Source of the DNA: Thermoanaerobaculia bacterium
GTDB lineage: Bacteria; Acidobacteriota; Thermoanaerobaculia; Multivoradales; J023
NCBI GenBank assembly: GCA_030431255.1
Contig: JAUIJL010000020.1
Coordinates: forward strand, 1-64,000
DNA: 64,000 nucleotides
Direction of reading: 5' to 3'
Of this stretch, positions 1 through 64,000 are shown piece by piece (positions within the stretch are counted from its first letter, which is position 1; each line of letters starts with the position of its first letter). A program made the position numbers and the translations under genes. The notes beneath the pieces are model-generated. The model had not been told where the DNA came from and searched no databases. It worked only from the letters and a program-made list of their open reading frames with translations.

Positions 1-2
1 CC

Positions 3-2215
3 GTCACCGCCCCGGACGGCACAGCCACGAAGACCGTCTACGACTTGTTGGGTAGGGTCACCCAGCAAATCGACGAGCGAGGCCGCGGGACCATCCAGGA
101 GTACGACGAGCAGGGTCGCTTGGCTCAAGTGATCTACGCCGACGGCACCCACACCCGAAACGTCTTCGACGCTGAGGGTCGAACCGTGGCCTCCGTCGAC
201 CAGCTGGGCCGGATCACCCGCTACACCTACGACCCGGCGGGCCGCCTACTGACCACGACATATCCCGGCGCCGACGAGCCTACAGTCACCAACGAATACG
301 ACCGTGCCGGCCGCTTGGTGAAAGTCATCGACGAACGGGGCAACCCGACCCGCTACGTCTACGACGCCGCCGGTCGCCGAACCAAGGTCATCGACGCCCT
401 CGATCAGGAAACCATCTACGTCTACGACGATGCGGGCCGTCTAGAGTCGGTTACCGACCCGCGGGAATTCACCACCACCTATCAATATGACGAAGTCGGC
501 CGTCAGCGGTTCGTGATCTCCCACGACCAGAGCAGCATCGAGACCGTCTACGACGCCTTGGGCCGTCGCAAGGAGGTCTGGGATCAAGAACGCAAGAAAA
601 CCGAGCACTTCTACGATGCCGTGGGTCGCTTGAAGTCGGTCAAAGACGCGCTCCACCAGATCACCAGCTACGACTATGACGAGCTGGGAAATTTCATCGC
701 CCAAACCGACGCCAACGGCCACACGACCCGCTTCGAGTACGACAATCGGGGCCGCCAAATCACCAGAATCTTGCCCGATGGAGCCAAAGAGCACTTCTCC
801 TACGACCTCGACGGCACCCTGAAAGTTCACCAGTCATTCACGGGAGCGGTGAAGACATTCACCTACGACGAGCTCGGCCGCTTGTTGGAGCGCAAATACT
901 CCGACGACACCGTCCACTCGTTCACCTACACCAAAACCGGTCGCCAAGCCACGGCCCTGGATCCACGTGGCCTCACTCTTTACAAATACGACGATCGGGA
1001 CCGCCTTACCAAGAAAACCGACCCCACCGGCCACAGCCTGGAGTACGGCTACGACGCGGCCGGCAATCGAGAGTCCTTGACCGCCAACATCGGCGAGAGA
1101 AGCTTCACCACCAGCTACACCCACGACGCCCTCAACCGAATCAAAACCGTCATCGACCCAAACGGTGGCGTCTACACCTACCGATACAACGGCAACAGCC
1201 AAGCCGAGCACCTGGAATACCCCAACGGCGTCACCACCACGTGGTCTTACGACAGCCAGAGCCGGCTCGAAGATCTGATCACCCGGGACCCAGTGGGTCA
1301 GATCCTCCAGTCGTACCACTACACCATGGCCAAAACCGGCCATCGCACCCAAATCGACGAGCACGACGGCACCGTCCGAGCCTATGGCTATGACGATCTT
1401 TGGCGACTGACCCAGGACAAAGTCATCAACGCCGGGGTGCTCGTTTACCAAGAAGACTTCCAATACGACCCGGTAGGCAATCGGTTGCTGTCCAACCTCC
1501 AAGAATCCAGCGGCCCACCGCTGATCCAGGGTTACTCCTACGACAGCCGGGACCGCATGGTCCAACACAACGGCCAAAGAGTCGAATGGGATCGCGGCGG
1601 CCGGATCAAGAGTCAACCGGAAATCTGGCCGGCACCGGGCAGGACATACCGTTGGTGGTCCGACGACCGTCTGTTGGAAGTGGAAACCACCAAAGGCATC
1701 AAAGTGGAGACCACCTACGACGTCAACGGCAACCGAGTGGAAAGCACGGAGACGGTCGGCGGCCAGAGCGACACCACGGGATACCTGGTGGACGACAGCG
1801 GTTGGCTGAGTCATGTCGTCGCGGATTTTGACGGAACAGACATAGAAGCGATCTACGTGAGAGCTGGCGACCAATTGCTCGGCCTTAGCCGTGACGGTCC
1901 TGAGGATCGTCACTACCATCTCGATGGCCTGGGTAGCGTCCGGGCACTGAGCGATGCGTCGGGTGGGATGGTGGAAGGGTTGGACTACTCGGCGTTCGGT
2001 CGGAGCTTGGGAACGTTAAGTCAGGCCTATGGGTTTACGGGCGAGCCGAGGTCGGTGGCGGGATTGGGCTACCACCGGGCGAGATGGCTGGATTTCGGCG
2101 CGGGTCGTTTTTTGTCGGTGGATGCATTTCCAGCGAGATCGTCCGACCCACTATCCCTCAGTCGGTATCTATATGCAGATGCCAGCCCAGCCAGTAGCTT
2201 TGATCCAAGTGGATT
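3..2215 (+). repeat. Copy 1 of a 2.2-kb direct repeat (Rhs core)
   Basis: This stretch aligns without gaps to 5626-7838 at a constant offset of 5,623 bases. Near-identity holds to about base 2100. Similarity then falls but length is conserved to the FDPSG/FDPTG boundary, where homology ends. Such a pair is a substrate for recombination that would delete or swap the intervening tip and immunity genes. Confidence 0.9.
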
Positions 2216-2834
2216 CTTCACCTCAGCTGCCTCTGTGTCAGCTGGAACCAACGTAGCGTCCGAGCTGAGGGTGATGTCTTTCACACCAGCGCTACAAGCC
2301 CTTTCTGCGGCGACCTTCGTTCTAGCGGCGGCTGCAGTAGCAGAAACGTTTCAAGTGCAGGCAACGCTCACCACGAGTTTGGATCGATTTAGAGACTTAG
2401 GCTATTGGGGTCCCGAAATTGAGTCCTTGAGCTCGTCAGGAGCGCTAGTCGCTGTATGGAGTCTAATGTGGGCAAAGCTTCAAGAGTTTCGCCGTACCCG
2501 CCGTGGTAGCAGAGACTGGAAATTCGGTCACTATATTGAGATTCAAGGCCCTTCAGGCGAAGAGCGCTCATCCAAGAGAGACGTCTACGAAAGAAAGATA
2601 GGGAGGACAACAATCACCTTCAGCACTGGAGGTGGGCCAGGGCGGGTATTTGAAGTCAAGTATGGTTTGGGCAGAGAAGCTAAAGGAAATCGGCTTTTCA
2701 GATTTCGCATGGATTGGTTGGATTTCAGAAGAACCCCACCCACATTCAATCCGCATTGCCACCTCCTCCTCTGGCCAGATTACAAGAGCTCAAAGATTCA
2801 TCGTTCTTGTACGACTCTTAAACCCACGAGCTGA
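3..2834 (+). CDS. Rhs/YD-repeat protein with variable C-terminal tip (5' end outside window)
   Basis: The reading frame is open to the window edge, so this is the C-terminal 943 residues of a longer protein. About 730 residues are tandem YD repeats (YDxxGRL and variants), which form the Rhs cocoon. The core closes with the HYHLDGLGSVRAL segment and a YLYADASPASSFDPSGF block, the usual DPxG boundary before the polymorphic tip. The tip (about 205 residues from base 2216) starts with an Ala-rich hydrophobic stretch and ends in a basic region with an NPHCHL motif. I do not recognise its toxin family. In known Rhs systems the core encapsulates a toxin that acts on neighbouring cells. The small gene 65 bases downstream is the natural immunity candidate. 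The core is almost identical to the next rhs gene, but the tips are unrelated. The toxin role is inferred from architecture. Confidence 0.88.
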   Translation, partial: VTAPDGTATKTVYDLLGRVTQQIDERGRGTIQEYDEQGRLAQVIYADGTHTRNVFDAEGRTVASVDQLGRITRYTYDPAGRLLTTTYPGADEPTVTNEYDRAGRLVKVIDERGNPTRYVYDAAGRRTKVIDALDQETIYVYDDAGRLESVTDPREFTTTYQYDEVGRQRFVISHDQSSIETVYDALGRRKEVWDQERKKTEHFYDAVGRLKSVKDALHQITSYDYDELGNFIAQTDANGHTTRFEYDNRGRQITRILPDGAKEHFSYDLDGTLKVHQSFTGAVKTFTYDELGRLLERKYSDDTVHSFTYTKTGRQATALDPRGLTLYKYDDRDRLTKKTDPTGHSLEYGYDAAGNRESLTANIGERSFTTSYTHDALNRIKTVIDPNGGVYTYRYNGNSQAEHLEYPNGVTTTWSYDSQSRLEDLITRDPVGQILQSYHYTMAKTGHRTQIDEHDGTVRAYGYDDLWRLTQDKVINAGVLVYQEDFQYDPVGNRLLSNLQESSGPPLIQGYSYDSRDRMVQHNGQRVEWDRGGRIKSQPEIWPAPGRTYRWWSDDRLLEVETTKGIKVETTYDVNGNRVESTETVGGQSDTTGYLVDDSGWLSHVVADFDGTDIEAIYVRAGDQLLGLSRDGPEDRHYHLDGLGSVRALSDASGGMVEGLDYSAFGRSLGTLSQAYGFTGEPRSVAGLGYHRARWLDFGAGRFLSVDAFPARSSDPLSLSRYLYADASPASSFDPSGFFTSAASVSAGTNVASELRVMSFTPALQALSAATFVLAAAAVAETFQVQATLTTSLDRFRDLGYWGPEIESLSSSGALVAVWSLMWAKLQEFRRTRRGSRDWKFGHYIEIQGPSGEERSSKRDVYERKIGRTTITFSTGGGPGRVFEVKYGLGREAKGNRLFRFRMDWLDFRRTPPTFNPHCHLLLWPDYKSSKIHRSCTTLKPTS

Positions 2835-2899
2835 GGAATGGAATCGGAGCCTCGCTCATCCAGCCTGTTCGCTATTTGAGAAAAAGGAGCCTACCTCCC

Positions 2900-3310
2900 A
2901 TGAAAGATCACTTGGAGCCAATCAACGCAACGTTGGCTCGAGAGCAACCAGACAGTATGATCCTTCAATCATTTAACGCCAAATCCGAGGAGCTTTGCAT
3001 TGCGTTTTCAGTTGATGGAGGTCCTCGAGAGAGTGAAATCTTTTTGGTGACTTTCGAAGGGGCAGTTCTCTTTCATCTTCCAGCGTCATGGCAGATCGCT
3101 CTTCCTCCCATTCGGCTGGTAGCGGTAGCGGTAGCAGCCGCGCGACGTTTGATTCCTGAAGTTGTCTTCGACGAAACTGAGTTGCAACCAGGAGGAAGGG
3201 TGGTCATTGGCCTTACCGACGATAATCACAACGAGCTTGGTTTCTATGTGGTGGCAGATTCCATTCGTTCGACTTGGATTTCCTGGGAGGAATGCGAGAT
3301 TACCGACTAG
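2900..3310 (+). CDS. Small protein downstream of Rhs tip 1, candidate immunity protein
   Basis: This predicts 136 residues from the ATG at 2900, which has an AAGGAG ribosome site about 10 bases upstream; the longer frame from 2876 lacks such a site. I recognise no family. The protein has alternating hydrophobic strands (FSVDGGPRESEIFLVTFEG, VVIGLTDDN, LGFYVVADS) around one Ala/Val-rich helix, suggesting a small alpha/beta fold with no signal peptide. It is acidic overall, like many immunity proteins. It lies 65 bases after the rhs stop on the same strand and looks AT-richer than the Rhs core, as expected of exchangeable toxin-immunity cassettes. The immunity role is inferred purely from position. 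Confidence 0.55.
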   Translation: MKDHLEPINATLAREQPDSMILQSFNAKSEELCIAFSVDGGPRESEIFLVTFEGAVLFHLPASWQIALPPIRLVAVAVAAARRLIPEVVFDETELQPGGRVVIGLTDDNHNELGFYVVADSIRSTWISWEECEITD

Positions 3311-3554
3311 TGCATTGTAGACCTCGCCCCAGTTGTCCTGTCCGCGGTGTCCGCCGGGGGAACGGAGGATGGGGTGGCGGTAACAAAGCGTCAGTTGTGG
3401 TTATCGACTGAAATCACGTCAGTTCCTCCGTGAAAAACATGAATCTCCGAGCGGAACCCACCGAAGATCACCTGAATCGCGCAGCCCGAGCGGACCGATC
3501 CCCCGGACAGGAGCGGAATCTTCGGTTGGGTCTGCTTGGGAATCGGTTCGATAT

Positions 3555-4085
3555 TCATGGAGGAAAGAAAAAACCGGCGATCTGGCCATCCCACTCGGAG
3601 AAGAATGTGGGTCGATCGCTGGCCGATTTTGGCTTTTCGTTCCAAGCGTCAGCCGGTGTTCGTCCGTCGAGATGCTGATGAGCTCGGCAGTGGTTGTACC
3701 AGAACCGAAAGGTCCGAAGATCTTGATCGGAAAGGCTTTCTTCCGCGGCGGGTCTGGAGCGAAGCGCTTCCTTGAAGGTGCCGAAGAACCGTTCGATGCG
3801 TCCGTTTTGCCAAGGAGCACATCGCTCGGTCCGCTGATGCCGGATGCCGAGCCAACAGAGCCCGAAGCGGAAGATCTTCGACGTCAGCACGGGTTCGTTG
3901 TCGGTGCTAAGGCTGCGGGGAGAGCCGAATCGTTCGACGAGGTCCAAGATTTCTCTCAGAGTCGCAATGGATGCCTTCGTCCGGATCCGGTGCAGAGCGA
4001 TGCAAGCTCGGGTGCTGTGGTCCACGATGGTCGTGCTGGACGATCCGGGCACGGTGACGATCGTCGATGGTCGTCCGTGCGCCCG
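3555..4085 (-). pseudogene. Decayed DDE transposase (integrase core), 5'-truncated
   Basis: The minus frame 3555-4052 encodes the C-terminal part of an rve-type integrase core: IVDHSTRACIAL, a LSTDNEP motif carrying the second catalytic Asp, and APWQNGRIERFFGTFKEAL with the catalytic Glu, then the usual FWYNHCRAHQHLDGRTPADAW tail in two parts. The N-terminal DNA-binding region and the segment that should carry the first catalytic Asp are missing. Upstream of about 4085 the DNA switches to rhs-related coding on the other strand. It is therefore an insertion-sequence remnant that cannot transpose alone. Terminal inverted repeats were not identified. The insertion or later deletion apparently destroyed the original 5' end of the second rhs gene. 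Confidence 0.8.
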
Positions 4086-7000
4086 ATCGCCGGGTTATTG
4101 GAAGACCCATCCAGAGGCCTGGCCGGTGTCGTGGCTGAAGCTGGGCTCTGTCGTCTACGGTGTGCCCGAGCTACAAATCCCGCTCTCGGGTCTCGACATC
4201 CGCATTCTCCGTACCTACGACAGCCGCGACCGCCGGCTCGGTGATTTCGGCGTGGGCTGGACGCTGGACATCCGACAAGGCTTCTACCAAAACAACCGTC
4301 CGCCGGGCGACGGCTGGCAAATCCCTGCGACCTCAGGCCCGTGGGGTCTACCGTGCTCGGTGGTCCAAGAGACCAAAAGCCACCTCACGACGATTCGATT
4401 GAGCGACCAAGAGGTCTACCGTTTCCGCCTAGCGCTCAAGCGTCCCAGCACCTTGATCGGCGGCTGCATCGCCGACGCGGAATTTGAGTGGGTCGATGGT
4501 CCATTGCCGGGCACCACCCTCGAAATCCTCGGCAACAACGAGGTTTTTTACCCCAACAACAGCGACGGCGTTTTGGATCGCCACACCCAGCAGCCTTTCG
4601 TGCCCGACGACGTCAAGCTCACCACCCGTGACGGCCGAATCTTCCATCTGGACCTCCAGGACGGCGTCACCCACCTGGAAGACCTGCACGGCAACACCCT
4701 AGAAATCACCCCGGACGGCATCACCCACTCGAGCGGCCGGGGCGTGGAATTCATCCGAGGAGCGGACGGCAAAATTGAAGAAATCGTCGATCCCAGAGGC
4801 AACCGCAACATCTACAGCTACGATGGAAATAACGACCTAATCCTGCACACGGATCGCGCAGAGGCCGAAACAAGCTTCACTTACCGGAATCACTACCTTG
4901 AGGACATCCACAATGCCTACGGCATCCGCGCCGTGCGCACGGAATACGACGAAAACGGCCGCATGGTGAAAATGATCGACGCTTCCGGTCGAGAGATGCT
5001 CTTCGATCACGACCTGGAAGGTCGTCGCGAGGTGATCACCAACCGACTCGGCTTCACCCGGGTGATGGAATACGACCCGCGCGGCAACGTGACGCTCGAA
5101 ATCAACGAGAACGGCGAAAAGACCACCCGCACCTACGATCGCGATCTCTTGCGCACGGAAAAGAACGACCTGGGCCACACCACCACCTACGACTACTTTT
5201 CCGCCTCCAACGATCTGAAATCGATCAAAAACCCTCTCAACGAGGTGACGTCGTTCACCTACCACGCCCTGGGCTTACCGGAGACGATCACCGATCCGCT
5301 GAATCACACGACCACGAATCACTACAAGGCCAACGGCGAGCTGGAATGGACCGAGGACGCCCTCGACCACCGCACGGACTTCGGCTACAACAGCCGAGGC
5401 GAGCTGACTTCCATCACCGACGCCCTGGACCACGTGACCTCGTTCGAATACGACGCCTACGGCAACGTTGAGAAGGAAACCGACGCCCTCGGCCATTCCA
5501 CCAATCACACCTACGACGACCACGGCAACCGGGAGACCTCGACCACCACCCGGACCCTGCCGAACGGTGAGATCGAGACCCTCGTCACCCGCTATCAATA
5601 TGACGACCTAGATCGCGTGGTCACCGTCACCGCCCCCGACGGCACCTCTACCAAGACCGTCTACGACCTGCTGGGTCGGGTGACCCAGCAAATCGACGAG
5701 CGGGGCCGCGGGACGATCCAGGAATACGACGAGCAGGGTCGCTTGGCTCAAGTGATCTACGCCGACGGCACTCACACTCGAAACGTCTTCGACGCGGAGG
5801 GTCGAACCGTAGCCTCCGTCGACCAACTGGGCAGGACCACCCGCACCACCTACGACCCGGCGGGCCGCCTACTGACGACTACTTACCCGGGTCCGGACGA
5901 GCCAACAGTCACGAACGAATACGACCGTGCCGGCCGCTTGGTGAAAGTCATCGACGAGCGGGGCAACCCCACCCGCTACGTCTACGACGATGCCGGTCGC
6001 CGGACTAAGGTCATCGACGCCCTCGACCAGGAAACCACCTACGTCTACGACGATGCGGGCCGCCTGGAGTCGGTCACCGACCCACTGGACTTCACCACCA
6101 CCTATCAATATGACGAAGTCGGCCGTCAACGGTTCGTGATCTCCCATGACCAGAGCAAGGTGGAAACCGTCTACGACGCCTTGGGCCGTCGCAAGGAAGT
6201 CTGGGATCAAGAACGAAAGAAAACCGAGTTTTTCTACGATGACGTCGGCAGGTTGAAGTCGGTCAAAGATACCCTCAACCAGATCACCAGCTACGATTAC
6301 GACGAGTTGGGAAGTTTCATCGCCCAAACCGACGCCAACGGCCACACGACCCGCTTCGAATACGATGCCCTGGGCCGTCAAATCACCCGCATCCTGCCCG
6401 ACGGTGCCAAGGAGCACTTTTCCTACCACATCGACGGCACCCTAAAGGTCCATCAGACCTTCACCGGAGCCTTCAAGAAATTCACCTACGACGAGCTCGG
6501 CCGCTTGTTGGAGCGCAAATACTCCGACGACACCGTCCACAAGTTCACCTACACCAAAACCGGTCGCCAGGCCACGGCCCTGGATCCACGAGGGCTTACC
6601 CTCTACAAATACGATGATCGGGATCGGCTCACCAAGAAAACCGACCCCACGGGCCACAGCCTGGAGTACGGCTACGACGCGGTGGGCAATCGAGAATCCC
6701 TCACCGCCAACATCGGCGATCAGAGTTTCACCACCAGCTACACCCACGACGCCCTCAACCGAATCAAAAACGTCACCGACCCGAACGGCGGCGTCTACAC
6801 CTACCAATACAACGGCAACAGCCAAGCCGAGCACCTGGAATACCCCAACGGCGTCACCACCACGTGGATCTACGACAGCCAGAGCCGACTCGAAGACCTG
6901 ATCACCCGCGATCCCGTGGGGCAGATCCTCCAGAGCTACCACTACACCATGGCCAAGACCGGCCATCGCACCCAAATCGACGAGTTTGACGGCACCGTCC

Positions 7001-8331
7001 GCACCTATCGATATGACGATCTCTGGCGCCTGACCCAGGACAAAGTCACCAATGCCGGCGGCCTGGTTTACCAGGAAGATTTCCAATACGACCCGGTAGG
7101 AAATCGTCTGCTCTCCAACCTTCAAGAATCTAGCGGCCCGCCGCTGATCCAGGGCTACTCCTACGACTCCAGAGACCGCTTGGTCGAACACAACGGCCAG
7201 CGAGTCGAATGGGATCGGGGTGGCCGGATCAAGAGTCAACCGGCCATCTGGCCGGCACCGGGCAGGTCCTATCAGTGGTGGTCAGATGACCGCCTGCTGG
7301 AAGTGGAGACCACCAAAGGCGTCAAAGTGCAGGCCACCTACGACGTCAACGGCAATCGGGTGGAAAGCACCGAAACGGTCGGAGGTCAAAGCGACACCAT
7401 GGGTTACCTGGTGGACGACAGCGGATGGCTGAGCCACGTCGTCGCGGATTTTGACGGTGCAGACATGGAAGCCGTCTACGTGCGAGCGGGCGACCAGCTG
7501 CTCGGCCTCAGCCAAGACGGACCCGAGGAGCGTCACTACCATCTCGACGGTTTGGGTAGCGTCTGCGGGCTGACGGATGCGTCGGGCGGGCTAGTGGAGC
7601 GGTTGGACTACTCGGCGTTTGGCAGGAGCTTAGAGTCGTCGAGTCAAGCTTACGGCTTTGCGGGCGAGCCGAGAATTGCAGCGGGCATGGGGTACCACCG
7701 GGCGCGGTGGTTGGATCCTGAGATGGGTAGGTTCATATCCAAGGATCCGTGGCCAGGAACCAAGTTCCAGCCGTTGACCTTATTGAAATACCAGTACTCC
7801 GATTTAGATCCGACTAACTATTTCGATCCCACAGGTCTGGTAGCGGTTAGCGATCAAATAGCTGCAGTACGGATTCAAGTGAATCTGAGCTTTAGGGCTC
7901 AAGCGGCTGCGATTACTTTAGCCACAACCCTTTCCTGCAGCCTCCTGGCAGCAATAAGCTCTGCCGCCAACAGTAGCGGTCTCGGCTTGTCGCTTCAGGC
8001 ACCGCCTCCCCTCGATAAATGCATCGAAAAGCTCTATTTGGTCAGATTCGGATCCGATCCCGAGTCCAGACAAGAGCTGGCATTAAGCGCCTCACGCGCC
8101 GAAGCGAGTGGATTTCCTCATGGCGTCTCGACCCGATTGAAGCACCGAATTTCCGGGTCGGACAGAAAACATCGATCTGCCCTCAAATTCTATGTTGAAC
8201 GGTTTCTTGTGGTCGAGCAAACAGGAAGCAGAAGGGATCACTACACGGTTCACCTACCGAAGCCTGTAGATGAGCAGGCAACAACCATATTCAACTTCGT
8301 TTTCCGCCCTTGGAGTGAATGGGCGCGCTGA
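3844..8331 (+). CDS. Second Rhs/YD-repeat protein, chimeric 5' end, different C-terminal tip
   Basis: The open frame covers up to 1,495 residues, but the first ~80 codons (3844-4085) are antisense to the transposase remnant and probably not ancestral, so the true start is unknown; 3844 and 4027 are ATG options. Next comes a SPGYWKTHPEAWP module, then a normal Rhs N-terminal region (RTYDSRDRRLGDFGVGW, a DUF6531-like start) and more than 20 YD repeats. The core ends at FDPTG near 7838. The ~165-residue tip begins with a hydrophobic Ala-rich segment and ends in a basic domain with SGFPHGVSTRLKHR and HYTVHLPKPV motifs of an unidentified polymorphic toxin type. A candidate immunity gene follows within 15 bases. 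No N-terminal signal or VgrG/PAAR-type module is visible. It may be a silent cassette or may be expressed from a start inside the IS remnant. Confidence 0.8.
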   Translation: MPSQQSPKRKIFDVSTGSLSVLRLRGEPNRSTRSKISLRVAMDAFVRIRCRAMQARVLWSTMVVLDDPGTVTIVDGRPCARSPGYWKTHPEAWPVSWLKLGSVVYGVPELQIPLSGLDIRILRTYDSRDRRLGDFGVGWTLDIRQGFYQNNRPPGDGWQIPATSGPWGLPCSVVQETKSHLTTIRLSDQEVYRFRLALKRPSTLIGGCIADAEFEWVDGPLPGTTLEILGNNEVFYPNNSDGVLDRHTQQPFVPDDVKLTTRDGRIFHLDLQDGVTHLEDLHGNTLEITPDGITHSSGRGVEFIRGADGKIEEIVDPRGNRNIYSYDGNNDLILHTDRAEAETSFTYRNHYLEDIHNAYGIRAVRTEYDENGRMVKMIDASGREMLFDHDLEGRREVITNRLGFTRVMEYDPRGNVTLEINENGEKTTRTYDRDLLRTEKNDLGHTTTYDYFSASNDLKSIKNPLNEVTSFTYHALGLPETITDPLNHTTTNHYKANGELEWTEDALDHRTDFGYNSRGELTSITDALDHVTSFEYDAYGNVEKETDALGHSTNHTYDDHGNRETSTTTRTLPNGEIETLVTRYQYDDLDRVVTVTAPDGTSTKTVYDLLGRVTQQIDERGRGTIQEYDEQGRLAQVIYADGTHTRNVFDAEGRTVASVDQLGRTTRTTYDPAGRLLTTTYPGPDEPTVTNEYDRAGRLVKVIDERGNPTRYVYDDAGRRTKVIDALDQETTYVYDDAGRLESVTDPLDFTTTYQYDEVGRQRFVISHDQSKVETVYDALGRRKEVWDQERKKTEFFYDDVGRLKSVKDTLNQITSYDYDELGSFIAQTDANGHTTRFEYDALGRQITRILPDGAKEHFSYHIDGTLKVHQTFTGAFKKFTYDELGRLLERKYSDDTVHKFTYTKTGRQATALDPRGLTLYKYDDRDRLTKKTDPTGHSLEYGYDAVGNRESLTANIGDQSFTTSYTHDALNRIKNVTDPNGGVYTYQYNGNSQAEHLEYPNGVTTTWIYDSQSRLEDLITRDPVGQILQSYHYTMAKTGHRTQIDEFDGTVRTYRYDDLWRLTQDKVTNAGGLVYQEDFQYDPVGNRLLSNLQESSGPPLIQGYSYDSRDRLVEHNGQRVEWDRGGRIKSQPAIWPAPGRSYQWWSDDRLLEVETTKGVKVQATYDVNGNRVESTETVGGQSDTMGYLVDDSGWLSHVVADFDGADMEAVYVRAGDQLLGLSQDGPEERHYHLDGLGSVCGLTDASGGLVERLDYSAFGRSLESSSQAYGFAGEPRIAAGMGYHRARWLDPEMGRFISKDPWPGTKFQPLTLLKYQYSDLDPTNYFDPTGLVAVSDQIAAVRIQVNLSFRAQAAAITLATTLSCSLLAAISSAANSSGLGLSLQAPPPLDKCIEKLYLVRFGSDPESRQELALSASRAEASGFPHGVSTRLKHRISGSDRKHRSALKFYVERFLVVEQTGSRRDHYTVHLPKPVDEQATTIFNFVFRPWSEWAR
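5626..7838 (+). repeat. Copy 2 of the 2.2-kb direct repeat (Rhs core)
   Basis: This is the partner of 3-2215 at constant offset, with no indel seen along the compared landmarks. Most differences are silent third-base changes, so both copies have been kept under protein-level constraint or homogenised by gene conversion. Confidence 0.9.
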
Positions 8332-8345
8332 GGGCCTTCCCGCTC

Positions 8346-8798
8346 ATGCAAACAGAACCACAAAGTTTCACTTTCGAGATCCTCGCCCTGGCCGATTGGT
8401 ACGACAGACTCGTTGATGGTGTTATTCAGCGTGAAGCCGTCCAATCACCCGAAATCTGCCGTCTGATGGCAGTTGATCCGAAGCGTCAAGCGGGGATTTT
8501 CCTTCTGTTAGGGATTGACGCTAGCGAAGCGTCAGCTCTTGAGGAGCTGCTGGGGAATCCTCGCGAAGGTAAACCTAGAGCAGCAACTAGTGCGAACAGA
8601 GACCTCTTGGAGCAGCACCTTACGAACCTCCTTGAGAGAGGGGGAGGGCGTTCCGGATGGTCGCTCGTCGAGGTGGATCTGTTGAAAAATGAGGTAGTAA
8701 AGCAGTCTACCTTGCACAAACTAGAATTGAGCTGCCGCGTTGATTTGAGTGAATGCTATTCGGAGTCGCAATTTCACCGGTGGAGGGCGCTAATGTAG
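8346..8798 (+). CDS. Small protein downstream of Rhs tip 2, candidate immunity protein
   Basis: This predicts 150 residues from the ATG at 8346, 15 bases after the rhs stop, with GAGGG about 11 bases upstream; an ATG at 8319 overlapping the rhs end is the alternative. The product is Leu/Glu-rich and probably mostly helical in its first half (ILALADWYDRLVDG, GIFLLLGIDASEASALEELL), with strand-like segments at the end. There is no signal peptide or membrane segment. I recognise no family, and it shows no similarity to the candidate immunity protein at 2900-3310, matching the lack of similarity between the two tips. The assignment rests on immediate linkage to a polymorphic tip. Confidence 0.6.
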   Translation: MQTEPQSFTFEILALADWYDRLVDGVIQREAVQSPEICRLMAVDPKRQAGIFLLLGIDASEASALEELLGNPREGKPRAATSANRDLLEQHLTNLLERGGGRSGWSLVEVDLLKNEVVKQSTLHKLELSCRVDLSECYSESQFHRWRALM

Positions 8799-8946
8799 CG
8801 GGGCTCACCTAACCAAATCTTCGTGGAGACCAGCTCAGCGTTGAAGCCTTGTTGGTCATAGATCTCATAGGTCATCTCGCAGACAGACTGAGTGACCCTG
8901 AGCGTGTGAGGTTCGTTTCGGAATCGAGTAGTGCCCCTTTCCACCC

Positions 8947-11013
8947 CTACCAGGTTGGATCGCGGGCCAGGAGCTCGAGAATAGAGGCTTCGTCGAGGGG
9001 CCGAGAGAAGAGGTAGCCCTGCCCTTTTTCGCAGCCTAGGGCGCGAACCCTTGCCAAATCATCGGCGGTTTCGATGCCTTCGGCGGTGATCTTCATGCCC
9101 AAGTTGTGGCCCATGAGCACGACGGCTTCGATGATTTTGGAGCCTCTCGACGGTCCGCTGACGAAGGAGCGATCGATTTTGAGGGTGCTCACCGGAAAGC
9201 GGTGGAGATAACCCAGGGACGCGTAGCCCGTGCCGAAATCGTCCAGGCAGACTTGCACCCCTCGTTCCTGCAACCGTCCGAGCACCTCGGCGGCCAGGGC
9301 GATCTCGCCGATCATCGCGCTCTCCGTGACCTCGACCTTGAGATGCCGACCCGACAACCGGTTTTCGTGCAATACCTCGTCGACCAGCGCCACCAGCTCC
9401 AATCGGCAAAAACCGCCGCTCGACACGTTGACCGCCAGGGCCCTGGGCGCCAGGGCTCCCAGCTCATCCCGAAAGCGCCGTTCGGCCCGCGCCGCTTCCC
9501 GCAACACCCATTCATCGAGCTCGAGGATCAGCCCCGTTTCCTCCGCCAGAGGCAGGAATTCCATGGGCGGCACGATCCCCCGCTCGGGATGTAGCCAGCG
9601 CACCAAACATTCGAGGTCTCGAATACTGCCCGTGCGCAGATCGACGATCGGTTGAAAGTAGAGACGCAGCTGCCCCTCTTCCACCGCCCGCCGGAGCGCT
9701 TGCTCGAGATCCAACCGCCGAAGCGCACGGTTCCACATCGCCTTGGTGAACACCTTCTGCCCTTGAACGCCGCCGGATTTGGCCTCCATGAGAGCTGAGC
9801 CGGCATCGCGCAAACAGTCCTCCGCTTGGAGATAGGAGTCCTTGCATTGCACGATGCCCACAGAGGTGGTCACCACCAGGTTGCGGTTTTCGAGCTGCAA
9901 CGGCTTTGCCACCGCAGCCTGCAAGGCGTCCGCGGCTTCCCGGGCACGGATCAAACCCGTCACCCGCGGCATGAGCACCGCGAGCTCGTCGCTGCCCACC
10001 CGTGCGAGCGCATCCTCATCGCCCACAGCCTGGCCGAGACGACGGGCCACTTCCACCAAAACCTGATCACCGACCCGGCGGCCCAGCCCGTCGTTGATCG
10101 TTTGGAAACGATCCAGCCCGAGCAACATCAAGACGAAGCCCTCGTCGCTGCGACGCTGGGCGCGGCCGATCGCCATGGACAGGCGATCCTCCAACCAGGT
10201 CCGATTCGGTAAGCCGGTCAAGGGATCGTTGAAGAATGCGCGCCGTAGCTGATGCTCGGCGTCTCGGTGTCGGCTGATGTCCCGTAAATGGCTCTGGACC
10301 ACCTGCCTGCCATCCAGAGACAGCAAGCTGGACGCCACGGCCACCGCGAGGGCCTCACCGTTGCTGCGCACCATGTCGGCCTCAAAGCGATAGGAGCCCA
10401 AGGTCTCCAGTTGCTCCATGGCACCGCGCATCACGCGGCGGGCGCTCGCGGGGGCGAAGTCCAAGAGCTGACGCCGGCGCAGCTCGTCGATGCTGCTGCC
10501 GAGCAGCTCGGACGCACGGGGATTCGCATCGAGGATCAGCCCGGCCAAGTCGTGGATCAAGATCGCATCGCCGGCGAAGTGGAAGAGACTGTCCAGACGC
10601 TCTTCAGAGCGGCGCCATCGGGCGGCTGCCCGCAGATCCTCGGTCAAATCCCGAATCACCATCAACAGCCGAGGCGAGCCGTCCACGTCTTGGACCCAAG
10701 CACGAATCCTCACCGAGCGCGTGTCCCCGGCGCGGGTCTTCAGCTCGGTCTCCCAATCGCCGGCTTTTCCTTGGGTCCAGCGAGCCCAATGCCGAGCCAG
10801 CTCCTCTCGGCGATCTTCGGCCAACAGCTCGACGAATCTGCAAGAGCCCAACTCGGCCAGGGATCCGCCCAAAAGCCTCTCGCAGGCGGGGTTGACGGCT
10901 TTGAGCTCTCCCTCGAGGTCGAGCCCGAGCATGGGGTCGAAGCTTTGATCAAACCAAGCCGGCGCCCCTTCTTCCGAGGTCTTGCCGCGGGGCCCGGCAT
11001 CCGTCGGTTTCAT
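8947..11013 (-). CDS. PAS-PAS-GGDEF(degenerate)-EAL protein, probable c-di-GMP phosphodiesterase
   Basis: The product is 688 residues. Two PAS domains (about 18-135 and 138-255) feed into a GGDEF domain (about 258-420) and an EAL domain (about 430-685). The GGDEF signature is RVGSDELAVL, so the second Gly is Ser and the RxxD inhibitory site is absent; diguanylate cyclase activity is doubtful. The EAL domain keeps the metal and catalytic residues: DLECLVRW (Ala to Cys within EAL, Glu kept), VNVS, EVTESAM, LDDFGTGYASL, KIDRSF, AEGIET and QGYLFSRPL. It should therefore degrade c-di-GMP, perhaps with the GGDEF as a GTP-sensing or structural unit. There are no membrane segments, so it is cytoplasmic. 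The start codon overlaps the stop of the upstream gene by ATGA, implying co-translation. Confidence 0.93.
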   Translation of the reverse strand: MKPTDAGPRGKTSEEGAPAWFDQSFDPMLGLDLEGELKAVNPACERLLGGSLAELGSCRFVELLAEDRREELARHWARWTQGKAGDWETELKTRAGDTRSVRIRAWVQDVDGSPRLLMVIRDLTEDLRAAARWRRSEERLDSLFHFAGDAILIHDLAGLILDANPRASELLGSSIDELRRRQLLDFAPASARRVMRGAMEQLETLGSYRFEADMVRSNGEALAVAVASSLLSLDGRQVVQSHLRDISRHRDAEHQLRRAFFNDPLTGLPNRTWLEDRLSMAIGRAQRRSDEGFVLMLLGLDRFQTINDGLGRRVGDQVLVEVARRLGQAVGDEDALARVGSDELAVLMPRVTGLIRAREAADALQAAVAKPLQLENRNLVVTTSVGIVQCKDSYLQAEDCLRDAGSALMEAKSGGVQGQKVFTKAMWNRALRRLDLEQALRRAVEEGQLRLYFQPIVDLRTGSIRDLECLVRWLHPERGIVPPMEFLPLAEETGLILELDEWVLREAARAERRFRDELGALAPRALAVNVSSGGFCRLELVALVDEVLHENRLSGRHLKVEVTESAMIGEIALAAEVLGRLQERGVQVCLDDFGTGYASLGYLHRFPVSTLKIDRSFVSGPSRGSKIIEAVVLMGHNLGMKITAEGIETADDLARVRALGCEKGQGYLFSRPLDEASILELLARDPTW

Positions 11014-13436
11014 GAACCCGAGCCCGCACCGGTTCCCGGAAGCCGGGCGGAGCCGCTAGGGTCATGACCCCACGGTCGCAGCAAATCGCTCCCGTTGGAG
11101 ATCAGCTCCAATAGCGCATCACTGGAAAGAGGGCGGCTGATCAAATGGCCGAGCACGTCATGGCAGCCGATATTCTCCAAGAATCTAGCCTGGCGGCCGG
11201 TCTCGACCCCTTCCGCTACCGGCGTCAGGCCGAGCTTCTGGGCCACGGTGGTGGCCGCCTCCACGAGCACGTCGGCATCTTCGTCCCGCTCGAGACGATG
11301 AATGAAGCTCGGATCGATTTTCACTTTGCCCATGGGCAGCCTTTGGAGCTCTTCCAGGGCCACGGGAGCGCTGCCGAAGTCGTCCAGGGTCAGGCGGATC
11401 CCCTGCTCTCCCAGCTCTTGTAAACGACGGCTCGAGCCCCTGGGCAGCTGACGCAGCTGATTGGCGGTCATTTCCATTTCCACGGCGTCACCGGGCAAAC
11501 CCACCTCGCTGAGAATGGCCGCCACTCGCTCGGACAAATCGGGATCCCTGAGCTGAGAGCTCGCCAGGTTCACAGCCACGGGCACCGGCAGCTTCAGATC
11601 CTCCCGCCAACGCCGCGCTTCCCGACAGGCGGTGCGCAAGACCCACTCGCCGATTTGGTTCATCACCCCGCTATCCTCGGCGATGGAGATGAATCTCACC
11701 GGGCTGATGATGCCGTGCTGGGGATGGCGCCAACGCAGCAGCGCCTCCACCCCCGTCACCCGCTTAGAGCCCAAATCCACCTGCGGCTGAAATTCTAAAT
11801 AGAGCTCGTCGCCCTCCAAAACCCGCGACAGGTCATGGGCCAGCTCCATCCGTTCCTTGACCTCATTGCCGATATCTTGATCGTAGAACCGGAAGGTATT
11901 GCGCCCGTCGCGTTTGGCTCGATAGAGCGCCAGATCGGCTTGTTTGATCAGGCCCTGGGGATCGCTCTCTCCCGGTGGATAGACCGCGATGCCGATGCTG
12001 ACGCTGGTTTGAATTTGCAGGCCGTCGATCTCCAGCGGCTTTTCGAGGGACATCAACAAACGGCGGGCCAACATGGCCGCATGCTCCGGCTCGTCGAAAT
12101 CGGTTTTGATCACCGCCAGCTCATCGCCCCCAAGGCGAGCCATGGTGTCGACTTTGCGGATACAGCCGTTGAGACGATTCGAGACCGCGATCAACAAGGC
12201 GTCACCCACATCGTGGCCGTGCTGGTCATTGACCTCCTTGAAGTGATCCAAATCGAGCATCATCAACGCCATCCGGCGGCGGAATCTCGAGGCTCGGGCC
12301 AGGGTCTTTTCCAATTGGTCTTGGAAGGTGTAGCGATTGGCCAAGCCGGTCAGGGAGTCGAAGCGGGCCATTTTCACCAAGCCCTCTTGGACCCGACGCT
12401 CCTGGGTTACATCCCGCAGGATCACCATCAGCTCGGACAAGCCGCCGTGATCTTCTCGCATGGCGGATACGGTTCCCTGAACGTGGATCGTTCGTCCCGA
12501 GCGGGTCCGATGCCGGAGCTCGTAATTCTGCAACCAGCCCTCTTGCTCCAATCGAGTGAGCATTTCGCGCCGCTCCGCCAGATCGACATAGAAGCTCTCG
12601 ATATTGTGACTCTGGATCTCTTCGAGGGAATCGTAACCATAGAGCTCCAGGCCGGCGGCGTTGATGTCGCGGATCTCCCCCTCCGTGGAGACGACCATCA
12701 CCACATCTTTCGATTGCTCGAAAAGGCGGGAATAGAGATCGGTGCTGTGGCGCAGACGACGCTCCGCCCGCAACCGTTGACGCTCATAGATCCAGGCGAA
12801 TCCCCCCGCCAGCAGCACCACTGAGGCCAGCATTTGAGTGGTCAGCCGGCCCTGGGAGCCGTCCAACAAAGACGCATTGGCTTCGGCGGATCCGCGCCAA
12901 AGCGAAAGACCGGCGAAGAGTAGGAGGGTCACCATGCCTCCGACTCGCTCGTTCCACAAAAATGTGACCAAGATCGGCACGGTGGGCAGCAATAGGAGAA
13001 CCGGTCCGTGAAGGCGATCTCCGGTCCAACCGGCGAAAACGATCCACAATAAAACGGTGATCACCACAATGAAGGAGGCGGCATCTAAGGATTGGGTCAG
13101 CCGAATCCAAAGCGGGACCAACAGAAGCACCAACGCCGCCGCGATGGTGCCGAGCAGGAGTGTCGGCTCTACCGCGGAGAGGGATCCCTGCCGGAGACTT
13201 TCGAGGGCTGCGTCGACAAAGACCACCGCGCAAAGCAAAAAGGCCCCACCGACCAGGAACCGGCCCCGCCGGAGCCCTTCACCGGTATTTCGAGCCGTTT
13301 CGGGCAAGAAGCGATCCAACGTCGCCAACAAACCCGTGCTGGATGGCTCCCATCGCACTTCTGATCCCCCGTGGTCCGGATGCTCGGGGCGCGGTACGAC
13401 GATCGAGCCCAGCCCCGTGAATCCAATGGACATCAC
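11010..13436 (-). CDS. Membrane PAS-GGDEF-EAL(degenerate) protein, probable diguanylate cyclase
   Basis: The product is 808 residues. Six hydrophobic segments between about residues 57 and 217 form a MASE-like membrane sensor. A PAS domain follows (about 235-350), then GGDEF (about 355-520) and EAL (about 530-785). The GGDEF motif reads ARLGGDELAVI and is preceded by RKVD, a proper RxxD inhibitory site five residues upstream, so synthesis with product feedback is likely. The EAL domain keeps EALLRW, VNLAS, LDDFGSA, KIDPSF and AEGVET. It has lost the catalytic Glu of the TES motif (MTANQL) and the Gln of QGY (LGHLIS). Phosphodiesterase activity is therefore doubtful. Start is ATG with a poor ribosome site; GTG two codons on either side is possible. 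It is first in a two-gene operon. Confidence 0.93.
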   Translation of the reverse strand: MMSIGFTGLGSIVVPRPEHPDHGGSEVRWEPSSTGLLATLDRFLPETARNTGEGLRRGRFLVGGAFLLCAVVFVDAALESLRQGSLSAVEPTLLLGTIAAALVLLLVPLWIRLTQSLDAASFIVVITVLLWIVFAGWTGDRLHGPVLLLLPTVPILVTFLWNERVGGMVTLLLFAGLSLWRGSAEANASLLDGSQGRLTTQMLASVVLLAGGFAWIYERQRLRAERRLRHSTDLYSRLFEQSKDVVMVVSTEGEIRDINAAGLELYGYDSLEEIQSHNIESFYVDLAERREMLTRLEQEGWLQNYELRHRTRSGRTIHVQGTVSAMREDHGGLSELMVILRDVTQERRVQEGLVKMARFDSLTGLANRYTFQDQLEKTLARASRFRRRMALMMLDLDHFKEVNDQHGHDVGDALLIAVSNRLNGCIRKVDTMARLGGDELAVIKTDFDEPEHAAMLARRLLMSLEKPLEIDGLQIQTSVSIGIAVYPPGESDPQGLIKQADLALYRAKRDGRNTFRFYDQDIGNEVKERMELAHDLSRVLEGDELYLEFQPQVDLGSKRVTGVEALLRWRHPQHGIISPVRFISIAEDSGVMNQIGEWVLRTACREARRWREDLKLPVPVAVNLASSQLRDPDLSERVAAILSEVGLPGDAVEMEMTANQLRQLPRGSSRRLQELGEQGIRLTLDDFGSAPVALEELQRLPMGKVKIDPSFIHRLERDEDADVLVEAATTVAQKLGLTPVAEGVETGRQARFLENIGCHDVLGHLISRPLSSDALLELISNGSDLLRPWGHDPSGSARLPGTGAGSGS

Positions 13437-13549
13437 ACTTAGATGCGTTCGACTGCCAGCGATTCTGCCATAAATGAGCGCTGACAGAGAATTCGCAGGG
13501 CTCTACCGTCCACTGCTCCCTCATTTTCGACCTCCAAACGATCTCCCCC

Positions 13550-13578
13550 TTGACCCACTTTCGCTATTTGCCTAGACT
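13550..13578 (+). promoter_or_regulatory. Sigma70-like promoter of the efflux operon
   Basis: The -35 element is TTGACC at 13550-13555, followed by a 17-base spacer and TAGACT (4/6 of consensus) at 13573-13578. The expected start point near 13585 falls inside the palindrome at 13583-13606. Confidence 0.6.
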
Positions 13579-13582
13579 ACCG

Positions 13583-13606
13583 ACCGTTCGTTAGCTAACT
13601 AACGGT
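13583..13606. promoter_or_regulatory. Palindromic operator, probable TetR-family binding site
   Basis: A 24-base inverted repeat, ACCGTTCGTTAG then CTAACTAACGGT, has only one mismatched pair between its arms. It sits on the predicted transcription start of the tetR-tolC-adaptor-RND operon, 40 bases before the tetR start. This is the classical layout for autorepression by a TetR-type regulator. A further half-site CGTTAG follows at 13607-13612. Confidence 0.7.
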
Positions 13607-13645
13607 CGTTAGCGATCTCCGAAGAAACTGACCCGTGGCCGGAAT

Positions 13646-14272
13646 ATGAATAGCGAGACTTCAGAGAAGACCACCGCTGAGCGCTTGCCCCAGGTCGCCC
13701 TCGAGCTCTTTGCCGCGCGCGGCTACTCGGGCACTTCCTTGGCGGATATTGCCGGTCGTCTGGGTATCCGCAAACCCAGCCTTTACAACTACTACAGCTC
13801 CAAAGACGAGCTTTTCCTCGACCTCTTTGAGAAGAGCTTGGATCAATGGCGTGAAGCCTCGCGTCCGGCCCTGGACAGCGATGGCACCTGCGCCGAGAGA
13901 TTGCGCCGGCATCTCGACTCCGCGGTGGGTTTCGCGGTCAGCGATCCCCACACCACGGCCCTCTGCCGAGCCGCCGTCTCCCAGGTTTCGGGCGAGCTGG
14001 CGGAAAGGGTGCAAACTCTGATCGATGATCACCGTAGGGAGTACCGTGAGCGGCTACGGCAGGTCTTCGTTGAAGGCATGGAGACCGGCGAGATCGCCCG
14101 CAGACCGCCGAAGATCCTGGTCCTCAGCTGGCAGGTCTTGACCGACGGCATCTTGACCCGTCAGGTCTTTTTGCCCGAGCGACGCTCGGAATTCCTAGAA
14201 CACTTGGATGATCTCTGGCAGATTTTTTGGGCTGGAATCGCCTCCCTTCCCCCTGGAGCGACCGAGCAGTGA
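13646..14272 (+). CDS. TetR/AcrR-family transcriptional regulator
   Basis: The product is 208 residues. The N-terminal helix-turn-helix is canonical: ALELFAARGYSGTSLADIA followed by IRKPSLYNYYSSKDELF. The C-terminal ligand-binding half (about 75-195) is TetR_C-like, with FLEHLDDLW near the end. It is first in an operon with the TolC, adaptor and RND genes, downstream of a promoter overlapped by a 24-base palindrome, so it most likely represses its own operon until a pump substrate or fatty-acid-like ligand binds. The gene ends in a GTGA overlap with the next start. The ligand cannot be told from sequence. Confidence 0.92.
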   Translation: MNSETSEKTTAERLPQVALELFAARGYSGTSLADIAGRLGIRKPSLYNYYSSKDELFLDLFEKSLDQWREASRPALDSDGTCAERLRRHLDSAVGFAVSDPHTTALCRAAVSQVSGELAERVQTLIDDHRREYRERLRQVFVEGMETGEIARRPPKILVLSWQVLTDGILTRQVFLPERRSEFLEHLDDLWQIFWAGIASLPPGATEQ

Positions 14273-15732
14273 GCCCCCGTCTTTTTCGCATGGAATCCCG
14301 GCCGACACGGCGGGCCGCTGCAGTCCTCTGCCTGTCGCTGCTCGTCCCCTTGGCGACACCGGCGGTCGGCCGAGCGGCCGACGATCACCTCAACGATCTC
14401 AACTCCACGGAATCGGCCGCTTTGGATCTCGAGCAACTGATCGATCGCGCCATGGGCTTCAACGCGGGATTCCAAGCCGAGCGGGCTAGGCGGGCGGAGG
14501 TCGAGGGCGGCGTAACCGAAATCGGAGCGGATGCTTGGCCTCAGGTGGAGCTGGTGGGATCGTGGAATCGTTCCCGCAATCCCTCCCTGCTCAACAGCCC
14601 TGATTTTGAGGATATCCTCGAGATGTTCCCGGACTTCGAGCCCGGGGAGCAGGAGCTGTGGACCCTCGCCGTCGAGCTCGAGCAGCCGATCTACTCCGGC
14701 GGCAAGGTTCGAGCCGCCATCGACTTGGCGGAGCTGGCGGTCAACATCACCGAGGCGCAAATCCACACAGCCCGATTGGACCTCGCCTTGGAGGTCGCCG
14801 AGACCTACCTCACCTTGATGCACGCCCGCACAGCGCGGGAAAGCCTCGAAACCCAACGGATCGCCCGTGAGGAAGCCCTGAAAGTGGTGCAGGACCGCTT
14901 CGACTTGGGGGAAGCCACCGAGCTCGAACGCCTGCGGGCCACGGCCGCGATCGCCCAAGTGGGTCCAGACCTCGCGCAGGCCGAGGGAGACGTGAAAGCC
15001 GCCGAGAGCCGGCTCAGGGCTTTGATCGGGTGGCCTGTGGAGCAATCCCTGCGGCTCGCCTCTCCTCAGCGTCCGGAATCGCGGATTACCCTTCCCTCCA
15101 GCGACCATCTCTTGGGCTTGGCAGAGCGTTTTCGCCCGGAGCTGCGAGACCTCGACCTTCAAACCGACGCCCTCGAGCGTCAACGGGTGGTGACCCGGGC
15201 CGAAGGCAAACCCCAAGTGGATCTCTCCGGCGCCTACGGCCGCCAAACCCGGCTGCTGGAGGACGTCGGAGATGCCCTCTTCGACGATTGGCGGGTCACG
15301 GTCGGTTTCAGCTTGAAGCTCTTTGACGGCGGTCGGCGCAAAGGGCAGCTGGCCCAATTGGAGAGCCGGAAAGATCAGCTCAAATGGCAGCGAATCGACC
15401 TCTTGCGCACGATCCGCTATCAAATCGAACGCAGCCTCGCCGACTACACCACCGCCGTCGAGCGACTGCAGGCCGCCCGGATCGCTTCCCAGGCGGCGGC
15501 GGAAGCCTCCCGGGTGGCGGCGGAAAGCTATCGGCTCGGAGTCGCCCTGCAGGCGGATCTGCTCGACGCTCAGGATCGCGCGATTCGCCAAGAGCTGGAA
15601 GAGGAAGCCGCCTTCTTCGACAGCTTGAGCCGATTCGCCCGTCTCCGCCGAGCCATCGGCCTAGCCCCTTCCTCGGATCTCAGTTTTTCCAACCTTTCTC
15701 CGGCTGACGCCGGTGAGGACGACACGCCATGA
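14269..15732 (+). CDS. TolC-family outer-membrane efflux protein
   Basis: GTG at 14269 overlaps the tetR stop (GTGA) and has GGAG 11 bases upstream; ATG at 14290 is an alternative. The protein begins with a signal peptide (RRAAAVLCLSLLVPLATPAVG then GRA). Two OEP repeats follow, each with long amphipathic helices and the usual landmarks: LELEQPIYSGGKVRAAI, VAETYLTLMHAR, and in the second half FSLKLFDGGRRKGQL and ESYRLGVALQADLLDAQ. Family members trimerise into an outer-membrane barrel with a periplasmic tunnel. It is the exit duct for the adaptor and RND pump encoded immediately downstream; its stop overlaps the adaptor start by ATGA. Confidence 0.93.
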   Translation: MSPRLFRMESRPTRRAAAVLCLSLLVPLATPAVGRAADDHLNDLNSTESAALDLEQLIDRAMGFNAGFQAERARRAEVEGGVTEIGADAWPQVELVGSWNRSRNPSLLNSPDFEDILEMFPDFEPGEQELWTLAVELEQPIYSGGKVRAAIDLAELAVNITEAQIHTARLDLALEVAETYLTLMHARTARESLETQRIAREEALKVVQDRFDLGEATELERLRATAAIAQVGPDLAQAEGDVKAAESRLRALIGWPVEQSLRLASPQRPESRITLPSSDHLLGLAERFRPELRDLDLQTDALERQRVVTRAEGKPQVDLSGAYGRQTRLLEDVGDALFDDWRVTVGFSLKLFDGGRRKGQLAQLESRKDQLKWQRIDLLRTIRYQIERSLADYTTAVERLQAARIASQAAAEASRVAAESYRLGVALQADLLDAQDRAIRQELEEEAAFFDSLSRFARLRRAIGLAPSSDLSFSNLSPADAGEDDTP

Positions 15733-16934
15733 GCCGTCGAATATTGCTTTCTTCCCGGACCCAGCCGTCATGCCGGCTTCGCCGAGGGTCAGGGATCCTC
15801 AAAGGATGCCTGGTCGGGCTCGCGGCAAGCTTCCTCTTCACCGGCTGCGGTCAACGCCAAACCGAAGCCACCCCGGCCCCCGTCGCGGTCACCGACCGCG
15901 CGGTTACGGTCGCTACGATCCTGGTGGAGCCCAGCTCGGTAGTCGATGAAGCCACCCTACCCGCGGAGCTTCATCCCCAACGACGTGCCGGCCTGGCCGC
16001 TGAGGTGCCGGGCACGGTGGAGTCGATCCACGTCGACGAAGGTCAGCACATCCGCGCCGGACAGACGCTCATCGCCATCGACACCCGCAGCTTGAAACAA
16101 CGCCTGGCCGAGGCGGAGGCGGTGGATCGCCAGCGGCGCATCCAGCTCGATAGGGCGAAAGCTCTGTTGGAGAGACGCTCGATCACCCAAAGCCAATTTC
16201 TCGACGTCCAAACCGCCCGCGATTTGGCGGAGGCTCAGCTCGCTTCCGCCCGCCTGGACTTGGAGAAATCCAAAGTCACCGCGCCTTGGAGCGGCACGAT
16301 CTCCACCCTGCATGCGGAAGTCGGCGATTACGTCAGCCCGGGCCAACCGCTTCTGGAGCTGGTCGACACCACCACCTTGGAAGTCCGAGCCACCGCCCCT
16401 TCGTCGGACGTGCCGTTCCTCGTCCGTGGGCAAGTCGCCCGGGTCGAGGTCGACATTTTCCCGCGGGAGATCTTCGAAGGTCGGATCGTGCGTCTGGCCA
16501 CGGAGCTCGATCCCAGCAGCCGCACGCTGGAGGTGGTGGTCGAGATCGACAACACCGACACCCGGCTGCGCCCCGGCCTGGCGGCCCGGGTGCGGGTGGC
16601 TCGTCGCCAACTGAGCGACGCGGTGCTCGCTCCCCTCGATGCGGTGGTGGAGCTGGAAAAAGAGCACGCGGTGTATGTGGCAGAGGGAGATCGCGCGGTT
16701 CAACGAAAGGTGATCCTCGGTCCGGTGATCGGACCCGAGCAGGTGGTGATCACCGAGGGCCTTTTGCCGGGGGATCACCTGATCGTCGAGGGCCAGCTCC
16801 GTCTCAGCCCCGGGCAAAAGATCTCCCGCCAAGATCCGGTAGAACAGGACTCGGTGAGCCACGACTCAGTGGACCGAAACCCAACAAGCCCCAACCCGGT
16901 AGATCCCGAATCCATCGAGCCGGCGGAGGGTTGA
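15729..16934 (+). CDS. RND efflux periplasmic adaptor (MFP), lipoprotein
   Basis: The product is 401 residues. A lipoprotein signal ends in the lipobox FTGC near residue 40. The mature protein has the split lipoyl domain (AEVPGTVESIHVDEGQHIRAG and, after the hairpin, VTAPWSGTISTLHAEVGDYV), a short alpha-helical hairpin and beta-barrel and membrane-proximal domains typical of HlyD/AcrA-type adaptors. It should link the inner-membrane RND protein to TolC. The last ~35 residues form an unusual Asp/Pro/Ser-rich tail with repeated D-S-V and D-P-V units, not part of the family fold. It overlaps tolC by ATGA and is one base from the RND gene. Confidence 0.93.
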   Translation: MSRRILLSSRTQPSCRLRRGSGILKGCLVGLAASFLFTGCGQRQTEATPAPVAVTDRAVTVATILVEPSSVVDEATLPAELHPQRRAGLAAEVPGTVESIHVDEGQHIRAGQTLIAIDTRSLKQRLAEAEAVDRQRRIQLDRAKALLERRSITQSQFLDVQTARDLAEAQLASARLDLEKSKVTAPWSGTISTLHAEVGDYVSPGQPLLELVDTTTLEVRATAPSSDVPFLVRGQVARVEVDIFPREIFEGRIVRLATELDPSSRTLEVVVEIDNTDTRLRPGLAARVRVARRQLSDAVLAPLDAVVELEKEHAVYVAEGDRAVQRKVILGPVIGPEQVVITEGLLPGDHLIVEGQLRLSPGQKISRQDPVEQDSVSHDSVDRNPTSPNPVDPESIEPAEG

Positions 16935-16935
16935 C

Positions 16936-19900
16936 ATGCGTTTCGTCGATGCCTCCTTGAACGGCCGATCCACCGTGCTGTTCTTGATGGTCGCCTTGGT
17001 GCTGACCGGTGTATTTTCTTACCTGACCCTGCCCAGGGAGAAATATCCCGACATCAAAATCCCCATCCTCTTCGTCTCCACTACCTACCCCGGCGCAGCG
17101 CCCACCGAGGTGGAGCAACAGCTCACCCATCCCCTGGAACGGGAGCTGGCTGGTTTGACCGGGGTCAAAAAGATGACCTCCAAATCCATGGAGAGCGTGT
17201 CGTTGGTTTCCGTGGAATTCGTCGCCGGCACCGACGTCGACACCGCCTTGCAGCGGGTGCGAGATCGGGTCGAGCTGGCCAAAGTCGATTTTCCGGAGGA
17301 CGCGGAAGAGCCGATTCTCGAAGAGGTCAGCTTCTCCGAGGTGCCGATTCTGCAAATCAATCTCTCCGGCAATGTCGGACCGGTGGTGCTCAAACAAATC
17401 GCCGAGGATTTGCAGGACGAGGTCGAGACCGTCAACGGTGTGCTCTCCGCCACCCTGGTCGGCGGCCTTGAGCGGGAGGTGCAAGTAGATGTGGATCCCC
17501 GCCGCTTGGCCCTCTACGACCTGGCCCTCGACGATGTGAAGACCGCGGTCGAGGACGAAAACGTCTCCATTCCAGGCGGTGATATCGAGCTCGGCTCCCA
17601 AACCTACGCGGTGCGTATTCCGGGCGAGGTGGAGGATCCCAAGGAAATCGGCGATTTCGTGATCACCAGCCGAAACGGCAAGCCGATCTTTATTCGCGAC
17701 GTGGCGGAGGTACGGTTCGGTTTTCGCGATCGCGCATCCTATGCGCGGATAGACGGTCGCGAGTCCGTGGCAGTGACCATCCAAAAACGGGTGGGCGCCA
17801 ACATCATCCAAGTGGTAGACGACGTCAAGGCGACGGTCGACAGCCTTCGGGAGGATTGGCCGTCCGGGTTGCAAGTGGATTATCTGGGCGACGCCAGCAA
17901 AGAAATCCATCTTCAGGTCAAAGACCTGGAGAACAGCATCCTTTCCGGTCTATTCCTGGTCCTTTTGGTCCTGATGTTTGCCCTCGGCCTGCGCAACGCG
18001 GTCTTCGTCGCGCTCGCCATTCCTTTTTCGCTCTTGCTCACCTTCGTCACCCTGCAAATGGCGGGCATCACGCTCAACATGGTGGTGCTGTTCAGCCTGG
18101 TCCTGGCGGTGGGCATGTTGGTGGACAACGCGGTGGTGGTGATCGAGAACATCTACCGCCACATGCAGGACGGCACGCCCCGGCTCAAGGCGGCGTTGCG
18201 CGGTACCCACGAGGTGGACAGCGCCATTTTGGTCTCGACCTTGACCACCGTCGGCGCTTTCTCACCGCTTTTCGTGTGGCCCGGAATCATCGGCGATTTC
18301 ATGAAATATCTGCCGTTGACGGTCTGCATTGCCCTGATGTCGTCCCTGGTCGTGGCCTTCACCATCAATCCGGTGCTCTGCTCGATCTTCATGCGGGTGA
18401 GCCCTGCTTCGAATCACCTTGAGGACGGCAGTGAGGACGACATCGAGGATCAAAAAGTCGCCGGCTCCCGATTCGACCGCTGGGGCGAGCGAATCAACGA
18501 TTCGTATCGACGGCTGCTCGCCTGGAGCCTCGACCACCGCGGTCTGACGTTGGTGGGCACGCTCACGGTTTTTGTCATGGGCCTTGGGGTCTTCGCCGCC
18601 TTCAACAACGGCACGGAGCTGATTTCCGAGGAAAAACCCAAGCAGATCAAGGTCGATATCGACCTTCCGCCCGGCAGCCAGATCGAACGGACGGATGAAA
18701 TCGCCCGAGGGCTCGAATCCAAGCTTCGGGAGCTGCCGGACCTCAGGGTGATGGCGGCGAGCGTGGGTGACGGTAGCCAAAGCGACGACTTCGGCGACGC
18801 AGGATCGTCACCGGGCTCCGGTCGCATCGTTCTTGACTTAGTGGATCGGGAAGACTGGACGCAGGACTCGGAGAAGACCCTGCTGATGGCCCGGGAGATG
18901 GTCGGCAGCCTGGCCGGCGTCGATCTCGATGTCGATAAAATGACCGATGCCCTGCCGGTCGGCCCTCCCGTGTCTTTCGAGATCACCGGTGAGGACTTCG
19001 CCGTCCTGGGGGAAATCTCCCAGCGAATCCGCAAGGAGATCGAGGACATACCCGGGCTCTTTTCGCTCAACGACGACTTCGATTTGGCCCGGCCCGAGGT
19101 GGTGGTGCGAGTGGATCGAGTGGAGGCTTCCCGGCTCGGGCTGACCATGGCGAACGTCGCCGGCACCATTCGAACGGCCATCCACGGCAGCGAGGCCTCG
19201 ACCTATCGACAGGGAGACGAGGCCATCGATGTGACCGTTCGGCTCGCCGAGCCCTATCGTCAATCCCTCGACGATCTAGCCGGCCTGCGCATCATGGGAG
19301 ACTTCGGTGCCGCCGTGCCCTTGGGCTCGATCGCCGGCATCGAACGCACCTCGGCTCTGCCCGCGATCAATCACAAGGACCGGCGTCGGGTGGTGACCAT
19401 CTCGGGTCAGGTCACGCGAGCGAATCTCGCCGAGCCCATTCGCGCCGAGGCGCAACGACGGATCAGCGCCATTCCCGACCTCCTGCCTCCCGGATATTCC
19501 ATGCAACAAGCCGGTCAGCAGGAGGAAGAGGTGGAGTCTCGGCAATTCCTGCTCGGCGCCTTCACCTGGGCGGTGATCATCGTGTTGGCGCTGATGGTCG
19601 GAAAATTCAATTCCGTCGCCATCCCGATGATCATCATCAGCTCTGTGCTGATGTCCATGTTCGGAGTCTTTGTCGGTCTTCTCGTCACACGGCTACCGTT
19701 TTCGATCGTTTTGACCGGTGTGGGAGTGATCTCCCTGGCGGGCATCGTGGTGAACAACGCCATCGTGCTGCTGGACTATGCGGAAATGCTGCGCGCCCGC
19801 GGCATGCCCCGCCGAGAGACCTTGATGACCACCGGCTCCCGTCGGCTGCGGCCGGTGTTGCTCACCGCCGTGACCACGATCCTCGGCTTGATGCCTCTGA

Positions 19901-20109
19901 CCACGGGCATCGAATTCGACTTCCACGCCATGGCGTTATCGACAGATAGCGAGTCTTCGGATTATTGGCGATCCATGGGCGTGGCGGTGATTTTCGGATT
20001 GACCTTCGCGACCTTCCTCACCCTGGTGCTGGTACCGGTCATGTATGACCTGCTGTGGGGCCTACGAGACCGTCTGTCGGCCCGTTGGGGCGATGAGCCG
20101 GAAGACTGA
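16936..20109 (+). CDS. RND-family (AcrB/MdtBC-like) efflux transporter
   Basis: The product is 1,057 residues, the full family length. The first transmembrane helix is near residues 14-31. Two large periplasmic porter regions each precede a six-helix bundle. The fourth helix carries GMLVDNAVVVIENIYRH; the Asp at about residue 396 fits the proton-relay position, with Asn where AcrB has a second Asp. The second half repeats the topology, with GIVVNNAIVLLDYAE and RLRPVLLTAVTTILGLMPL. Such pumps exchange protons for hydrophobic drugs, lipids or solvents. Local TetR control and a dedicated TolC point to a self-contained tripartite pump. Substrate is unknown. A short charged insert near residues 495-515 (NHLEDGSEDDIEDQ) is unusual. 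Confidence 0.94.
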   Translation: MRFVDASLNGRSTVLFLMVALVLTGVFSYLTLPREKYPDIKIPILFVSTTYPGAAPTEVEQQLTHPLERELAGLTGVKKMTSKSMESVSLVSVEFVAGTDVDTALQRVRDRVELAKVDFPEDAEEPILEEVSFSEVPILQINLSGNVGPVVLKQIAEDLQDEVETVNGVLSATLVGGLEREVQVDVDPRRLALYDLALDDVKTAVEDENVSIPGGDIELGSQTYAVRIPGEVEDPKEIGDFVITSRNGKPIFIRDVAEVRFGFRDRASYARIDGRESVAVTIQKRVGANIIQVVDDVKATVDSLREDWPSGLQVDYLGDASKEIHLQVKDLENSILSGLFLVLLVLMFALGLRNAVFVALAIPFSLLLTFVTLQMAGITLNMVVLFSLVLAVGMLVDNAVVVIENIYRHMQDGTPRLKAALRGTHEVDSAILVSTLTTVGAFSPLFVWPGIIGDFMKYLPLTVCIALMSSLVVAFTINPVLCSIFMRVSPASNHLEDGSEDDIEDQKVAGSRFDRWGERINDSYRRLLAWSLDHRGLTLVGTLTVFVMGLGVFAAFNNGTELISEEKPKQIKVDIDLPPGSQIERTDEIARGLESKLRELPDLRVMAASVGDGSQSDDFGDAGSSPGSGRIVLDLVDREDWTQDSEKTLLMAREMVGSLAGVDLDVDKMTDALPVGPPVSFEITGEDFAVLGEISQRIRKEIEDIPGLFSLNDDFDLARPEVVVRVDRVEASRLGLTMANVAGTIRTAIHGSEASTYRQGDEAIDVTVRLAEPYRQSLDDLAGLRIMGDFGAAVPLGSIAGIERTSALPAINHKDRRRVVTISGQVTRANLAEPIRAEAQRRISAIPDLLPPGYSMQQAGQQEEEVESRQFLLGAFTWAVIIVLALMVGKFNSVAIPMIIISSVLMSMFGVFVGLLVTRLPFSIVLTGVGVISLAGIVVNNAIVLLDYAEMLRARGMPRRETLMTTGSRRLRPVLLTAVTTILGLMPLTTGIEFDFHAMALSTDSESSDYWRSMGVAVIFGLTFATFLTLVLVPVMYDLLWGLRDRLSARWGDEPED

Positions 20110-20123
20110 CCTTACAATCGTAG

Positions 20124-20246
20124 GGTTGGGGCTTGCCCCCAACCGGGCTCGGCGTTGCCCCGCATTGCGGGCGGGGACAAGCCCCGCCCCTACACCAGAT
20201 ATCTGAGGCTCGGCGTTGCCCCGCATTGCGGGCGCGGACAAGCCTT
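20124..20246. repeat. REP-like GC-rich palindromic repeats between convergent genes
   Basis: Two 38-base copies, 20146-20183 and 20207-20244, differ at a single base and share GGCGTTGCCCCGCATTGCGG. The first copy overlaps a perfect-stem hairpin, GGGCGGGG/CCCCGCCC, around 20169-20190. An earlier hairpin, GTTGGGG/CCCCCAAC, lies at 20125-20143. Repeats of this GGGGCAAGCCCCGCCCCTAC type are common in intergenic DNA of many bacteria. Here they separate convergent genes and probably act as a transcription terminator or mRNA stabiliser. Confidence 0.7.
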
Positions 20247-20250
20247 ATCA

Positions 20251-21024
20251 CTACCAAGAAAAGCGGGCCAATAGGCTTACCAGGTCTCCGAAACGCTCCG
20301 TGCCGGGCTCGTACACCAGGCGCAGGAGTCGGCTGTCGTCTTCGAATTTCATGCTGTAGATGGGTCGTGACTCATCGAAGTCGTAGCGCATCTGGAAGCT
20401 CAGGTGATCAAAGCTCCGCAGGCCGGTGTAGGGCATCTTGAATCGCATGCCGAGGTAGTCCGACGATAACCGTGGAGACACGCGCACTTTGTAGGACAAG
20501 GGGCGTGGGCCTTGGGCTCGCGAGCCGCGATCCGGGCGCCGACGGTCCCACCACTCCTCCAGCCCGAGTGCATGTTCCAAGGCTTCGCGCTGCATCTTGG
20601 AGTATGCGCTCAGCACCGCGTCGGCGGGCTCGTCGCGGGAGGACGGGTTCTCCCACAAATCGTAGCCGTACATCTCGGAGCTCAGGTTGTAGTCGAAAAG
20701 CGCGCGATTTAGATCTCGGCAACGATTCTTGCCCAACACGTCCTCGTAGCTCTGGCAACCCGTGTGGTTGCTCTTCACAGCCCGTTCGAGGACCTCAAAG
20801 CGCAGGGACAAGGCCTCTTCCTGCTTAGCGGTCAAAGGCTGACCCTGTCGCGGCTCATCGGCGGCGATCGCCGCCACGGTGGTGGCAGCCATGGGGTCCA
20901 AGCCTTGATCCAGGCTGGACTGAGCCGAGCATTCTCCCGCCATCACCCACGAGGCGAAGGCGACCGTCAAGAACACTCGGACGCTTCGGCTATCCGACTT
21001 CCGCTCGACGAAGAATTTGTTCAT
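20251..21024 (-). CDS. Secreted protein of unknown function
   Basis: The product is 257 residues from the ATG at 21024, chosen because a GGAGGAG ribosome site lies just upstream; the longer frame to 21093 has none. A signal peptide is evident (RVFLTVAFASWVMAGECSAQS). The mature part has an acidic helical region with two Cys residues (TGCQSYEDVLGKNRCRDL), a charged linker, and a C-terminal region of alternating strands (YKVRVSPRL, YLGMRFKMPY, HLSFQMRYDF) ending in the aromatic residue Trp, which resembles a small beta-sheet or barrel end. No family was recognised. It is monocistronic, with its own 230-base upstream region. Confidence 0.6.
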   Translation of the reverse strand: MNKFFVERKSDSRSVRVFLTVAFASWVMAGECSAQSSLDQGLDPMAATTVAAIAADEPRQGQPLTAKQEEALSLRFEVLERAVKSNHTGCQSYEDVLGKNRCRDLNRALFDYNLSSEMYGYDLWENPSSRDEPADAVLSAYSKMQREALEHALGLEEWWDRRRPDRGSRAQGPRPLSYKVRVSPRLSSDYLGMRFKMPYTGLRSFDHLSFQMRYDFDESRPIYSMKFEDDSRLLRLVYEPGTERFGDLVSLLARFSW

Positions 21025-21257
21025 GGCTCCTCCAGCTCTAAATGTTGTCGGTACTTTGAAGATGTACCAATCACCATTTACAGCAAGAGCCATGCCGGCC
21101 TGTCCCGTGAGCTTGGGGCAGAAGAGACGCTAGCCCAGCGGAAAGGGTTTGTAAAACCGACATTGCGGCCCAAGGCGTTGTGTAACTCTTACAAGAAACA
21201 CCGTCGGATTAGGGCCTAAAGCGAAGGTCGTCACCGACCCGAAAGCGGATGCTCGGC

Positions 21258-22319
21258 TCAGCCGTCGCTATGCCGGGCCCGGTATTCGTCCCGCGCTTTT
21301 CGAACGCGATCCAGGAGCTCTTTATCCTCCATGTGATCGCGTTTGAATTTCGCAAAAATCTCGGCGGCCTTATGCCACTCGAGCACCGTCGCTTGATCCA
21401 CCGAAGACACCTTCAAGCCGCGGGTCTTCATTTGTTCGACCGCCTGCTTATCCTGCTCAGGGATCTCGTTCTTAAAGCGCTTCTCACTCGCCAATGCGGC
21501 CTTTTTCAGGGTCTTCTGGACCTCCGGCTCGAGCCGAGACCAAATCCGTTTCGAGACGACGGTAGCTCCGATCAACGGCGCGAGACCCAGGTCTTGCATG
21601 TGCGGAGTTTGTCGGAACCACTGCAGAGACAGCGCCGCCAACGGCGTGGTGGGGACCACCTCCACCATGCCGGTTTGGAGCGAGGTCAAGATGTCCGTAG
21701 CGGCCAATGGCACGGGCTGGAAACCGTTCTGACGCCACAGCTGCACCATGGCATCGTTCCCGGCCCAGCTGAAGATCTTCTGTTTTTTGAGATCGTCGAC
21801 ACCGACGATGGGACCCTTGGAAAAAAGGTGAACCCAACCTCCGTTGCCCCAATTGAGCAACACATAACCCTTCTCTTCGAGCCGCTTCTCAAAGTCCCCA
21901 CGCAGGGTTTCGAGCACGTGATAAAGCTCGCCGTAAGACTCGAAGAACATGGGAATCTCGAAGATCTCAAAGCTCTTGTCGATGGACGACAAACCCGCGA
22001 CCGACAATGCCGCGGCATGTAATTGCCCGACTCGCATCTTGCGCACGATGTCCGGCTCGTCACCGGCGACGCCGCCGGCGTAGATACGCAGCTGTACCTC
22101 GCCGTCGGTGCCCTCCTGCCACTCTGCGCCCATTTCTCGCAGAATGAGGTCCCAGGTGGAGCCTTCGGGCACCAAGGTGGCCATTTTGACGACCGAGCGA
22201 GCCTGGGCCGCCCCGGCGCTGAGCAGCATCGCCAACACCAGAGCTCCAAGCCCGCGAGCACCCCACCGATGTTGAGCCCGAGAGCCGTCGTGATATCTGA
22301 GCTGATGAGGCCGAATCAT
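21258..22319 (-). CDS. TRAP transporter solute-binding protein (DctP/TatP-like)
   Basis: The product is 353 residues with a signal peptide ending near LLSAGAAQARS. The mature protein follows the DctP fold: KMATLVPEGSTWDLILREMG, the EIFEIPMFFESYGELYHV region, the GGWVHLFSKGPIVGVDDLKK hinge and the VVPTTPLAALSLQWF ligand segment. It lacks the usual binding-site Arg context for simple C4-dicarboxylates, so the ligand is open. It is translationally coupled (ATGA) to the upstream tatT-like gene. That pairing defines TatP-T-type TRAP systems, first described in Treponema pallidum, which are thought to bind hydrophobic ligands. The DctQ/DctM membrane genes are not in this window. Confidence 0.88.
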   Translation of the reverse strand: MIRPHQLRYHDGSRAQHRWGARGLGALVLAMLLSAGAAQARSVVKMATLVPEGSTWDLILREMGAEWQEGTDGEVQLRIYAGGVAGDEPDIVRKMRVGQLHAAALSVAGLSSIDKSFEIFEIPMFFESYGELYHVLETLRGDFEKRLEEKGYVLLNWGNGGWVHLFSKGPIVGVDDLKKQKIFSWAGNDAMVQLWRQNGFQPVPLAATDILTSLQTGMVEVVPTTPLAALSLQWFRQTPHMQDLGLAPLIGATVVSKRIWSRLEPEVQKTLKKAALASEKRFKNEIPEQDKQAVEQMKTRGLKVSSVDQATVLEWHKAAEIFAKFKRDHMEDKELLDRVRKARDEYRARHSDG

Positions 22320-23371
22320 GGCAATCCCTCCGAAATAGGTCTGTCTTCGATGCTGTCGTCCGTGAAGTCGTCGAATCCCGCGTCACTCAAAAATAGATCA
22401 TCGATTTGGGTCAGCAGGTACGCTGCAAAGCTCTGATTGACCGCATTGGCCAAACGATCGTTTGGGCTGCGATCGAGATCCACCGCCAAGGCCTTTTCCA
22501 GGGCGAGCTCGAATCCCGCCCGATCCTGTTGGCCGATGGTCACCAACCACGCCCAGGACAAATGGGTGCCCACCCGGGTATCCCGAGACAGCTCCACAGA
22601 GCGCTCGTAGTGCTTCCTAGCGCGTTCCGGAGAGCCGCCCATGGCCTCGGGCACCGCTTCCAAAGAGATCATGGCGTCGTGCAGAACGCCTTTTCCGTAG
22701 CTTTCGTCCATGGCCAGAAGAAATTCGAAAACGTTCCGCACCACGGGTAAATCGACCATGATCTCCGGACGGTCACGGCCCGACGAAATCGCCGAGCCCC
22801 ACGAGGCGCCGGTCCAGAAGAGCACCTCGATATGTTGCGGATCGAATGGAGCCAGGGCGGCTTTCGGATCCAGCGGCAATCGCTCGGAGGTTCCCGGCTC
22901 GATCAGGTCGAGGGCCCGAAAGCAATAATCTCGCGCTCGCAAGTAAAGGCCGGTCGCACGACGACCCTGGCGGGAGGCCTCACGAAAGCTGGTGGCCTTG
23001 AGCTTCTCCGCCTCGAGCTCCACGTAGGCGTACGCATACTGGGTGTAACCGGAACAAGCAGCGAGCAGAAGCTCGGTGTTTTCCGGGTCGATCTCCAGCA
23101 ACGCCTCAATGGTTTTCAGGGTGAACGGTAGGGCCTGCCCAACCAGCTCGAAGTCGGGGTCCGTGGCGAACACCGAAGAGCCGTCCGCCAAACCCGAAGC
23201 CACCGACCGAACAGCCATCTTGCGCACGGAGCAGCCGGAGAGCACCAACGTGGACAGCAGAAGTAGAGCTCCGAATCCTCCCAGGCGTTGAGATTTTGTC
23301 GGCCGGCCGGCCGTTTTTCGCCCGCCCGCTCTCTGCAAACGTCTGGACATGGAGAAACCGGATAAGCTCAT
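22316..23371 (-). CDS. TRAP-associated lipoprotein TatT-like (TPR-like)
   Basis: The product is 351 residues from the ATG at 23371, or 344 from 23350. A lipoprotein signal ends in LVLSGC. The mature sequence SVRKMAVRSVASGLADG and the helical repeats (LLLAACSGYTQYAYAYV, GLYLRARDYCFRALDL, HIEVLFWTGASWG) match the TatT family, whose Treponema member forms a TPR-like trimer that partners the TatP binding protein. The start of tatP overlaps its stop by ATGA. The probable promoter lies immediately upstream, so close that transcription would begin at or next to the 23371 ATG, implying a leaderless message or use of 23350. The role as ligand relay is from the family, not from this sequence. Confidence 0.85.
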   Translation of the reverse strand: MSLSGFSMSRRLQRAGGRKTAGRPTKSQRLGGFGALLLLSTLVLSGCSVRKMAVRSVASGLADGSSVFATDPDFELVGQALPFTLKTIEALLEIDPENTELLLAACSGYTQYAYAYVELEAEKLKATSFREASRQGRRATGLYLRARDYCFRALDLIEPGTSERLPLDPKAALAPFDPQHIEVLFWTGASWGSAISSGRDRPEIMVDLPVVRNVFEFLLAMDESYGKGVLHDAMISLEAVPEAMGGSPERARKHYERSVELSRDTRVGTHLSWAWLVTIGQQDRAGFELALEKALAVDLDRSPNDRLANAVNQSFAAYLLTQIDDLFLSDAGFDDFTDDSIEDRPISEGLP

Positions 23372-23378
23372 GGGAAAA

Positions 23379-23407
23379 ACTGTATAGACGCCCCTAAGGA
23401 CCGTCAA
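23379..23407 (-). promoter_or_regulatory. Probable promoter of the tatT-tatP operon
   Basis: On the minus strand a TTGACG box (23407-23402) is followed by a 17-base spacer and TACAGT (23384-23379). The predicted start site is about seven bases on, at the ATG at 23371. Confidence 0.5.
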
Positions 23408-23426
23408 GGCAAGGCGAGTAAAGATT

Positions 23427-24746
23427 CTACGAACCTTTGGACCACTTGGTGGCCACTTTGCCGGCGACACGGGTCGCCCAGCGCCTGACGCTGAATCGCT
23501 TGCCGATACCTGCCCGGCGTTTGCCCAAGGCGGGCAGACCCGTGGCCAAGCCGAGCTCCTGGAGCACCTCGTCCGTATGCTGCCCGAGCTCCGCCGTATC
23601 CTTCGCCGACCGCGGTCGGACCCCGTCGATTTTCGCCGGGTAGCCGAGCTGGGTCAGACCGTCAGCGTCCAGCTCCACCATGCCTCGGCTGCGGACTTGC
23701 GGATGCTCGAGGGACTCGCTCAAGGACAACACCGGCTCGGCTGGGATGTCGTGCTCGGTCATCAAGTCGGCCCATTGCTCGCGGGTTCTTTCCGCCACCA
23801 ATTTAGCGACTTCTTTGTGCACGCTACGGTCACGGCTGAATTGTTTGCGGATGAGATCCTTTCGTTCCACCGCCGCGCAGAATTTGCTCCAAAACTTCGG
23901 CTCGAGGGCCGCGAGCGCCAGGGTCCCGTTGTCTCGGGTTCGGTAGAGGTCGTAACAAGGCAGCGCACCGGTGAGCATCAAGGGCTCGGCGACTCCTTTA
24001 GGGCCGTCCGCCTCGGCGCTCCAAGCGGTCAACGCGGCGTGACCCGCGGCGTCGAGCAAGCTTTGGTCGATCCAGCATCCTTCGCCGGTTTGCCCCCTGC
24101 GATACAAGGCCGAGCTGACCGCGAGAGCCGCCGACCAACCGCCGACCATGTCCGCGACCTGAACCGCCGGCATGCCGCCGCCGGCGGCCAATGAGCCCGC
24201 GATCGCTTGATAACCCAGGTCGTGCCCGGCCCGCCAAGCGTAGTCGCCGTCTTGCCCCCAACCCGTGACCGAGCAGATCACCAGATGGGGAAAAAGCTGC
24301 CGCAGCTTCTCCGGATCGAGGCCCAAACGCTTCAAGGTGCCGGGGCGGAAGCTCTCCACCAGCACGTCGACCGACATGAGCAGGTCTTCCACCAGATCCC
24401 GGGCCGTGGGTTTCTTCAGATCGAGGGCAATGCTTTGGTGCCCGGCCAGCAGGATGGCAGCCAAGCTGGAAAGATCCCCCACCAGCGGCGGCGCATGGCG
24501 GGACGGATCCCCGAGCTTCGGCTCTTCCACTTTGATCACCCGCGCGCCCAAATCCGCCAGCAAACGGGTCACGAGTGGCCCGGGAAGATGACGGGAGAGA
24601 TCGAGCACCGTCGTGCCTTGGAGCGGCGCGGCGGCGGGAACGATCGGCTCCGGGCCGGCTTCGGGCGCATCCGGCTCGAGATCGGACGAGTCGTTGCTGT
24701 CGGCCATCTCCGCGGGTAAGCCGGAGGGCTGCGATTCGTTTTCCAC
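23427..24746 (-). CDS. Family III CoA-transferase / alpha-methylacyl-CoA racemase-like
   Basis: The product is 439 residues. After a ~40-residue acidic N-terminal extension it follows the CaiB/BaiF fold (VLDLSRHLPGPLVTRLLADL, RVIKVEEPKLGDPSR). Catalytic residues known for alpha-methylacyl-CoA racemase are all in context: the His of RAGHDLGYQ, the Asp of VQVADMVGGW and the Glu of ALEPKFW. This favours racemisation of 2-methylacyl-CoA over CoA transfer. The last 30 residues form a basic tail (KRRAGIGKRFSVRRW) that is not part of the fold. It lies 37 bases after a FadI-like thiolase on the same strand, so a role in breakdown of methyl-branched or steroid-type acyl chains is plausible but inferred. 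Confidence 0.88.
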   Translation of the reverse strand: MENESQPSGLPAEMADSNDSSDLEPDAPEAGPEPIVPAAAPLQGTTVLDLSRHLPGPLVTRLLADLGARVIKVEEPKLGDPSRHAPPLVGDLSSLAAILLAGHQSIALDLKKPTARDLVEDLLMSVDVLVESFRPGTLKRLGLDPEKLRQLFPHLVICSVTGWGQDGDYAWRAGHDLGYQAIAGSLAAGGGMPAVQVADMVGGWSAALAVSSALYRRGQTGEGCWIDQSLLDAAGHAALTAWSAEADGPKGVAEPLMLTGALPCYDLYRTRDNGTLALAALEPKFWSKFCAAVERKDLIRKQFSRDRSVHKEVAKLVAERTREQWADLMTEHDIPAEPVLSLSESLEHPQVRSRGMVELDADGLTQLGYPAKIDGVRPRSAKDTAELGQHTDEVLQELGLATGLPALGKRRAGIGKRFSVRRWATRVAGKVATKWSKGS

Positions 24747-24783
24747 GGTTAGCTCATCACACAGAGTGGCGCTAAAAACGCCG

Positions 24784-26223
24784 TCATCGCTCGACCACCA
24801 TGGCGAAGCCGTTGCCGCCCGCGGCGCAAACCGTGATCAAACCGAATTGCTCATCGCGTCGTTTGAGCTCGTTCAGCACTTGGATGGTGACCCGGCCACC
24901 GGTGGCCCCAAAGGGATGACCGATGGAGATCGAGCCACCGTTGACGTTGAAGCGGTCCAGGTCGACCTCGCCCACGGGAGCGCTCCGGCCGAGCTCGTCC
25001 CGGGCGAATTTCTTCGACGCAAAGGCCTTCATATTGGAGAGGATTTGCGCGGCGAAGGCTTCGTGCATCTCTACCAGATGCATGTCCGAGAGCTTGAGCC
25101 CCGCCCGATCCAACGCCTGGGGTGCGGCATAGGCCGGCCCTTGCAGCAATTGAGTGGCTGGATCGAGGGCCGCAAAGGCATAGGATCGGACAAAACCCAA
25201 GGGCTCGTAACCCAGGGCTTTGGCTTTGGATTCGGTCATCAACAACACCGCGGACGCACCGTCGGTGAGGGGTGAGGAGTTGCCGGCGGTGAGGGTGCCG
25301 TAGCCGCGGTCGAAGACCGGTCTGAGCTTGGCCAAGGCCTCCATGCTGGAGTCGGGCCGGATTCCGGTATCGCGATCCACCACGGGGCCGTAACCCGGCG
25401 CGTAGGTCGGAACGATCTGATCGTCGAAGCGTCCCTCCGCCGCGGCCGCGGCCGCCCGCAGGTGGGAATGGAGGGCAATCTCATCTTGGGCCACCCGGCT
25501 GACGGCATTCTCTTTTGCCATCTTCTCGCAGGACTGGCCCATGGTTTCACCCGTGGCGTATTCGGCGATGGCCGGCGGATTCGGTGCCAAGTCTTTGGGG
25601 CTGATCTTGGCCAGGGTGGCCGCCTTGGCCGGTAGAGATTTGGCCTTAGCCAGCTCCATGAAACGCTGGGAAGCGTTGCGACTGTAGGTGATCGGCACCG
25701 TGGAAAGGGATTCCGCCCCGCCTGCCAACACCACATCCGCTTGGCCCGCTAGGATCGACTCCACCCCTTGGGCAATCGCTCGGTTGGAAGACGCACAGGC
25801 GAGGTTTACCGTGGCGCCCGGGATGCGATCCGGAAGCGTCGTCCGTAGCACAACCTCACGACCGAGGTTTGGAGCGTAGAGGGCCGGAACCACCACCCCG
25901 AATACGGATTGATCGATCTCGTTGGGATCCAAGGCCAGACGCCTGACCAGCTCCGCCGCCGGCACGCTGGCGAGATCCACCACGTCCATGTCCTTAAATT
26001 GCTCGCCGGCTCGAACGAAAGGAGTTCGGCAACCGTCGACAACGGCAATCCGTCCACGAGACCCCGCTTTAAGGGCCTGCTTCCGATGCTTGGCAATGGC
26101 CGGTGCTCGACCTTCACCGCGGGTCCACACGGTGTCGGCGCGGGAGGAGATTTCATCGTGGGTTTCCGCCAACAGCTCGCGACTGGAAGGCGATTGGGCT
26201 TCGGAAGGTGATGTTTTTGCCAT
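24784..26223 (-). CDS. fadI: Acetyl-CoA C-acyltransferase (thiolase), FadI-like
   Basis: The product is 479 residues, longer than usual because of a ~55-residue charged N-terminal extension before RIAVVDGCRTPFVRAG. The nucleophilic Cys is at about residue 143 (VNLACASSNRA). The His of EMHEAFAAQ is near 387. The GGSISIGHPFGATGGR and CAAGGNGFAMVVE motifs contain the second catalytic His and the acid/base Cys (about 466). Sequence pattern and length fit the FadI/trifunctional beta class acting on long-chain 3-ketoacyl-CoA. No FadJ-type partner is in the window. The neighbours are an AMACR-like gene downstream and, upstream across 110 bases, a degenerate acyl-CoA synthetase-like gene. Confidence 0.92.
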   Translation of the reverse strand: MAKTSPSEAQSPSSRELLAETHDEISSRADTVWTRGEGRAPAIAKHRKQALKAGSRGRIAVVDGCRTPFVRAGEQFKDMDVVDLASVPAAELVRRLALDPNEIDQSVFGVVVPALYAPNLGREVVLRTTLPDRIPGATVNLACASSNRAIAQGVESILAGQADVVLAGGAESLSTVPITYSRNASQRFMELAKAKSLPAKAATLAKISPKDLAPNPPAIAEYATGETMGQSCEKMAKENAVSRVAQDEIALHSHLRAAAAAAEGRFDDQIVPTYAPGYGPVVDRDTGIRPDSSMEALAKLRPVFDRGYGTLTAGNSSPLTDGASAVLLMTESKAKALGYEPLGFVRSYAFAALDPATQLLQGPAYAAPQALDRAGLKLSDMHLVEMHEAFAAQILSNMKAFASKKFARDELGRSAPVGEVDLDRFNVNGGSISIGHPFGATGGRVTIQVLNELKRRDEQFGLITVCAAGGNGFAMVVER

Positions 26224-26333
26224 GACGGGTACCTCGAAGATGGATGGGGCTGTCAGTTTGGGGATCTTAACAAGAATCAGTAAATTTGACGCATCACGGC
26301 AAATTTTGCCGCTTCGCGACGTCGCTCAATGGC

Positions 26334-27209
26334 CTAAGGGCGGGCGCCGGCCTCCTCCAGGCACCACCAATCCACCTCCACGTTCAGCTCCTCCTTCCAT
26401 CTCGCCCGCGCCTCATCACCCGGATTGTGGGCTTCGCAAACCACCAGCCGGCTTAGTCGGCTCTGCTTGCGGTCCGATTTTTCCCCCTTCGAGCCCAAGG
26501 CCCGGCACACGGCATCCGCTCCCGACGCACGGGTGACCAAGAAACTGGGTCGTACCCACAAGACGGTGGCCACGAAGGCCTCAGGATGCGGCTCTAGGGC
26601 CCACGCGGAATGGAGCTGGAGGGACAGCGAGGTGAGGATGGAGACCATCACCGGATTGGCCAGTAGCTCCGCTTGAGCGAAAAGGATCGGGCGACCATGG
26701 CCGTCGGAGAGAAGAGCTCGATCCGACTCACGGATCAACGAGCCGGCTTGTGATTCGAGATCTTGGGCCGCCCAGAGAAAACTCCCGTCGGGGCCGGAGA
26801 CGATCACTCCTCCGGCACTGGATTCGGTGGGTCGCAGCCCGAGCAGCTTTTCCCGGGTGTCCAGCATCCCGCGACAGGGCGGCATCGGTAAATCCGGGTG
26901 TCCGAGCAGTAGATCGGCCGGCTCAGATCCACCGGGCCATCTTGTCGCACAACCCGAGCATTGCGCCGCCAGAATGGCCGCGACTCGGTCCTCGGGCGGC
27001 ATATCGGCAGCGAGACCCACGGCCTGCGGCTCGGTGGCGCGAGCGGCAACAGCTTCGCGCAAAAATTTCACAGCCCTTGCCACTTGATCAGCGACCCGTG
27101 CGTAGGAACGCCATCGCCAGTCGAGGCTTTCGCGGTAGAACAACCACGGCTCCTCGGGGCTCTGCTCTGCCGCCTTGGCTAGGCCCAGCGCTGCGTAGTC
27201 GGGTTTCAG
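26334..27209 (-). CDS. Degenerate ANL (AMP-binding) acyl-CoA synthetase-like protein, probable CTG start
   Basis: The start is best placed at CTG 27209, which overlaps the upstream stop as CTGA and has AGGAAG seven bases before it. The 22 residues gained (KPDYAALGLAKAAEQSPEEPW region) continue an adenylation-domain N-terminus; the only other start is TTG 27143. The protein (~291 residues) resembles the first subdomain of acyl-CoA synthetases (ESLDWRWRSYARVADQVAR, VLWVRPSFLVTRASG, ELNVEVDWWCLEEAGA). It lacks the Gly/Ser-rich ATP loop, the YGxTE core and the whole C-terminal domain. It is therefore unlikely to be an active ligase. A tight link to a PHA-system-like gene and the nearby thiolase suggest a lipid or CoA regulatory or binding role. 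Homology call is moderate. Confidence 0.6.
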   Translation of the reverse strand: MKPDYAALGLAKAAEQSPEEPWLFYRESLDWRWRSYARVADQVARAVKFLREAVAARATEPQAVGLAADMPPEDRVAAILAAQCSGCATRWPGGSEPADLLLGHPDLPMPPCRGMLDTREKLLGLRPTESSAGGVIVSGPDGSFLWAAQDLESQAGSLIRESDRALLSDGHGRPILFAQAELLANPVMVSILTSLSLQLHSAWALEPHPEAFVATVLWVRPSFLVTRASGADAVCRALGSKGEKSDRKQSRLSRLVVCEAHNPGDEARARWKEELNVEVDWWCLEEAGARP

Positions 27210-27484
27210 GCCACAGCTTCCTGCATCGCCGCAGTGACCTTTTCCTCAATCACCGGCCGCATCATGCTCGCGGGCGGCTTGAGGTCGGCTCGGCCGACGA
27301 GCTTGCCGTTTTCCAAGGTGATGGAGCCGCTGGCGCCGGGACCTGAAAGCACGAGGACGTCACCGTCCCATTTTCGCTTCAGCATGCCCCCTGGAAATTG
27401 TTTTTGAAGGGCGGATTCCAGGATCGGGCGAATCTCCGACATGCTGGATTTGGTGGTATCGAATTCGATAGTAATCTGGCTCAT
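27206..27484 (-). CDS. Small polyhydroxyalkanoic-acid-system-like protein
   Basis: The product is 92 residues from the ATG at 27484; a TTG two codons upstream is possible. The pattern matches the putative PHA-system family: a strand (ITIEFDTTKSS), a helix (MSEIRPILESALQKQFPGG), then KWDGDVLVLSGPGASGSI, a LENGKLVGRADLK strand pair and a C-terminal helix (RPVIEEKVTAAMQEAV). Family members of this size sit near phasin and PHA genes and have no proven activity. Its stop codon overlaps the proposed CTG start of the ANL-like gene, so both are probably made together. A palindrome and short repeats lie upstream in the intergenic region shared with the divergent M48 gene. Confidence 0.55.
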   Translation of the reverse strand: MSQITIEFDTTKSSMSEIRPILESALQKQFPGGMLKRKWDGDVLVLSGPGASGSITLENGKLVGRADLKPPASMMRPVIEEKVTAAMQEAVA

Positions 27485-27558
27485 GGGCAAAAATTATCAC
27501 AGGCAATCGGCCAACCTCTACGCTTGATCTACCTCGTCTGAGGCCTGATGAGATCCAG

Positions 27559-27634
27559 CGTCGACATGGCTGTCGACGAAATTCACCGACGAGAATTCAC
27601 CAAGGAGAAATCACTGAGGAGAATTCACCGAGGA
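27559..27634. promoter_or_regulatory. Palindrome plus four imperfect 15-base repeats in a divergent intergenic region
   Basis: A perfect inverted repeat, CGTCGACA/TGTCGACG with a four-base loop, occupies 27559-27578. It runs into four imperfect tandem units of about 15 bases (27575-27634) built on GAGAATTCACCGA. The block sits between the divergent PHA-like and M48 genes and could be an operator array. No regulator is identified. Confidence 0.4.
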
Positions 27635-27745
27635 TCGGCTCGCGAACGGAAACCCGGCATGGGGTTTGAATAGAATGTGGACAGACGGTCCCCTTGAGGG
27701 CCGCCAACCACGTCGGCCACGACTCTGGATTTCTGAAAGGTGGAC

Positions 27746-29740
27746 ATGAGCGGTCCAAAGACAGCACCTTCGAGCCCGGTCCAAAAAACCACGAGCGGAG
27801 CCCACCCCTCGGAGGGGAGGCCTCCCGTGCCGCTCCGGACCTCTCGCTCTCGACTTCCTGGGGGCGGGCTTCCCCGTCACCAGCTCACCACGCTCGCTTG
27901 CTTCTGGCTAGCCGCCCTATCGGGATTCGGTCCACCGGTATGGGGCCAGCCGACCACCCCCGACAGCCGAGCCGAAGAGGACGTTCGCATCCACGACGAG
28001 CGACTCTATGAGAAAAGCGCCAAGGCGGCCCAAGCGGCCATGGCCTACTACGGGGAGTACGACAACCCCGAGGAGAAACTGAGGGTCCATGAAATAGGTT
28101 TCAGATTGGCGGCGGAGTCGGATTGGACCCGTTTCCCGTTCTCCTTCTACCTCGTGGACATGCCGATCCCCAACGCCTTCGCGCTGCCGGGCGGGCATAT
28201 CTTCATTACCCGCGGCATGTTGGACTTAGAGCTGACGGACCACATGCTCGCTTGCCTGCTCGGCCATGAGATTGCGCACGTGATTTACGAGCACGGCACG
28301 AAGATGCGCAAACGGGCCACCCTGCTGAACATCCTGAGCCAAGCAGCCTTGCTCGGCGTGATGATCGGCATGGACGACGAGCCCGAAAACAATAGGGATC
28401 CCTATGGCCTGGAGCGCACGGGCAGCAGAAAAGGCTCCTTGGTCCAGGGCACCGCGGCCACCGGTATTGTCTTCACCGAGCTTCTGATGCGCAAATTCAG
28501 CCGGGGATTCGAGGACGAGGCCGACGTCGAAGGGCAACGGCTGGCGGCCGGCGCGGGCTTCGATCCGGATGGGGCCCGCGCGCTCTGGCAGCTGATGAGC
28601 CAACGCATTCCGTCCGCCGAGAGCTACGGCTATTGGCGGACTCATCCGTTCTCGGATCAGCGCTTGCGCGCCGCGGAGGTGCGAGCGGGCGAGCTGAAGA
28701 TCCAACAGCCGAAACCCTCGGAGCGCTACCGTCAACAGGTCCAGAGCGCGATTTTGGCCTATAGCGACGGCATGCCGCCTAAGCTGGCGGAGCACATCGC
28801 CTTTGAGGCCTCGAACGCCCCCGACGGAGGCGATACCAGGCCCAGGTCCGCGCCCGAGATCCCGTCCCTCGAACGTAAGAAAATCCAACCCTGGGACGAG
28901 GGGCTGAGACCTTTCTTGGAACGTACAGCCCTCGAGGCCTGGCCGATTGGCGACCGAGCCGAGCAAATCCGATTGTCGGAGCTCGGCAGACTCAAAGAGC
29001 GGGAGATGGAAAAGCACGAGCTCGGCCGAGACTACGGCAACCTGGTCCGCACCTACCGCGGACATATCCAGGTGATCCAAGCCTTTACACCCGAGTCCCC
29101 GGTGCTGTCCACACTGACCTCGGAAGCAGACTCCTTGGAACGGGAATCGAAGGCCCTCCTACCCAAGGCCCTGGAGGTCTGGCAAGGCGGCGTGTTCCAG
29201 ACTCCTTTCCTCGAGACCTTTCTTTCCAACTATCCCGATGCCGAGATCGTTCCCGAGGTGGCCTTGGCCCTCGGCAACGCTTACAGCCGTTCCCGTCGAC
29301 AAAGCGACGCCGTCACGCAGTATTTGCGAGCTATGGAAAGCGGGGCCGACACCGAAGCCGGGCAGAAAGCTCTGCGTGGGCTGCGCAACCTGGCCCCTTT
29401 CTTAGATGATTTGGTCGCTCTGCAGAAGCTCGCCGACGACACCCGAGACGAGGAGGTCCACCGCCTTTCCACCCAGAGACTGGAAGAGGTCATTAAAACC
29501 TTCAAGGACCTGTCGGTCGGCGCGCAATTCCTCAAGCAGTACCCGAACACCGCCCACGCGGCAACGGTCGAGGCGCGGATCGAAAAGCTGGCCCAAAATC
29601 TCTACGGTGAAGTGGTGCTTTACCAAGGGCTCGGAGACCATGTCAAAGCCCTGGAGCGAATTCAGCAGATCCTGGAGCACGCCCCGCTCACCGCCGCCGC
29701 CGAGGCCCTGCGGGAAAAGGCGATCCTCGACGACGCCTAA
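27746..29740 (+). CDS. M48-family metalloprotease with C-terminal repeats (BepA-like)
   Basis: The product is 664 residues from the ATG at 27746, preceded by a GAAAGGTGG ribosome site. A long polar N-terminus (~50 residues) precedes a hydrophobic export signal (LTTLACFWLAALSGFGPPV). The peptidase domain contains LGHEIAHV with zinc ligands His174 and His178 and, downstream, FEDEADVEG with Glu258 as third ligand. The M48 markers MPIPNAFALPGGHIFI and YWRTHPFSDQRL are also present. The C-terminal 300 residues are helical, TPR-like repeats (VALALGNAYSRSRRQSDAV). This layout resembles BepA/YfgC, a periplasmic protease and chaperone for outer-membrane assembly. It is monocistronic and ends at a strong bidirectional terminator. 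Confidence 0.9.
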   Translation: MSGPKTAPSSPVQKTTSGAHPSEGRPPVPLRTSRSRLPGGGLPRHQLTTLACFWLAALSGFGPPVWGQPTTPDSRAEEDVRIHDERLYEKSAKAAQAAMAYYGEYDNPEEKLRVHEIGFRLAAESDWTRFPFSFYLVDMPIPNAFALPGGHIFITRGMLDLELTDHMLACLLGHEIAHVIYEHGTKMRKRATLLNILSQAALLGVMIGMDDEPENNRDPYGLERTGSRKGSLVQGTAATGIVFTELLMRKFSRGFEDEADVEGQRLAAGAGFDPDGARALWQLMSQRIPSAESYGYWRTHPFSDQRLRAAEVRAGELKIQQPKPSERYRQQVQSAILAYSDGMPPKLAEHIAFEASNAPDGGDTRPRSAPEIPSLERKKIQPWDEGLRPFLERTALEAWPIGDRAEQIRLSELGRLKEREMEKHELGRDYGNLVRTYRGHIQVIQAFTPESPVLSTLTSEADSLERESKALLPKALEVWQGGVFQTPFLETFLSNYPDAEIVPEVALALGNAYSRSRRQSDAVTQYLRAMESGADTEAGQKALRGLRNLAPFLDDLVALQKLADDTRDEEVHRLSTQRLEEVIKTFKDLSVGAQFLKQYPNTAHAATVEARIEKLAQNLYGEVVLYQGLGDHVKALERIQQILEHAPLTAAAEALREKAILDDA

Positions 29741-29781
29741 CGACAACGTCTAAGTTACCGAAGCCTCCCCCGATCGCATCG

Positions 29782-29817
29782 AAAAACGCCGGACCCTGCT
29801 GAGGGACCGGCGTTTTT
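29782..29817. terminator. Bidirectional rho-independent terminator
   Basis: A long hairpin, AAAAACGCCGG-A-CCCT against AGGG-A-CCGGCGTTTTT, has A and T tracts on its two sides. It works in both directions between the convergent M48 and M36-like peptidase genes. Confidence 0.9.
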
Positions 29818-29850
29818 AGCGTCTGAGAGCCGCTCAGTGGCGGATCGAGA

Positions 29851-31608
29851 TCAGTTGGAGGAGCTCCAGCCGGTCACGTCCCCCGACTCGAAGCCGTCGG
29901 CGAAGATGTCGCCGCTTGTGTCGACCATCACGCTGAAGCCACAACCATCGTAGATGTCGAACATGGTTTGCAAGTCGGCGGTGGAATAGCCGAGGTCGAC
30001 GGCGGCATCGAGCACGGCTTGGGCAGCTTGCTCGAGATTGGTGCTGCCGGCGGTGCGAGCCAGGCCTTCCCAATGGGCGGTATCGGACTTGACGGCACCG
30101 ATCTGCTCGAGGATGTCGACGTTGCACGAGGCCCAGAATTGACCGTCGGTGTGGATGCTGCCCGTGAGGTCCCCAGGGTAGGTCCGTGTGTCGTTCCAAT
30201 TGGTCACGCGGCCACCCCAAAAAGGATTGTGACCGTCCCAGCTGAAGGTCCAATTGTAGGCCGGGTCCGCCGGGGTCCATTGGCCGGAGAATCCACGGCT
30301 ATATGCGACGGCGGCGTAGTCGCCAACGCCCTCGCTCAGCCCCTGATTTTGGGACAGGCCTCCCGAGGTGACCCAGTCGTGCAAGCCATGGCCGAGCTCG
30401 TGGATCACCACGTCGGCGTCCTCCGCATCGTCCACGCCGCCCTCACCGAAACGCAACCGACCCGTACCAGTGCTATAAGACGAGTTGTCGGCACCGCTGA
30501 AACCCGACGGGTCGAAGCGCACGCCGGTGGCGTATTGGTACGGACGAATATCAAGCCCGAGGGTGACGTTCAAATAACGCATGTAGGCGTCGATGTGGTA
30601 GTAGACGTTTACGGCTTCGAAGGCATCGTTTTCGCGGGTGAAATTCCAAGTGGAGCTATTCTGGGAGAAATCGCCATTGAACGGCGAATCCCAATCCACG
30701 AGCTCCGCCCACGGACCCACAAAGGTAAAGGTCCCTGCATTTTCGGTGATGTCTTGCAAGGTGACGAAAGGCGACTCGGCGGTCATCTCCGAGGTATCGG
30801 CATCATTGCCGTCGGTGAAACCGGAATCGCCGTAAGCGGCGGTAGCCGACGACAACGGGTCCGGCAAGAAGGCACGCCCTTGACCGTCGGCGTAGTGGTT
30901 GGTGTCGATCGCGCGCTCGACCTCGCCGTCGACGGCGTTGACCAAAATGCTCCAACCCTGAAGCGGCCCGTAACCTTCTACGTCGACCTTATGAGCCAAG
31001 TAGGGCCGGCCATCGACGACGTCGAGCACCGCATCGGTGGTGAGATCCACGGTCAGCATGCTCTTCAGGTCGCCGACCAAGGCAACGCCGAGGTATTCGA
31101 GGGCCACGGCTTCCGCTTGATCCGCGGGAATCGTCTGAGCCAGGGCCGGCATTTCGGCCCTCGGACGATAGGTGCTGGCCACCGTACGAATCTCACCTTT
31201 GGTGTTGTAGGTCACGGCGATCTCAGCTCGGTAGACCTGGGTATCCCCCACATATTGGTGGAAACGAACCGTGGTGCCGCTCAAGCCCTCGCGCACCGCG
31301 TGAACCCGCAGGTCGGAGAGGTCGGCTTGGCGTAGCCCCAGCTTGCCGACATGGGCGCCCAAGAACTGCCGTGCCATGGCTTCCGGGGTCCCCGGATCCA
31401 CCGCGTAGCTGAGGCCACCCATGGCGACCACGGCGCCACTTGCCCGGCTGATGTGCTCGTTGCCCCTGCGGAAGGTCTCTTGATCGATCGAGTGGGCCTT
31501 CTGAAGGGCGTGGGTATCGGGTTGACGCTTGGCCTCACCGGTGCTCGGCAGGACAAGACTCAGGCAGACCGTTGCGGCTGCCGCCATCGCGGAAACACGT
31601 ACAAACAT
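29851..31608 (-). CDS. Secreted M36/thermolysin-like metalloprotease with FTP propeptide and C-terminal tag
   Basis: The product is 585 residues from the ATG at 31608, preferred because GGAG lies six bases upstream; the ATG at 31620 has no site. A signal peptide (RVSAMAAAATVCLSLVLPS) is followed by an FTP/PepSY-type propeptide (VRFHQYVGDTQVYRAEIAV, LVNAVDGEVERAID). The catalytic domain has VVIHELGHGLHDW (His403, His407) and GLSEGVGDYAAVAYS (Glu426), the M36 fungalysin-type zinc arrangement. The C-terminus ends in DIFADGFESGDVTGWSS, a short motif I have seen recur at the ends of exported proteins in some bacteria and a possible sorting or processing tag. It is convergent to the M48 gene and divided from the VWA gene upstream by a terminator. 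Confidence 0.9.
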   Translation of the reverse strand: MFVRVSAMAAAATVCLSLVLPSTGEAKRQPDTHALQKAHSIDQETFRRGNEHISRASGAVVAMGGLSYAVDPGTPEAMARQFLGAHVGKLGLRQADLSDLRVHAVREGLSGTTVRFHQYVGDTQVYRAEIAVTYNTKGEIRTVASTYRPRAEMPALAQTIPADQAEAVALEYLGVALVGDLKSMLTVDLTTDAVLDVVDGRPYLAHKVDVEGYGPLQGWSILVNAVDGEVERAIDTNHYADGQGRAFLPDPLSSATAAYGDSGFTDGNDADTSEMTAESPFVTLQDITENAGTFTFVGPWAELVDWDSPFNGDFSQNSSTWNFTRENDAFEAVNVYYHIDAYMRYLNVTLGLDIRPYQYATGVRFDPSGFSGADNSSYSTGTGRLRFGEGGVDDAEDADVVIHELGHGLHDWVTSGGLSQNQGLSEGVGDYAAVAYSRGFSGQWTPADPAYNWTFSWDGHNPFWGGRVTNWNDTRTYPGDLTGSIHTDGQFWASCNVDILEQIGAVKSDTAHWEGLARTAGSTNLEQAAQAVLDAAVDLGYSTADLQTMFDIYDGCGFSVMVDTSGDIFADGFESGDVTGWSSSN

Positions 31609-31747
31609 TGCATTCTCCATGGGGGGATTGGATCGAGAGCTTCGAGCACGGTACGGCGCGGCTCCCAATGAGAGGGTCGAAATTCGCCTACACCCATGGA
31701 CGCGACATCTGAAATCAGAATCCGCGTATTGCGGCGGCAAGACATAG

Positions 31748-31775
31748 AAAAGGGCGAGGTCCTAAGACCTCGCCC
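31748..31775 (-). terminator. Rho-independent terminator of the giant VWA gene
   Basis: A perfect 10-base-pair stem, GGGCGAGGTC/GACCTCGCCC with a four-base loop, is followed on the minus strand by TTTTCTATG. It lies 29 bases after the stop codon of the 2,216-residue gene. Confidence 0.88.
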
Positions 31776-31803
31776 AGAGATTCGATCACCAACTCGTCGA
31801 TGA

Positions 31804-34800
31804 TCAGCGCAAGGGTGCCGTCACCTGGTTGGAGTCTCCTTCGGTCTCGGAACCCAGGTTGCCGATTTCGTTGTCCGTCACCCGCCGAGGGGTGTTGGGA
31901 CCGGCATCGGAGCCCGAGCAACCGATGTTGTTGTTGTTGTAACCATCGAGGTCGTCTTTGAGCGCTTCCGCCAGGGTCTTGTCGGCACCCGACGGGCTGC
32001 TTCCCGGCGGGCTGTCCACCAAGAAGGCGTCACTGTCGTCGACGCTTTGCTGAATGGTGGTCGGATCGGATCCTTCCAGCAAATTCAGCTTCGTGGCGAC
32101 CAAAGAGCGGGCCAGCTTCAGGGACATATCCGGTCCGCCGTAACCCAGGAAGTAGAGCAGATCCGCCGTGCTGTAGACGGTGCCACCCATTTCGAGGGAG
32201 TCGGCATTCCATTCGTCGACGTGGTTTTTCCAGAAGCCGGGAGTACGCGGGCACCAGGTGGCGTCACCGCCGCCGTCACCACCGCCGCCGCCGTCTCCAC
32301 CGCCGCCGCCGTCACCACCGCCGCCGCCGTCTCCACCGCCGCCGCCGTCTCCGCCACCGCCGCCGTCTCCGCCACCGCCGCCGTCTCCGCCACCACCACT
32401 GCCACCATCATCCGGGCAGCTGCCCTCGTAGATGCTGACATTGAAGTCGCCGACGCCGGAGGATTGGAGGGATTCACCGGTGGTCGGTTGCTCAACCACC
32501 TCGTAGTCGAACCAGGCGGACATACCGAGCTCAACGTTCTTGTTGCTGGCGCCGATACCGAGCTGCCATGCCGGACCCCGTTGAGTGATTTGGACCACGG
32601 CTCCGGCCCAATCGCCTTGACCCGTGAAGGTCGCCACGAAGGACTCGTAATACCACCAGGTGCTCGGATCGGCCGGACCGTTCGGGAAGTAGGCCGAGCC
32701 GGGTAGCTCGAGCTTCGGGCTGCCCGGAGGCGGTGTCGTGGTCCGACCTTGGAGGTGGGCCACCACATCGAAGCTCTTCGCAGGATCGTTGGACTTGTAG
32801 GCCGTGCCGGTCAAAATCGCCGAGCCGTTATCGAGCTCTTGGAAGTCACCGGTGGTGGTGAACAACATGTCCTGTGCAATACCCGGCATGGAAATCGCGT
32901 GATTGCCGGAGCTGCTGTACTTATCACCCCAAGCCGGAGTGACACAGTACTCGGATGTCGCATCCGGACACTCCAAGCTGAGGTTGAAGTCACCGACACC
33001 AGAAGCATTCAGGGTCGCCCCGGTGGTCGGTTGCTGCACGGTCGTGTAGGTCAACCAGGCCGAAGCGCCGAAGTCCAGGTTCTTGTTGTTGGCACCGATA
33101 CCCATCTGCCAATCCGGTCCCCGTTGCACGACGTCGACCACCGCACCTTCCCAAGCTCCGACACCGGTCAGGGTGGCGGTGAAGCCATGGTAGTAGTACC
33201 AATCGTCCGAATCCGCGGGGCCGGCGGGCACATAGGCGCTGCTGCTCAGCTCCTTCTTCGGGCTATCGGGATGCAACGGCGTGTCACTGCGATCGGTCAG
33301 GTTGATCTCGACCTGGAAGCCGCGATCGGTCTGACTCTCCCGCAACACCGTGCCGGTCAGCTTGGCGGTGCCGTCGGCGTATTCCACCATCTGCCCGAGC
33401 TCGTAGAAGATCAGATCCTCGGCGATGCCGGGCAGCCATACGGCGTGTCCACCGTTGCTGTTGTAAGCGCTCGACTCCGCCAGATCCACGCAGCGATCCT
33501 CGACGATCACTCCACCACCGCCCGGATCTTCCTCGGCGCAAAGGCCGAAGTTGTCGAAGTAACCGGTGAGGGTCGTATCAGCGGAGTAAGAGGTGGCGGT
33601 CATGCCCACCAAGAGGGCGTCGCCCATGTTGATGGTCACCTCGCCTTGGGTGCCGCCGCTCGGACGGATCCAAGTCGTGCCGCCGTCTTGGGAGAATTCA
33701 GCGATGTAGGTGTCGCCGTCTTTCTCGATGGCCAAGCGCACCGGCAGGGTCGGATCCACGTAGCTGGTGGCCCAGGTGGCGCCACCGTCGGCACCTTCTG
33801 CCGTTCGATAACGGAACTGCAGGGAGCCGCGGGCGTCCGGCCACAGGGGCTGGTATTGGATGTAGACCCGCGGGGACAAGGAGCCGAGACCCGCGCGCAC
33901 GGCCAAGCCGGTCTTGCGGTAGATCGTGGCACCTCCCTCGTCGGAGCCGACCACATCGACCTCGACCCGGAAGGCTTCGTTGTTGACACCGCGATAGACG
34001 AAGTGACCGTGGTCGTCGGCGAACATCGCCGTGCCGTCACCGGTCACGTGCAGCTCACCACCTACCAAAGCGACGGCGCCTTGATCGGCGTTGCCCAAAT
34101 TGGCGGTCTGCCAGGCGGATCCGAGGACCGAGCCGTCGAATTCGTCCGACACACAACCCACCACCGGATCGTCCGGGTCTACCTCACCGGTTTCATAACC
34201 GAAGTCCGCGTCCAGGATCACTTGGTATTGGATCACCGTCACGGTCGCAGTATGCGGAGTGGCCAAGCCGTCGTAGTCGTAGGTCGGCTGATCGAGGTTC
34301 GCCGGCAGCGTCGACGGATCGACGGATACGGCGTAGGTGCCCGGAGGCACGTCGAGGAAGAGGTAGCCGCCGGTGTTTTCGGTCACCGCGGTAGCCACTA
34401 CCGTGCCGTTGATGTCGATCAGCTCCACGGTCACGCCGCCGATTCCGACCTCGTCCGGATCCTGGACGCCATTGCCGTTGGCATCGTTCCATACCCGATC
34501 ACCGATGATCCCGAGGCCTTCCTCGCCACAGTAGATGCCCTGCAGGAGAGAGATCAGCTGGATTACCAGCTCATCGGCCGTCTCTGCGGTCCGGGCCTCA
34601 CCATGGGTGTAGTAGGCGGCGTATTGATCCAAGTCGAAGCTGTAGGTACCCAGGCCCATGCCGTCACCCACCAAGGTGATGCCGAACATGCGGGCGTTGG
34701 TGCCGGATTGAGCGATCGCTTGGATCTGGTTCATGGTGTCGGCCAGGGGCTTACCGGAGTAAGTGCCCGTGGTGCCGTTGAAGGAACCCGACCACTCCAC

Positions 34801-37800
34801 GATGCCCGGAGCCAACCAATCGCCGTTGCCGTCCTGCAACGGAATATCTTGCAAGGCGTCCAGATCGTATTCCTCGGGACCTTCGCCGAAGATATCGACG
34901 TTGGGCAAGGAATCCGACAGCTTCACGATGATCGGCATCCGGGTGGGATCAGCCTCGGCCATCATCAGCTCGTGGACCTTTTGCAGGGTCAACGGCACCG
35001 GGGTCGTGGCCTGCCACGGGATGTCGTTCATGTTGAGCTGGGTCAACACCTCATCGAGGTAATCGAAGTCGTCGGTCAGACCGCTACGGACTTTGACCGC
35101 GATGTTCAGGTTGTAGTCGACATCGTTCTTGCCGCTGAAGGTCACCAGGCCGGCTCGGCTACCGTTGTTGAAAGCCGACAGCGTGGTATTGAGCTGCTTG
35201 AGCGCGGACTTGGACGCTTGGAATTTGGAGGTATCTCCGGGGAATTCCCACGTCATGGAGCCCGACATGTCGAGCACGTAGAACACATCCAACGGAAGGT
35301 TCGGGTCGCAGCTATCGGGACCGGGATCCGGCGGATTCTCGGTATCCGGTTGGCAGATGGCGAAGTCGTCCAGCTCGGCGGTGAACACGGTCGCCGGGCT
35401 TTCGGAGGCAGCCATGACACCGATCAAAGCCGTTCCGTCCAAGTCGGCGATGGCCGCGGAGCCGCCCAGGCCACCGGCCGGGGTGATCCACGTCAAGCCG
35501 CCGTCCGGGGACATGCCGACCGAGATCTCGCCGTTGCGCCGCTCGATGGACAAGCGCACCGGCAGGGTCACGCCCTGCAGGGTCGAGCCCATCTCCACCG
35601 GCACCGCGCCGTCGGCGGTGCGGGCGTCGAAGAGCACAGCAGGCCCACCACCATTGAAGCTCGGCTCGACCATCACCATCACACGGGCAGCGTCGGAGCC
35701 GGAGCCGCTGCGCAGGGTCAGACCCGCCTTGCGGTGGTTGCCGCCGGCGTCCACGGGGAAACCGTTGACGTCGATCTCGGCCCGGAGCTCGCCGGTCACC
35801 GATTGGTACACGAAGTATCCGTTGTCGTCACCGTGATAGAGGTCGGAGCCGTTGGAGGAAATCAACAAGCTTCCGCCCTGCTCGACCACCGAGCCTTGGT
35901 CGTCGTCGCCGATCGAGGTGCTCATCCAATCGCCGGAGACGATGCCGTCCCCAAAGTCGTCACCACGACAGCCGGGCTGCGAGGTGTCCGAGACCTCCTC
36001 GTAGCCGAAGTCGAGATCCGTTCGGTCCTCTCCGTCGGCCAGGGTGAAGGTGGTGCTGTGGGGCGTGCCCGTGCCGTCGGCATCGAAGGTCGGCAGACGC
36101 ACCGACTCGGGCAAAGTGCTCGGCTGGATGCGCACGGTGTAGGTATCCGGCAGCAAACCTTCGAACATGTAGATGCCGTCGTTGTCGGTGGTCGCCGTGT
36201 CGATGATGTTGCCGTTGCCGTCCACCAGCTCGACGACCACTCCGGAGATGCCCGGCTCACCGTCGTTCTGCTCACCGTTGCCGTCCAGGTCGTGCCACAC
36301 GCGATCACCGATCGTCGAGCCGCAATCGACCGTCGAGACCAGCTGTTGCAATGCGGCCATCAAACCGCCGGCGTCATCGACACTGAAGACGCTGCCACTG
36401 GTGTAGTAGGCCGCGTACTCCAGAAGATCCTCGCGGAATTGCTCGCCGCCTTGGATGGCGATACCGAAGATCAACGTATCCGGCAGAGCGTCCTTGATGC
36501 GGTGGATCTCGTACATCGAGTCACCGAGGACCTTGCCTTTGTAGGTGTCGATGTCACCGTTATAACCGCCGGACCAGCTGACGGAGCCGCGGGAGCGGAA
36601 GTTGCCCTCATCGTCATAGAGACTGATGTTGGACACGTCGTTGAAGAGGTATTGCAGAGGCCCATAGCCGTTGCTGTCGACGTTGGGCACGGTGTCGGTC
36701 AATAGCACGACCACCGGAATCTTGTTGGTGTTGTCCTCGGGCAACAACACCTCGTCGAGGGTCCGCGCCAGGGCGATCGACAGGGGTGTCGAAGACGCCG
36801 GATCGATCGTCGTGACGTCGATGGCGGCAGCCGCTTGATCGACCGCGGCTAAATCCGTGGTCAAGTTGCTGCGGATCTTCACCGAAAGATTGCGATTGAA
36901 GTCGGGATCCCGGTTGCCCGCGAAGGTCACCAACGCCGCCGCGCTACCCGGCAGGTTGGCGGTCAACGACGCGTTCATGGCGTAGATCGCGCTACGGGCG
37001 GCATCGAGCTTGGAATCGGCGCCCGGGTAGACGTCGGTCATCGAGCCCGAGCTGTCCAACAAATAGGCGATGTTGGGCACGCGATTGGGATGACATCCGA
37101 CGGCCGGAGGCGGCACGGGAATCTCCGTGCCCTCGGGCACGCAGAGGGAGAAGTCGTCGAATTCGGCGGTCAGCAGGGTCGACGCGTCGTAAGAAGCGAC
37201 ATTGACACCGACGGTCATGTCGGCGCCCCCAGCGATGTTGACCTGACCTCCAGCGGCACCCGCGGGAACGATCCAGCTATTACCACCGTTGGTCGAGTAG
37301 TAGACCGTGAAGAGGTCGTCACGGCGATCGATGGCCACGTGCACCGGCAGGGAGACATTGATCGGCGTCGAAGCCAGCTCCCGGGCGACCCCGTCCACAC
37401 CCCGGTAGTCGAATTGCAACGCGGTGGTGTTGTAGAACGGATGGTTCGGGATGAATTGAACGAAAATTCGGGGAGCGTCATCCTCGAGACCGAAACGAGC
37501 CATCAGGCCCAGCTTGCGATAGTCACCACCTTGATCACCGGGAACGTCGGTAATCTTGACCTCGGCGCGATAGTCACCGCTGACCGATTGATGCACATAG
37601 ACCGCGTTGTCCGTGCCGTGATAGAGGCTGGTGCCGTTGCCGGACACCTGGAGCGCACCGTCGACGACGGCCGCCGAGCCGGTGTCCGCGTCTCCCAAAT
37701 AGGAAACCGTCCAATCCGCGCTCAAGGTATCCCCGCCGAAGCCGTCGTCCGTGCAGCTCGCCGAATCCAAGGAGCTGGTCGAAGCGACCCTTTGCTCCCC

Positions 37801-38454
37801 CTCGTCGGAGGCGAATGGATCCAACACCCGGCCCATCAGGGCTTGGGTGTCCGCGGCCGGCAGCAGGGCTTTGGTCGAGCCGCTGTTGAGCACGTCGGCA
37901 GATCCTTGGCTGGTGCCCAGGCTCGGCACGTCCAGGTGCAAGGGCACGATGCCGTCGCAAGGAACTCGAACCGCGAAGCGCCGACTCATCGTCGCCGGCG
38001 CTCCCGAGGCGTCCACACCGTAGGCGTAGGACACGTCGATTTGGAAGGCAGCTCCGCCGCGAACGACCAGATTCTCTTTTGAGGTCGCGTTGCGGACCTG
38101 GCTGAAGGCCTGGGCGACGAAAAGCTCGCCTTCCTGGCGGAAAGCCTGGATTTGTGCTCCGGGCACAAACGCCGCCTGCCCCTCGGGATTGCGCCACTCG
38201 ACCCTGACGATGCCCGCGCATTCCGAGCCGCCACCCGCGATGTAGATGTCTTGAGCTCGCTGGTTTGCGGCTTTCTCGGCAGCCGGGCTCGAGCCGATGA
38301 ATCCTTCCGCTTGAAGGATTCCGAGAGCTCGTGGATTTTTGTTGGTGAATTGGGGCAATTCATCGGCGGCGAATGCCGTCGATACGCCACAAAGCATCGC
38401 GAGGGCGAGAATTCCGCTTAGGAATCTCTTGTGGGGGCTCGTTCTCTTCATCAT
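31804..38454 (-). CDS. Giant secreted multi-domain protein: VWA, SdrD-like B domains, lectin-like domains, TPGFWKNH module
   Basis: The product is 2,216 residues with a signal peptide (RFLSGILALAMLCGVSTAFA). Rough order: N-terminal domain; lectin-like domain 1 (~255-450); VWA 1 with MIDAS DSSGS (~467); SdrD/CNA-B-like 1 (IGDRVWHDLDGNGEQ, ~711-825); lectin-like 2; VWA 2 with DMSGS (~1061); SdrD-like 2 (IGDRVWNDANGNG, ~1316); lectin-like 3; and two ~170-residue repeats, each with GGHAVWLPGI or GNHAISMPGI. A (GGGGGD)n linker (~2017-2065) and a C-terminal module starting CPRTPGFWKNH follow. This is an adhesin-like architecture for binding surfaces or partner proteins through metal-dependent VWA sites. 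No LPXTG, PEP-CTERM or T9SS tail is seen. The anchor is unknown. ATG 38451 is an equal start. It is monocistronic and ends at a terminator. Confidence 0.88.
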   Translation of the reverse strand: MMKRTSPHKRFLSGILALAMLCGVSTAFAADELPQFTNKNPRALGILQAEGFIGSSPAAEKAANQRAQDIYIAGGGSECAGIVRVEWRNPEGQAAFVPGAQIQAFRQEGELFVAQAFSQVRNATSKENLVVRGGAAFQIDVSYAYGVDASGAPATMSRRFAVRVPCDGIVPLHLDVPSLGTSQGSADVLNSGSTKALLPAADTQALMGRVLDPFASDEGEQRVASTSSLDSASCTDDGFGGDTLSADWTVSYLGDADTGSAAVVDGALQVSGNGTSLYHGTDNAVYVHQSVSGDYRAEVKITDVPGDQGGDYRKLGLMARFGLEDDAPRIFVQFIPNHPFYNTTALQFDYRGVDGVARELASTPINVSLPVHVAIDRRDDLFTVYYSTNGGNSWIVPAGAAGGQVNIAGGADMTVGVNVASYDASTLLTAEFDDFSLCVPEGTEIPVPPPAVGCHPNRVPNIAYLLDSSGSMTDVYPGADSKLDAARSAIYAMNASLTANLPGSAAALVTFAGNRDPDFNRNLSVKIRSNLTTDLAAVDQAAAAIDVTTIDPASSTPLSIALARTLDEVLLPEDNTNKIPVVVLLTDTVPNVDSNGYGPLQYLFNDVSNISLYDDEGNFRSRGSVSWSGGYNGDIDTYKGKVLGDSMYEIHRIKDALPDTLIFGIAIQGGEQFREDLLEYAAYYTSGSVFSVDDAGGLMAALQQLVSTVDCGSTIGDRVWHDLDGNGEQNDGEPGISGVVVELVDGNGNIIDTATTDNDGIYMFEGLLPDTYTVRIQPSTLPESVRLPTFDADGTGTPHSTTFTLADGEDRTDLDFGYEEVSDTSQPGCRGDDFGDGIVSGDWMSTSIGDDDQGSVVEQGGSLLISSNGSDLYHGDDNGYFVYQSVTGELRAEIDVNGFPVDAGGNHRKAGLTLRSGSGSDAARVMVMVEPSFNGGGPAVLFDARTADGAVPVEMGSTLQGVTLPVRLSIERRNGEISVGMSPDGGLTWITPAGGLGGSAAIADLDGTALIGVMAASESPATVFTAELDDFAICQPDTENPPDPGPDSCDPNLPLDVFYVLDMSGSMTWEFPGDTSKFQASKSALKQLNTTLSAFNNGSRAGLVTFSGKNDVDYNLNIAVKVRSGLTDDFDYLDEVLTQLNMNDIPWQATTPVPLTLQKVHELMMAEADPTRMPIIVKLSDSLPNVDIFGEGPEEYDLDALQDIPLQDGNGDWLAPGIVEWSGSFNGTTGTYSGKPLADTMNQIQAIAQSGTNARMFGITLVGDGMGLGTYSFDLDQYAAYYTHGEARTAETADELVIQLISLLQGIYCGEEGLGIIGDRVWNDANGNGVQDPDEVGIGGVTVELIDINGTVVATAVTENTGGYLFLDVPPGTYAVSVDPSTLPANLDQPTYDYDGLATPHTATVTVIQYQVILDADFGYETGEVDPDDPVVGCVSDEFDGSVLGSAWQTANLGNADQGAVALVGGELHVTGDGTAMFADDHGHFVYRGVNNEAFRVEVDVVGSDEGGATIYRKTGLAVRAGLGSLSPRVYIQYQPLWPDARGSLQFRYRTAEGADGGATWATSYVDPTLPVRLAIEKDGDTYIAEFSQDGGTTWIRPSGGTQGEVTINMGDALLVGMTATSYSADTTLTGYFDNFGLCAEEDPGGGGVIVEDRCVDLAESSAYNSNGGHAVWLPGIAEDLIFYELGQMVEYADGTAKLTGTVLRESQTDRGFQVEINLTDRSDTPLHPDSPKKELSSSAYVPAGPADSDDWYYYHGFTATLTGVGAWEGAVVDVVQRGPDWQMGIGANNKNLDFGASAWLTYTTVQQPTTGATLNASGVGDFNLSLECPDATSEYCVTPAWGDKYSSSGNHAISMPGIAQDMLFTTTGDFQELDNGSAILTGTAYKSNDPAKSFDVVAHLQGRTTTPPPGSPKLELPGSAYFPNGPADPSTWWYYESFVATFTGQGDWAGAVVQITQRGPAWQLGIGASNKNVELGMSAWFDYEVVEQPTTGESLQSSGVGDFNVSIYEGSCPDDGGSGGGGDGGGGGDGGGGGDGGGGGDGGGGGDGGGGGDGGGGGDGGGDATWCPRTPGFWKNHVDEWNADSLEMGGTVYSTADLLYFLGYGGPDMSLKLARSLVATKLNLLEGSDPTTIQQSVDDSDAFLVDSPPGSSPSGADKTLAEALKDDLDGYNNNNIGCSGSDAGPNTPRRVTDNEIGNLGSETEGDSNQVTAPLR
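32265..32403. repeat. 18-base tandem repeat encoding (GGGGGD)n
   Basis: Six perfect-length GGGGGD units plus flanking variants are encoded by an 18-base unit (CCGCCGCCGCCGTCTCCA and variants, plus strand). Length is likely to vary by slippage. The encoded linker separates the repeats of the giant protein from its TPGFWKNH module. Confidence 0.92.
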
Positions 38455-38718
38455 GGGGGTCTGCTCCCAGTTCGGGGAAAGTGACGGATGGATCATAAGA
38501 TTCAGCTCTCGACAGGCGGAGATTTCTCCGTGATTTGTGTCGATTCCTGGTGTCATCTCTGAAATCACTAAAAATCCTGCGGAGACGACTTTCTCGCTAT
38601 GTAGATACACTCATCGCAAGAATGCACCATTCTAGGCCGTAGATCTTACGGCCCACATTACAAGCAGAAGTGTCCCGGCCCTTGAAATCAGCGGCGATTC
38701 GCGGTTAGTGCGGAGATC

Positions 38719-39612
38719 TTACGGGGTCTGAGCTCCACACAACATGACGAAATCGCGGGAGGGGTCCCCACCCCACTCTGTGCCCAGAATTTTCTCGGCC
38801 ATCCAGGATTTGTCTTGGGGCTCCAAGGTCGCCTCGGTCATTCGCCAAGCACGACGATTGAAACCCCCCAAAGCCGCGGACAGGCCGTCGGTTTCTTGAT
38901 TCTCTTGGGCATACTGATTCTCTTGGGCATACAAGCCTGGGTACGCACCCTCTGAAACCGCCCTCTGCCAAAAACCGAAGAGGGTGGCTGGATGCTTCAA
39001 CAAGGCACATAGGGAACCTGGCTTTTTCCGCCTCTGGTGGCGGCCGATCTCATGGGCGATCGACAGCAGATGGGCTCCGTAGTCCGTCTGGGCATGAAGA
39101 TAGGCTCCTCGCCGTGCGCCGGAGGGAGCCTCTTTCATCAGCTCATCGGACCGTCGGTCGACGAACTTAGAAATAGCACCCTGTCGGTCCGAGTGAGCAT
39201 CCAAAACCCGAGCCAAGCGGACTTCCAGGAGAGCTCGGAAAAAGGCATTCGATTCGTCGATCGCCAAGGGCTCTAGAGGGCGAAAACCCTTCTCCAGCTG
39301 CCCGTCCACCAAATAATCCCGAGAGACCAAAAGCCGTGGAGCCCGTAGACCCGGCAGAAGGCGTTCCGTGCCGAACGCGAATCCAAAGCCGGCCCGCGCA
39401 TTCCAGTCTCGCTCGGAAATGAAAAGGAACGGCGGCCAGTCCGGTCGTCTGTGGGACACGATCCAAAGGGGGCTGAGCCGCTCCGACAGCTCTTCCAGTG
39501 GCAATAGCTGGTGCTCCAGGGCGTCGGAGCTCTGCAACAAGGCCGTGAGGTGGTAATCGTTCGGGCCGTAGGCCCACCAGAAGGAAAATACCCAGATGGA
39601 GATACCGATCAC
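38719..39612 (-). CDS. Membrane-anchored protein of unknown function
   Basis: The product is 297 residues from GTG 39612, with GGAG some 14 bases upstream. One N-terminal hydrophobic segment (IGISIWVFSFWWAYG) would anchor or export it. The rest is soluble, with aromatic and charged segments (RRPDWPPFLFISERDWNAR, RAPRLLVSRDYLVDGQL). A His-rich helix (LLSIAHEIGRHQRRKK) resembles HExxH but has the spacing HEIGRH, so it is not a standard zinc protease motif. A doubled YAQENQ unit (GLYAQENQYAQENQETD) reflects a small internal duplication. It lies 22 bases after the PATAN/GAF gene and may be part of that transcript. No family was recognised. Confidence 0.6.
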   Translation of the reverse strand: MIGISIWVFSFWWAYGPNDYHLTALLQSSDALEHQLLPLEELSERLSPLWIVSHRRPDWPPFLFISERDWNARAGFGFAFGTERLLPGLRAPRLLVSRDYLVDGQLEKGFRPLEPLAIDESNAFFRALLEVRLARVLDAHSDRQGAISKFVDRRSDELMKEAPSGARRGAYLHAQTDYGAHLLSIAHEIGRHQRRKKPGSLCALLKHPATLFGFWQRAVSEGAYPGLYAQENQYAQENQETDGLSAALGGFNRRAWRMTEATLEPQDKSWMAEKILGTEWGGDPSRDFVMLCGAQTP

Positions 39613-39634
39613 TCTCGAATGCTCCGTCGGCGGA

Positions 39635-41254
39635 TCATCGAGACTCGATCTTGCGCCTCAACAGCTCGTTTTCGAACGCCACACCGACCTGTGCGGTCGC
39701 CAGCTCGAGGAGCTCGATGTCTTCGATTGCCTGTTGACTAGAGCCGTTGTCGGTATACACCACCGAGATTACCCGCTCTGAGCCCATCACCGGAAAGACC
39801 ACGACTTGCCCATTGCGCGGCGGACCCAAAAGTCGCCCGAGATCGGGCGGCAGCATCGCTTGGTCGAAACCCACGGATCTCGGTTGGCCGTCGGATATGC
39901 ACCTGGCTAAAACCCCTTCGTGATCCAAGGTCAAGCGCAGGTCTCGCGTGGCCTCCGCCAGGGGTCGGCCGTCGGCGCTGAAGCCGAATGCTCCGAGGGC
40001 GGACAGGCGATCTTCGCGAACCAGCAGCAGCACCGCCCGCTCTACGGATTCCGAGATGATGTGCATCAGATTGAGAGCCATGGTCGCCGACAGCAGACCC
40101 GAGCGGATGTCCGCCAGAACCCGGCGCAGGCGAGCGAATCCAGCCTTCTGGCGCCGGCTGCTCGCACTCTGCCCACCGGCATCGTGCAGGGTTCGCATCA
40201 AGCTGTGGAAGCAGGCGGCCATGGCCGCCGGATCCGCCGAGATCGCCGCGAGCGCCCCGGCTTCGAAGGCGCGGGTGGTGAGCTCGGGCGAATCGACGAT
40301 GGCAATGGTCGAGGAACGGGGCCGCGACCTTCGAATCGACAGCAGCTCCTCCAAGCCGTGGGCACCATCGCGAAGATCCAAAAGCACCACGGTGGGTGTC
40401 GGCTCCCCGGGAAGGCGGGTACCAGCCTCCCGCAGAGGCACTCGTACCACCTGGGCGATTTCCGGCTGGATGATGTCTTTGAGGTGCTCGGCGATCGTGC
40501 GATCGGGCGATACCACCTGTAACCTCCGGCTCGCGGCCTCGGGTAACAGACTCTCTTCGATCGGGTCCAGGTCCAGATCCCAATCGCCGATCGCCTCCGA
40601 CACCGACGCCAGGGCCATCTCCTCCCCCAGCTTGGCATCGGCTCGTTTCGAGGTTTCCTCCGGATCCGCGCCCGTGGAGAGCTCGGAGGTGGGCTTCAGC
40701 CGTCGGCGGACGAGGTCCGAAGGGTCTCCGCCCCGGGCCTCGTGCTCCCGGGCTTCGTCGAGAATCCTAGCCGCTTCGAGCAGCACCATCTGGGTGTTGA
40801 GATCCAGCTTCGGCAGAGCATCGCCGGGATAGAGGGCAATGTCTTCGATCGGCTTCAGCTCGTCCAGCGCAAATTCGAACGAGCCGGTGGTCCAGGTCAC
40901 GAGCTCGTAGATCGTGGCTTCGACCTGTGTCTGCAGCACGCGCTTAATTTCTTCGGATTCGAGAGCTCCGGAGGTCACCAGGATCTGACCGAAAGACCTC
41001 CTGGGTTGCTCCGAGCGTTGGACGCGAAGCATTTGCTCGACGACTTCCTCGGGCAGCACTGAAAGGGAAATGAGAAGCTCGGAGAGGGATTGAGACGAGG
41101 CCGACGTGGCGCTGACGATTTGTCCACGATGGAAACCTATTTCCGCCTCCTCGGAGCCCCGGACCAGAGACAGTGTTCCGGTCCGCCGCCCCAAATGCAC
41201 AAACTGCATGACATCCGCTAGGGATACGTCTTCTAGCTTGCCGTTGAGGCTCAC
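39635..41254 (-). CDS. PATAN (DUF4388) - receiver-like - GAF signalling protein
   Basis: The product is 539 residues. The N-terminus is a DUF4388/PATAN domain (MSLNGKLEDVSLADVMQFVH, GTLSLVRGSEEAEIGFHRGQ, TGSFEFALDEL), known from PatA-type and myxobacterial signalling proteins. A charged linker leads to a response-regulator-like fold (~245-355: VVSPDRTIAEHLKDII, PTVVLLDLRDGAHGLEELL, AFEAGALAAISADPAA). It has a possible phospho-acceptor Asp in VVLLDLRD but lacks a clear acidic pair and the Lys-Pro. A C-terminal GAF domain (~380-530) follows. It probably integrates signals with the adjacent Che system; it is transcribed away from cheA with the GAF and CheY genes. Confidence 0.82.
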   Translation of the reverse strand: MSLNGKLEDVSLADVMQFVHLGRRTGTLSLVRGSEEAEIGFHRGQIVSATSASSQSLSELLISLSVLPEEVVEQMLRVQRSEQPRRSFGQILVTSGALESEEIKRVLQTQVEATIYELVTWTTGSFEFALDELKPIEDIALYPGDALPKLDLNTQMVLLEAARILDEAREHEARGGDPSDLVRRRLKPTSELSTGADPEETSKRADAKLGEEMALASVSEAIGDWDLDLDPIEESLLPEAASRRLQVVSPDRTIAEHLKDIIQPEIAQVVRVPLREAGTRLPGEPTPTVVLLDLRDGAHGLEELLSIRRSRPRSSTIAIVDSPELTTRAFEAGALAAISADPAAMAACFHSLMRTLHDAGGQSASSRRQKAGFARLRRVLADIRSGLLSATMALNLMHIISESVERAVLLLVREDRLSALGAFGFSADGRPLAEATRDLRLTLDHEGVLARCISDGQPRSVGFDQAMLPPDLGRLLGPPRNGQVVVFPVMGSERVISVVYTDNGSSQQAIEDIELLELATAQVGVAFENELLRRKIESR

Positions 41255-41354
41255 TCGATTCTCATTCCACCGTAGTCGGGGCCTTTACCGAATTCGAACC
41301 GTCGGCTTGGGATGGACCGAGGTTTGGAGACCTGGATCTTTCCAAGAGGTTCCT

Positions 41355-42125
41355 TCAAGTGCTTCTGACCAATTGGACCAAGCTCTCCAGGGTACGCAGC
41401 TTGCGGTCCGTATTCGAATATACCCTAGCCGCAAATAACGCCGACGCGGCGTGGGCCGCCAGCAAATCGAGAAGATCGCGATCCTCAGCTCGCAAAATCG
41501 ACTTGTGATCGAAGAGCTTGAGCACCACCAAGACTCCGACGATCGCATCTTGCACCCGCAGCGGGACCGCCGCCACGACCCCGGATTCCCCTTCGGAGGC
41601 ACCCATGCGCAGGATACCGTCCTCCAGGGCGGCGTCCACCAGGGGATCGCCACCATGATAGCTGTCGCCGGTATAGAGACCGCTGGGGTCCTCCTCCCGG
41701 CCACGAGCTAGAGCGATCTCGCAAATCGACGAGCCTTCCTCACGCAAGAGCAGAGCGAATCGCTCGGCTCCCAGAAGGTCTACGGCGATCTCGGCGATGG
41801 TCGCTTGGACCTCACCGGGATCCAGTGTGGCGTGCAGCTGGAAGGTCGCGACGTAGAGGTTCATCAGCCTGCCGAGCTGATGCTCGGCTTCGACGAGGCG
41901 ACTGGTCAGCTCCTGGCGATCTTTGTCGCGATCACTGAGGCGCCCTTCGAGCTCTTGAATTCTGCCGTCCGCGGAGGAGCCGTCGTCGGAGGCCGCCCCT
42001 TCTAGGGTCGGTCCTTCCGCAGCGCTAACCGTCCTCTGCTCGGCAATGGTGCCGAGCAGCTCCTTCGCTCGATCGAGAGCAGTGGTCAGCTCCACCAGAA
42101 GGTCTGCTGAGACCGTCTCACGCAT
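41355..42125 (-). CDS. Coiled-coil GAF-domain protein
   Basis: The product is 256 residues. An N-terminal helical and coiled-coil region (ELTTALDRAKELLGTIAEQ, then GRIQELEGRLSDRDKDRQEL) leads into a GAF domain (~90-240): NLYVATFQLHATLDPGEV, LLGAERFALLLREE, VVAAVPLRVQDAIVGVLVV, EDRDLLDLLAAHAASALF. There is no catalytic output, so it likely senses a small molecule or partner and acts through protein contacts. It lies 18 bases after the cheY-type gene and 100 bases before the PATAN gene, forming a three-gene minus-strand unit opposite cheA. Confidence 0.82.
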   Translation of the reverse strand: MRETVSADLLVELTTALDRAKELLGTIAEQRTVSAAEGPTLEGAASDDGSSADGRIQELEGRLSDRDKDRQELTSRLVEAEHQLGRLMNLYVATFQLHATLDPGEVQATIAEIAVDLLGAERFALLLREEGSSICEIALARGREEDPSGLYTGDSYHGGDPLVDAALEDGILRMGASEGESGVVAAVPLRVQDAIVGVLVVLKLFDHKSILRAEDRDLLDLLAAHAASALFAARVYSNTDRKLRTLESLVQLVRST

Positions 42126-42143
42126 GGCAGCTAGACTCCGTGC

Positions 42144-42503
42144 TCACAGTCGTTGAATGACCTCGAGCAGCTCCTGATTGCCGAAGGGCTTCTTGATGTA
42201 AGCCGCTGCGCCGGCCTCAAGACCTCGAATGGTGTCTTCTTCTTTTCCTTCAGTGCTGATGATCACCACCGGAATTTCCTTGAAGGCACTATCCGCTTTG
42301 ACTTGATTCAAGAATTCGAGACCGCTCATCCGCGGCATATTGATATCGAGAAGGATCAAATCGATGTCGGCGTGATTTCCAAGACACTGAAGGGCTTCTA
42401 GCCCATCATGGGCATGGATCAGCGAAAATTGCCGCAGAAGCACCTCAAACATCTTGTGGATCAGCTTCGAGTCATCGACCACCAGAATCTTCCGCGGTTG
42501 CAC
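42144..42503 (-). CDS. Single-domain response regulator, CheY-like
   Basis: The product is 119 residues from GTG 42503, chosen because a perfect AGGAGG lies six bases upstream; the ATG at 42578 would add 25 residues unlike the family. All receiver residues are present: acidic pair Asp10-Asp11 (ILVVDDSK), phospho-acceptor Asp53 (LILLDINMP), the Thr of VVIISTEG and the Lys of AYIKKPF. It is probably the phosphorylation target of the CheA encoded divergently. The output is unknown; in such clusters CheY may act on motility, pili or c-di-GMP enzymes rather than flagella, and no flagellar gene is in this window. Confidence 0.93.
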   Translation of the reverse strand: MQPRKILVVDDSKLIHKMFEVLLRQFSLIHAHDGLEALQCLGNHADIDLILLDINMPRMSGLEFLNQVKADSAFKEIPVVIISTEGKEEDTIRGLEAGAAAYIKKPFGNQELLEVIQRL

Positions 42504-43061
42504 CTCTATCCTCCTACGTGTCAGACCACCTACATCCGCTGGGGTGGAGCTGTCGTCTTCAAGTGAGGCTGGAGCCACGTTGTGGATGGCTCAAGGGATC
42601 ACAAATTGTCGTCAATCTCTCTGCTAGCGATCCGTGTCACACTCGACGACTTTCTTTGACACAGTGAGCGGTTAGCCTAGCCCAAGCTCGATGGGCTTGC
42701 AAGCCACCGGGCTCGCTGATGCCGATACTTTTCGTCGTCTGCCGACCGTCGTCCACCTTGACAAGCACTCGGGCTGAAAGGAGACTTCAAGACTATGGTC
42801 GATTCCGCCATCAGCCGTTGTCCAGCCCATTCCGCCGACAACGTCCGCGTTATCAACAGCATCGGTGTCCACGTCGTCCGGCTCGCGGCCGATGAGCGCC
42901 TCACGGGCTCAGCGGTGGGTTCCGAGGAATCCCCGGCGCCCCTCCACCTCGACATTATCTCTCGAAGAGACCCACAGACCCAACCCCTACGACAGATGTT
43001 TCTCGGACTTTGCCTTTCGACGTCTCGTGGAGCATCCGGGACAAGGCGCAGGACCTAGCCC
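42504..43061. other. 558-base divergent intergenic region between cheY-like and cheA genes
   Basis: No convincing gene is seen. A short plus-strand frame at 42795-43058 follows a GGAGA but shows no family likeness, and its start is not separated properly from cheA. A TTGACA box at 42758-42763 lacks a good -10 at 17 bases. The region must hold the promoters for both arms of the chemosensory cluster. Confidence 0.6.
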
Positions 43062-44702
43062 ATGTACGGTGGATTTCAGGAGCTCTTAGACGAATTCTTG
43101 TTGGAAGCGCAGGAGCGCGCCGACGAGGTGGAGAGCTTGCTTCTCCGTTTGACGACCGGCGACGAAGAAGAAAAAGCGGCGGCCATCGTTCGCGCCAAAC
43201 GGGAGCTTCACACCCTGAAGGGTAACTCGGGGATGATGGGCTTCTCCGATCTGCAGCAGCTCGCCCATATGATGGAAGACCAGGTTGAAGCGCTGGACCT
43301 GGACCAACCCGTCGTGGACGGCCTCCTGGAGCAGCTCGATGAGCTGAGACGAGGGCTCGAGGCGATCCGCACCCCGGAAACCGAGGAAGACGCGGAATCA
43401 CCGGCGGAAAGCGAGAAAGCTCCCCACAGCGACGACGAGCCCGGGGCCCCGGCCGCCGGTATCGAAAGCCCGAGCGACTCTCCGCGAGAAGCGGGCAGCG
43501 TGCGCGTGCCCTTCGTCAAAATCGACCGCTTGGTGGAAAGCCAGGCCGAGACCCTGATCTTCCGAAATCGCCTGGCGGATGCCATCGAGCGCAGCATGCT
43601 CTTGATCGATGAGGAAAACGACATCGACCAGGAATTTATCGAGCGCGCCCGCTCCCTGTGGGAAGAAGTGGATCTGGCGCGCCAAGCATTGGAAAAAACT
43701 CTGCACCTCCTGCAGGAGCAAGTCACCGAGCTGGGCATGGTGCCTTTACAAGGGCTCTTCCGCTCCCTCGGACGCATCGTGCACGACGAGTCGCGGCGGG
43801 AAAATAAGACCGTCGACTTCGAGATCCGTGGCGGGGATACGCCCATCGACCGCACCCTGCTCGAGACCGCCGGCGAGGCTCTCGGTCACTTGGTGAGGAA
43901 CGCGGTCATCCACGGCATCGAAACTCCGGAGGAGCGCCGCAGAACCGGCAAGTTCAAATCCGGACAGGTCACCGTTTCGGCGACGCTCGAAGGCGGCGAG
44001 GCACGGATCGAAATCACCGACGACGGCGCCGGGATCGACGTGGTCGCCCTGGAGGCGAAGGCCGCGGCGGTCGCTCCCGAGGTGAAGGGAAAAACCCGCG
44101 GTCTGGACCTCCTCTTCGTCGACGGCCTATCGACCCGGCAAGACACGGATCTCGGGTCCGGCCGAGGCGTCGGCCTGGCAGCGGTCAAAAAAAGTGTCGA
44201 AGACCACGGCGGCAAGGTGAAAGTCAGCTCGATTCCAGGCAACGGCACCACCTTCGCACTGCACCTGCCGGTGACCGCGGCGATCATTCGATCTTTGCTA
44301 CTAGAAGTCGACCAAGAGACCTATGCCCTACCCCTCACGTCCGTCGCGGAATCCCTGCTCGTCAGCCGCGAGGCCGTTCACGACCTCAATCACAGCCGCG
44401 TCCTGCGCTGGAGAGGAGAGCTCGTGCCCTTGCTCGACGTGGGCCATTCCTTCGCCACCTGTGATCAGCCGAGCCCTCGAAGCTTTGCCGTGATCATCGA
44501 CGTCAACGGCCGGAGACGGGGTTTGCTCATCGACCGTCTGGTCGGTATCCGTGATATCGTGGTCAAAGGATTGGACATTATTGTTGGCAATCCTAAAGGA
44601 ATTTCCGGCTCGACCATTCTGGGTGACGGTCGGGTCATCATGATCCTCGACCCCTCGGCGCTGGTCAATCTAGCCCCGACGGTCGTCAGACTAAATGAGT
44701 GA
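43062..44702 (+). CDS. cheA: Chemotaxis histidine kinase CheA
   Basis: The product is 546 residues. P1 (about 1-105) has the phosphorylated His50 in RELHTLKGNSGMMG. An acidic linker (~106-150) stands in place of P2, then the dimerisation region, P4 kinase (~230-405) and P5 CheW-like domain (~406-546). In P4 the N-box reads HLVRNAVIHGIETPEER, with Ile where most CheA proteins have Asp before HGIE. DDGAGID and GSGRGVGLAAVKKSVE are intact. There is no fused receiver domain. It autophosphorylates and passes phosphate to CheY and CheB. It overlaps cheW by eight bases. It opens the plus-strand operon. Confidence 0.95.
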   Translation: MYGGFQELLDEFLLEAQERADEVESLLLRLTTGDEEEKAAAIVRAKRELHTLKGNSGMMGFSDLQQLAHMMEDQVEALDLDQPVVDGLLEQLDELRRGLEAIRTPETEEDAESPAESEKAPHSDDEPGAPAAGIESPSDSPREAGSVRVPFVKIDRLVESQAETLIFRNRLADAIERSMLLIDEENDIDQEFIERARSLWEEVDLARQALEKTLHLLQEQVTELGMVPLQGLFRSLGRIVHDESRRENKTVDFEIRGGDTPIDRTLLETAGEALGHLVRNAVIHGIETPEERRRTGKFKSGQVTVSATLEGGEARIEITDDGAGIDVVALEAKAAAVAPEVKGKTRGLDLLFVDGLSTRQDTDLGSGRGVGLAAVKKSVEDHGGKVKVSSIPGNGTTFALHLPVTAAIIRSLLLEVDQETYALPLTSVAESLLVSREAVHDLNHSRVLRWRGELVPLLDVGHSFATCDQPSPRSFAVIIDVNGRRRGLLIDRLVGIRDIVVKGLDIIVGNPKGISGSTILGDGRVIMILDPSALVNLAPTVVRLNE

Positions 44703-45432
44703 GAAAGAGCGCGGCCGAGCCGACAAGCCACGGCCGGCCGAGCCGCTTATGGCCGAAGACGCTCCCAAGCCAGAAGAGAAAAAGAAATCTTCCTTGCCGT
44801 CATTCGGATTCGCCGCGGATCTGCTGAAGCGCAAGGACGGCCAAGAAACGTCCATCGAAGACATCTCCGATACCATCCCGGAGATCGAGGTGAAAGACGC
44901 CGGCGACCTGTCGATCGATCCCCACGCGCCGACCCGCGTCTTCGACTTTGCCGACCTGCTCGAGGACGAAGAGGAAGCAGCGCCGTCGGCTGCGATTCGC
45001 ATCGGCACTTTCGTGACCTTCGACCTTGCGAACGAACGTTTTGCCTTACCCGTAGAACCCATCGAGCAGGTGGTCAGGGTGTCGACCATCACCCGCGTCC
45101 CCCATGCCCCCCGGCCCATTCGAGGAGTGACCAACCTCCGGGGACGGGTGATTCCGGTGATCGACCTCAGATTGAGAATCGGCTTGTCACCGATCGAAAT
45201 CGATCGCTCCACCCGGGTTATTTCGGTCAGCTCACGAGGTCGGCTGGTCGGGCTGATGGTCGATGCGGTCCACCACGTCATGCACATCAATTTGAATCAG
45301 GTCCAACCTCCCCCCGACGACATCATGACCTTGCAGTCCGACTACATCCGAGGCGTTTACGGCGACGCCGACGACCTGATCCTGCTGTTGGATATCGATC
45401 GCGCGCTGATCATTCGCGAGGGCAACGCGTGA
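44695..45432 (+). CDS. cheW: CheW-domain coupling protein with long N-terminal extension
   Basis: The product is 245 residues. The first ~100 are charged and probably disordered (EKERGRADKPRPAEP, LEDEEEAAPSAAIRIG). The CheW fold occupies about 100-240: FVTFDLANERFALPVEPIEQ, RVPHAPRPIRGVTNLRGRV, VIPVIDLRLRIGL and VSSRGRLVGLMVDAVHHVM. The NLRGRVIPVIDLR signature used in receptor and kinase binding is present. The extension is unusual for CheW and might tether another component. Its stop overlaps the following gene as GTGA. Confidence 0.93.
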   Translation: MSEKERGRADKPRPAEPLMAEDAPKPEEKKKSSLPSFGFAADLLKRKDGQETSIEDISDTIPEIEVKDAGDLSIDPHAPTRVFDFADLLEDEEEAAPSAAIRIGTFVTFDLANERFALPVEPIEQVVRVSTITRVPHAPRPIRGVTNLRGRVIPVIDLRLRIGLSPIEIDRSTRVISVSSRGRLVGLMVDAVHHVMHINLNQVQPPPDDIMTLQSDYIRGVYGDADDLILLLDIDRALIIREGNA

Positions 45433-46013
45433 GGCGCGCGATTCACAGCTTTGGGCTCTCCGGGAGCCCCATCGGCGTCGGGCCCTCAGCCTTCACGCTC
45501 GCCTTGGGCATCACCCTGTCGATATGTTTCTGCCTCCCAGCTGCGCAAGCGCAGGTTTCGACCACCCCCCGGTCCATCGACTCCAGCGCCTCGGATTCCA
45601 ACGACACCCGGACCACGGCATCCGAGCCGCCGCCGTTTCGCATCGTCGTTCATCGCAGCAATCCGATCGAATCTCTGCCCGCCAAGGCGCTCTCCCGCAT
45701 CTTTCTCAAGAAAACGAAGCGCTGGGACAGCGAGCTGTGGCCCGATGACGTCAGGGTGGTGCCCCTCGACCTCCAAGAGAAATCCGAAGTCCGTAAACAA
45801 TTCACGCGAACGATTCACGACAAGAGCACGGGAGCGATCAAGAGCTATTGGCAGCGCGAGATCTTCTCCGGTCGTGACGTGCCGCCGACAGAAGTGGAAT
45901 CCGACGAAGAGATGATGACGCGTATCGTGGAAGATGAAGGTGCCATCGGTTACGTTTCCGGAACCGCCGAGCTGCCGGAAGAGCTGAAGTTCCTGGAGGT
46001 TGTAGATGAATAG
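45429..46013 (+). CDS. Small periplasmic phosphate-binding-protein-like (PstS/PBP-type) protein
   Basis: The product is 194 residues from GTG, overlapping cheW by GTGA. A signal peptide ([21 protein letters not shown]) is followed by a polar linker and a ~130-residue single-lobe, PstS-like domain: [51 protein letters not shown], then [18 protein letters not shown]. The IFLKKxxxW, REIFSG and GAIGYV elements are typical of short PBP-like proteins related to phosphate ABC binding proteins. Most are found away from transporters. Being embedded between cheW and the MCP gene, it is a candidate ligand-presenting partner for the receptor's periplasmic domain. That role is inference. Confidence 0.78.
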
Positions 46014-46060
46014 CGGTTGGAGGGTCGGCCCGCGCCGAATCGTACCGTCGGGAGCCGACC

Positions 46061-48136
46061 ATGTTTAATCGACTGAAGCTTCGGTACAAAGTGTTGGTAG
46101 GCCCGGCGATCGCGGTCATCGGCTTCGCCGCGATCTTGATCATCGCGCACCTCGCCGGACGGAGCGTCAGCGATGTGGCGAGCAAGATTCGCGAGCTGTA
46201 CGTGCCCGGCCTGGCCATCAACCAAGAGATCAAAAATACGGTCTTCACGCTGCAGAGGCAGGTTTTCGCCGACTGGGCCGCAACCTTGGACGACGACAAC
46301 GCCGATCGGGCTCAAGACCTACGCGACCAGTTCTTGGAAAAGATCGAGAAGGCCCAATTGAACGACACCTTCTCTAAGCTGGACTCCGAGACCAGCTTGG
46401 AAACCTTGAAGGTGAAATTCGAGACCTACTTCGATTTCGCGTTTCCGCTCATCGCCGACTTGGTGGAACAAGCCAACGGAGACACCGCCAACTTCCAGAA
46501 CGACCAGCTGAGTCTGATTGCCAAGCCCTATCAAGAATTCGAGGTGTTGTTGGAGCGTTTCGTCCAGGACTACGAGAACGCCGTCAGCCGAGAGCTCGAT
46601 TTGCTCATCGCCGAGCAACGAAGAGCCCGCAACTGGACTTACATTTCCGCGGCGATCATCCTCGGCCTCTTGATGTTGATGGCCTTTGTGCTCTACCAGG
46701 ACATCAATCTGCCGGTGAATCGCGCCGTCAACTTGGCCGACGATCTTTCCCAAGGCAACATGGAAGTGTCGATCGAGGTGGACGACCGCAGCGATGAGAT
46801 CGGCCGGCTGCTCACCTCCATGCAAGGCATGCTGACCTACTTGCAGGAAATGGCCGATTTCGCAGGCGCCATCGCCACCGGCGACCTCAGCTCCCAAATC
46901 GATCCCCGTTCCGAAGACGACCTCTTCTCCAAAGCGTTCAGAGACGCCAACGAGCAGCTGCGGGAGATGATCGGTAGGGTCAAAGAGGCGGCCAACGCCG
47001 TGGCCAGCGCTGCGAACGAGATTTCCAGCTCGTCGGCCCAGATCACCCGCGGCGCGGAAAGCCAAAGCGCCTCCGCCGACGAAACCCTGTCGACCATGGT
47101 GGAGATCGCGGCCCAGATCGACAGCGTGGCTCGCTCTTCTCAGGCTCTTGCGGTCAACGTGGACGAAACCTCGTCGTCGATCCAAGAGATGGGTGCTTCG
47201 ATTGAGGAAGTGGCGAAAAACTCCACCAATCTTTTGACCTCCGTGGACCAAACCTCGTCGACCATCGAAGAAATGGCCGCCTCGATCCAATCGATCGAAG
47301 CCAAAGTTCGGGTGGTGGACGACGTTTCCGCGGAAGCGGCCGACATCGCCACCACACGTGGCGACGAGCTGTCGGAAATGATCGCTTCGATCGGCATTGC
47401 GTCAAAAGATATTGGTAAGATCGTGGGTATCATTGAAGACATCGCCGACCAAACCAACCTACTGGCCTTGAACGCGGCCATCGAGGCAGCCCATGCGGGC
47501 GACGCCGGGCGTGGTTTCGCGGTGGTGGCTGAAGAGGTCAAGCGGCTGGCGGAACGCTCCGTGACCTCTACCCGGGAAATTGCCCAAGTGGTTGAGAACG
47601 TGCAAAAGAACACCAACAATGCTATCGACCTGACGAAAGAGATCCTCGGCCAAATCGTCGGCTCGGTCACCCGCACCTCTGAGCTGGTCGGCGAGGTATA
47701 CGCGGCCACCCAGGAGCAAAGTGGTGGAGCCGCTCAGATTCTCGCCACCTCGACCCACATGCAAAATGTCACTCGACAGCTCGCCTCCGCAGCCAAGGAG
47801 CAAGCCAACGGCGCTAGAGACATGATGAAAGCGGTCGAGGTCATGAACCGCATGACCCAACAGGTAGCCGATGCCAGCCGCGAGCAGAAACAGGGCGGAG
47901 ACTTGGTGGTCAAGGCGGTTGAGCGCATCGCGCAAATCGCCCAGCAGAATCTCAGCGCCGCCGAGCAGCTCTCTGCCAATACTCAGAATCTGTCGCTGGA
48001 GGCGGAGCGATTGCTGAGCGTAGCGGAGGTGTTTACGGTGGAAGAGATCCCCGTCGCCGAATTCGATGATTTCGGCCTCGAAATGTCGGAGCTGGATCTG
48101 GACGAGCTGAACGAAATGTCACCACCGCCGTCGTGA
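46061..48136 (+). CDS. Methyl-accepting chemotaxis protein
   Basis: The product is 691 residues. Transmembrane helix 1 is ~11-33 and helix 2 ~191-212, bracketing a ~155-residue helical periplasmic sensor. A HAMP domain (~213-265) is followed by an extended linker and the signalling domain, with an intact hairpin tip [20 protein letters not shown] and [16 protein letters not shown]. An internal duplication before the tip repeats the pattern [14 protein letters not shown] and [14 protein letters not shown]. No C-terminal CheR-binding pentapeptide is seen; the tail is acidic ([18 protein letters not shown]). It signals to the CheA/CheW encoded upstream and is the only receptor in the operon. Confidence 0.95.
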
Positions 48137-48252
48137 ACGGGCTCTTGGAGGCGAGACCATCCGGCGGGTGATACGCAAAGTAGAAATCGGCAAGTCTTAA
48201 GAACAGCGAGACTTAGCAACAGCATAGCGAGCAAACTTCGGGAGTAGACTCA

Positions 48253-50154
48253 ATGGCCACCAACGGAGCACCGCAGCCCTTTGAAACCACCTGGCAGGAA
48301 TGCATCGAGCTGCTCGACAATCTCCCTTCCATGCCGATCGAAGATCGGGTCGAGGCCATCGAAAGGTTGATCCGCAACCCGAGCCCGGGTATTCGCAGCC
48401 GATCTCTGCGCATGGGAGCCGCCGCCATTCCCGACGAGCGCATCAAGGACTACCTTCGGTCCGACGCGGACGACGTCTTGCGAAACGCGGGCGTCGAGAT
48501 GCTCAAGATGCGCGGAAATCGGGGTTTTACGCTGACACTCCACTTGCTCAAAGACGACGACCCGGATGTCGTTTTGCAGTCCGTCATCGTGCTCACCCAC
48601 CTCAGAGATCCGCGGGCACTCGAGCCGCTGCGCAGCGTGCTCCATCACCCGGACCCGAATGTGGTCCAAGAAGCGATCATCGCCATCGGTCAGCTCGGTG
48701 ACGCCCGGGCGATTCCTGATCTCCTCGGCTTTTTAGAAGCGGATTCCTGGCTGCAGATGGCGGCGGTCCAAGCCCTCGGCAGCTTGAGGTCGCCGGTGGC
48801 GGTGCCTCACCTCAAGAATTTGTTGACGGATTTCATGTCCGGCCCGATGGCTGCCGAAGCCCTGGCTCGGATCGGCGGCATTCAAGCCTTTAAGGCCCTA
48901 GCCCAACATTGGTTGCGCTTCTGCAACGAGGTGGACACCGAAACCACCCTCGGCCTGCTCGCCCACGTCCTCGAAGGCCTGCCCAGGCCACCGAGCGCGC
49001 CGGAGGGCCTCGAGGAGAAGCTGTCCGAGCTTTTGGGGGACGATCAGGAAGCCGTGCGCGTGTCGGCTGCGCGCTGCTTGCTGGCCCTCGCCGTCGGCGA
49101 CCAAACCGAGCTGACACTCAACGAGGTCGCGCACTTTCACCGCGAGGCGGCGGTTCTGCCGGCCTGCCTCCACCACCGCAAGGACCTGATCGGCCACCTC
49201 GTCACCCAATCGGGAGCACCGCGTGCCTGGGGCTTCCTGCTCGCCGCCCGATTCCCTGAAGCCACGCCCATGGACGCGCTGGTCAAGGCGCTCTCACAGC
49301 CGCCGGCCACGGATCAGCTCGGTCCGATCCTCCGGGCCTTGGAAAAAATACGTGCCCCGGAGGTCGGCGGAGCTTTATTGGGCTTCTACCTTCGCTTGCC
49401 GGAAGAGCAGCGCGCTTCGGTACATCCCCTTGTGAAGCACCACCGGGTGGCGCTCGCCGAGCGCTTGAACGAAAGTCGAGATATTGACCCGCCCACCAGG
49501 GTGGTGCTGAAAGCGCTGCTCGGAAGCCAAGCCGCAGAAATCGCCGAAGACGTCACCGGCCTCGAGCCCGATGACCGGGTTCGGGCCGTCCAAGAGCTCC
49601 TGGATGTGGAGGAGGTCGTTCGCCTGCTACCGTGGAAAGAATGGTTGGACGCCGACCCGGAACGCTATGGGCATGTCGCCGCAGAGTTTGCCTCCCGGGC
49701 GAATCAGCGGGCTCTTTCACCGAGCTTCCGCCGGCTCTTGTCCAAAAAACCACAGCCCTATTTGATCCGAACCCTGGGCGAGCTGGCGGACCGCGAGAGC
49801 GTCGATCAGCTCATCGAGCTGCTGGGCACGGAATCGGCCCTGGAGCCTCTCATCCTCGAGAGCTTGGGTCGCATCGGCGGGCCCCAAGCCCGTCAAGCGC
49901 TTCGGGATGCGACCGAATCCGGTCGTCCACAACGGGAGCGCATGGCCTACCGCGCGTTGTCACGCTGTGCGACCGAGGAAGACGACGGCATCTTCCGGGG
50001 CGCGGCGAGCCACAGCGATTGGTACGTGCGTCTATCCTGCGCCGAGGTGCTGGGCCGATTCTCTCGGCCGGAAAACCTAGCGGCCCTGGCCCAGCTCGCG
50101 GCGGACCCGGTACCCATCGTGGCTCAACGAGCCCTATCCTTCCTGGAAGCATGA
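48253..50154 (+). CDS. HEAT-repeat protein in the chemosensory operon
   Basis: The product is 633 residues made largely of alpha-alpha superhelical repeats. Clear HEAT/PBS-lyase-like units include VLTHLRDPRALEPLRSVL, IAIGQLGDARAIPDLLGFL, AVQALGSLRSPVAVPHL near residues 110-195 and LSCAEVLGRFSRPENLAAL near the end. There is no signal peptide or catalytic motif, so it is a cytoplasmic scaffold. HEAT proteins of this kind occur in non-flagellar chemosensory operons of delta-proteobacterial type, where they may modulate methylation or response-regulator activity. It lies between the MCP and cheR genes, 13 bases before cheR. Confidence 0.88.
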   Translation: MATNGAPQPFETTWQECIELLDNLPSMPIEDRVEAIERLIRNPSPGIRSRSLRMGAAAIPDERIKDYLRSDADDVLRNAGVEMLKMRGNRGFTLTLHLLKDDDPDVVLQSVIVLTHLRDPRALEPLRSVLHHPDPNVVQEAIIAIGQLGDARAIPDLLGFLEADSWLQMAAVQALGSLRSPVAVPHLKNLLTDFMSGPMAAEALARIGGIQAFKALAQHWLRFCNEVDTETTLGLLAHVLEGLPRPPSAPEGLEEKLSELLGDDQEAVRVSAARCLLALAVGDQTELTLNEVAHFHREAAVLPACLHHRKDLIGHLVTQSGAPRAWGFLLAARFPEATPMDALVKALSQPPATDQLGPILRALEKIRAPEVGGALLGFYLRLPEEQRASVHPLVKHHRVALAERLNESRDIDPPTRVVLKALLGSQAAEIAEDVTGLEPDDRVRAVQELLDVEEVVRLLPWKEWLDADPERYGHVAAEFASRANQRALSPSFRRLLSKKPQPYLIRTLGELADRESVDQLIELLGTESALEPLILESLGRIGGPQARQALRDATESGRPQRERMAYRALSRCATEEDDGIFRGAASHSDWYVRLSCAEVLGRFSRPENLAALAQLAADPVPIVAQRALSFLEA

Positions 50155-50166
50155 GGGTGCGGATAG

Positions 50167-51009
50167 GTGCTACCACCCACAGACTCGCTGAGCCTTGAGG
50201 ATCTCGCCCTTTTCAACGAGCTCTTCGCCAATAAATTCGGACTCCACTTTCCGGAGCACAAGCGCGAGATTCTTGAAGCTCGCCTCGTGCCTCGCCTGCG
50301 CGCCAACCACCTCAAGCGCTTTATCGACTACTACCTGCTCCTGCAATATGACCTCAAGCGGGAGCTGGATCCCCTGACCCAAGCGATTACCAACAACGAA
50401 ACCTACTTCTTCCGTGAGACCAATCAATTCGAGGTGCTCGAAGGTGAGCTGCTCGACGATCTCATGGAGGGAGGAGTCAAGGGGCGGCTGCGCGCGCTCT
50501 CAGCGGGCTGCTCCTCCGGCGAGGAGCCCTACAGTCTCAACATCTTCCTGCGCCGAGCCCTCGGAGCCGGAGAATCGGCGCCCCTACGCATCGACGGTAT
50601 CGATCTGGACTCCACTCGACTCGAGCAGGCCAAGCAAGGCATTTATCGTCCCAGCTCCCTGCGCAGCTTGAGCCCAGAGCAGATCGAGCGCTACTTTATT
50701 GAGCATTCACCAACCGCCTTCGAGCTCAAGGAACCCCACCGGCTCGGAGTGGATATTCAGCGCGGCAATATTCTCGAGCCCGAAACCCTGGGCACACCCC
50801 AACGCTACGACATGGTCTTCTGCCGCAACGTTTTGATCTACTTTTCTGAGCCGGCACTCAAGAGCGCTATCGACAATTTTGCCCGAGTGGTGCGCACCGG
50901 CGGATTGCTCTTCCTCGGACACTCCGAGTCGATCATCGGCCTAACACCGCTTTTCCAGGCCGAGCGCCTCGGCACCAGCATCGCCTACCGGAGACGGGCG
51001 CATGCCTGA
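50167..51009 (+). CDS. cheR: Chemotaxis protein methyltransferase CheR
   Basis: The product is 280 residues from GTG 50167, with a GGATAGG-like site upstream. The N-terminal helical domain (LFNELFANKFGLHFPEHK) and the LTQAITNNETYFFRE junction are canonical. The SAM-binding core includes LSAGCSSGEEPYSLNIF, a GIDLDSTRLEQAKQGIYR segment and DMVFCRNVLIYFSEPALK. It transfers methyl groups from SAM to glutamates of the MCP signalling domain. There is no TPR extension. Its 3' end overlaps cheB by eight bases, so the adaptation enzymes are made together. Confidence 0.95.
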   Translation: MLPPTDSLSLEDLALFNELFANKFGLHFPEHKREILEARLVPRLRANHLKRFIDYYLLLQYDLKRELDPLTQAITNNETYFFRETNQFEVLEGELLDDLMEGGVKGRLRALSAGCSSGEEPYSLNIFLRRALGAGESAPLRIDGIDLDSTRLEQAKQGIYRPSSLRSLSPEQIERYFIEHSPTAFELKEPHRLGVDIQRGNILEPETLGTPQRYDMVFCRNVLIYFSEPALKSAIDNFARVVRTGGLLFLGHSESIIGLTPLFQAERLGTSIAYRRRAHA

Positions 51010-52108
51010 AACCCGAAAAAAAGTTCGGGTCGCCGTGGTCGACGATTCCATGTTCATCCGAATGGCGATCAGCCGGATGTTGGAAGACGACCCGGATGTC
51101 GATTTGGTCGGCAGCGCCGACTGCGGTGAAACCCTGCTCGAAAACTTGGACGCGTGGCGTCCCGACGTGCTCACCTTGGATTTGGATATGCCGGGTATGG
51201 GGGGGCTGGAGACTCTGGATCGCGTGATGCAGCTCTGCCCGACGCCGGTGATCATCCTGTCCACCCACAGCGGCGAAGGTGCGCCTCAAACCATCGAGGC
51301 CTTGCACCGGGGTGCTACAGACTTCATCGACAAACAGCGGTTCTCGTTGGTGGACTTCGGCGCTTTTCGTCAGATCTTGTTGGAGAAGATCTTCGAAGTC
51401 ACCGGCAAAATCCGCCCCCTCTCCGCCGAGGCCCTCGCCGAGGAAAACGCGAATCGATTCCCTTCACCGGTGGAAGACATCAAACTGCCTACCGCCTACG
51501 ACATGGTGGTGATCGGTGCCTCCACGGGCGGTCCTCCGTCCCTGCAAACCATTCTCGAAGAGCTGGGAAGCCAGCCGCCGATCCCCGTGGTGGTGGTCCA
51601 ACACATGCCCAAGGGATTCACCCAGGCCTTTGCCGAGAGATTGAATGCTCACCTGCCGCTGACGGTCAAAGAAGCCATCCACGCGGATCGATTGGTGCCC
51701 GGCTCGGTCTACATCGGTGTCGCCGGCACCCACCTCAGAATCCACCGCAGCTCCGGTGAGCTGTTCACCGAGCTGAGCTCCTATCCCCAGCATCAGACCC
51801 ACACGCCTTCGATCGACGTGCTCTTCGAGTCTGCCGCGCGGGTCGGTGGGCGTCGAGTGCTGGCCGCTCTGCTGACGGGAATGGGCGACGACGGCGCCAA
51901 AGGCATGGCCGCCCTGAAAGCCACCGGCGCCTACACGCTGTGCCAAGACGAAGCGAGCTCGGTGGTTTTCGGTATGCCGCGGGCCGCCCTAGCCCTCAAT
52001 GCCGTCTCGGAAATCGGCGACCCAAAACACATCGGCCAGCGAATTCGCATGCTGATGGACGCTCCGGTACGAGCCTTTTCGCGCATCGACCCTGTATCTC
52101 AGGACTGA
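51002..52108 (+). CDS. cheB: Chemotaxis response regulator methylesterase CheB
   Basis: The product is 368 residues. The receiver domain (1-125) has an acidic pair (VAVVDDSMFIR) and phospho-acceptor Asp60 (LTLDLDMPGMGG). The conserved Lys is followed by Gln rather than Pro (FIDKQRF), and a ~40-residue linker follows. The methylesterase domain carries the Ser174 (GASTGGPPSL), His201 (VVVQHMPKGFTQ) and Asp297 (LTGMGDDGA) triad. It demethylates or deamidates the MCP after phosphorylation by CheA. It is last in the operon; its 3' end overlaps the convergent ACT gene by 10 bases, leaving no room for a separate terminator. Confidence 0.95.
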   Translation: MPETRKKVRVAVVDDSMFIRMAISRMLEDDPDVDLVGSADCGETLLENLDAWRPDVLTLDLDMPGMGGLETLDRVMQLCPTPVIILSTHSGEGAPQTIEALHRGATDFIDKQRFSLVDFGAFRQILLEKIFEVTGKIRPLSAEALAEENANRFPSPVEDIKLPTAYDMVVIGASTGGPPSLQTILEELGSQPPIPVVVVQHMPKGFTQAFAERLNAHLPLTVKEAIHADRLVPGSVYIGVAGTHLRIHRSSGELFTELSSYPQHQTHTPSIDVLFESAARVGGRRVLAALLTGMGDDGAKGMAALKATGAYTLCQDEASSVVFGMPRAALALNAVSEIGDPKHIGQRIRMLMDAPVRAFSRIDPVSQD

Positions 52109-52518
52109 ATTCCCGTGGATTCCGCGGAGAGATGGTTGAGCGCTTGAACGGCCTCCTCCGCCCGCTCGGCTTGCACGAAAATGTGGTCGTGATAGAAGCC
52201 CGCCAAGACATTGGCGCTAATGCCGAAACGGGCGAGCTGGCCGGCCACAGCGGCGGTCAGCCCGACCGCGGTTAGGCTCGAATGCACCTTGAGGGTGATC
52301 TTTCGCAAGACGCAGGAGTACTCCAGGGACTGCCGATCCGCCGCGGCCTGGGTGACCACCAGGGTCAAACCCTCTTCTTCTGAGTAGCTGGCGATCGGGC
52401 TCAGCTCCGGGTAGTCACCGTATCTGCCGTCTGGAAAGGTGCAGAACACGTAGGTCTCAGCCCCTAGGGTCGGTTCCATATGGGCCAAAAGGACCTTCAG
52501 ATCTTCGATTCCGCTCAT
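52099..52518 (-). CDS. ACT-domain protein (ACT_3/ACT_7 type)
   Basis: The product is 139 residues from the ATG at 52518 with GGGGAG five bases upstream; the longer frame to 52632 overlaps the neighbour and lacks a site. The sequence is typical of small paired-ACT proteins: LLAHMEPTLGAETYVFCTF, DGRYGDYPELSPIASY, EEEGLTLVVTQAAADRQSL, then ITLKVHSSLTAVGLTAAVA and GISANVLAGFYHDHIFV. Such proteins bind small ligands, often amino acids, and may act as sensors or buffers. It is last gene of the lipid-modification unit by strand and spacing (12 bases after the Cfa-like gene), though a functional link is unclear. Confidence 0.85.
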   Translation of the reverse strand: MSGIEDLKVLLAHMEPTLGAETYVFCTFPDGRYGDYPELSPIASYSEEEGLTLVVTQAAADRQSLEYSCVLRKITLKVHSSLTAVGLTAAVAGQLARFGISANVLAGFYHDHIFVQAERAEEAVQALNHLSAESTGIQS

Positions 52519-52529
52519 CTCGGCTCCCC

Positions 52530-53567
52530 TCAAGTGCCCGGGCTCTTCTCGAATCGATAGTGGGCCACGCCCCACTCGCTTCCCCCGCGATAGCCGAAGA
52601 GCTCGGCACACGCCATGAAGAAAACCCGCCAAAAGACCTTGAATCGAAGCGCCTGATCACCGTAGGTCTGCTCCAGAATCGGTTTGATTGCCGGCATATT
52701 GGCGTCCATCTCAGCCAGCCAAGCCTCCGAGGTCTTTTGGTAGTGGGTGCCTGATTCGAGCCAGCTCTCAGCCACCTTCAGATGCTGCGGAAAGTGCATG
52801 AAGAGATCGTAGGAAGGCATCATGCCGCCGGTGAAGAAATACTTCGCCATCCAATCTCCCGCCCCCCGAACCTCAAAGGGATAGGCAATTTCCTTGTGAC
52901 AAAAGACGTGCACGAAACAGCAGCCGTCGTCCTTGAGCCAAGAGGCGACTTTGGCAAAGAGCAACTCGTAATTGCGCATGTGCTCGAACATCTCGATCGA
53001 AACGATCCGGTCGAAACGACGGTCCAGCTCCAAGACGTTGATGTCGGCGGTGATCACCTCGATGTTGCCCAGCCCCCGTTGCTCGGCCTGCTCCAGGATG
53101 TGGCGCCGTTGGCCGCCCGAATTCGACACGGCAACGATCTTTGAGGCCGGAAAACGCTCGGCCATAAAGAGCGTCCAAGAGCCCCAACCGCAACCCAGCT
53201 CCAGCACCTGCTGGCCATCCCTGAGATCCGCCCGCTCGGTGGACAGCTCCAACATCACTTTTTCCGACTCGTCGAGCTCGGTCACGCCTTCGGGCCAATA
53301 CCCCGAGCTGTACTTCAAGTGGCGGCCGAGCACCAGCTGATAGAAGGAGGTCGGCACTTCGTAGTGCTGGTCGTTGGCGTCCTGGGTATGGACCGCGATC
53401 GGGCCGGACTTCAAGCTCTCCACCAATCGTTCTTTTTTCCGCTGGATGCTCTGGGGATCGCCGGCATGCTCGGCTTTCAGCCGGCCGGCCAGCAATCTTC
53501 GAATCCCAAATCGAATCCACGCGTCCGGCAGCATATCCCGCTCCAAGAGCGTCCAAATCCACTGCAT
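52530..53567 (-). CDS. Cfa-like SAM-dependent methyltransferase
   Basis: The product is 345 residues from the ATG at 53567, one base after the upstream stop and behind a GGAG site. It belongs to the cyclopropane-synthase-like class closer to CfaX/coclaurine N-methyltransferase than to true Cfa: QHYEVPTSFYQLVLGRHLKY, the SAM motif LELGCGWGSWTLFMAERFP, IVSIEMFEHMRNYELLF and a long C-terminal region rich in Phe and Trp (ALRFKVFWRVFFMACAELF). It should methylate an unsaturated lipid chain or related substrate. Two Cfa-family enzymes next to each other, with an FAD oxidoreductase and DUF1295 protein, suggest sequential modification of one lipid, as in clusters for methyl-branched or furan fatty acids. 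The substrate is inferred. Confidence 0.85.
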   Translation of the reverse strand: MQWIWTLLERDMLPDAWIRFGIRRLLAGRLKAEHAGDPQSIQRKKERLVESLKSGPIAVHTQDANDQHYEVPTSFYQLVLGRHLKYSSGYWPEGVTELDESEKVMLELSTERADLRDGQQVLELGCGWGSWTLFMAERFPASKIVAVSNSGGQRRHILEQAEQRGLGNIEVITADINVLELDRRFDRIVSIEMFEHMRNYELLFAKVASWLKDDGCCFVHVFCHKEIAYPFEVRGAGDWMAKYFFTGGMMPSYDLFMHFPQHLKVAESWLESGTHYQKTSEAWLAEMDANMPAIKPILEQTYGDQALRFKVFWRVFFMACAELFGYRGGSEWGVAHYRFEKSPGT

Positions 53568-53568
53568 T

Positions 53569-54858
53569 CTAGGCGCTCCCTCTATCCAATCGACCGAGGA
53601 TGGCCGACGAACGATTTTCGGGTTTGGCCATGACCACCTGCAGATCACCGATGGTGCGCTCCAGGAATCCGGCTTCGCAATAACACAGGTAGTACTCCCA
53701 CATTCGAATGAAGCGATCGGAGAATCCCAAGGCCCGGACCGAATCCAAGCGCTGCATGAACCGATGCCGCCAAGCCCTCAAGGTCAAGGCGTAGTGAGGA
53801 CCGATGTCTTCGAGGTGGGTGAGCTGAAGGTCCGTGGAACGGTTTAGCGCATCGACCAACGAGCCCACGGACAGCAGGTGGCTACCCGGAAAAATATAGA
53901 GCTGGATGAAGTCCACAGATCGCCGATATCTGCTGAATAGGCGATCCGCCATGGTGATCCCCTGCAGCGCAAACAGCCCTCCGGGCCGCAGCAGGTCAGA
54001 GCACGCTTTCAAATAAGTCGGCAGGTGCTCGTGGCCGACCGCCTCGACCATCTCGATAGAAACCAATTTGTCGTATCGACCTTCCAGATCTCGGTAGTCC
54101 TTGAGCAAGACCTCGATCCGATCCTCGAGCCCATGGGCCGCGATCCGCTCTCGAGCTTTAGCGAATTGCCGCTTTGAGATGGTGGTGGTGGTCACCCGGC
54201 AGCCGTAGTTTTCCGCGGCATAAACCGCGAATCCTCCCCACCCTGTGCCGATCTCGAGCAGATGATCCTCGGGTCCGAGCTCCAGCTTGCGACACAGCCG
54301 ATCCATTTTGACCACCGCGGCCTCATCGAGGTCTTGCCCCTCGTGCTCGAAGATGGCCGAGGAATACATCATCCACGGATCCAAGAACAGCTCGAAAAAC
54401 TCATTCGATAGGTCGTAGTGGGCGGCGATATTCCGCCGGCTTCCCTTCCGCGTATTGGCCCGCAAGAAATGGGCGAGGGCACTGATCGGGGCCACCGCCC
54501 GCCCGAGCCCACGATCCAACGACATCAAAACCTCTCGGTTTTCGAGGAACAAACGCAAGGTCGTGGTGAGGTCATCCGTCGACCACAAACCCGCCATGTA
54601 GGCCTCTGCCGCTCCCACGGCACCCCCGAACAGCACTTTGGGATAGACACGATCATCGTGGACTGTGAGCGTCACCGACGGCGGTCCCTCCGCGGTACCC
54701 AGCTCGAGCTGCTCGCCGTTTTCGAGCCATAGAATTTTCCCTTTGGGCAGCTCTTTGAGCTTGCTCATGAGCAGACGCCGGGCCCAGGCTCGCCCTGGTT
54801 TGGATTCGGTCAAGAACCCTTGCTCGACTCCGGGAAAATTTGCGATCGACCGCGTCAT
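53569..54858 (-). CDS. cfa: Cyclopropane-fatty-acyl-phospholipid synthase family protein
   Basis: The product is 429 residues. An N-terminal lipid-binding domain (TLTVHDDRVYPKVLFGG, AYMAGLWSTDDLTTTLRLFL) precedes the catalytic part: IAAHYDLSNEFFELFLDPWM, MMYSSAIFEHEGQDLDEA, LLEIGTGWGGFAVYAAENYG, LVSIEMVEAVGHEHL and the tail WEYYLCYCEAGFLERTIGD, where the conserved Glu-Cys region of Cfa lies. Family enzymes add a methylene or methyl from SAM across a cis double bond of membrane phospholipid. It follows the DUF1365 gene by 76 bases and is one base from the second methyltransferase. Confidence 0.92.
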   Translation of the reverse strand: MTRSIANFPGVEQGFLTESKPGRAWARRLLMSKLKELPKGKILWLENGEQLELGTAEGPPSVTLTVHDDRVYPKVLFGGAVGAAEAYMAGLWSTDDLTTTLRLFLENREVLMSLDRGLGRAVAPISALAHFLRANTRKGSRRNIAAHYDLSNEFFELFLDPWMMYSSAIFEHEGQDLDEAAVVKMDRLCRKLELGPEDHLLEIGTGWGGFAVYAAENYGCRVTTTTISKRQFAKARERIAAHGLEDRIEVLLKDYRDLEGRYDKLVSIEMVEAVGHEHLPTYLKACSDLLRPGGLFALQGITMADRLFSRYRRSVDFIQLYIFPGSHLLSVGSLVDALNRSTDLQLTHLEDIGPHYALTLRAWRHRFMQRLDSVRALGFSDRFIRMWEYYLCYCEAGFLERTIGDLQVVMAKPENRSSAILGRLDRGSA

Positions 54859-54934
54859 ATTTCACACCTTTCCAGGTCACTCATCCATCACCACTGGGCG
54901 GGCTGAATCCTGCCGCCCGCAGCTCAACTTCTAC

Positions 54935-55804
54935 CTATAGATCCGCCTCGTGGGGAACACGCTTCCTTGGATGGCTGTAAAACGGAACTTTCTTCATCCA
55001 CAGGCTGAGGGCCTGCCGATAGATACCGAAGAGCACCATCACCGGCATCGCCGGATATTTGAGCTGGCTGCCGAGGAGCTGCTTCGAGCTGAAGGGTAGC
55101 CGGCGATCCATGGAGAGGGTGGCGTCGAATATTTTGCCTTTCGGTCCCGATAGCGGGTGATCTTCCATGTGAACCAGGAGCGACTCCCCCGGCGGTGAAA
55201 GCTTCCAAAGATATTGGACGTCCATATCGATGAACGGCGACACGTGGAATTCTTTGGGGGTCATGAACGTCTCGACCACCCTCGGCCGTTTGGATCCGTT
55301 CGGTCCGTCCACCGCCAGCTCCTTGCGATCCACGGGTCCGGAGAGCACATAGGTATATCGCTCGTCCCAAGGAGTATTGTTGATCTCCGCGACCACGTGC
55401 TCGACCTCGGTGCCCGTAGCGTCAAAGCAGTAATAGAAACTGACGGGATTGAACGACACCCCCCAAGTACGGAGGTGGGTGAGCAAGCGAATCGGACCCT
55501 CGGGCCGCCGTCCGGTGCGGGCTGAGACCAGATCCCGCACGGCTTCATCGAGCGAAACTTCAGGGTCACCGAAGTAGTCTCGGCGTCGATACCGCACCAA
55601 AGCGGGCGACGTCGCCGACGCGCAGGCCACATTCGCCAAGATATCTTGCACGCGTCCCAGCTCGACATAGCTCATGTAAAGCCGATAGGAGAAGCTGTGG
55701 GGTTTCGGGGAGAAACGTCGATGACGCACTCGACCCGCGTAGATGCACGCCACCTCGGAGCCGAAACCGGCGGGCTCCGAGCTCGTCGAGCTCCGCGAGC
55801 TCAC
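54935..55804 (-). CDS. DUF1365 protein
   Basis: The product is 289 residues from GTG 55804, which overlaps the upstream stop as GTGA; the longer frame upstream is antisense-free but overlaps the oxidoreductase and lacks family sequence. It shows the family pattern: IYAGRVRHRRFSPKPHSFSY, YMSYVELGRV, HLRTWGVSFNPVSFYYCFD, EVEHVVAEINNTPWDERYTY, FMTPKEFHVSPFIDMDVQY. No activity is established for the family, but it nearly always lies between an FAD-dependent amine-oxidase-like gene and a Cfa-type methyltransferase, as here. A role in handling acyl chains for the Cfa enzymes is therefore likely. Confidence 0.92.
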   Translation of the reverse strand: MSSRSSTSSEPAGFGSEVACIYAGRVRHRRFSPKPHSFSYRLYMSYVELGRVQDILANVACASATSPALVRYRRRDYFGDPEVSLDEAVRDLVSARTGRRPEGPIRLLTHLRTWGVSFNPVSFYYCFDATGTEVEHVVAEINNTPWDERYTYVLSGPVDRKELAVDGPNGSKRPRVVETFMTPKEFHVSPFIDMDVQYLWKLSPPGESLLVHMEDHPLSGPKGKIFDATLSMDRRLPFSSKQLLGSQLKYPAMPVMVLFGIYRQALSLWMKKVPFYSHPRKRVPHEADL

Positions 55805-57075
55805 CAGCTTTCTCCCAAGGCAGCCGCCACCCTCAAACCGCTCTTGACCCCATCCTCGTGAAAGCCGTACCCCCAATAGGCACCGCAGAAATAGGTGCGC
55901 CCCCGGCTCACCTCCGACCATCGACTCTTGGCCGCCTCGCTCTCCGCCAAGAACAACGGATGATCCATCACCGTGCGATGGAGGATCTTGCTCGGGTCGA
56001 TGTCGTCACTGCGATTCAGGGTCACGAAATAGTCGGTCTCACTGTCTAGAGACTGCAATCGATTCATCCAATAGGTCACGGTGCTGCCGGCCGGCCCAGC
56101 GGTTTGTGGCTCGCGCGCGCCACCCCTCCGTCCCACATCCAGGTAGTAATTCCAGCTCGCCCAAGCCAATTTGCGTTTCGGCATTAAGCCGGCATCCGTG
56201 TGCAACACGACGTCGTTGGCTTGATAGGGAATAGCGTTGAGCACCTCGCGCTCCGTGTCCGTGGCGTCTCCGAGCAACGCCAACGCTTGGTCGCTGTGGG
56301 TGGCGAAAACCACCGTGTCGAATGCTTCTAGACGCCCGTCCTTCAGCTTGATCTCCACACCATGGTCTCGACGTTTGACCATCGATATCGGCGTGCTGGT
56401 TTGAACCGGGTGGGAGAGCTTGGCGGTCAGCTTCTCCACGTATCGCTGGGATCCTCCCTGGACCACACGCCATTGCGGACGGTCCCGGATTTGCAGCATG
56501 CCGTGATTGTCGAGAAAGCTGATCAGCGTGCGCAACGGAAAGCCGGACGTCCGGGATGGGTCCGTCGACCAAATGGCCGAGATCATAGGAACTAGGTAAT
56601 TCTCGACGAAGGATGCGGGAAAGCGCTCCCGCTCCAAAAAGGCTCCCAAGCTCATGGCGCGCTCGTCGGGGGAAAGGGCGGCAGCCCGGCGATGGAAGGC
56701 GAAGATGCCCGAGATCATTCGATAGAAGCTCGGCCGGGCCAAGTTGCGACGCTGGGCGAATAACTGATTCAAGCTGGATGAGCCGCAATACTCCAAGCCG
56801 TTCCGCTCATTGCGCACCCCGAAGCTCATATCGCTGAGTTGGGTCTCCACCCCCAGCTCGTCGAGCAGCTTGCAAAAGCTCGGATAGGTGCGCTCGTTGT
56901 AGACGATAAACCCCATGTCGACGGCAGTGGGTCCTCGATCTTCCTCGACCTCGAAGGTAAAGGTATGGCCACCCACATGCCGGCCGGCCTCGAAGACCCT
57001 CACCTCGTGGCGACGGTCCAACAGATAGGCGGCGACCAAACCGGAAATACCGGCCCCGATGACTGCAATTCTCAA
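55801..57075 (-). CDS. FAD-dependent oxidoreductase (amine-oxidase/desaturase-like) of the Cfa cluster
   Basis: The product is 424 residues from TTG 57075. That codon overlaps the upstream stop as TTGA, has GGAG six bases upstream, and puts the FAD-binding motif IAVIGAGISGLVAAYLL at residue 3; longer starts only add sequence antisense to nothing useful. Further landmarks are EAGRHVGGHTFTF, VDMGFIVYNERTYPSF, VENYLVPMISAIWSTDP, VFATHSDQALALL and the C-terminal YFCGAYWGYGFHEDGVKSG that closes the FAD site. In alpha-proteobacteria homologues beside Cfa-type genes act on methylated fatty acids as dehydrogenases. It overlaps DUF1365 by GTGA, so three genes are translationally coupled. Confidence 0.93.
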   Translation of the reverse strand: MRIAVIGAGISGLVAAYLLDRRHEVRVFEAGRHVGGHTFTFEVEEDRGPTAVDMGFIVYNERTYPSFCKLLDELGVETQLSDMSFGVRNERNGLEYCGSSSLNQLFAQRRNLARPSFYRMISGIFAFHRRAAALSPDERAMSLGAFLERERFPASFVENYLVPMISAIWSTDPSRTSGFPLRTLISFLDNHGMLQIRDRPQWRVVQGGSQRYVEKLTAKLSHPVQTSTPISMVKRRDHGVEIKLKDGRLEAFDTVVFATHSDQALALLGDATDTEREVLNAIPYQANDVVLHTDAGLMPKRKLAWASWNYYLDVGRRGGAREPQTAGPAGSTVTYWMNRLQSLDSETDYFVTLNRSDDIDPSKILHRTVMDHPLFLAESEAAKSRWSEVSRGRTYFCGAYWGYGFHEDGVKSGLRVAAALGESW

Positions 57076-57938
57076 GCTTCGCTCCGATCCGCGTTCTTCG
57101 GGAATCCGTTTTTGGGAAACCACGGAAAAAACGCCGGGGTTTGCTCGATATATTCGCGATACGCGGGTCGACGATCGACGATGGTTTTTTCCAACAGACT
57201 GACCCCGCTGACTTTGAGCAAGAAGAAGGTCATCAGCAACGTGCTCGGCAGGGTCCAGACTCCGCCTTCGAAACCACAGGCGAAGATCCAAAAGGACCAC
57301 CAGATCACCGCATCACCGAAATAATTGGGATGCCGAGTGTAACGCCATAACCCACTGTTCAGCACGTGTCCCTTGTTGTCCGGATCCGCCTTGAATCGAG
57401 ACAGCTGCCAATCCCCCACCGCTTCGAAGAACAGGCCGACCGAGAAAAGCAACACAAACGCCGGAAGCGCCCAACGCATATGGACGGTCGGCTGAGATGC
57501 TTGGGCGAAGAGCAAAGGCAAACCGATGATCGAGATCAAGACACCTTGGAGCCAGAATACTTTCCACAGGCTTTTCCAGCCGAAGCTGGAGCCGGTGCGT
57601 TCTCGCATGTTCCGGTACCGATAGTCCTCACCCCCGGCCTGATGGTGACGCCACGCGATATGCCCCGCCAGCCGAAGCCCCCACAAAGTCACGAGACCGC
57701 CATGGAGCCATTGGAGCGGCGCCGGCTCGCCGTTCTCGACGCCGAAATAGGCATAGATCCATGTCGTCAGGACAAAGCCGAGGCTCCAATAGGAATCGAC
57801 GATGCTCACGTCCCGAAGGCGGAGGCTCCACAGCCACAGGAGAAAAGTAGACGCCAACACCGCCCCGAGTCCCCACGACCAAGCCTCTATCAACCCTGTC
57901 TCTATCAACCGTGTTTCCAGAAGACCTGTCTCAAGCAA
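57072..57938 (-). CDS. DUF1295 membrane protein (steroid 5-alpha-reductase-like fold)
   Basis: The product is 288 residues from TTG 57938, with GGAGG seven bases upstream. Five to six transmembrane helices (VLASTFLLWLWSLRL, LQGVLISIIGLPLLFAQ, FVLLFSVGLFFEAVGDWQ) and the conserved end LNSGLWRYTRHPNYFGDAVI and EKTIVDRRPAYREYIEQTP place it in the DUF1295/isoprenylcysteine-methyltransferase-like family; RYTRHPNYFG is the cofactor-binding hallmark. The first 20 residues (LETGLLETRLIETGLIEAW) come from a 15-base repeat and are probably not part of the fold. It opens the lipid-modification operon and probably acts on a membrane lipid. Confidence 0.9.
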   Translation of the reverse strand: MLETGLLETRLIETGLIEAWSWGLGAVLASTFLLWLWSLRLRDVSIVDSYWSLGFVLTTWIYAYFGVENGEPAPLQWLHGGLVTLWGLRLAGHIAWRHHQAGGEDYRYRNMRERTGSSFGWKSLWKVFWLQGVLISIIGLPLLFAQASQPTVHMRWALPAFVLLFSVGLFFEAVGDWQLSRFKADPDNKGHVLNSGLWRYTRHPNYFGDAVIWWSFWIFACGFEGGVWTLPSTLLMTFFLLKVSGVSLLEKTIVDRRPAYREYIEQTPAFFPWFPKNGFPKNADRSEA

Positions 57939-58004
57939 CCGGCAACCTCCATTCCAAAACGCTCTCGGACGTTCCTTCGTCGGGAATAAGGATCTGGATG
58001 AAAC

Positions 58005-59252
58005 TCAGACCATCAAACCCCTTTGGACCAGCCAAAAGAGACCGAGAGCGCACAAAAATGCGGCTACCCCGTTGAGCAGCGGATCTCGAATGCTCCGGAA
58101 TCGCTCAAGGCGCAATATCGCCGCCGGAACCAAAAGAAGCGCGACCACCATCAGCTGCCCCATCTCGACTCCCAAGTTGAAACCCAACAGGGAAGCGGCC
58201 AGCCGCCCCGGTGCCAATCCCAGATCCATCAGCACGCTGGCAAAGCCGAATCCGTGAACCAGGCCGAATCCGATGGTCAGGGCCGGACGGGAACGTGCGG
58301 CCCACTGATCGTCCTGGGCCAAGTTGAGGTAGAAAGCCGTAAACGCCGCCAGCCCGACCAGGGTGACCAGCGGCAGGCCAGGTCCGCCCAAGAGCTTGAC
58401 CAGCGCCCAAGCCCCTAACGCCAGGGCTCCCGCGGCGGCTATCGGGCGGAAGCTCCGGGTGGAACGGGCCACGTGCTCGGCGGCCACCAGAGCGATGGTG
58501 AATCCGATGAACGCTTCGATCACGGGAATATCGGGCTCGACCCAACCCAGAACCGCGAGGCTCAAGGTGATGCTGTGACCGACGGTAAAACCGGTGATCA
58601 ACCACACCAAATCCCGAAGCCGGGCACAGAGAATGAGCAGCGCGAGCACAAAAGCCAGGTGATCGAGGCCGATCAAGATGTGCTCCACCCCGAGCACCAA
58701 ATAGCGAAGAAAGACCGACGATTCTCCCACCTGGGATAACCTGCGGCTCTGCTCGTCGGCACTGAACACCCACTCACTGAGCGAGCCGGATGCGTCTTCA
58801 CCGCCGAGGCGTCGGACCTTGGCAAAATGGAGGTGGTCGGGGATCCGGTCAAAAAACGTCGTCACCGTCAGGTCCGCTCCCCCGGCCGCGGCCAATGATC
58901 GCGGGCAGGTGAAGCGAGAGCCGACTCGTAGGAATCCCGACGACGACGGCAATGCTCCGTAGTCGGTGTGCTCGCAAGCTTGTCCGCCGATCTCGAGCCG
59001 GACCCCGGTCGCGAGGGCTTCCGCCAGGAGACGGAGCAGCTCTTCTTGGGAGGGCCGACGAAACTCGTCGGTTCCATAGAGCCGCTGAGCTTCCAGCTCC
59101 GCGACGGTGAAGGTCATGTGGACGGTGCCTTCGTTGAAGATCCAATCCGAGAAGGAGTGGCTGCGCGCGTGCCCCCAAGCTGCCGGTGTCGAAGCCAACA
59201 TCAACCCGAGAATCCAAGACAGCACCGCGACGCTCGACATCGGCGACCTCAT
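58005..59252 (-). CDS. HupE/UreJ_2-family membrane protein
   Basis: The product is 415 residues. A signal peptide (LSWILGLMLASTPAAWGHA) is followed by a ~170-residue periplasmic domain with a likely disulfide (GQACEHTDY and SRFTCPRSL). The C-terminal half has about seven transmembrane helices carrying the family motifs GVEHILIGLDHLAFVLALL, LITGFTVGHSITLSLAVLG, AEHVARS and GFGLVHGFGFASVL, with conserved His residues in the helices. Related HupE/UreJ proteins are thought to move nickel or other metals; this larger group has no proven substrate. It overlaps the upstream SurA-like gene by ATGA, which ties it to periplasmic folding factors. Confidence 0.88.
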   Translation of the reverse strand: MRSPMSSVAVLSWILGLMLASTPAAWGHARSHSFSDWIFNEGTVHMTFTVAELEAQRLYGTDEFRRPSQEELLRLLAEALATGVRLEIGGQACEHTDYGALPSSSGFLRVGSRFTCPRSLAAAGGADLTVTTFFDRIPDHLHFAKVRRLGGEDASGSLSEWVFSADEQSRRLSQVGESSVFLRYLVLGVEHILIGLDHLAFVLALLILCARLRDLVWLITGFTVGHSITLSLAVLGWVEPDIPVIEAFIGFTIALVAAEHVARSTRSFRPIAAAGALALGAWALVKLLGGPGLPLVTLVGLAAFTAFYLNLAQDDQWAARSRPALTIGFGLVHGFGFASVLMDLGLAPGRLAASLLGFNLGVEMGQLMVVALLLVPAAILRLERFRSIRDPLLNGVAAFLCALGLFWLVQRGLMV

Positions 59253-59983
59253 GGCTCACCCTCCCCACCGGCTGCCGCCCCATGGGTTTCAGCAGCGGAT
59301 CCGCCTTCGCCCTCCGTCCCGCCCGGCGGCAGCGATCCGCTCTCGACGTCTCCGTCCCGTCCATAAACCGCCGCCTGCAAACCTTCTAGGTCCGACTTCT
59401 CCGCGAGCATTTCGACGTCCGTGCTTTGCCTCAGCCAGAGCAGGTATTGCTCCAACGCCCGGCTGTTGCGGATCCTGGTCTGTTCCTTTTCCAAACGAAA
59501 GCGAACTTTTTCGAAGGGTGGCGCCTCCGGATCCGCCAGATACTTTTCTTCGTAGAGCCGCTTCAATGCGGACTCGTCGAAATCGTCGGCAGCTGGAAAA
59601 ATCACGTCGAGCATCCTGCGGGCCACCGCATCTCGGAGACCGCGATGGTGCCTCAAACGATCGGTGGCCAACGCCTCTCGGAGCCAAAGCTCCTCGTCGA
59701 TTAAGGCATCGAGGGCAGCGGACTCCTGCGACTCATCGGCGCCGGCGGGATCGACCCCCATCTCCCGCAATTTTGTTTCGAGCTCGACGGTCAGCAATGG
59801 AACCTCGCCCACACGGGCCACGACCTCATCGGCACGGAGCCCCTGCGCCGAGGAATCCGCTGCGATCTCCGCCGAGCCGGAGCTCTCGCTCGCGTCTTGC
59901 CATCCCAGGCCGACGCCGATCAGCGCCGACACCATCAAGCCGATCACGGCCGGATTCCGGATCCCCCCGCCTCGGTCGGTCAT
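59249..59983 (-). CDS. SurA/PpiC N-domain-like periplasmic chaperone, no rotamase domain (copy 2)
   Basis: The product is 244 residues. An N-terminal signal or anchor (AVIGLMVSALIGVGLGW) is followed by a chaperone-like helical domain of the SurA_N type: VVARVGEVPLLTVELETKL, ALDALIDEELWLREALATD, AVARRMLDVIF, then a KLYEEKYLADPE helix. The PpiC rotamase domain expected in parvulins is missing; instead there is a short C-terminal helix and a Gly/Glu-rich tail (GGTEGEGGSAAETHGAAAGG). It is related to the gene just upstream (same AR-VGEV start and LIDEEL core), so the pair is a duplication. ATGA overlaps on both sides couple it to that gene and to the HupE-like gene. Confidence 0.78.
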   Translation of the reverse strand: MTDRGGGIRNPAVIGLMVSALIGVGLGWQDASESSGSAEIAADSSAQGLRADEVVARVGEVPLLTVELETKLREMGVDPAGADESQESAALDALIDEELWLREALATDRLRHHRGLRDAVARRMLDVIFPAADDFDESALKRLYEEKYLADPEAPPFEKVRFRLEKEQTRIRNSRALEQYLLWLRQSTDVEMLAEKSDLEGLQAAVYGRDGDVESGSLPPGGTEGEGGSAAETHGAAAGGEGEP

Positions 59984-60678
59984 GGCTCGGCCTCCGAGGT
60001 TCCCTCTGGGCCCGCGGGGCGGTCCCCGCTTTCGGCGGGCCGCTCCTGTGTGAAACGCTCGACCTCCGTCTTGGATCGCAACGACGCGACGAATCGATCC
60101 AACGCCTCCTGTCTGCGAAGGCGGTCCAAATCACGAAGCACTCGGGGGCGGATCTCATCCAACGAACGCCCCTCGTAGGACTCCGGACGGCTCTTAAAGA
60201 AGCTTTCTACTTCTTCCGCAGTGGGCTCGGAGAGGCTCGCCAACACCTTCTCCTTCATGGAGATCACGAGGGCGCGCCGAAGGGCAGGGTCCGTGTCCAA
60301 AAGGCCTAGGGTCTGAGCCCGCTGCATCAACAACTCTTCTTCGACCAAGTCGTCGAGCAGCTCCCGCAGCTCGGGTGTAGACATCGTGTCCCGGCGCAAG
60401 CCGATCTGCGACTCCACTGCCCGGCGAAGATCATCCCGGGTCAAGATCACCTCGCCCACTCGGGCGAGGGCTTGGGGGCCCGGCCTCCCGCTCACCGTCT
60501 CAACCGAGCCTTTTGAGCTCGGCTGAAGCGCTCCGGACAAGGCCAGCCCAAGGCTCAGCAGAGCGCCCACCGCCAGCCACCGTGAAGAGAGCTTCCGGTG
60601 CGGGGCTCCCTGCTTCGGACTTTCCGGTCCTAGATCATCCACACCCGCATCCTTCAGGCTCGTTTTCTGCCCGTTCAT
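59980..60678 (-). CDS. SurA/PpiC N-domain-like periplasmic chaperone, no rotamase domain (copy 1)
   Basis: The product is 232 residues from the ATG at 60678, preceded by GGGAG; the frame to 60798 has no site. A transmembrane or signal segment (WLAVGALLSLGLALSGAL) is followed by a SurA_N-like domain: LARVGEVILTRDDLRRAVE, LRELLDDLVEEELLMQRAQ, LRRALVISMKEKVLASL, PTAEEVESFFKSRPESYEG. No parvulin catalytic domain follows. The domain order and the LVEEELL core match copy 2. It may assist folding or membrane insertion of the HupE-like protein, since the three genes form one tight operon; that link is inferred. Confidence 0.78.
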   Translation of the reverse strand: MNGQKTSLKDAGVDDLGPESPKQGAPHRKLSSRWLAVGALLSLGLALSGALQPSSKGSVETVSGRPGPQALARVGEVILTRDDLRRAVESQIGLRRDTMSTPELRELLDDLVEEELLMQRAQTLGLLDTDPALRRALVISMKEKVLASLSEPTAEEVESFFKSRPESYEGRSLDEIRPRVLRDLDRLRRQEALDRFVASLRSKTEVERFTQERPAESGDRPAGPEGTSEAEP

Positions 60679-61136
60679 GCTCTCCCTGCTCGTCCTTATT
60701 GCCGGACCGTCGACGACGTAGATTGAAGACGTAGATGAAGATGGCCATGCCCAGCCCCGATTCTGCAGCAGATGCACACCGGCTCTGGATCTCGGCAAAC
60801 ACCATCTCTCTCGCTCCTAGGGTAAGGGATCTGTCCTGAATTTTCACAGGGGTTACGAACCGCTCTCAAGTATGTTAAAAGGCACTCTCAGGGACTGAAA
60901 TTCGGGACTTCTCATCCAGCGACTTCCCCGCTCCCTCTTGCTCGGTGCGGCCATTCCCCTAGGACTCGCTTCGACCTAGAGCACGCCGGCACCGACCATG
61001 GGCCGACACGGTCGGCTCGAAGGTCGGAGCAGCGTCGAGCCCGATGGCCTGCCTCCGACCATAGCTCTAAGAATCCGCAGCTTCACGAACCCGCGGCTCA
61101 CCGACGATGATGCCGCTCGATGCACGAGGAGATTCC
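60679..61136. other. 458-base divergent intergenic region
   Basis: This lies between the SurA-like operon and the ornithine aminotransferase gene. I see no gene, clear promoter pair, riboswitch or strong hairpin. It must contain the divergent promoters. GAGGAG at 61126-61131 is the ribosome site of the aminotransferase. Confidence 0.5.
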
Positions 61137-62390
61137 ATGACCAACGCCAAAGACCTCATCGCCCTGGAAGACGCCTATGGCGCCCACAACTACCATCCGC
61201 TCGATGTCGTCATCGAGAAGGCCAAAGGTAGTTGGGTTTGGGATGTAGCCGGCAAGAAATATCTCGACCTCCTGGCGGCCTATTCGGCGGTGAACCAAGG
61301 TCATTGCCACCCGCGAATCGAGGCGACGATTCTCGAGCAAATTCCCAAGCTGACCTTGACCTCGCGCGCTTTCCGCAACGACAAGCTCGGCCCCTTCTAC
61401 AAATTCGTCACCGAGCTCACCGGATTCCAGCGTTTCCTGCCCATGAACACCGGTGCCGAAGCGGTCGAGACGGCGATCAAAGCCGCTCGCAAATGGGCCT
61501 ACACCAAGAAGGGTGTGGCCGAGGGCCGAGCCAAGATCTTGGTTTTCGAAAACAACTTCCACGGCCGTACCACCACCATCGTCGGCTTCTCCTCCGATGA
61601 TCAATACAAAGACGGCTTCGGACCTTTCACCCCGGGATTCGAGATCCTTCCTTATGGAGATGCCGACGCCGTCACCGCGGCCATGGATGAGAACGTCTGC
61701 GCCATCCTGATCGAGCCGATCCAGGGTGAGGGCGGCATCATCATTCCGGAAGACGGATTCCTCAAGCACCTCCGCTCCCTCTGCGATCAACACAACGCCC
61801 TGCTGCTTTGCGATGAAATCCAGAGCGGCTTGGGCCGAACCGGAAAAATGTTCGCTTACCAGCACGAAGACATTCGCCCCGACGTGGTCATCGTCGGCAA
61901 AGCGCTCTCCGGTGGCTTCTACCCGGTTTCCGGCATCCTCGCCGACGAAGAGGTGATGGACGTCTTCCATCCGGGCGATCACGGCTCCACCTACGGTGGC
62001 AATCCGGTTGCCGCCGCGGTCGCAACCACGGCCCTCGAGGTCCTGGTGGACGAAAACCTGGTCGAGAAATCCGCGGAGCTCGGCACCTACGCCATTGAGC
62101 GTTTGAAGAAGCTCGAGACCGAAACCGACCACGTCAAAGAGGTTCGTGGCCGCGGGCTTTGGATCGGTGTGGAGCTGCACGCTTCCGCCGGTGGAGCGCG
62201 CCGCTTCTGCGAGGCTCTCGAGGACCTGGGTGTCTTGTGCAAAGAAACCCACGATCATGTGATCCGCATCGCCCCGCCGCTGTCCATCAGCCGCGAGGAC
62301 TTGGATTGGGGCCTGCAGATGATCGAGGACGTGTTGAAGGGCGAATCCTCCAAGGTCGAGAAAGAGGCCGAGGTCGCGGTCGCCGGTTGA
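61137..62390 (+). CDS. rocD: Ornithine aminotransferase (ornithine--oxo-acid transaminase)
   Basis: The product is 417 residues from the ATG at 61137 with GAGGAG five bases upstream; the ATG at 61107 would add ten unrelated residues. It is a class III PLP aminotransferase. LEDAYGAHNYHPLDVVIEKA and VWDVAGKKYLDLLAAYSAVN are typical of ornithine aminotransferase. MNTGAEAVETAIKAARKW, FENNFHGRTTTIVGFS, LIEPIQGEGGI, LCDEIQSGLGRTGKMFAYQH and VIVGKALSGGFYPVSG (PLP-binding Lys) complete the active site. It interconverts ornithine and glutamate semialdehyde, linking arginine breakdown to proline and glutamate. It stands alone and ends at a terminator. The C-terminal ~15 residues are a Glu/Val-rich tail. 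Confidence 0.95.
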   Translation: MTNAKDLIALEDAYGAHNYHPLDVVIEKAKGSWVWDVAGKKYLDLLAAYSAVNQGHCHPRIEATILEQIPKLTLTSRAFRNDKLGPFYKFVTELTGFQRFLPMNTGAEAVETAIKAARKWAYTKKGVAEGRAKILVFENNFHGRTTTIVGFSSDDQYKDGFGPFTPGFEILPYGDADAVTAAMDENVCAILIEPIQGEGGIIIPEDGFLKHLRSLCDQHNALLLCDEIQSGLGRTGKMFAYQHEDIRPDVVIVGKALSGGFYPVSGILADEEVMDVFHPGDHGSTYGGNPVAAAVATTALEVLVDENLVEKSAELGTYAIERLKKLETETDHVKEVRGRGLWIGVELHASAGGARRFCEALEDLGVLCKETHDHVIRIAPPLSISREDLDWGLQMIEDVLKGESSKVEKEAEVAVAG

Positions 62391-62443
62391 TCCGGTCGCC
62401 GTCTACGGGCGCCGTCTCCGGGGCGCTCAGCCCAGAAGTCGGA

Positions 62444-62479
62444 AAAGCGGGATGGCCCTCGAGGGCGATCCCGCTTTTC
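62444..62479. terminator. Bidirectional rho-independent terminator
   Basis: The hairpin arms AAAAGCGGGAT and ATCCCGCTTTT are perfect, with a GGCCCTCGAGGGCG loop that itself pairs, flanked by A and T tracts. It serves both the aminotransferase gene and the convergent PilZ-like gene. Confidence 0.92.
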
Positions 62480-62499
62480 TTTTCCGTCGATTCAGGAGC

Positions 62500-64000
62500 C
62501 TACCGGCCGATGCGCACCAGGAATCGATTGCCTTCCGGCTTTACCGAAAGCACCCGGCTCTGGCGATCGGCCATGTCCATGACCAGATGAATCTCGTTTC
62601 CCCGACGCTTTTTGTGCCAACCGAATCGAATCTGCCGAACCCCGCCCACACCGACCTGTAGGGTCGACAAGCTCGCCCGCCGGTCCACACCGAGCAATCG
62701 CACGACCTCCCGGGGCGACTCTCCGTCCAAACGGAAGTGATTCACCCGTGCTGAAGACGCCGCTCCGTCGACGGTAATCGTCAACAGCAATCCCTGCCCC
62801 TCGGCTCGCCAAGTCACGTCCGACAAGCTCTTGAACGCTTTTCCGCCGGCCGGACGGGAAGCGGTAGGAGGGGATGTCTGCCGAGGCTCAGGATCGGCGG
62901 CCTTCGGCGGCGGTGTTTCAGCCGGAGCTCGCGAAGGCGAGGCGGACTGTCGCGGGGGGGGCGAGGATCCTGGGGACGGTTTGGATTGAGATTCCCCAGG
63001 ATCTGCTTGGGTGGGTGTGGCTTTCGCCGGCGACTCGTCGACTTTTGAGCTGCCTGGCGCTTGGTAAACGCTTCCCGGCGCCGCAGACTGTGTCGCCGGA
63101 GCTTCAGTGGGAGGCGGGGTTACTTGAGCTTGGCCGTCCGCGCTGGCCCATTCGAATAATTGATCGCTAAAGAGGTACCCCAAGGCCGCCGCCAGCACCA
63201 AGACCAAAGACGCGATCGGCAAGATCGGTAGATCCCTTTTGGGCGCCGGGCGGTGGTCAAAATGATCCTCGCCCAAATGTTGGAGATAGGGATCCGACGC
63301 GGCGTCCGAAGGCATGGGGGTCACCAGAGGTAGCTCGGGCTCATCGGCCATCTTCGGATCCAACGGCAGGTCCAGGGCGAAATCCTGGTCCTTCATGAAG
63401 ACGTTGGAGAGCGAGTCGACCTCAGACTCCAGGGGCGGCGGAGCGAGGGGAGATTCGGGAGCAGCTTCCACCCCCGCAAACGAAAGCTCCCCCGGTTGAT
63501 GTCCCACCGATGGGGAGGGCTCGTGGCCAGTAACCTTTGGGATGTCAGCCTTTGGGATGTCAGCCTTTGGGATGTCAGCCTTTGGGATGTCGAACGCCGT
63601 GGGATCCGAATCCCAATCATCGGGCAGCTCCGAGCCTTCCGACTGGAGATCCTGCTCCGAGGGGCTGTCGAGCCCCTCACCCGAATCGAAAATCGAGCGT
63701 TCTTTCATCCCCCCGGGCAAGGCATGATCGGATGCGGCCGGCTGAGGTGCGGCCGGCTGAGGTGCGGCCGGCTGAGGTGCGGCCGGCTGGGGCACCGGCG
63801 GACGAGCAACGACCGGTGGAATCACCATGTCGCCCGCGGAAGGACTGACTTCCTGAACCGGAGCCGGGTGACGACTGGCCAGTCGATCCTTGATGTGTCG
63901 ACTGACCAGTTTGAAAATCAGCTGACGGTCCCGTTGCTCCAGAAACTTGAACTTTAGGCCGAAGCCCATTTCTTTGCCCGGTCCGCCATCCGTGGCTCGG
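62500..64000 (-). CDS. PilZ (partial) - membrane - AMIN-like protein, 5' end outside window
   Basis: The frame is open to the window edge, so the ATG at 63969 is internal. The first visible residues (GPGKEMGFGLKFKFLEQRDR) are the end of a PilZ domain, which binds c-di-GMP. A long Pro/Ala/Asp-rich cytoplasmic linker follows, with two repeat arrays, (AAPQP)n and (DIPKA)n. One transmembrane helix (LPILPIASLVLVLAAALGYLF) then leads to a Pro/Ser-rich periplasmic linker and a ~105-residue AMIN-like domain (DVTWRAEGQGLLLTITVDG, REVVRLLGVDR, NEIHLVMDMAD, LVRIGR). This suggests c-di-GMP control of a cell-wall or pilus-secretin contact. PilZ is inferred from the tail only. Confidence 0.75.
   Translation of the reverse strand, partial: RATDGGPGKEMGFGLKFKFLEQRDRQLIFKLVSRHIKDRLASRHPAPVQEVSPSAGDMVIPPVVARPPVPQPAAPQPAAPQPAAPQPAASDHALPGGMKERSIFDSGEGLDSPSEQDLQSEGSELPDDWDSDPTAFDIPKADIPKADIPKADIPKVTGHEPSPSVGHQPGELSFAGVEAAPESPLAPPPLESEVDSLSNVFMKDQDFALDLPLDPKMADEPELPLVTPMPSDAASDPYLQHLGEDHFDHRPAPKRDLPILPIASLVLVLAAALGYLFSDQLFEWASADGQAQVTPPPTEAPATQSAAPGSVYQAPGSSKVDESPAKATPTQADPGESQSKPSPGSSPPPRQSASPSRAPAETPPPKAADPEPRQTSPPTASRPAGGKAFKSLSDVTWRAEGQGLLLTITVDGAASSARVNHFRLDGESPREVVRLLGVDRRASLSTLQVGVGGVRQIRFGWHKKRRGNEIHLVMDMADRQSRVLSVKPEGNRFLVRIGR
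63534..63591. repeat. 15-base tandem repeat encoding (DIPKA)n
   Basis: There are three perfect copies of GATGTCAGCCTTTGG plus partial copies at each end. They encode DIPKA pentapeptides in the linker of the PilZ-like protein. Confidence 0.92.
63733..63792. repeat. 15-base tandem repeat encoding (AAPQP)n
   Basis: There are about four near-perfect copies of TGCGGCCGGCTGAGG, encoding AAPQP pentapeptides in the same linker. Copy number is likely variable between strains. Confidence 0.92.

Follow-up and report, generated by a model that had tools for sequence, protein, structure and literature searches.

In the 64,000-nucleotide stretch of DNA analysed here (the window), a HupE/UreJ-2 permease of a long form is encoded directly behind two SurA-like proteins that lack a parvulin domain, and by sequence comparison this trio most likely derives from a chaperone-permease operon, one parvulin chaperone having given way to two without parvulin. 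The components are already known; what is new is the variant in which a parvulin-free tandem accompanies a long-form HupE.

Organisation of the gene string

All three genes lie on the minus strand: gene A (59980..60678) encodes 232 aa with a hydrophobic anchor at residues 33-53, gene B (59249..59983) encodes 244 aa with such an anchor at about residues 8-29, and hupE (58005..59252) encodes a permease of 415 aa with a predicted N-terminal periplasmic domain. By ORF coordinates, the stop of A overlaps the start of B in an ATGA (59980..59983, minus strand), as does the stop of B with the start of hupE (59249..59252, minus strand), which confirms the ATGA overlaps of the preliminary description. 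Gene A has a further open TTG start at 60798. As expected of coding genes, the GC3 of A, B and hupE (0.73-0.75) falls inside the range of six neighbouring genes (0.67-0.76). Between 57900 and 61200 there was no Rfam match at E up to 1, and promoter and terminator scans gave results at chance level. Elsewhere in the window, the ORF at 62500-63969 encodes a product with short tandem repeats of DIPKA and AAPQP units.

The long-form permease

HupE matches PF13795 at E 3.8e-42 and 144.1 bits (curated cut-off 24.5), which bears out its initial recognition as a HupE/UreJ-like permease, and residues H191, D197, H198, H226, H333, N359, E363 and Q366 are identical in 78/78 aligned homologues. Its signal segment is a hydrophobic stretch at residues 3-26 by hydropathy, and the end of the signal peptide, predicted from this alone, would leave His28 (codon 59169..59171, minus strand, placed by alignment) as the N-terminal residue, that is, a His1 of the anglerase type. 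A His occupies this position in 71 of the 72 aligned homologues that have a residue there, six rows having a gap and the single exception, an Arg in L007, belonging to a row that starts upstream of the gene; in four long forms it is invariant. The HupE of L112, which is in two pieces, was left out of trees and residue counts, and L051 was left out of one early tree. The predicted periplasmic domain, at about residues 28-180 (58713..59171, minus strand; approximate boundaries from the alignment), holds Cys93, Cys116 and His140. The permease had been called His-rich, which 11 His in 415 residues do not markedly make it; its key His residues are invariant.

Its description as a seven-helix protein probably falls short as well. 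A hydrophobic region at about residues 263-320 (58293..58466, minus strand; alignment and hydropathy) constitutes the long-form insertion, such that 61 residues lie between columns 262 and 322, where 78 other HupEs have 8-29; the insertion aligns in the long forms L156-L158, and its extra hydrophobic segments probably raise the helix count above seven. The AF2 model of HupE is poor (pLDDT 51.4), with strands and helices in the N-terminal domain. A HupE profile (A5) gave no PDB match for the fold of this domain at E up to 1, and a PDB sequence search with HupE alone gave no meaningful match.

A joining of this kind, of an exported N-terminal-His domain to a HupE/UreJ-2 permease, was published in 2025 for the Ang-1/Ang-2 'anglerases' (PMC12537917). 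That paper gives a Cu2+ Kd of 73.6 and 62.3 nM for the domains of two proteins and 220 nM for Ni2+ in one. As neighbouring genes it lists DUF4198, indigoidine-synthase-like, PfkB and metallophosphatase ones, and its text mentions none for an isomerase, SurA or rotamase (PMC12537917). The window HupE is like the anglerases in its PF13795 permease, its predicted His-first exported domain and the same permease residues, and unlike them in the insertion of about 50 residues that makes it a long form. It is probably a copper or nickel permease, and presumably binds the metal itself.

Two SurA-like proteins without a parvulin domain

Proteins A and B retrieve each other by phmmer (E 4.7e-9 and 4.9e-8) at 26% identity, and on this comparison are paralogues, with B the diverged copy. 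Against curated families, A stays under the cut-off both for SurA_N_3 (E 6.5e-5; 23.3 bits, cut-off 27.2) and for TIGR02925 EpsD (29.7 bits, cut-off 108.9), Pfam and NCBIfam searches with B returned no family match, and neither protein has a Pfam match to a rotamase (PpiC-type) domain. We compared both with a profile built from the operonic partners of 15 long-form HupEs (294 positions, A and B excluded), the members of which themselves match SurA_N. A scores 104.7 bits over positions 5-146 and 250-289, and B 64.3 bits over positions 14-141 and 247-290; the positions absent, 147-249 in A and 142-246 in B, are the parvulin stretch. The junction that replaces it lies at residues 169-171 of A (60166..60174) and residues 147-152 of B (59528..59545; both on the minus strand, placed by the partner profile), and the C-terminal helix that completes the SurA/PEB4-type core is present in both by profile match. 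Two proteins without parvulin and with a probable SurA_N-like module, much as first described, are what the profile matches and the missing rotamase match sustain, whilst the notion that they might be truncated pseudogenes finds no support, the frames being open and each protein having one clean internal deletion.

The two differ in how firmly they can be placed. With a profile of the N-module, A scores 86.1 bits and B 41.9, the best short-form partner reaching 45.9, above B, and none of 14 unrelated SurA/PrsA-like control loci exceeding 30.3; with the full long-form profile, the control SurA-like protein of L093 reaches 60.6 bits, nearly equal to B. By these scores A clearly belongs to the long-form partner kind, and B probably does.

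Each protein has one N-terminal hydrophobic segment by hydropathy, a predicted inner-membrane anchor, and B ends in an acidic tail after the C-terminal helix. Cys is absent from both; the sole His of A is residue 27, ahead of the anchor, and B has three His, including a His-His pair at 112-113. The AF2 model of A is poor (pLDDT 54.2; best E of a fold search 1.2), and PDB sequence searches with A alone and B alone returned no relevant chain. The likeness to chaperones of resolved structure runs through the partner alignment (A6), which matches HP_0175 (1.4e-15), PEB4 (1.1e-13), PrsA (1.9e-10) and SurA (4.1e-10); A and B are unlike all of these in having no parvulin domain.

A recurring chaperone-HupE pair

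A profile scan places a membrane-anchored SurA-like chaperone before HupE at 35/72 other loci (36/73 with the window), a sum of 14/48 loci from the window's taxonomic order, which were hand-picked and do not include several near-identical genomes from a single genus, 15/18 loci from the long-form search, 1/1 from the order of G1091, and five preselected, L146-L150 having been chosen partly for an already known partner. The Rotamase_2 cut-off is exceeded by 18 of the 20 partners scanned with Pfam, the other two being those of L060, with no family match, and L163, just under. A partner is lacking at 37/72 loci, six of them (L050, L063, L069, L083, L195 and L043) with less than 1.5 kb upstream, and tandem partners occur at none of the 72 within the upstream DNA examined. 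Chaperone and HupE genes overlap by 1-4 bp in 8/15 long-form loci.

On plasmids, the pair is annotated in PLSDB as a peptidylprolyl isomerase and a HupE/UreJ family protein, and DUF3604 precedes the chaperone in all three regions opened (Sinorhizobium, Rhizobium and Rhodobacter), as it lies upstream in 8/15 long-form loci with a partner; protein A has no match in PLSDB plasmids. This plasmid cluster is like the trio in its anchored SurA-like chaperone directly before HupE, but there a single chaperone with Rotamase_2 accompanies a short-form HupE, whereas the window has two chaperones without Rotamase_2, a long-form HupE and no DUF3604. The genome of the window also holds a second operon of this kind (contig C27, 126590-130688; L039, L196), consisting of DUF3604 (128802-130688), a chaperone with a parvulin domain (127511-128680) and then HupE. 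Two other HupE contexts recur in the window's order, judged by eye from the ends of upstream ORFs: a TPR-like protein (L040, L043, L046, L052, L059, L068 and L071) and an acyl-CoA-dehydrogenase-like protein (L041, L057, L061, L065 and L079).

Within these operons the parvulin domain seems expendable, and appears from the sequences to be under weak constraint. A short-form chaperone (L060:4772-5491) is independently without it, still upstream of HupE; the partner at L058 has part of it deleted; and the His of the first strand, which we take to be a parvulin motif, is kept by eye in 8/14 short-form partners and in only 1/15 long-form ones. In the literature searched we found no relevant paper on the chaperone-HupE pair, and to that extent the first view of the system as not described holds; against this, the pair stands annotated on plasmids, and the permease type has its 2025 paper (PMC12537917).

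Origin of the trio

Our genome searches score few candidates per genome, and the figures that follow hold among the matches listed. In the phylum of G497 (the Novosphingobium genome holding L006; Pseudomonadota), with 398 genomes searched, three listed matches span the insertion (G740, 7.1e-65; G826, 2.5e-44; G802, 1.9e-39), and in the class of G802 at least 15 of 337 genomes match at 1e-25 or better, the best at 8.7e-67. In the phylum of the window itself (396 genomes), no listed HupE match outside its own genome is better than 4.6e-19, and that one is partial. Outside the window, the long form was found in Pseudomonadota only, among the matches listed.

A tree built from 43 HupEs puts that of the window inside a clade of 18 rows, LONG, with support 100/99. 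A chaperone is present at 15 of the 18 long-form loci (L161-L163 and L181-L195), and two chaperones at none. The tree rows nearest the window HupE, L184 and L190, have no SurA-like chaperone upstream, and it is therefore not obligatory for a long-form HupE; L195 has only 165 bases upstream. At L184:4770-5474 and L190:1080-1772, the chaperone's place is taken by a small protein that starts like a lipoprotein and matches no Pfam family. Descent from the operon type of the short-form partners in the window's order was considered and rejected, since the long-form profile scores higher (A 104.7 and B 64.3 bits, against 26.9 and 11.8 with the short-form profile) and HupE lies in the LONG clade. Early trees without long forms had not placed HupE, which stood there on a long branch (p-AU 0.132 for its grouping in one clade with short-form pairs), and on a single origin of the pairing for the LONG and short-form clades the test decides neither way (p-AU 0.0955).

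The trio itself was found in no other genome examined, and a search for B in 148 genomes of the class gave, among the matches listed, its own genome and one marginal match. Lack of conservation of the trio, which the preliminary description had set as a ground for refutation, thus applies only by half: the trio stands alone among the loci surveyed, but the two-gene type of the likely ancestor is conserved, at 35/72 loci. In three relatives (G001, G004 and G002), the aminotransferase gene adjoins DUF1295, at distances of 301, 259 and 240 bases between the ends of the matches, and matches to A, B and HupE are absent from the stretches read between these flanking genes; in G003 and G006 the stretch read did not reach the aminotransferase, and G005 was not in the site comparison. 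As the flanking genes are adjacent without the trio in three relatives, the trio probably arrived as a unit between the aminotransferase and DUF1295 genes, presumably by horizontal transfer, although it may instead have been lost in the relatives. Nothing in its base composition points to a foreign source. Directly downstream of the trio lies a DUF1295 - amine oxidase - DUF1365 - CMAS (cyclopropane synthase-like) cluster (window 53569-57938), an order that G001 keeps without the trio. The duplication of the chaperone may have come before or after the loss of parvulin.

Discussion

We posit that HupE acts as a permease of the inner membrane and that its exported N-terminal domain, with its His first, would capture copper or nickel for the permease. 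A and B, encoded just before it, would be chaperones anchored in the inner membrane with a SurA/PEB4-type N+C core, keeping the periplasmic domain of HupE, or the complete permease on its way out of the translocon, folding-competent. The prolyl-isomerase domain would be dispensable for this action, and perhaps the two proteins act as a pair, which is our guess from their duplication. We give a little better than an even chance to this reading as a whole, with A and B dedicated to HupE and PpiD-like without parvulin; we infer their localisation and client, the metal, and any complex of A with B. A dedicated folding role for HupE is favoured because the chaperone-HupE pair recurs, and since HupE is their fixed neighbour, it is the HupE domain or the permease that A and B would help to fold.

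Deprived of its parvulin domain, PpiD of E. coli still functions as long as it is held in the inner membrane, and in vitro the shortened protein shows chaperone activity (PMC2956729). The activity of SurA resides mainly in its N+C core, its isomerase domains being not fully expendable (PMC2556385), and the PpiD-YfgM complex acts at the Sec translocon (PMC9643414). A and B look like natural equivalents of such a parvulin-less PpiD, and are like PpiD in their predicted inner-membrane anchor and SurA-like module; PpiD is unlike them in being larger, in having a parvulin domain and in serving as a general Sec-translocon factor with no link to a permease operon (PMC2956729, PMC9643414). We could speculate, with more doubt than belief, that HupE/UreJ-2 permeases own operon-encoded anchored chaperones whose contribution is not isomerisation, in the present case two parvulin-free paralogues acting as a heterodimeric holdase on HupE's metal-capturing domain.

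Other readings of A and B have to be weighed against a role dedicated to HupE. They could be general envelope chaperones, or chaperones of another client such as exported enzymes of the DUF3604 type, merely co-transcribed with HupE; DUF3604 does stand before the chaperone in the three plasmid regions, in 8/15 long-form loci and in the C27 operon of the same genome. However, there is no DUF3604 beside the window trio, and the constant neighbour is HupE, with which the chaperone gene overlaps by 1-4 bp in 8/15 cases, so we consider this explanation unlikely. Somewhat less probable still is that A and B are decaying, non-working remnants of one parvulin chaperone. Their restriction to one genome among those examined would fit decay, as would the strong divergence of B, with no family match, and the partnerless state of the nearest long-form HupEs, L184 and L190; yet the frames are open, the anchor and both chaperone parts are kept, the same domain is cleanly missing in both, GC3 is coding-like and the ATGA overlaps are preserved.

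The preliminary description had left the choice between folding and metal delivery, and the recurrence of the pair at 35/72 loci speaks for folding. That A and B are metallochaperones handing copper or nickel to HupE strikes us as very improbable: they do share an operon with a probable metal permease, and B has its His-His pair at 112-113, but neither protein has a Cys, the lone His of A lies before the anchor, His are scarce in B too (three), and such residues are not conserved across the partner alignment.

Both the window's order and Pseudomonadota show recurrences of the pair of an anchored chaperone and HupE, yet no paper on it came up in the literature searched. Should the chaperones serve the permease, they would represent a client-specific version of PpiD and SurA, and a new assembly factor tied to the anglerase model of metal capture. 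The parvulin-free pair of the window, for its part, offers a natural test of the N+C core as the working part of these chaperones.
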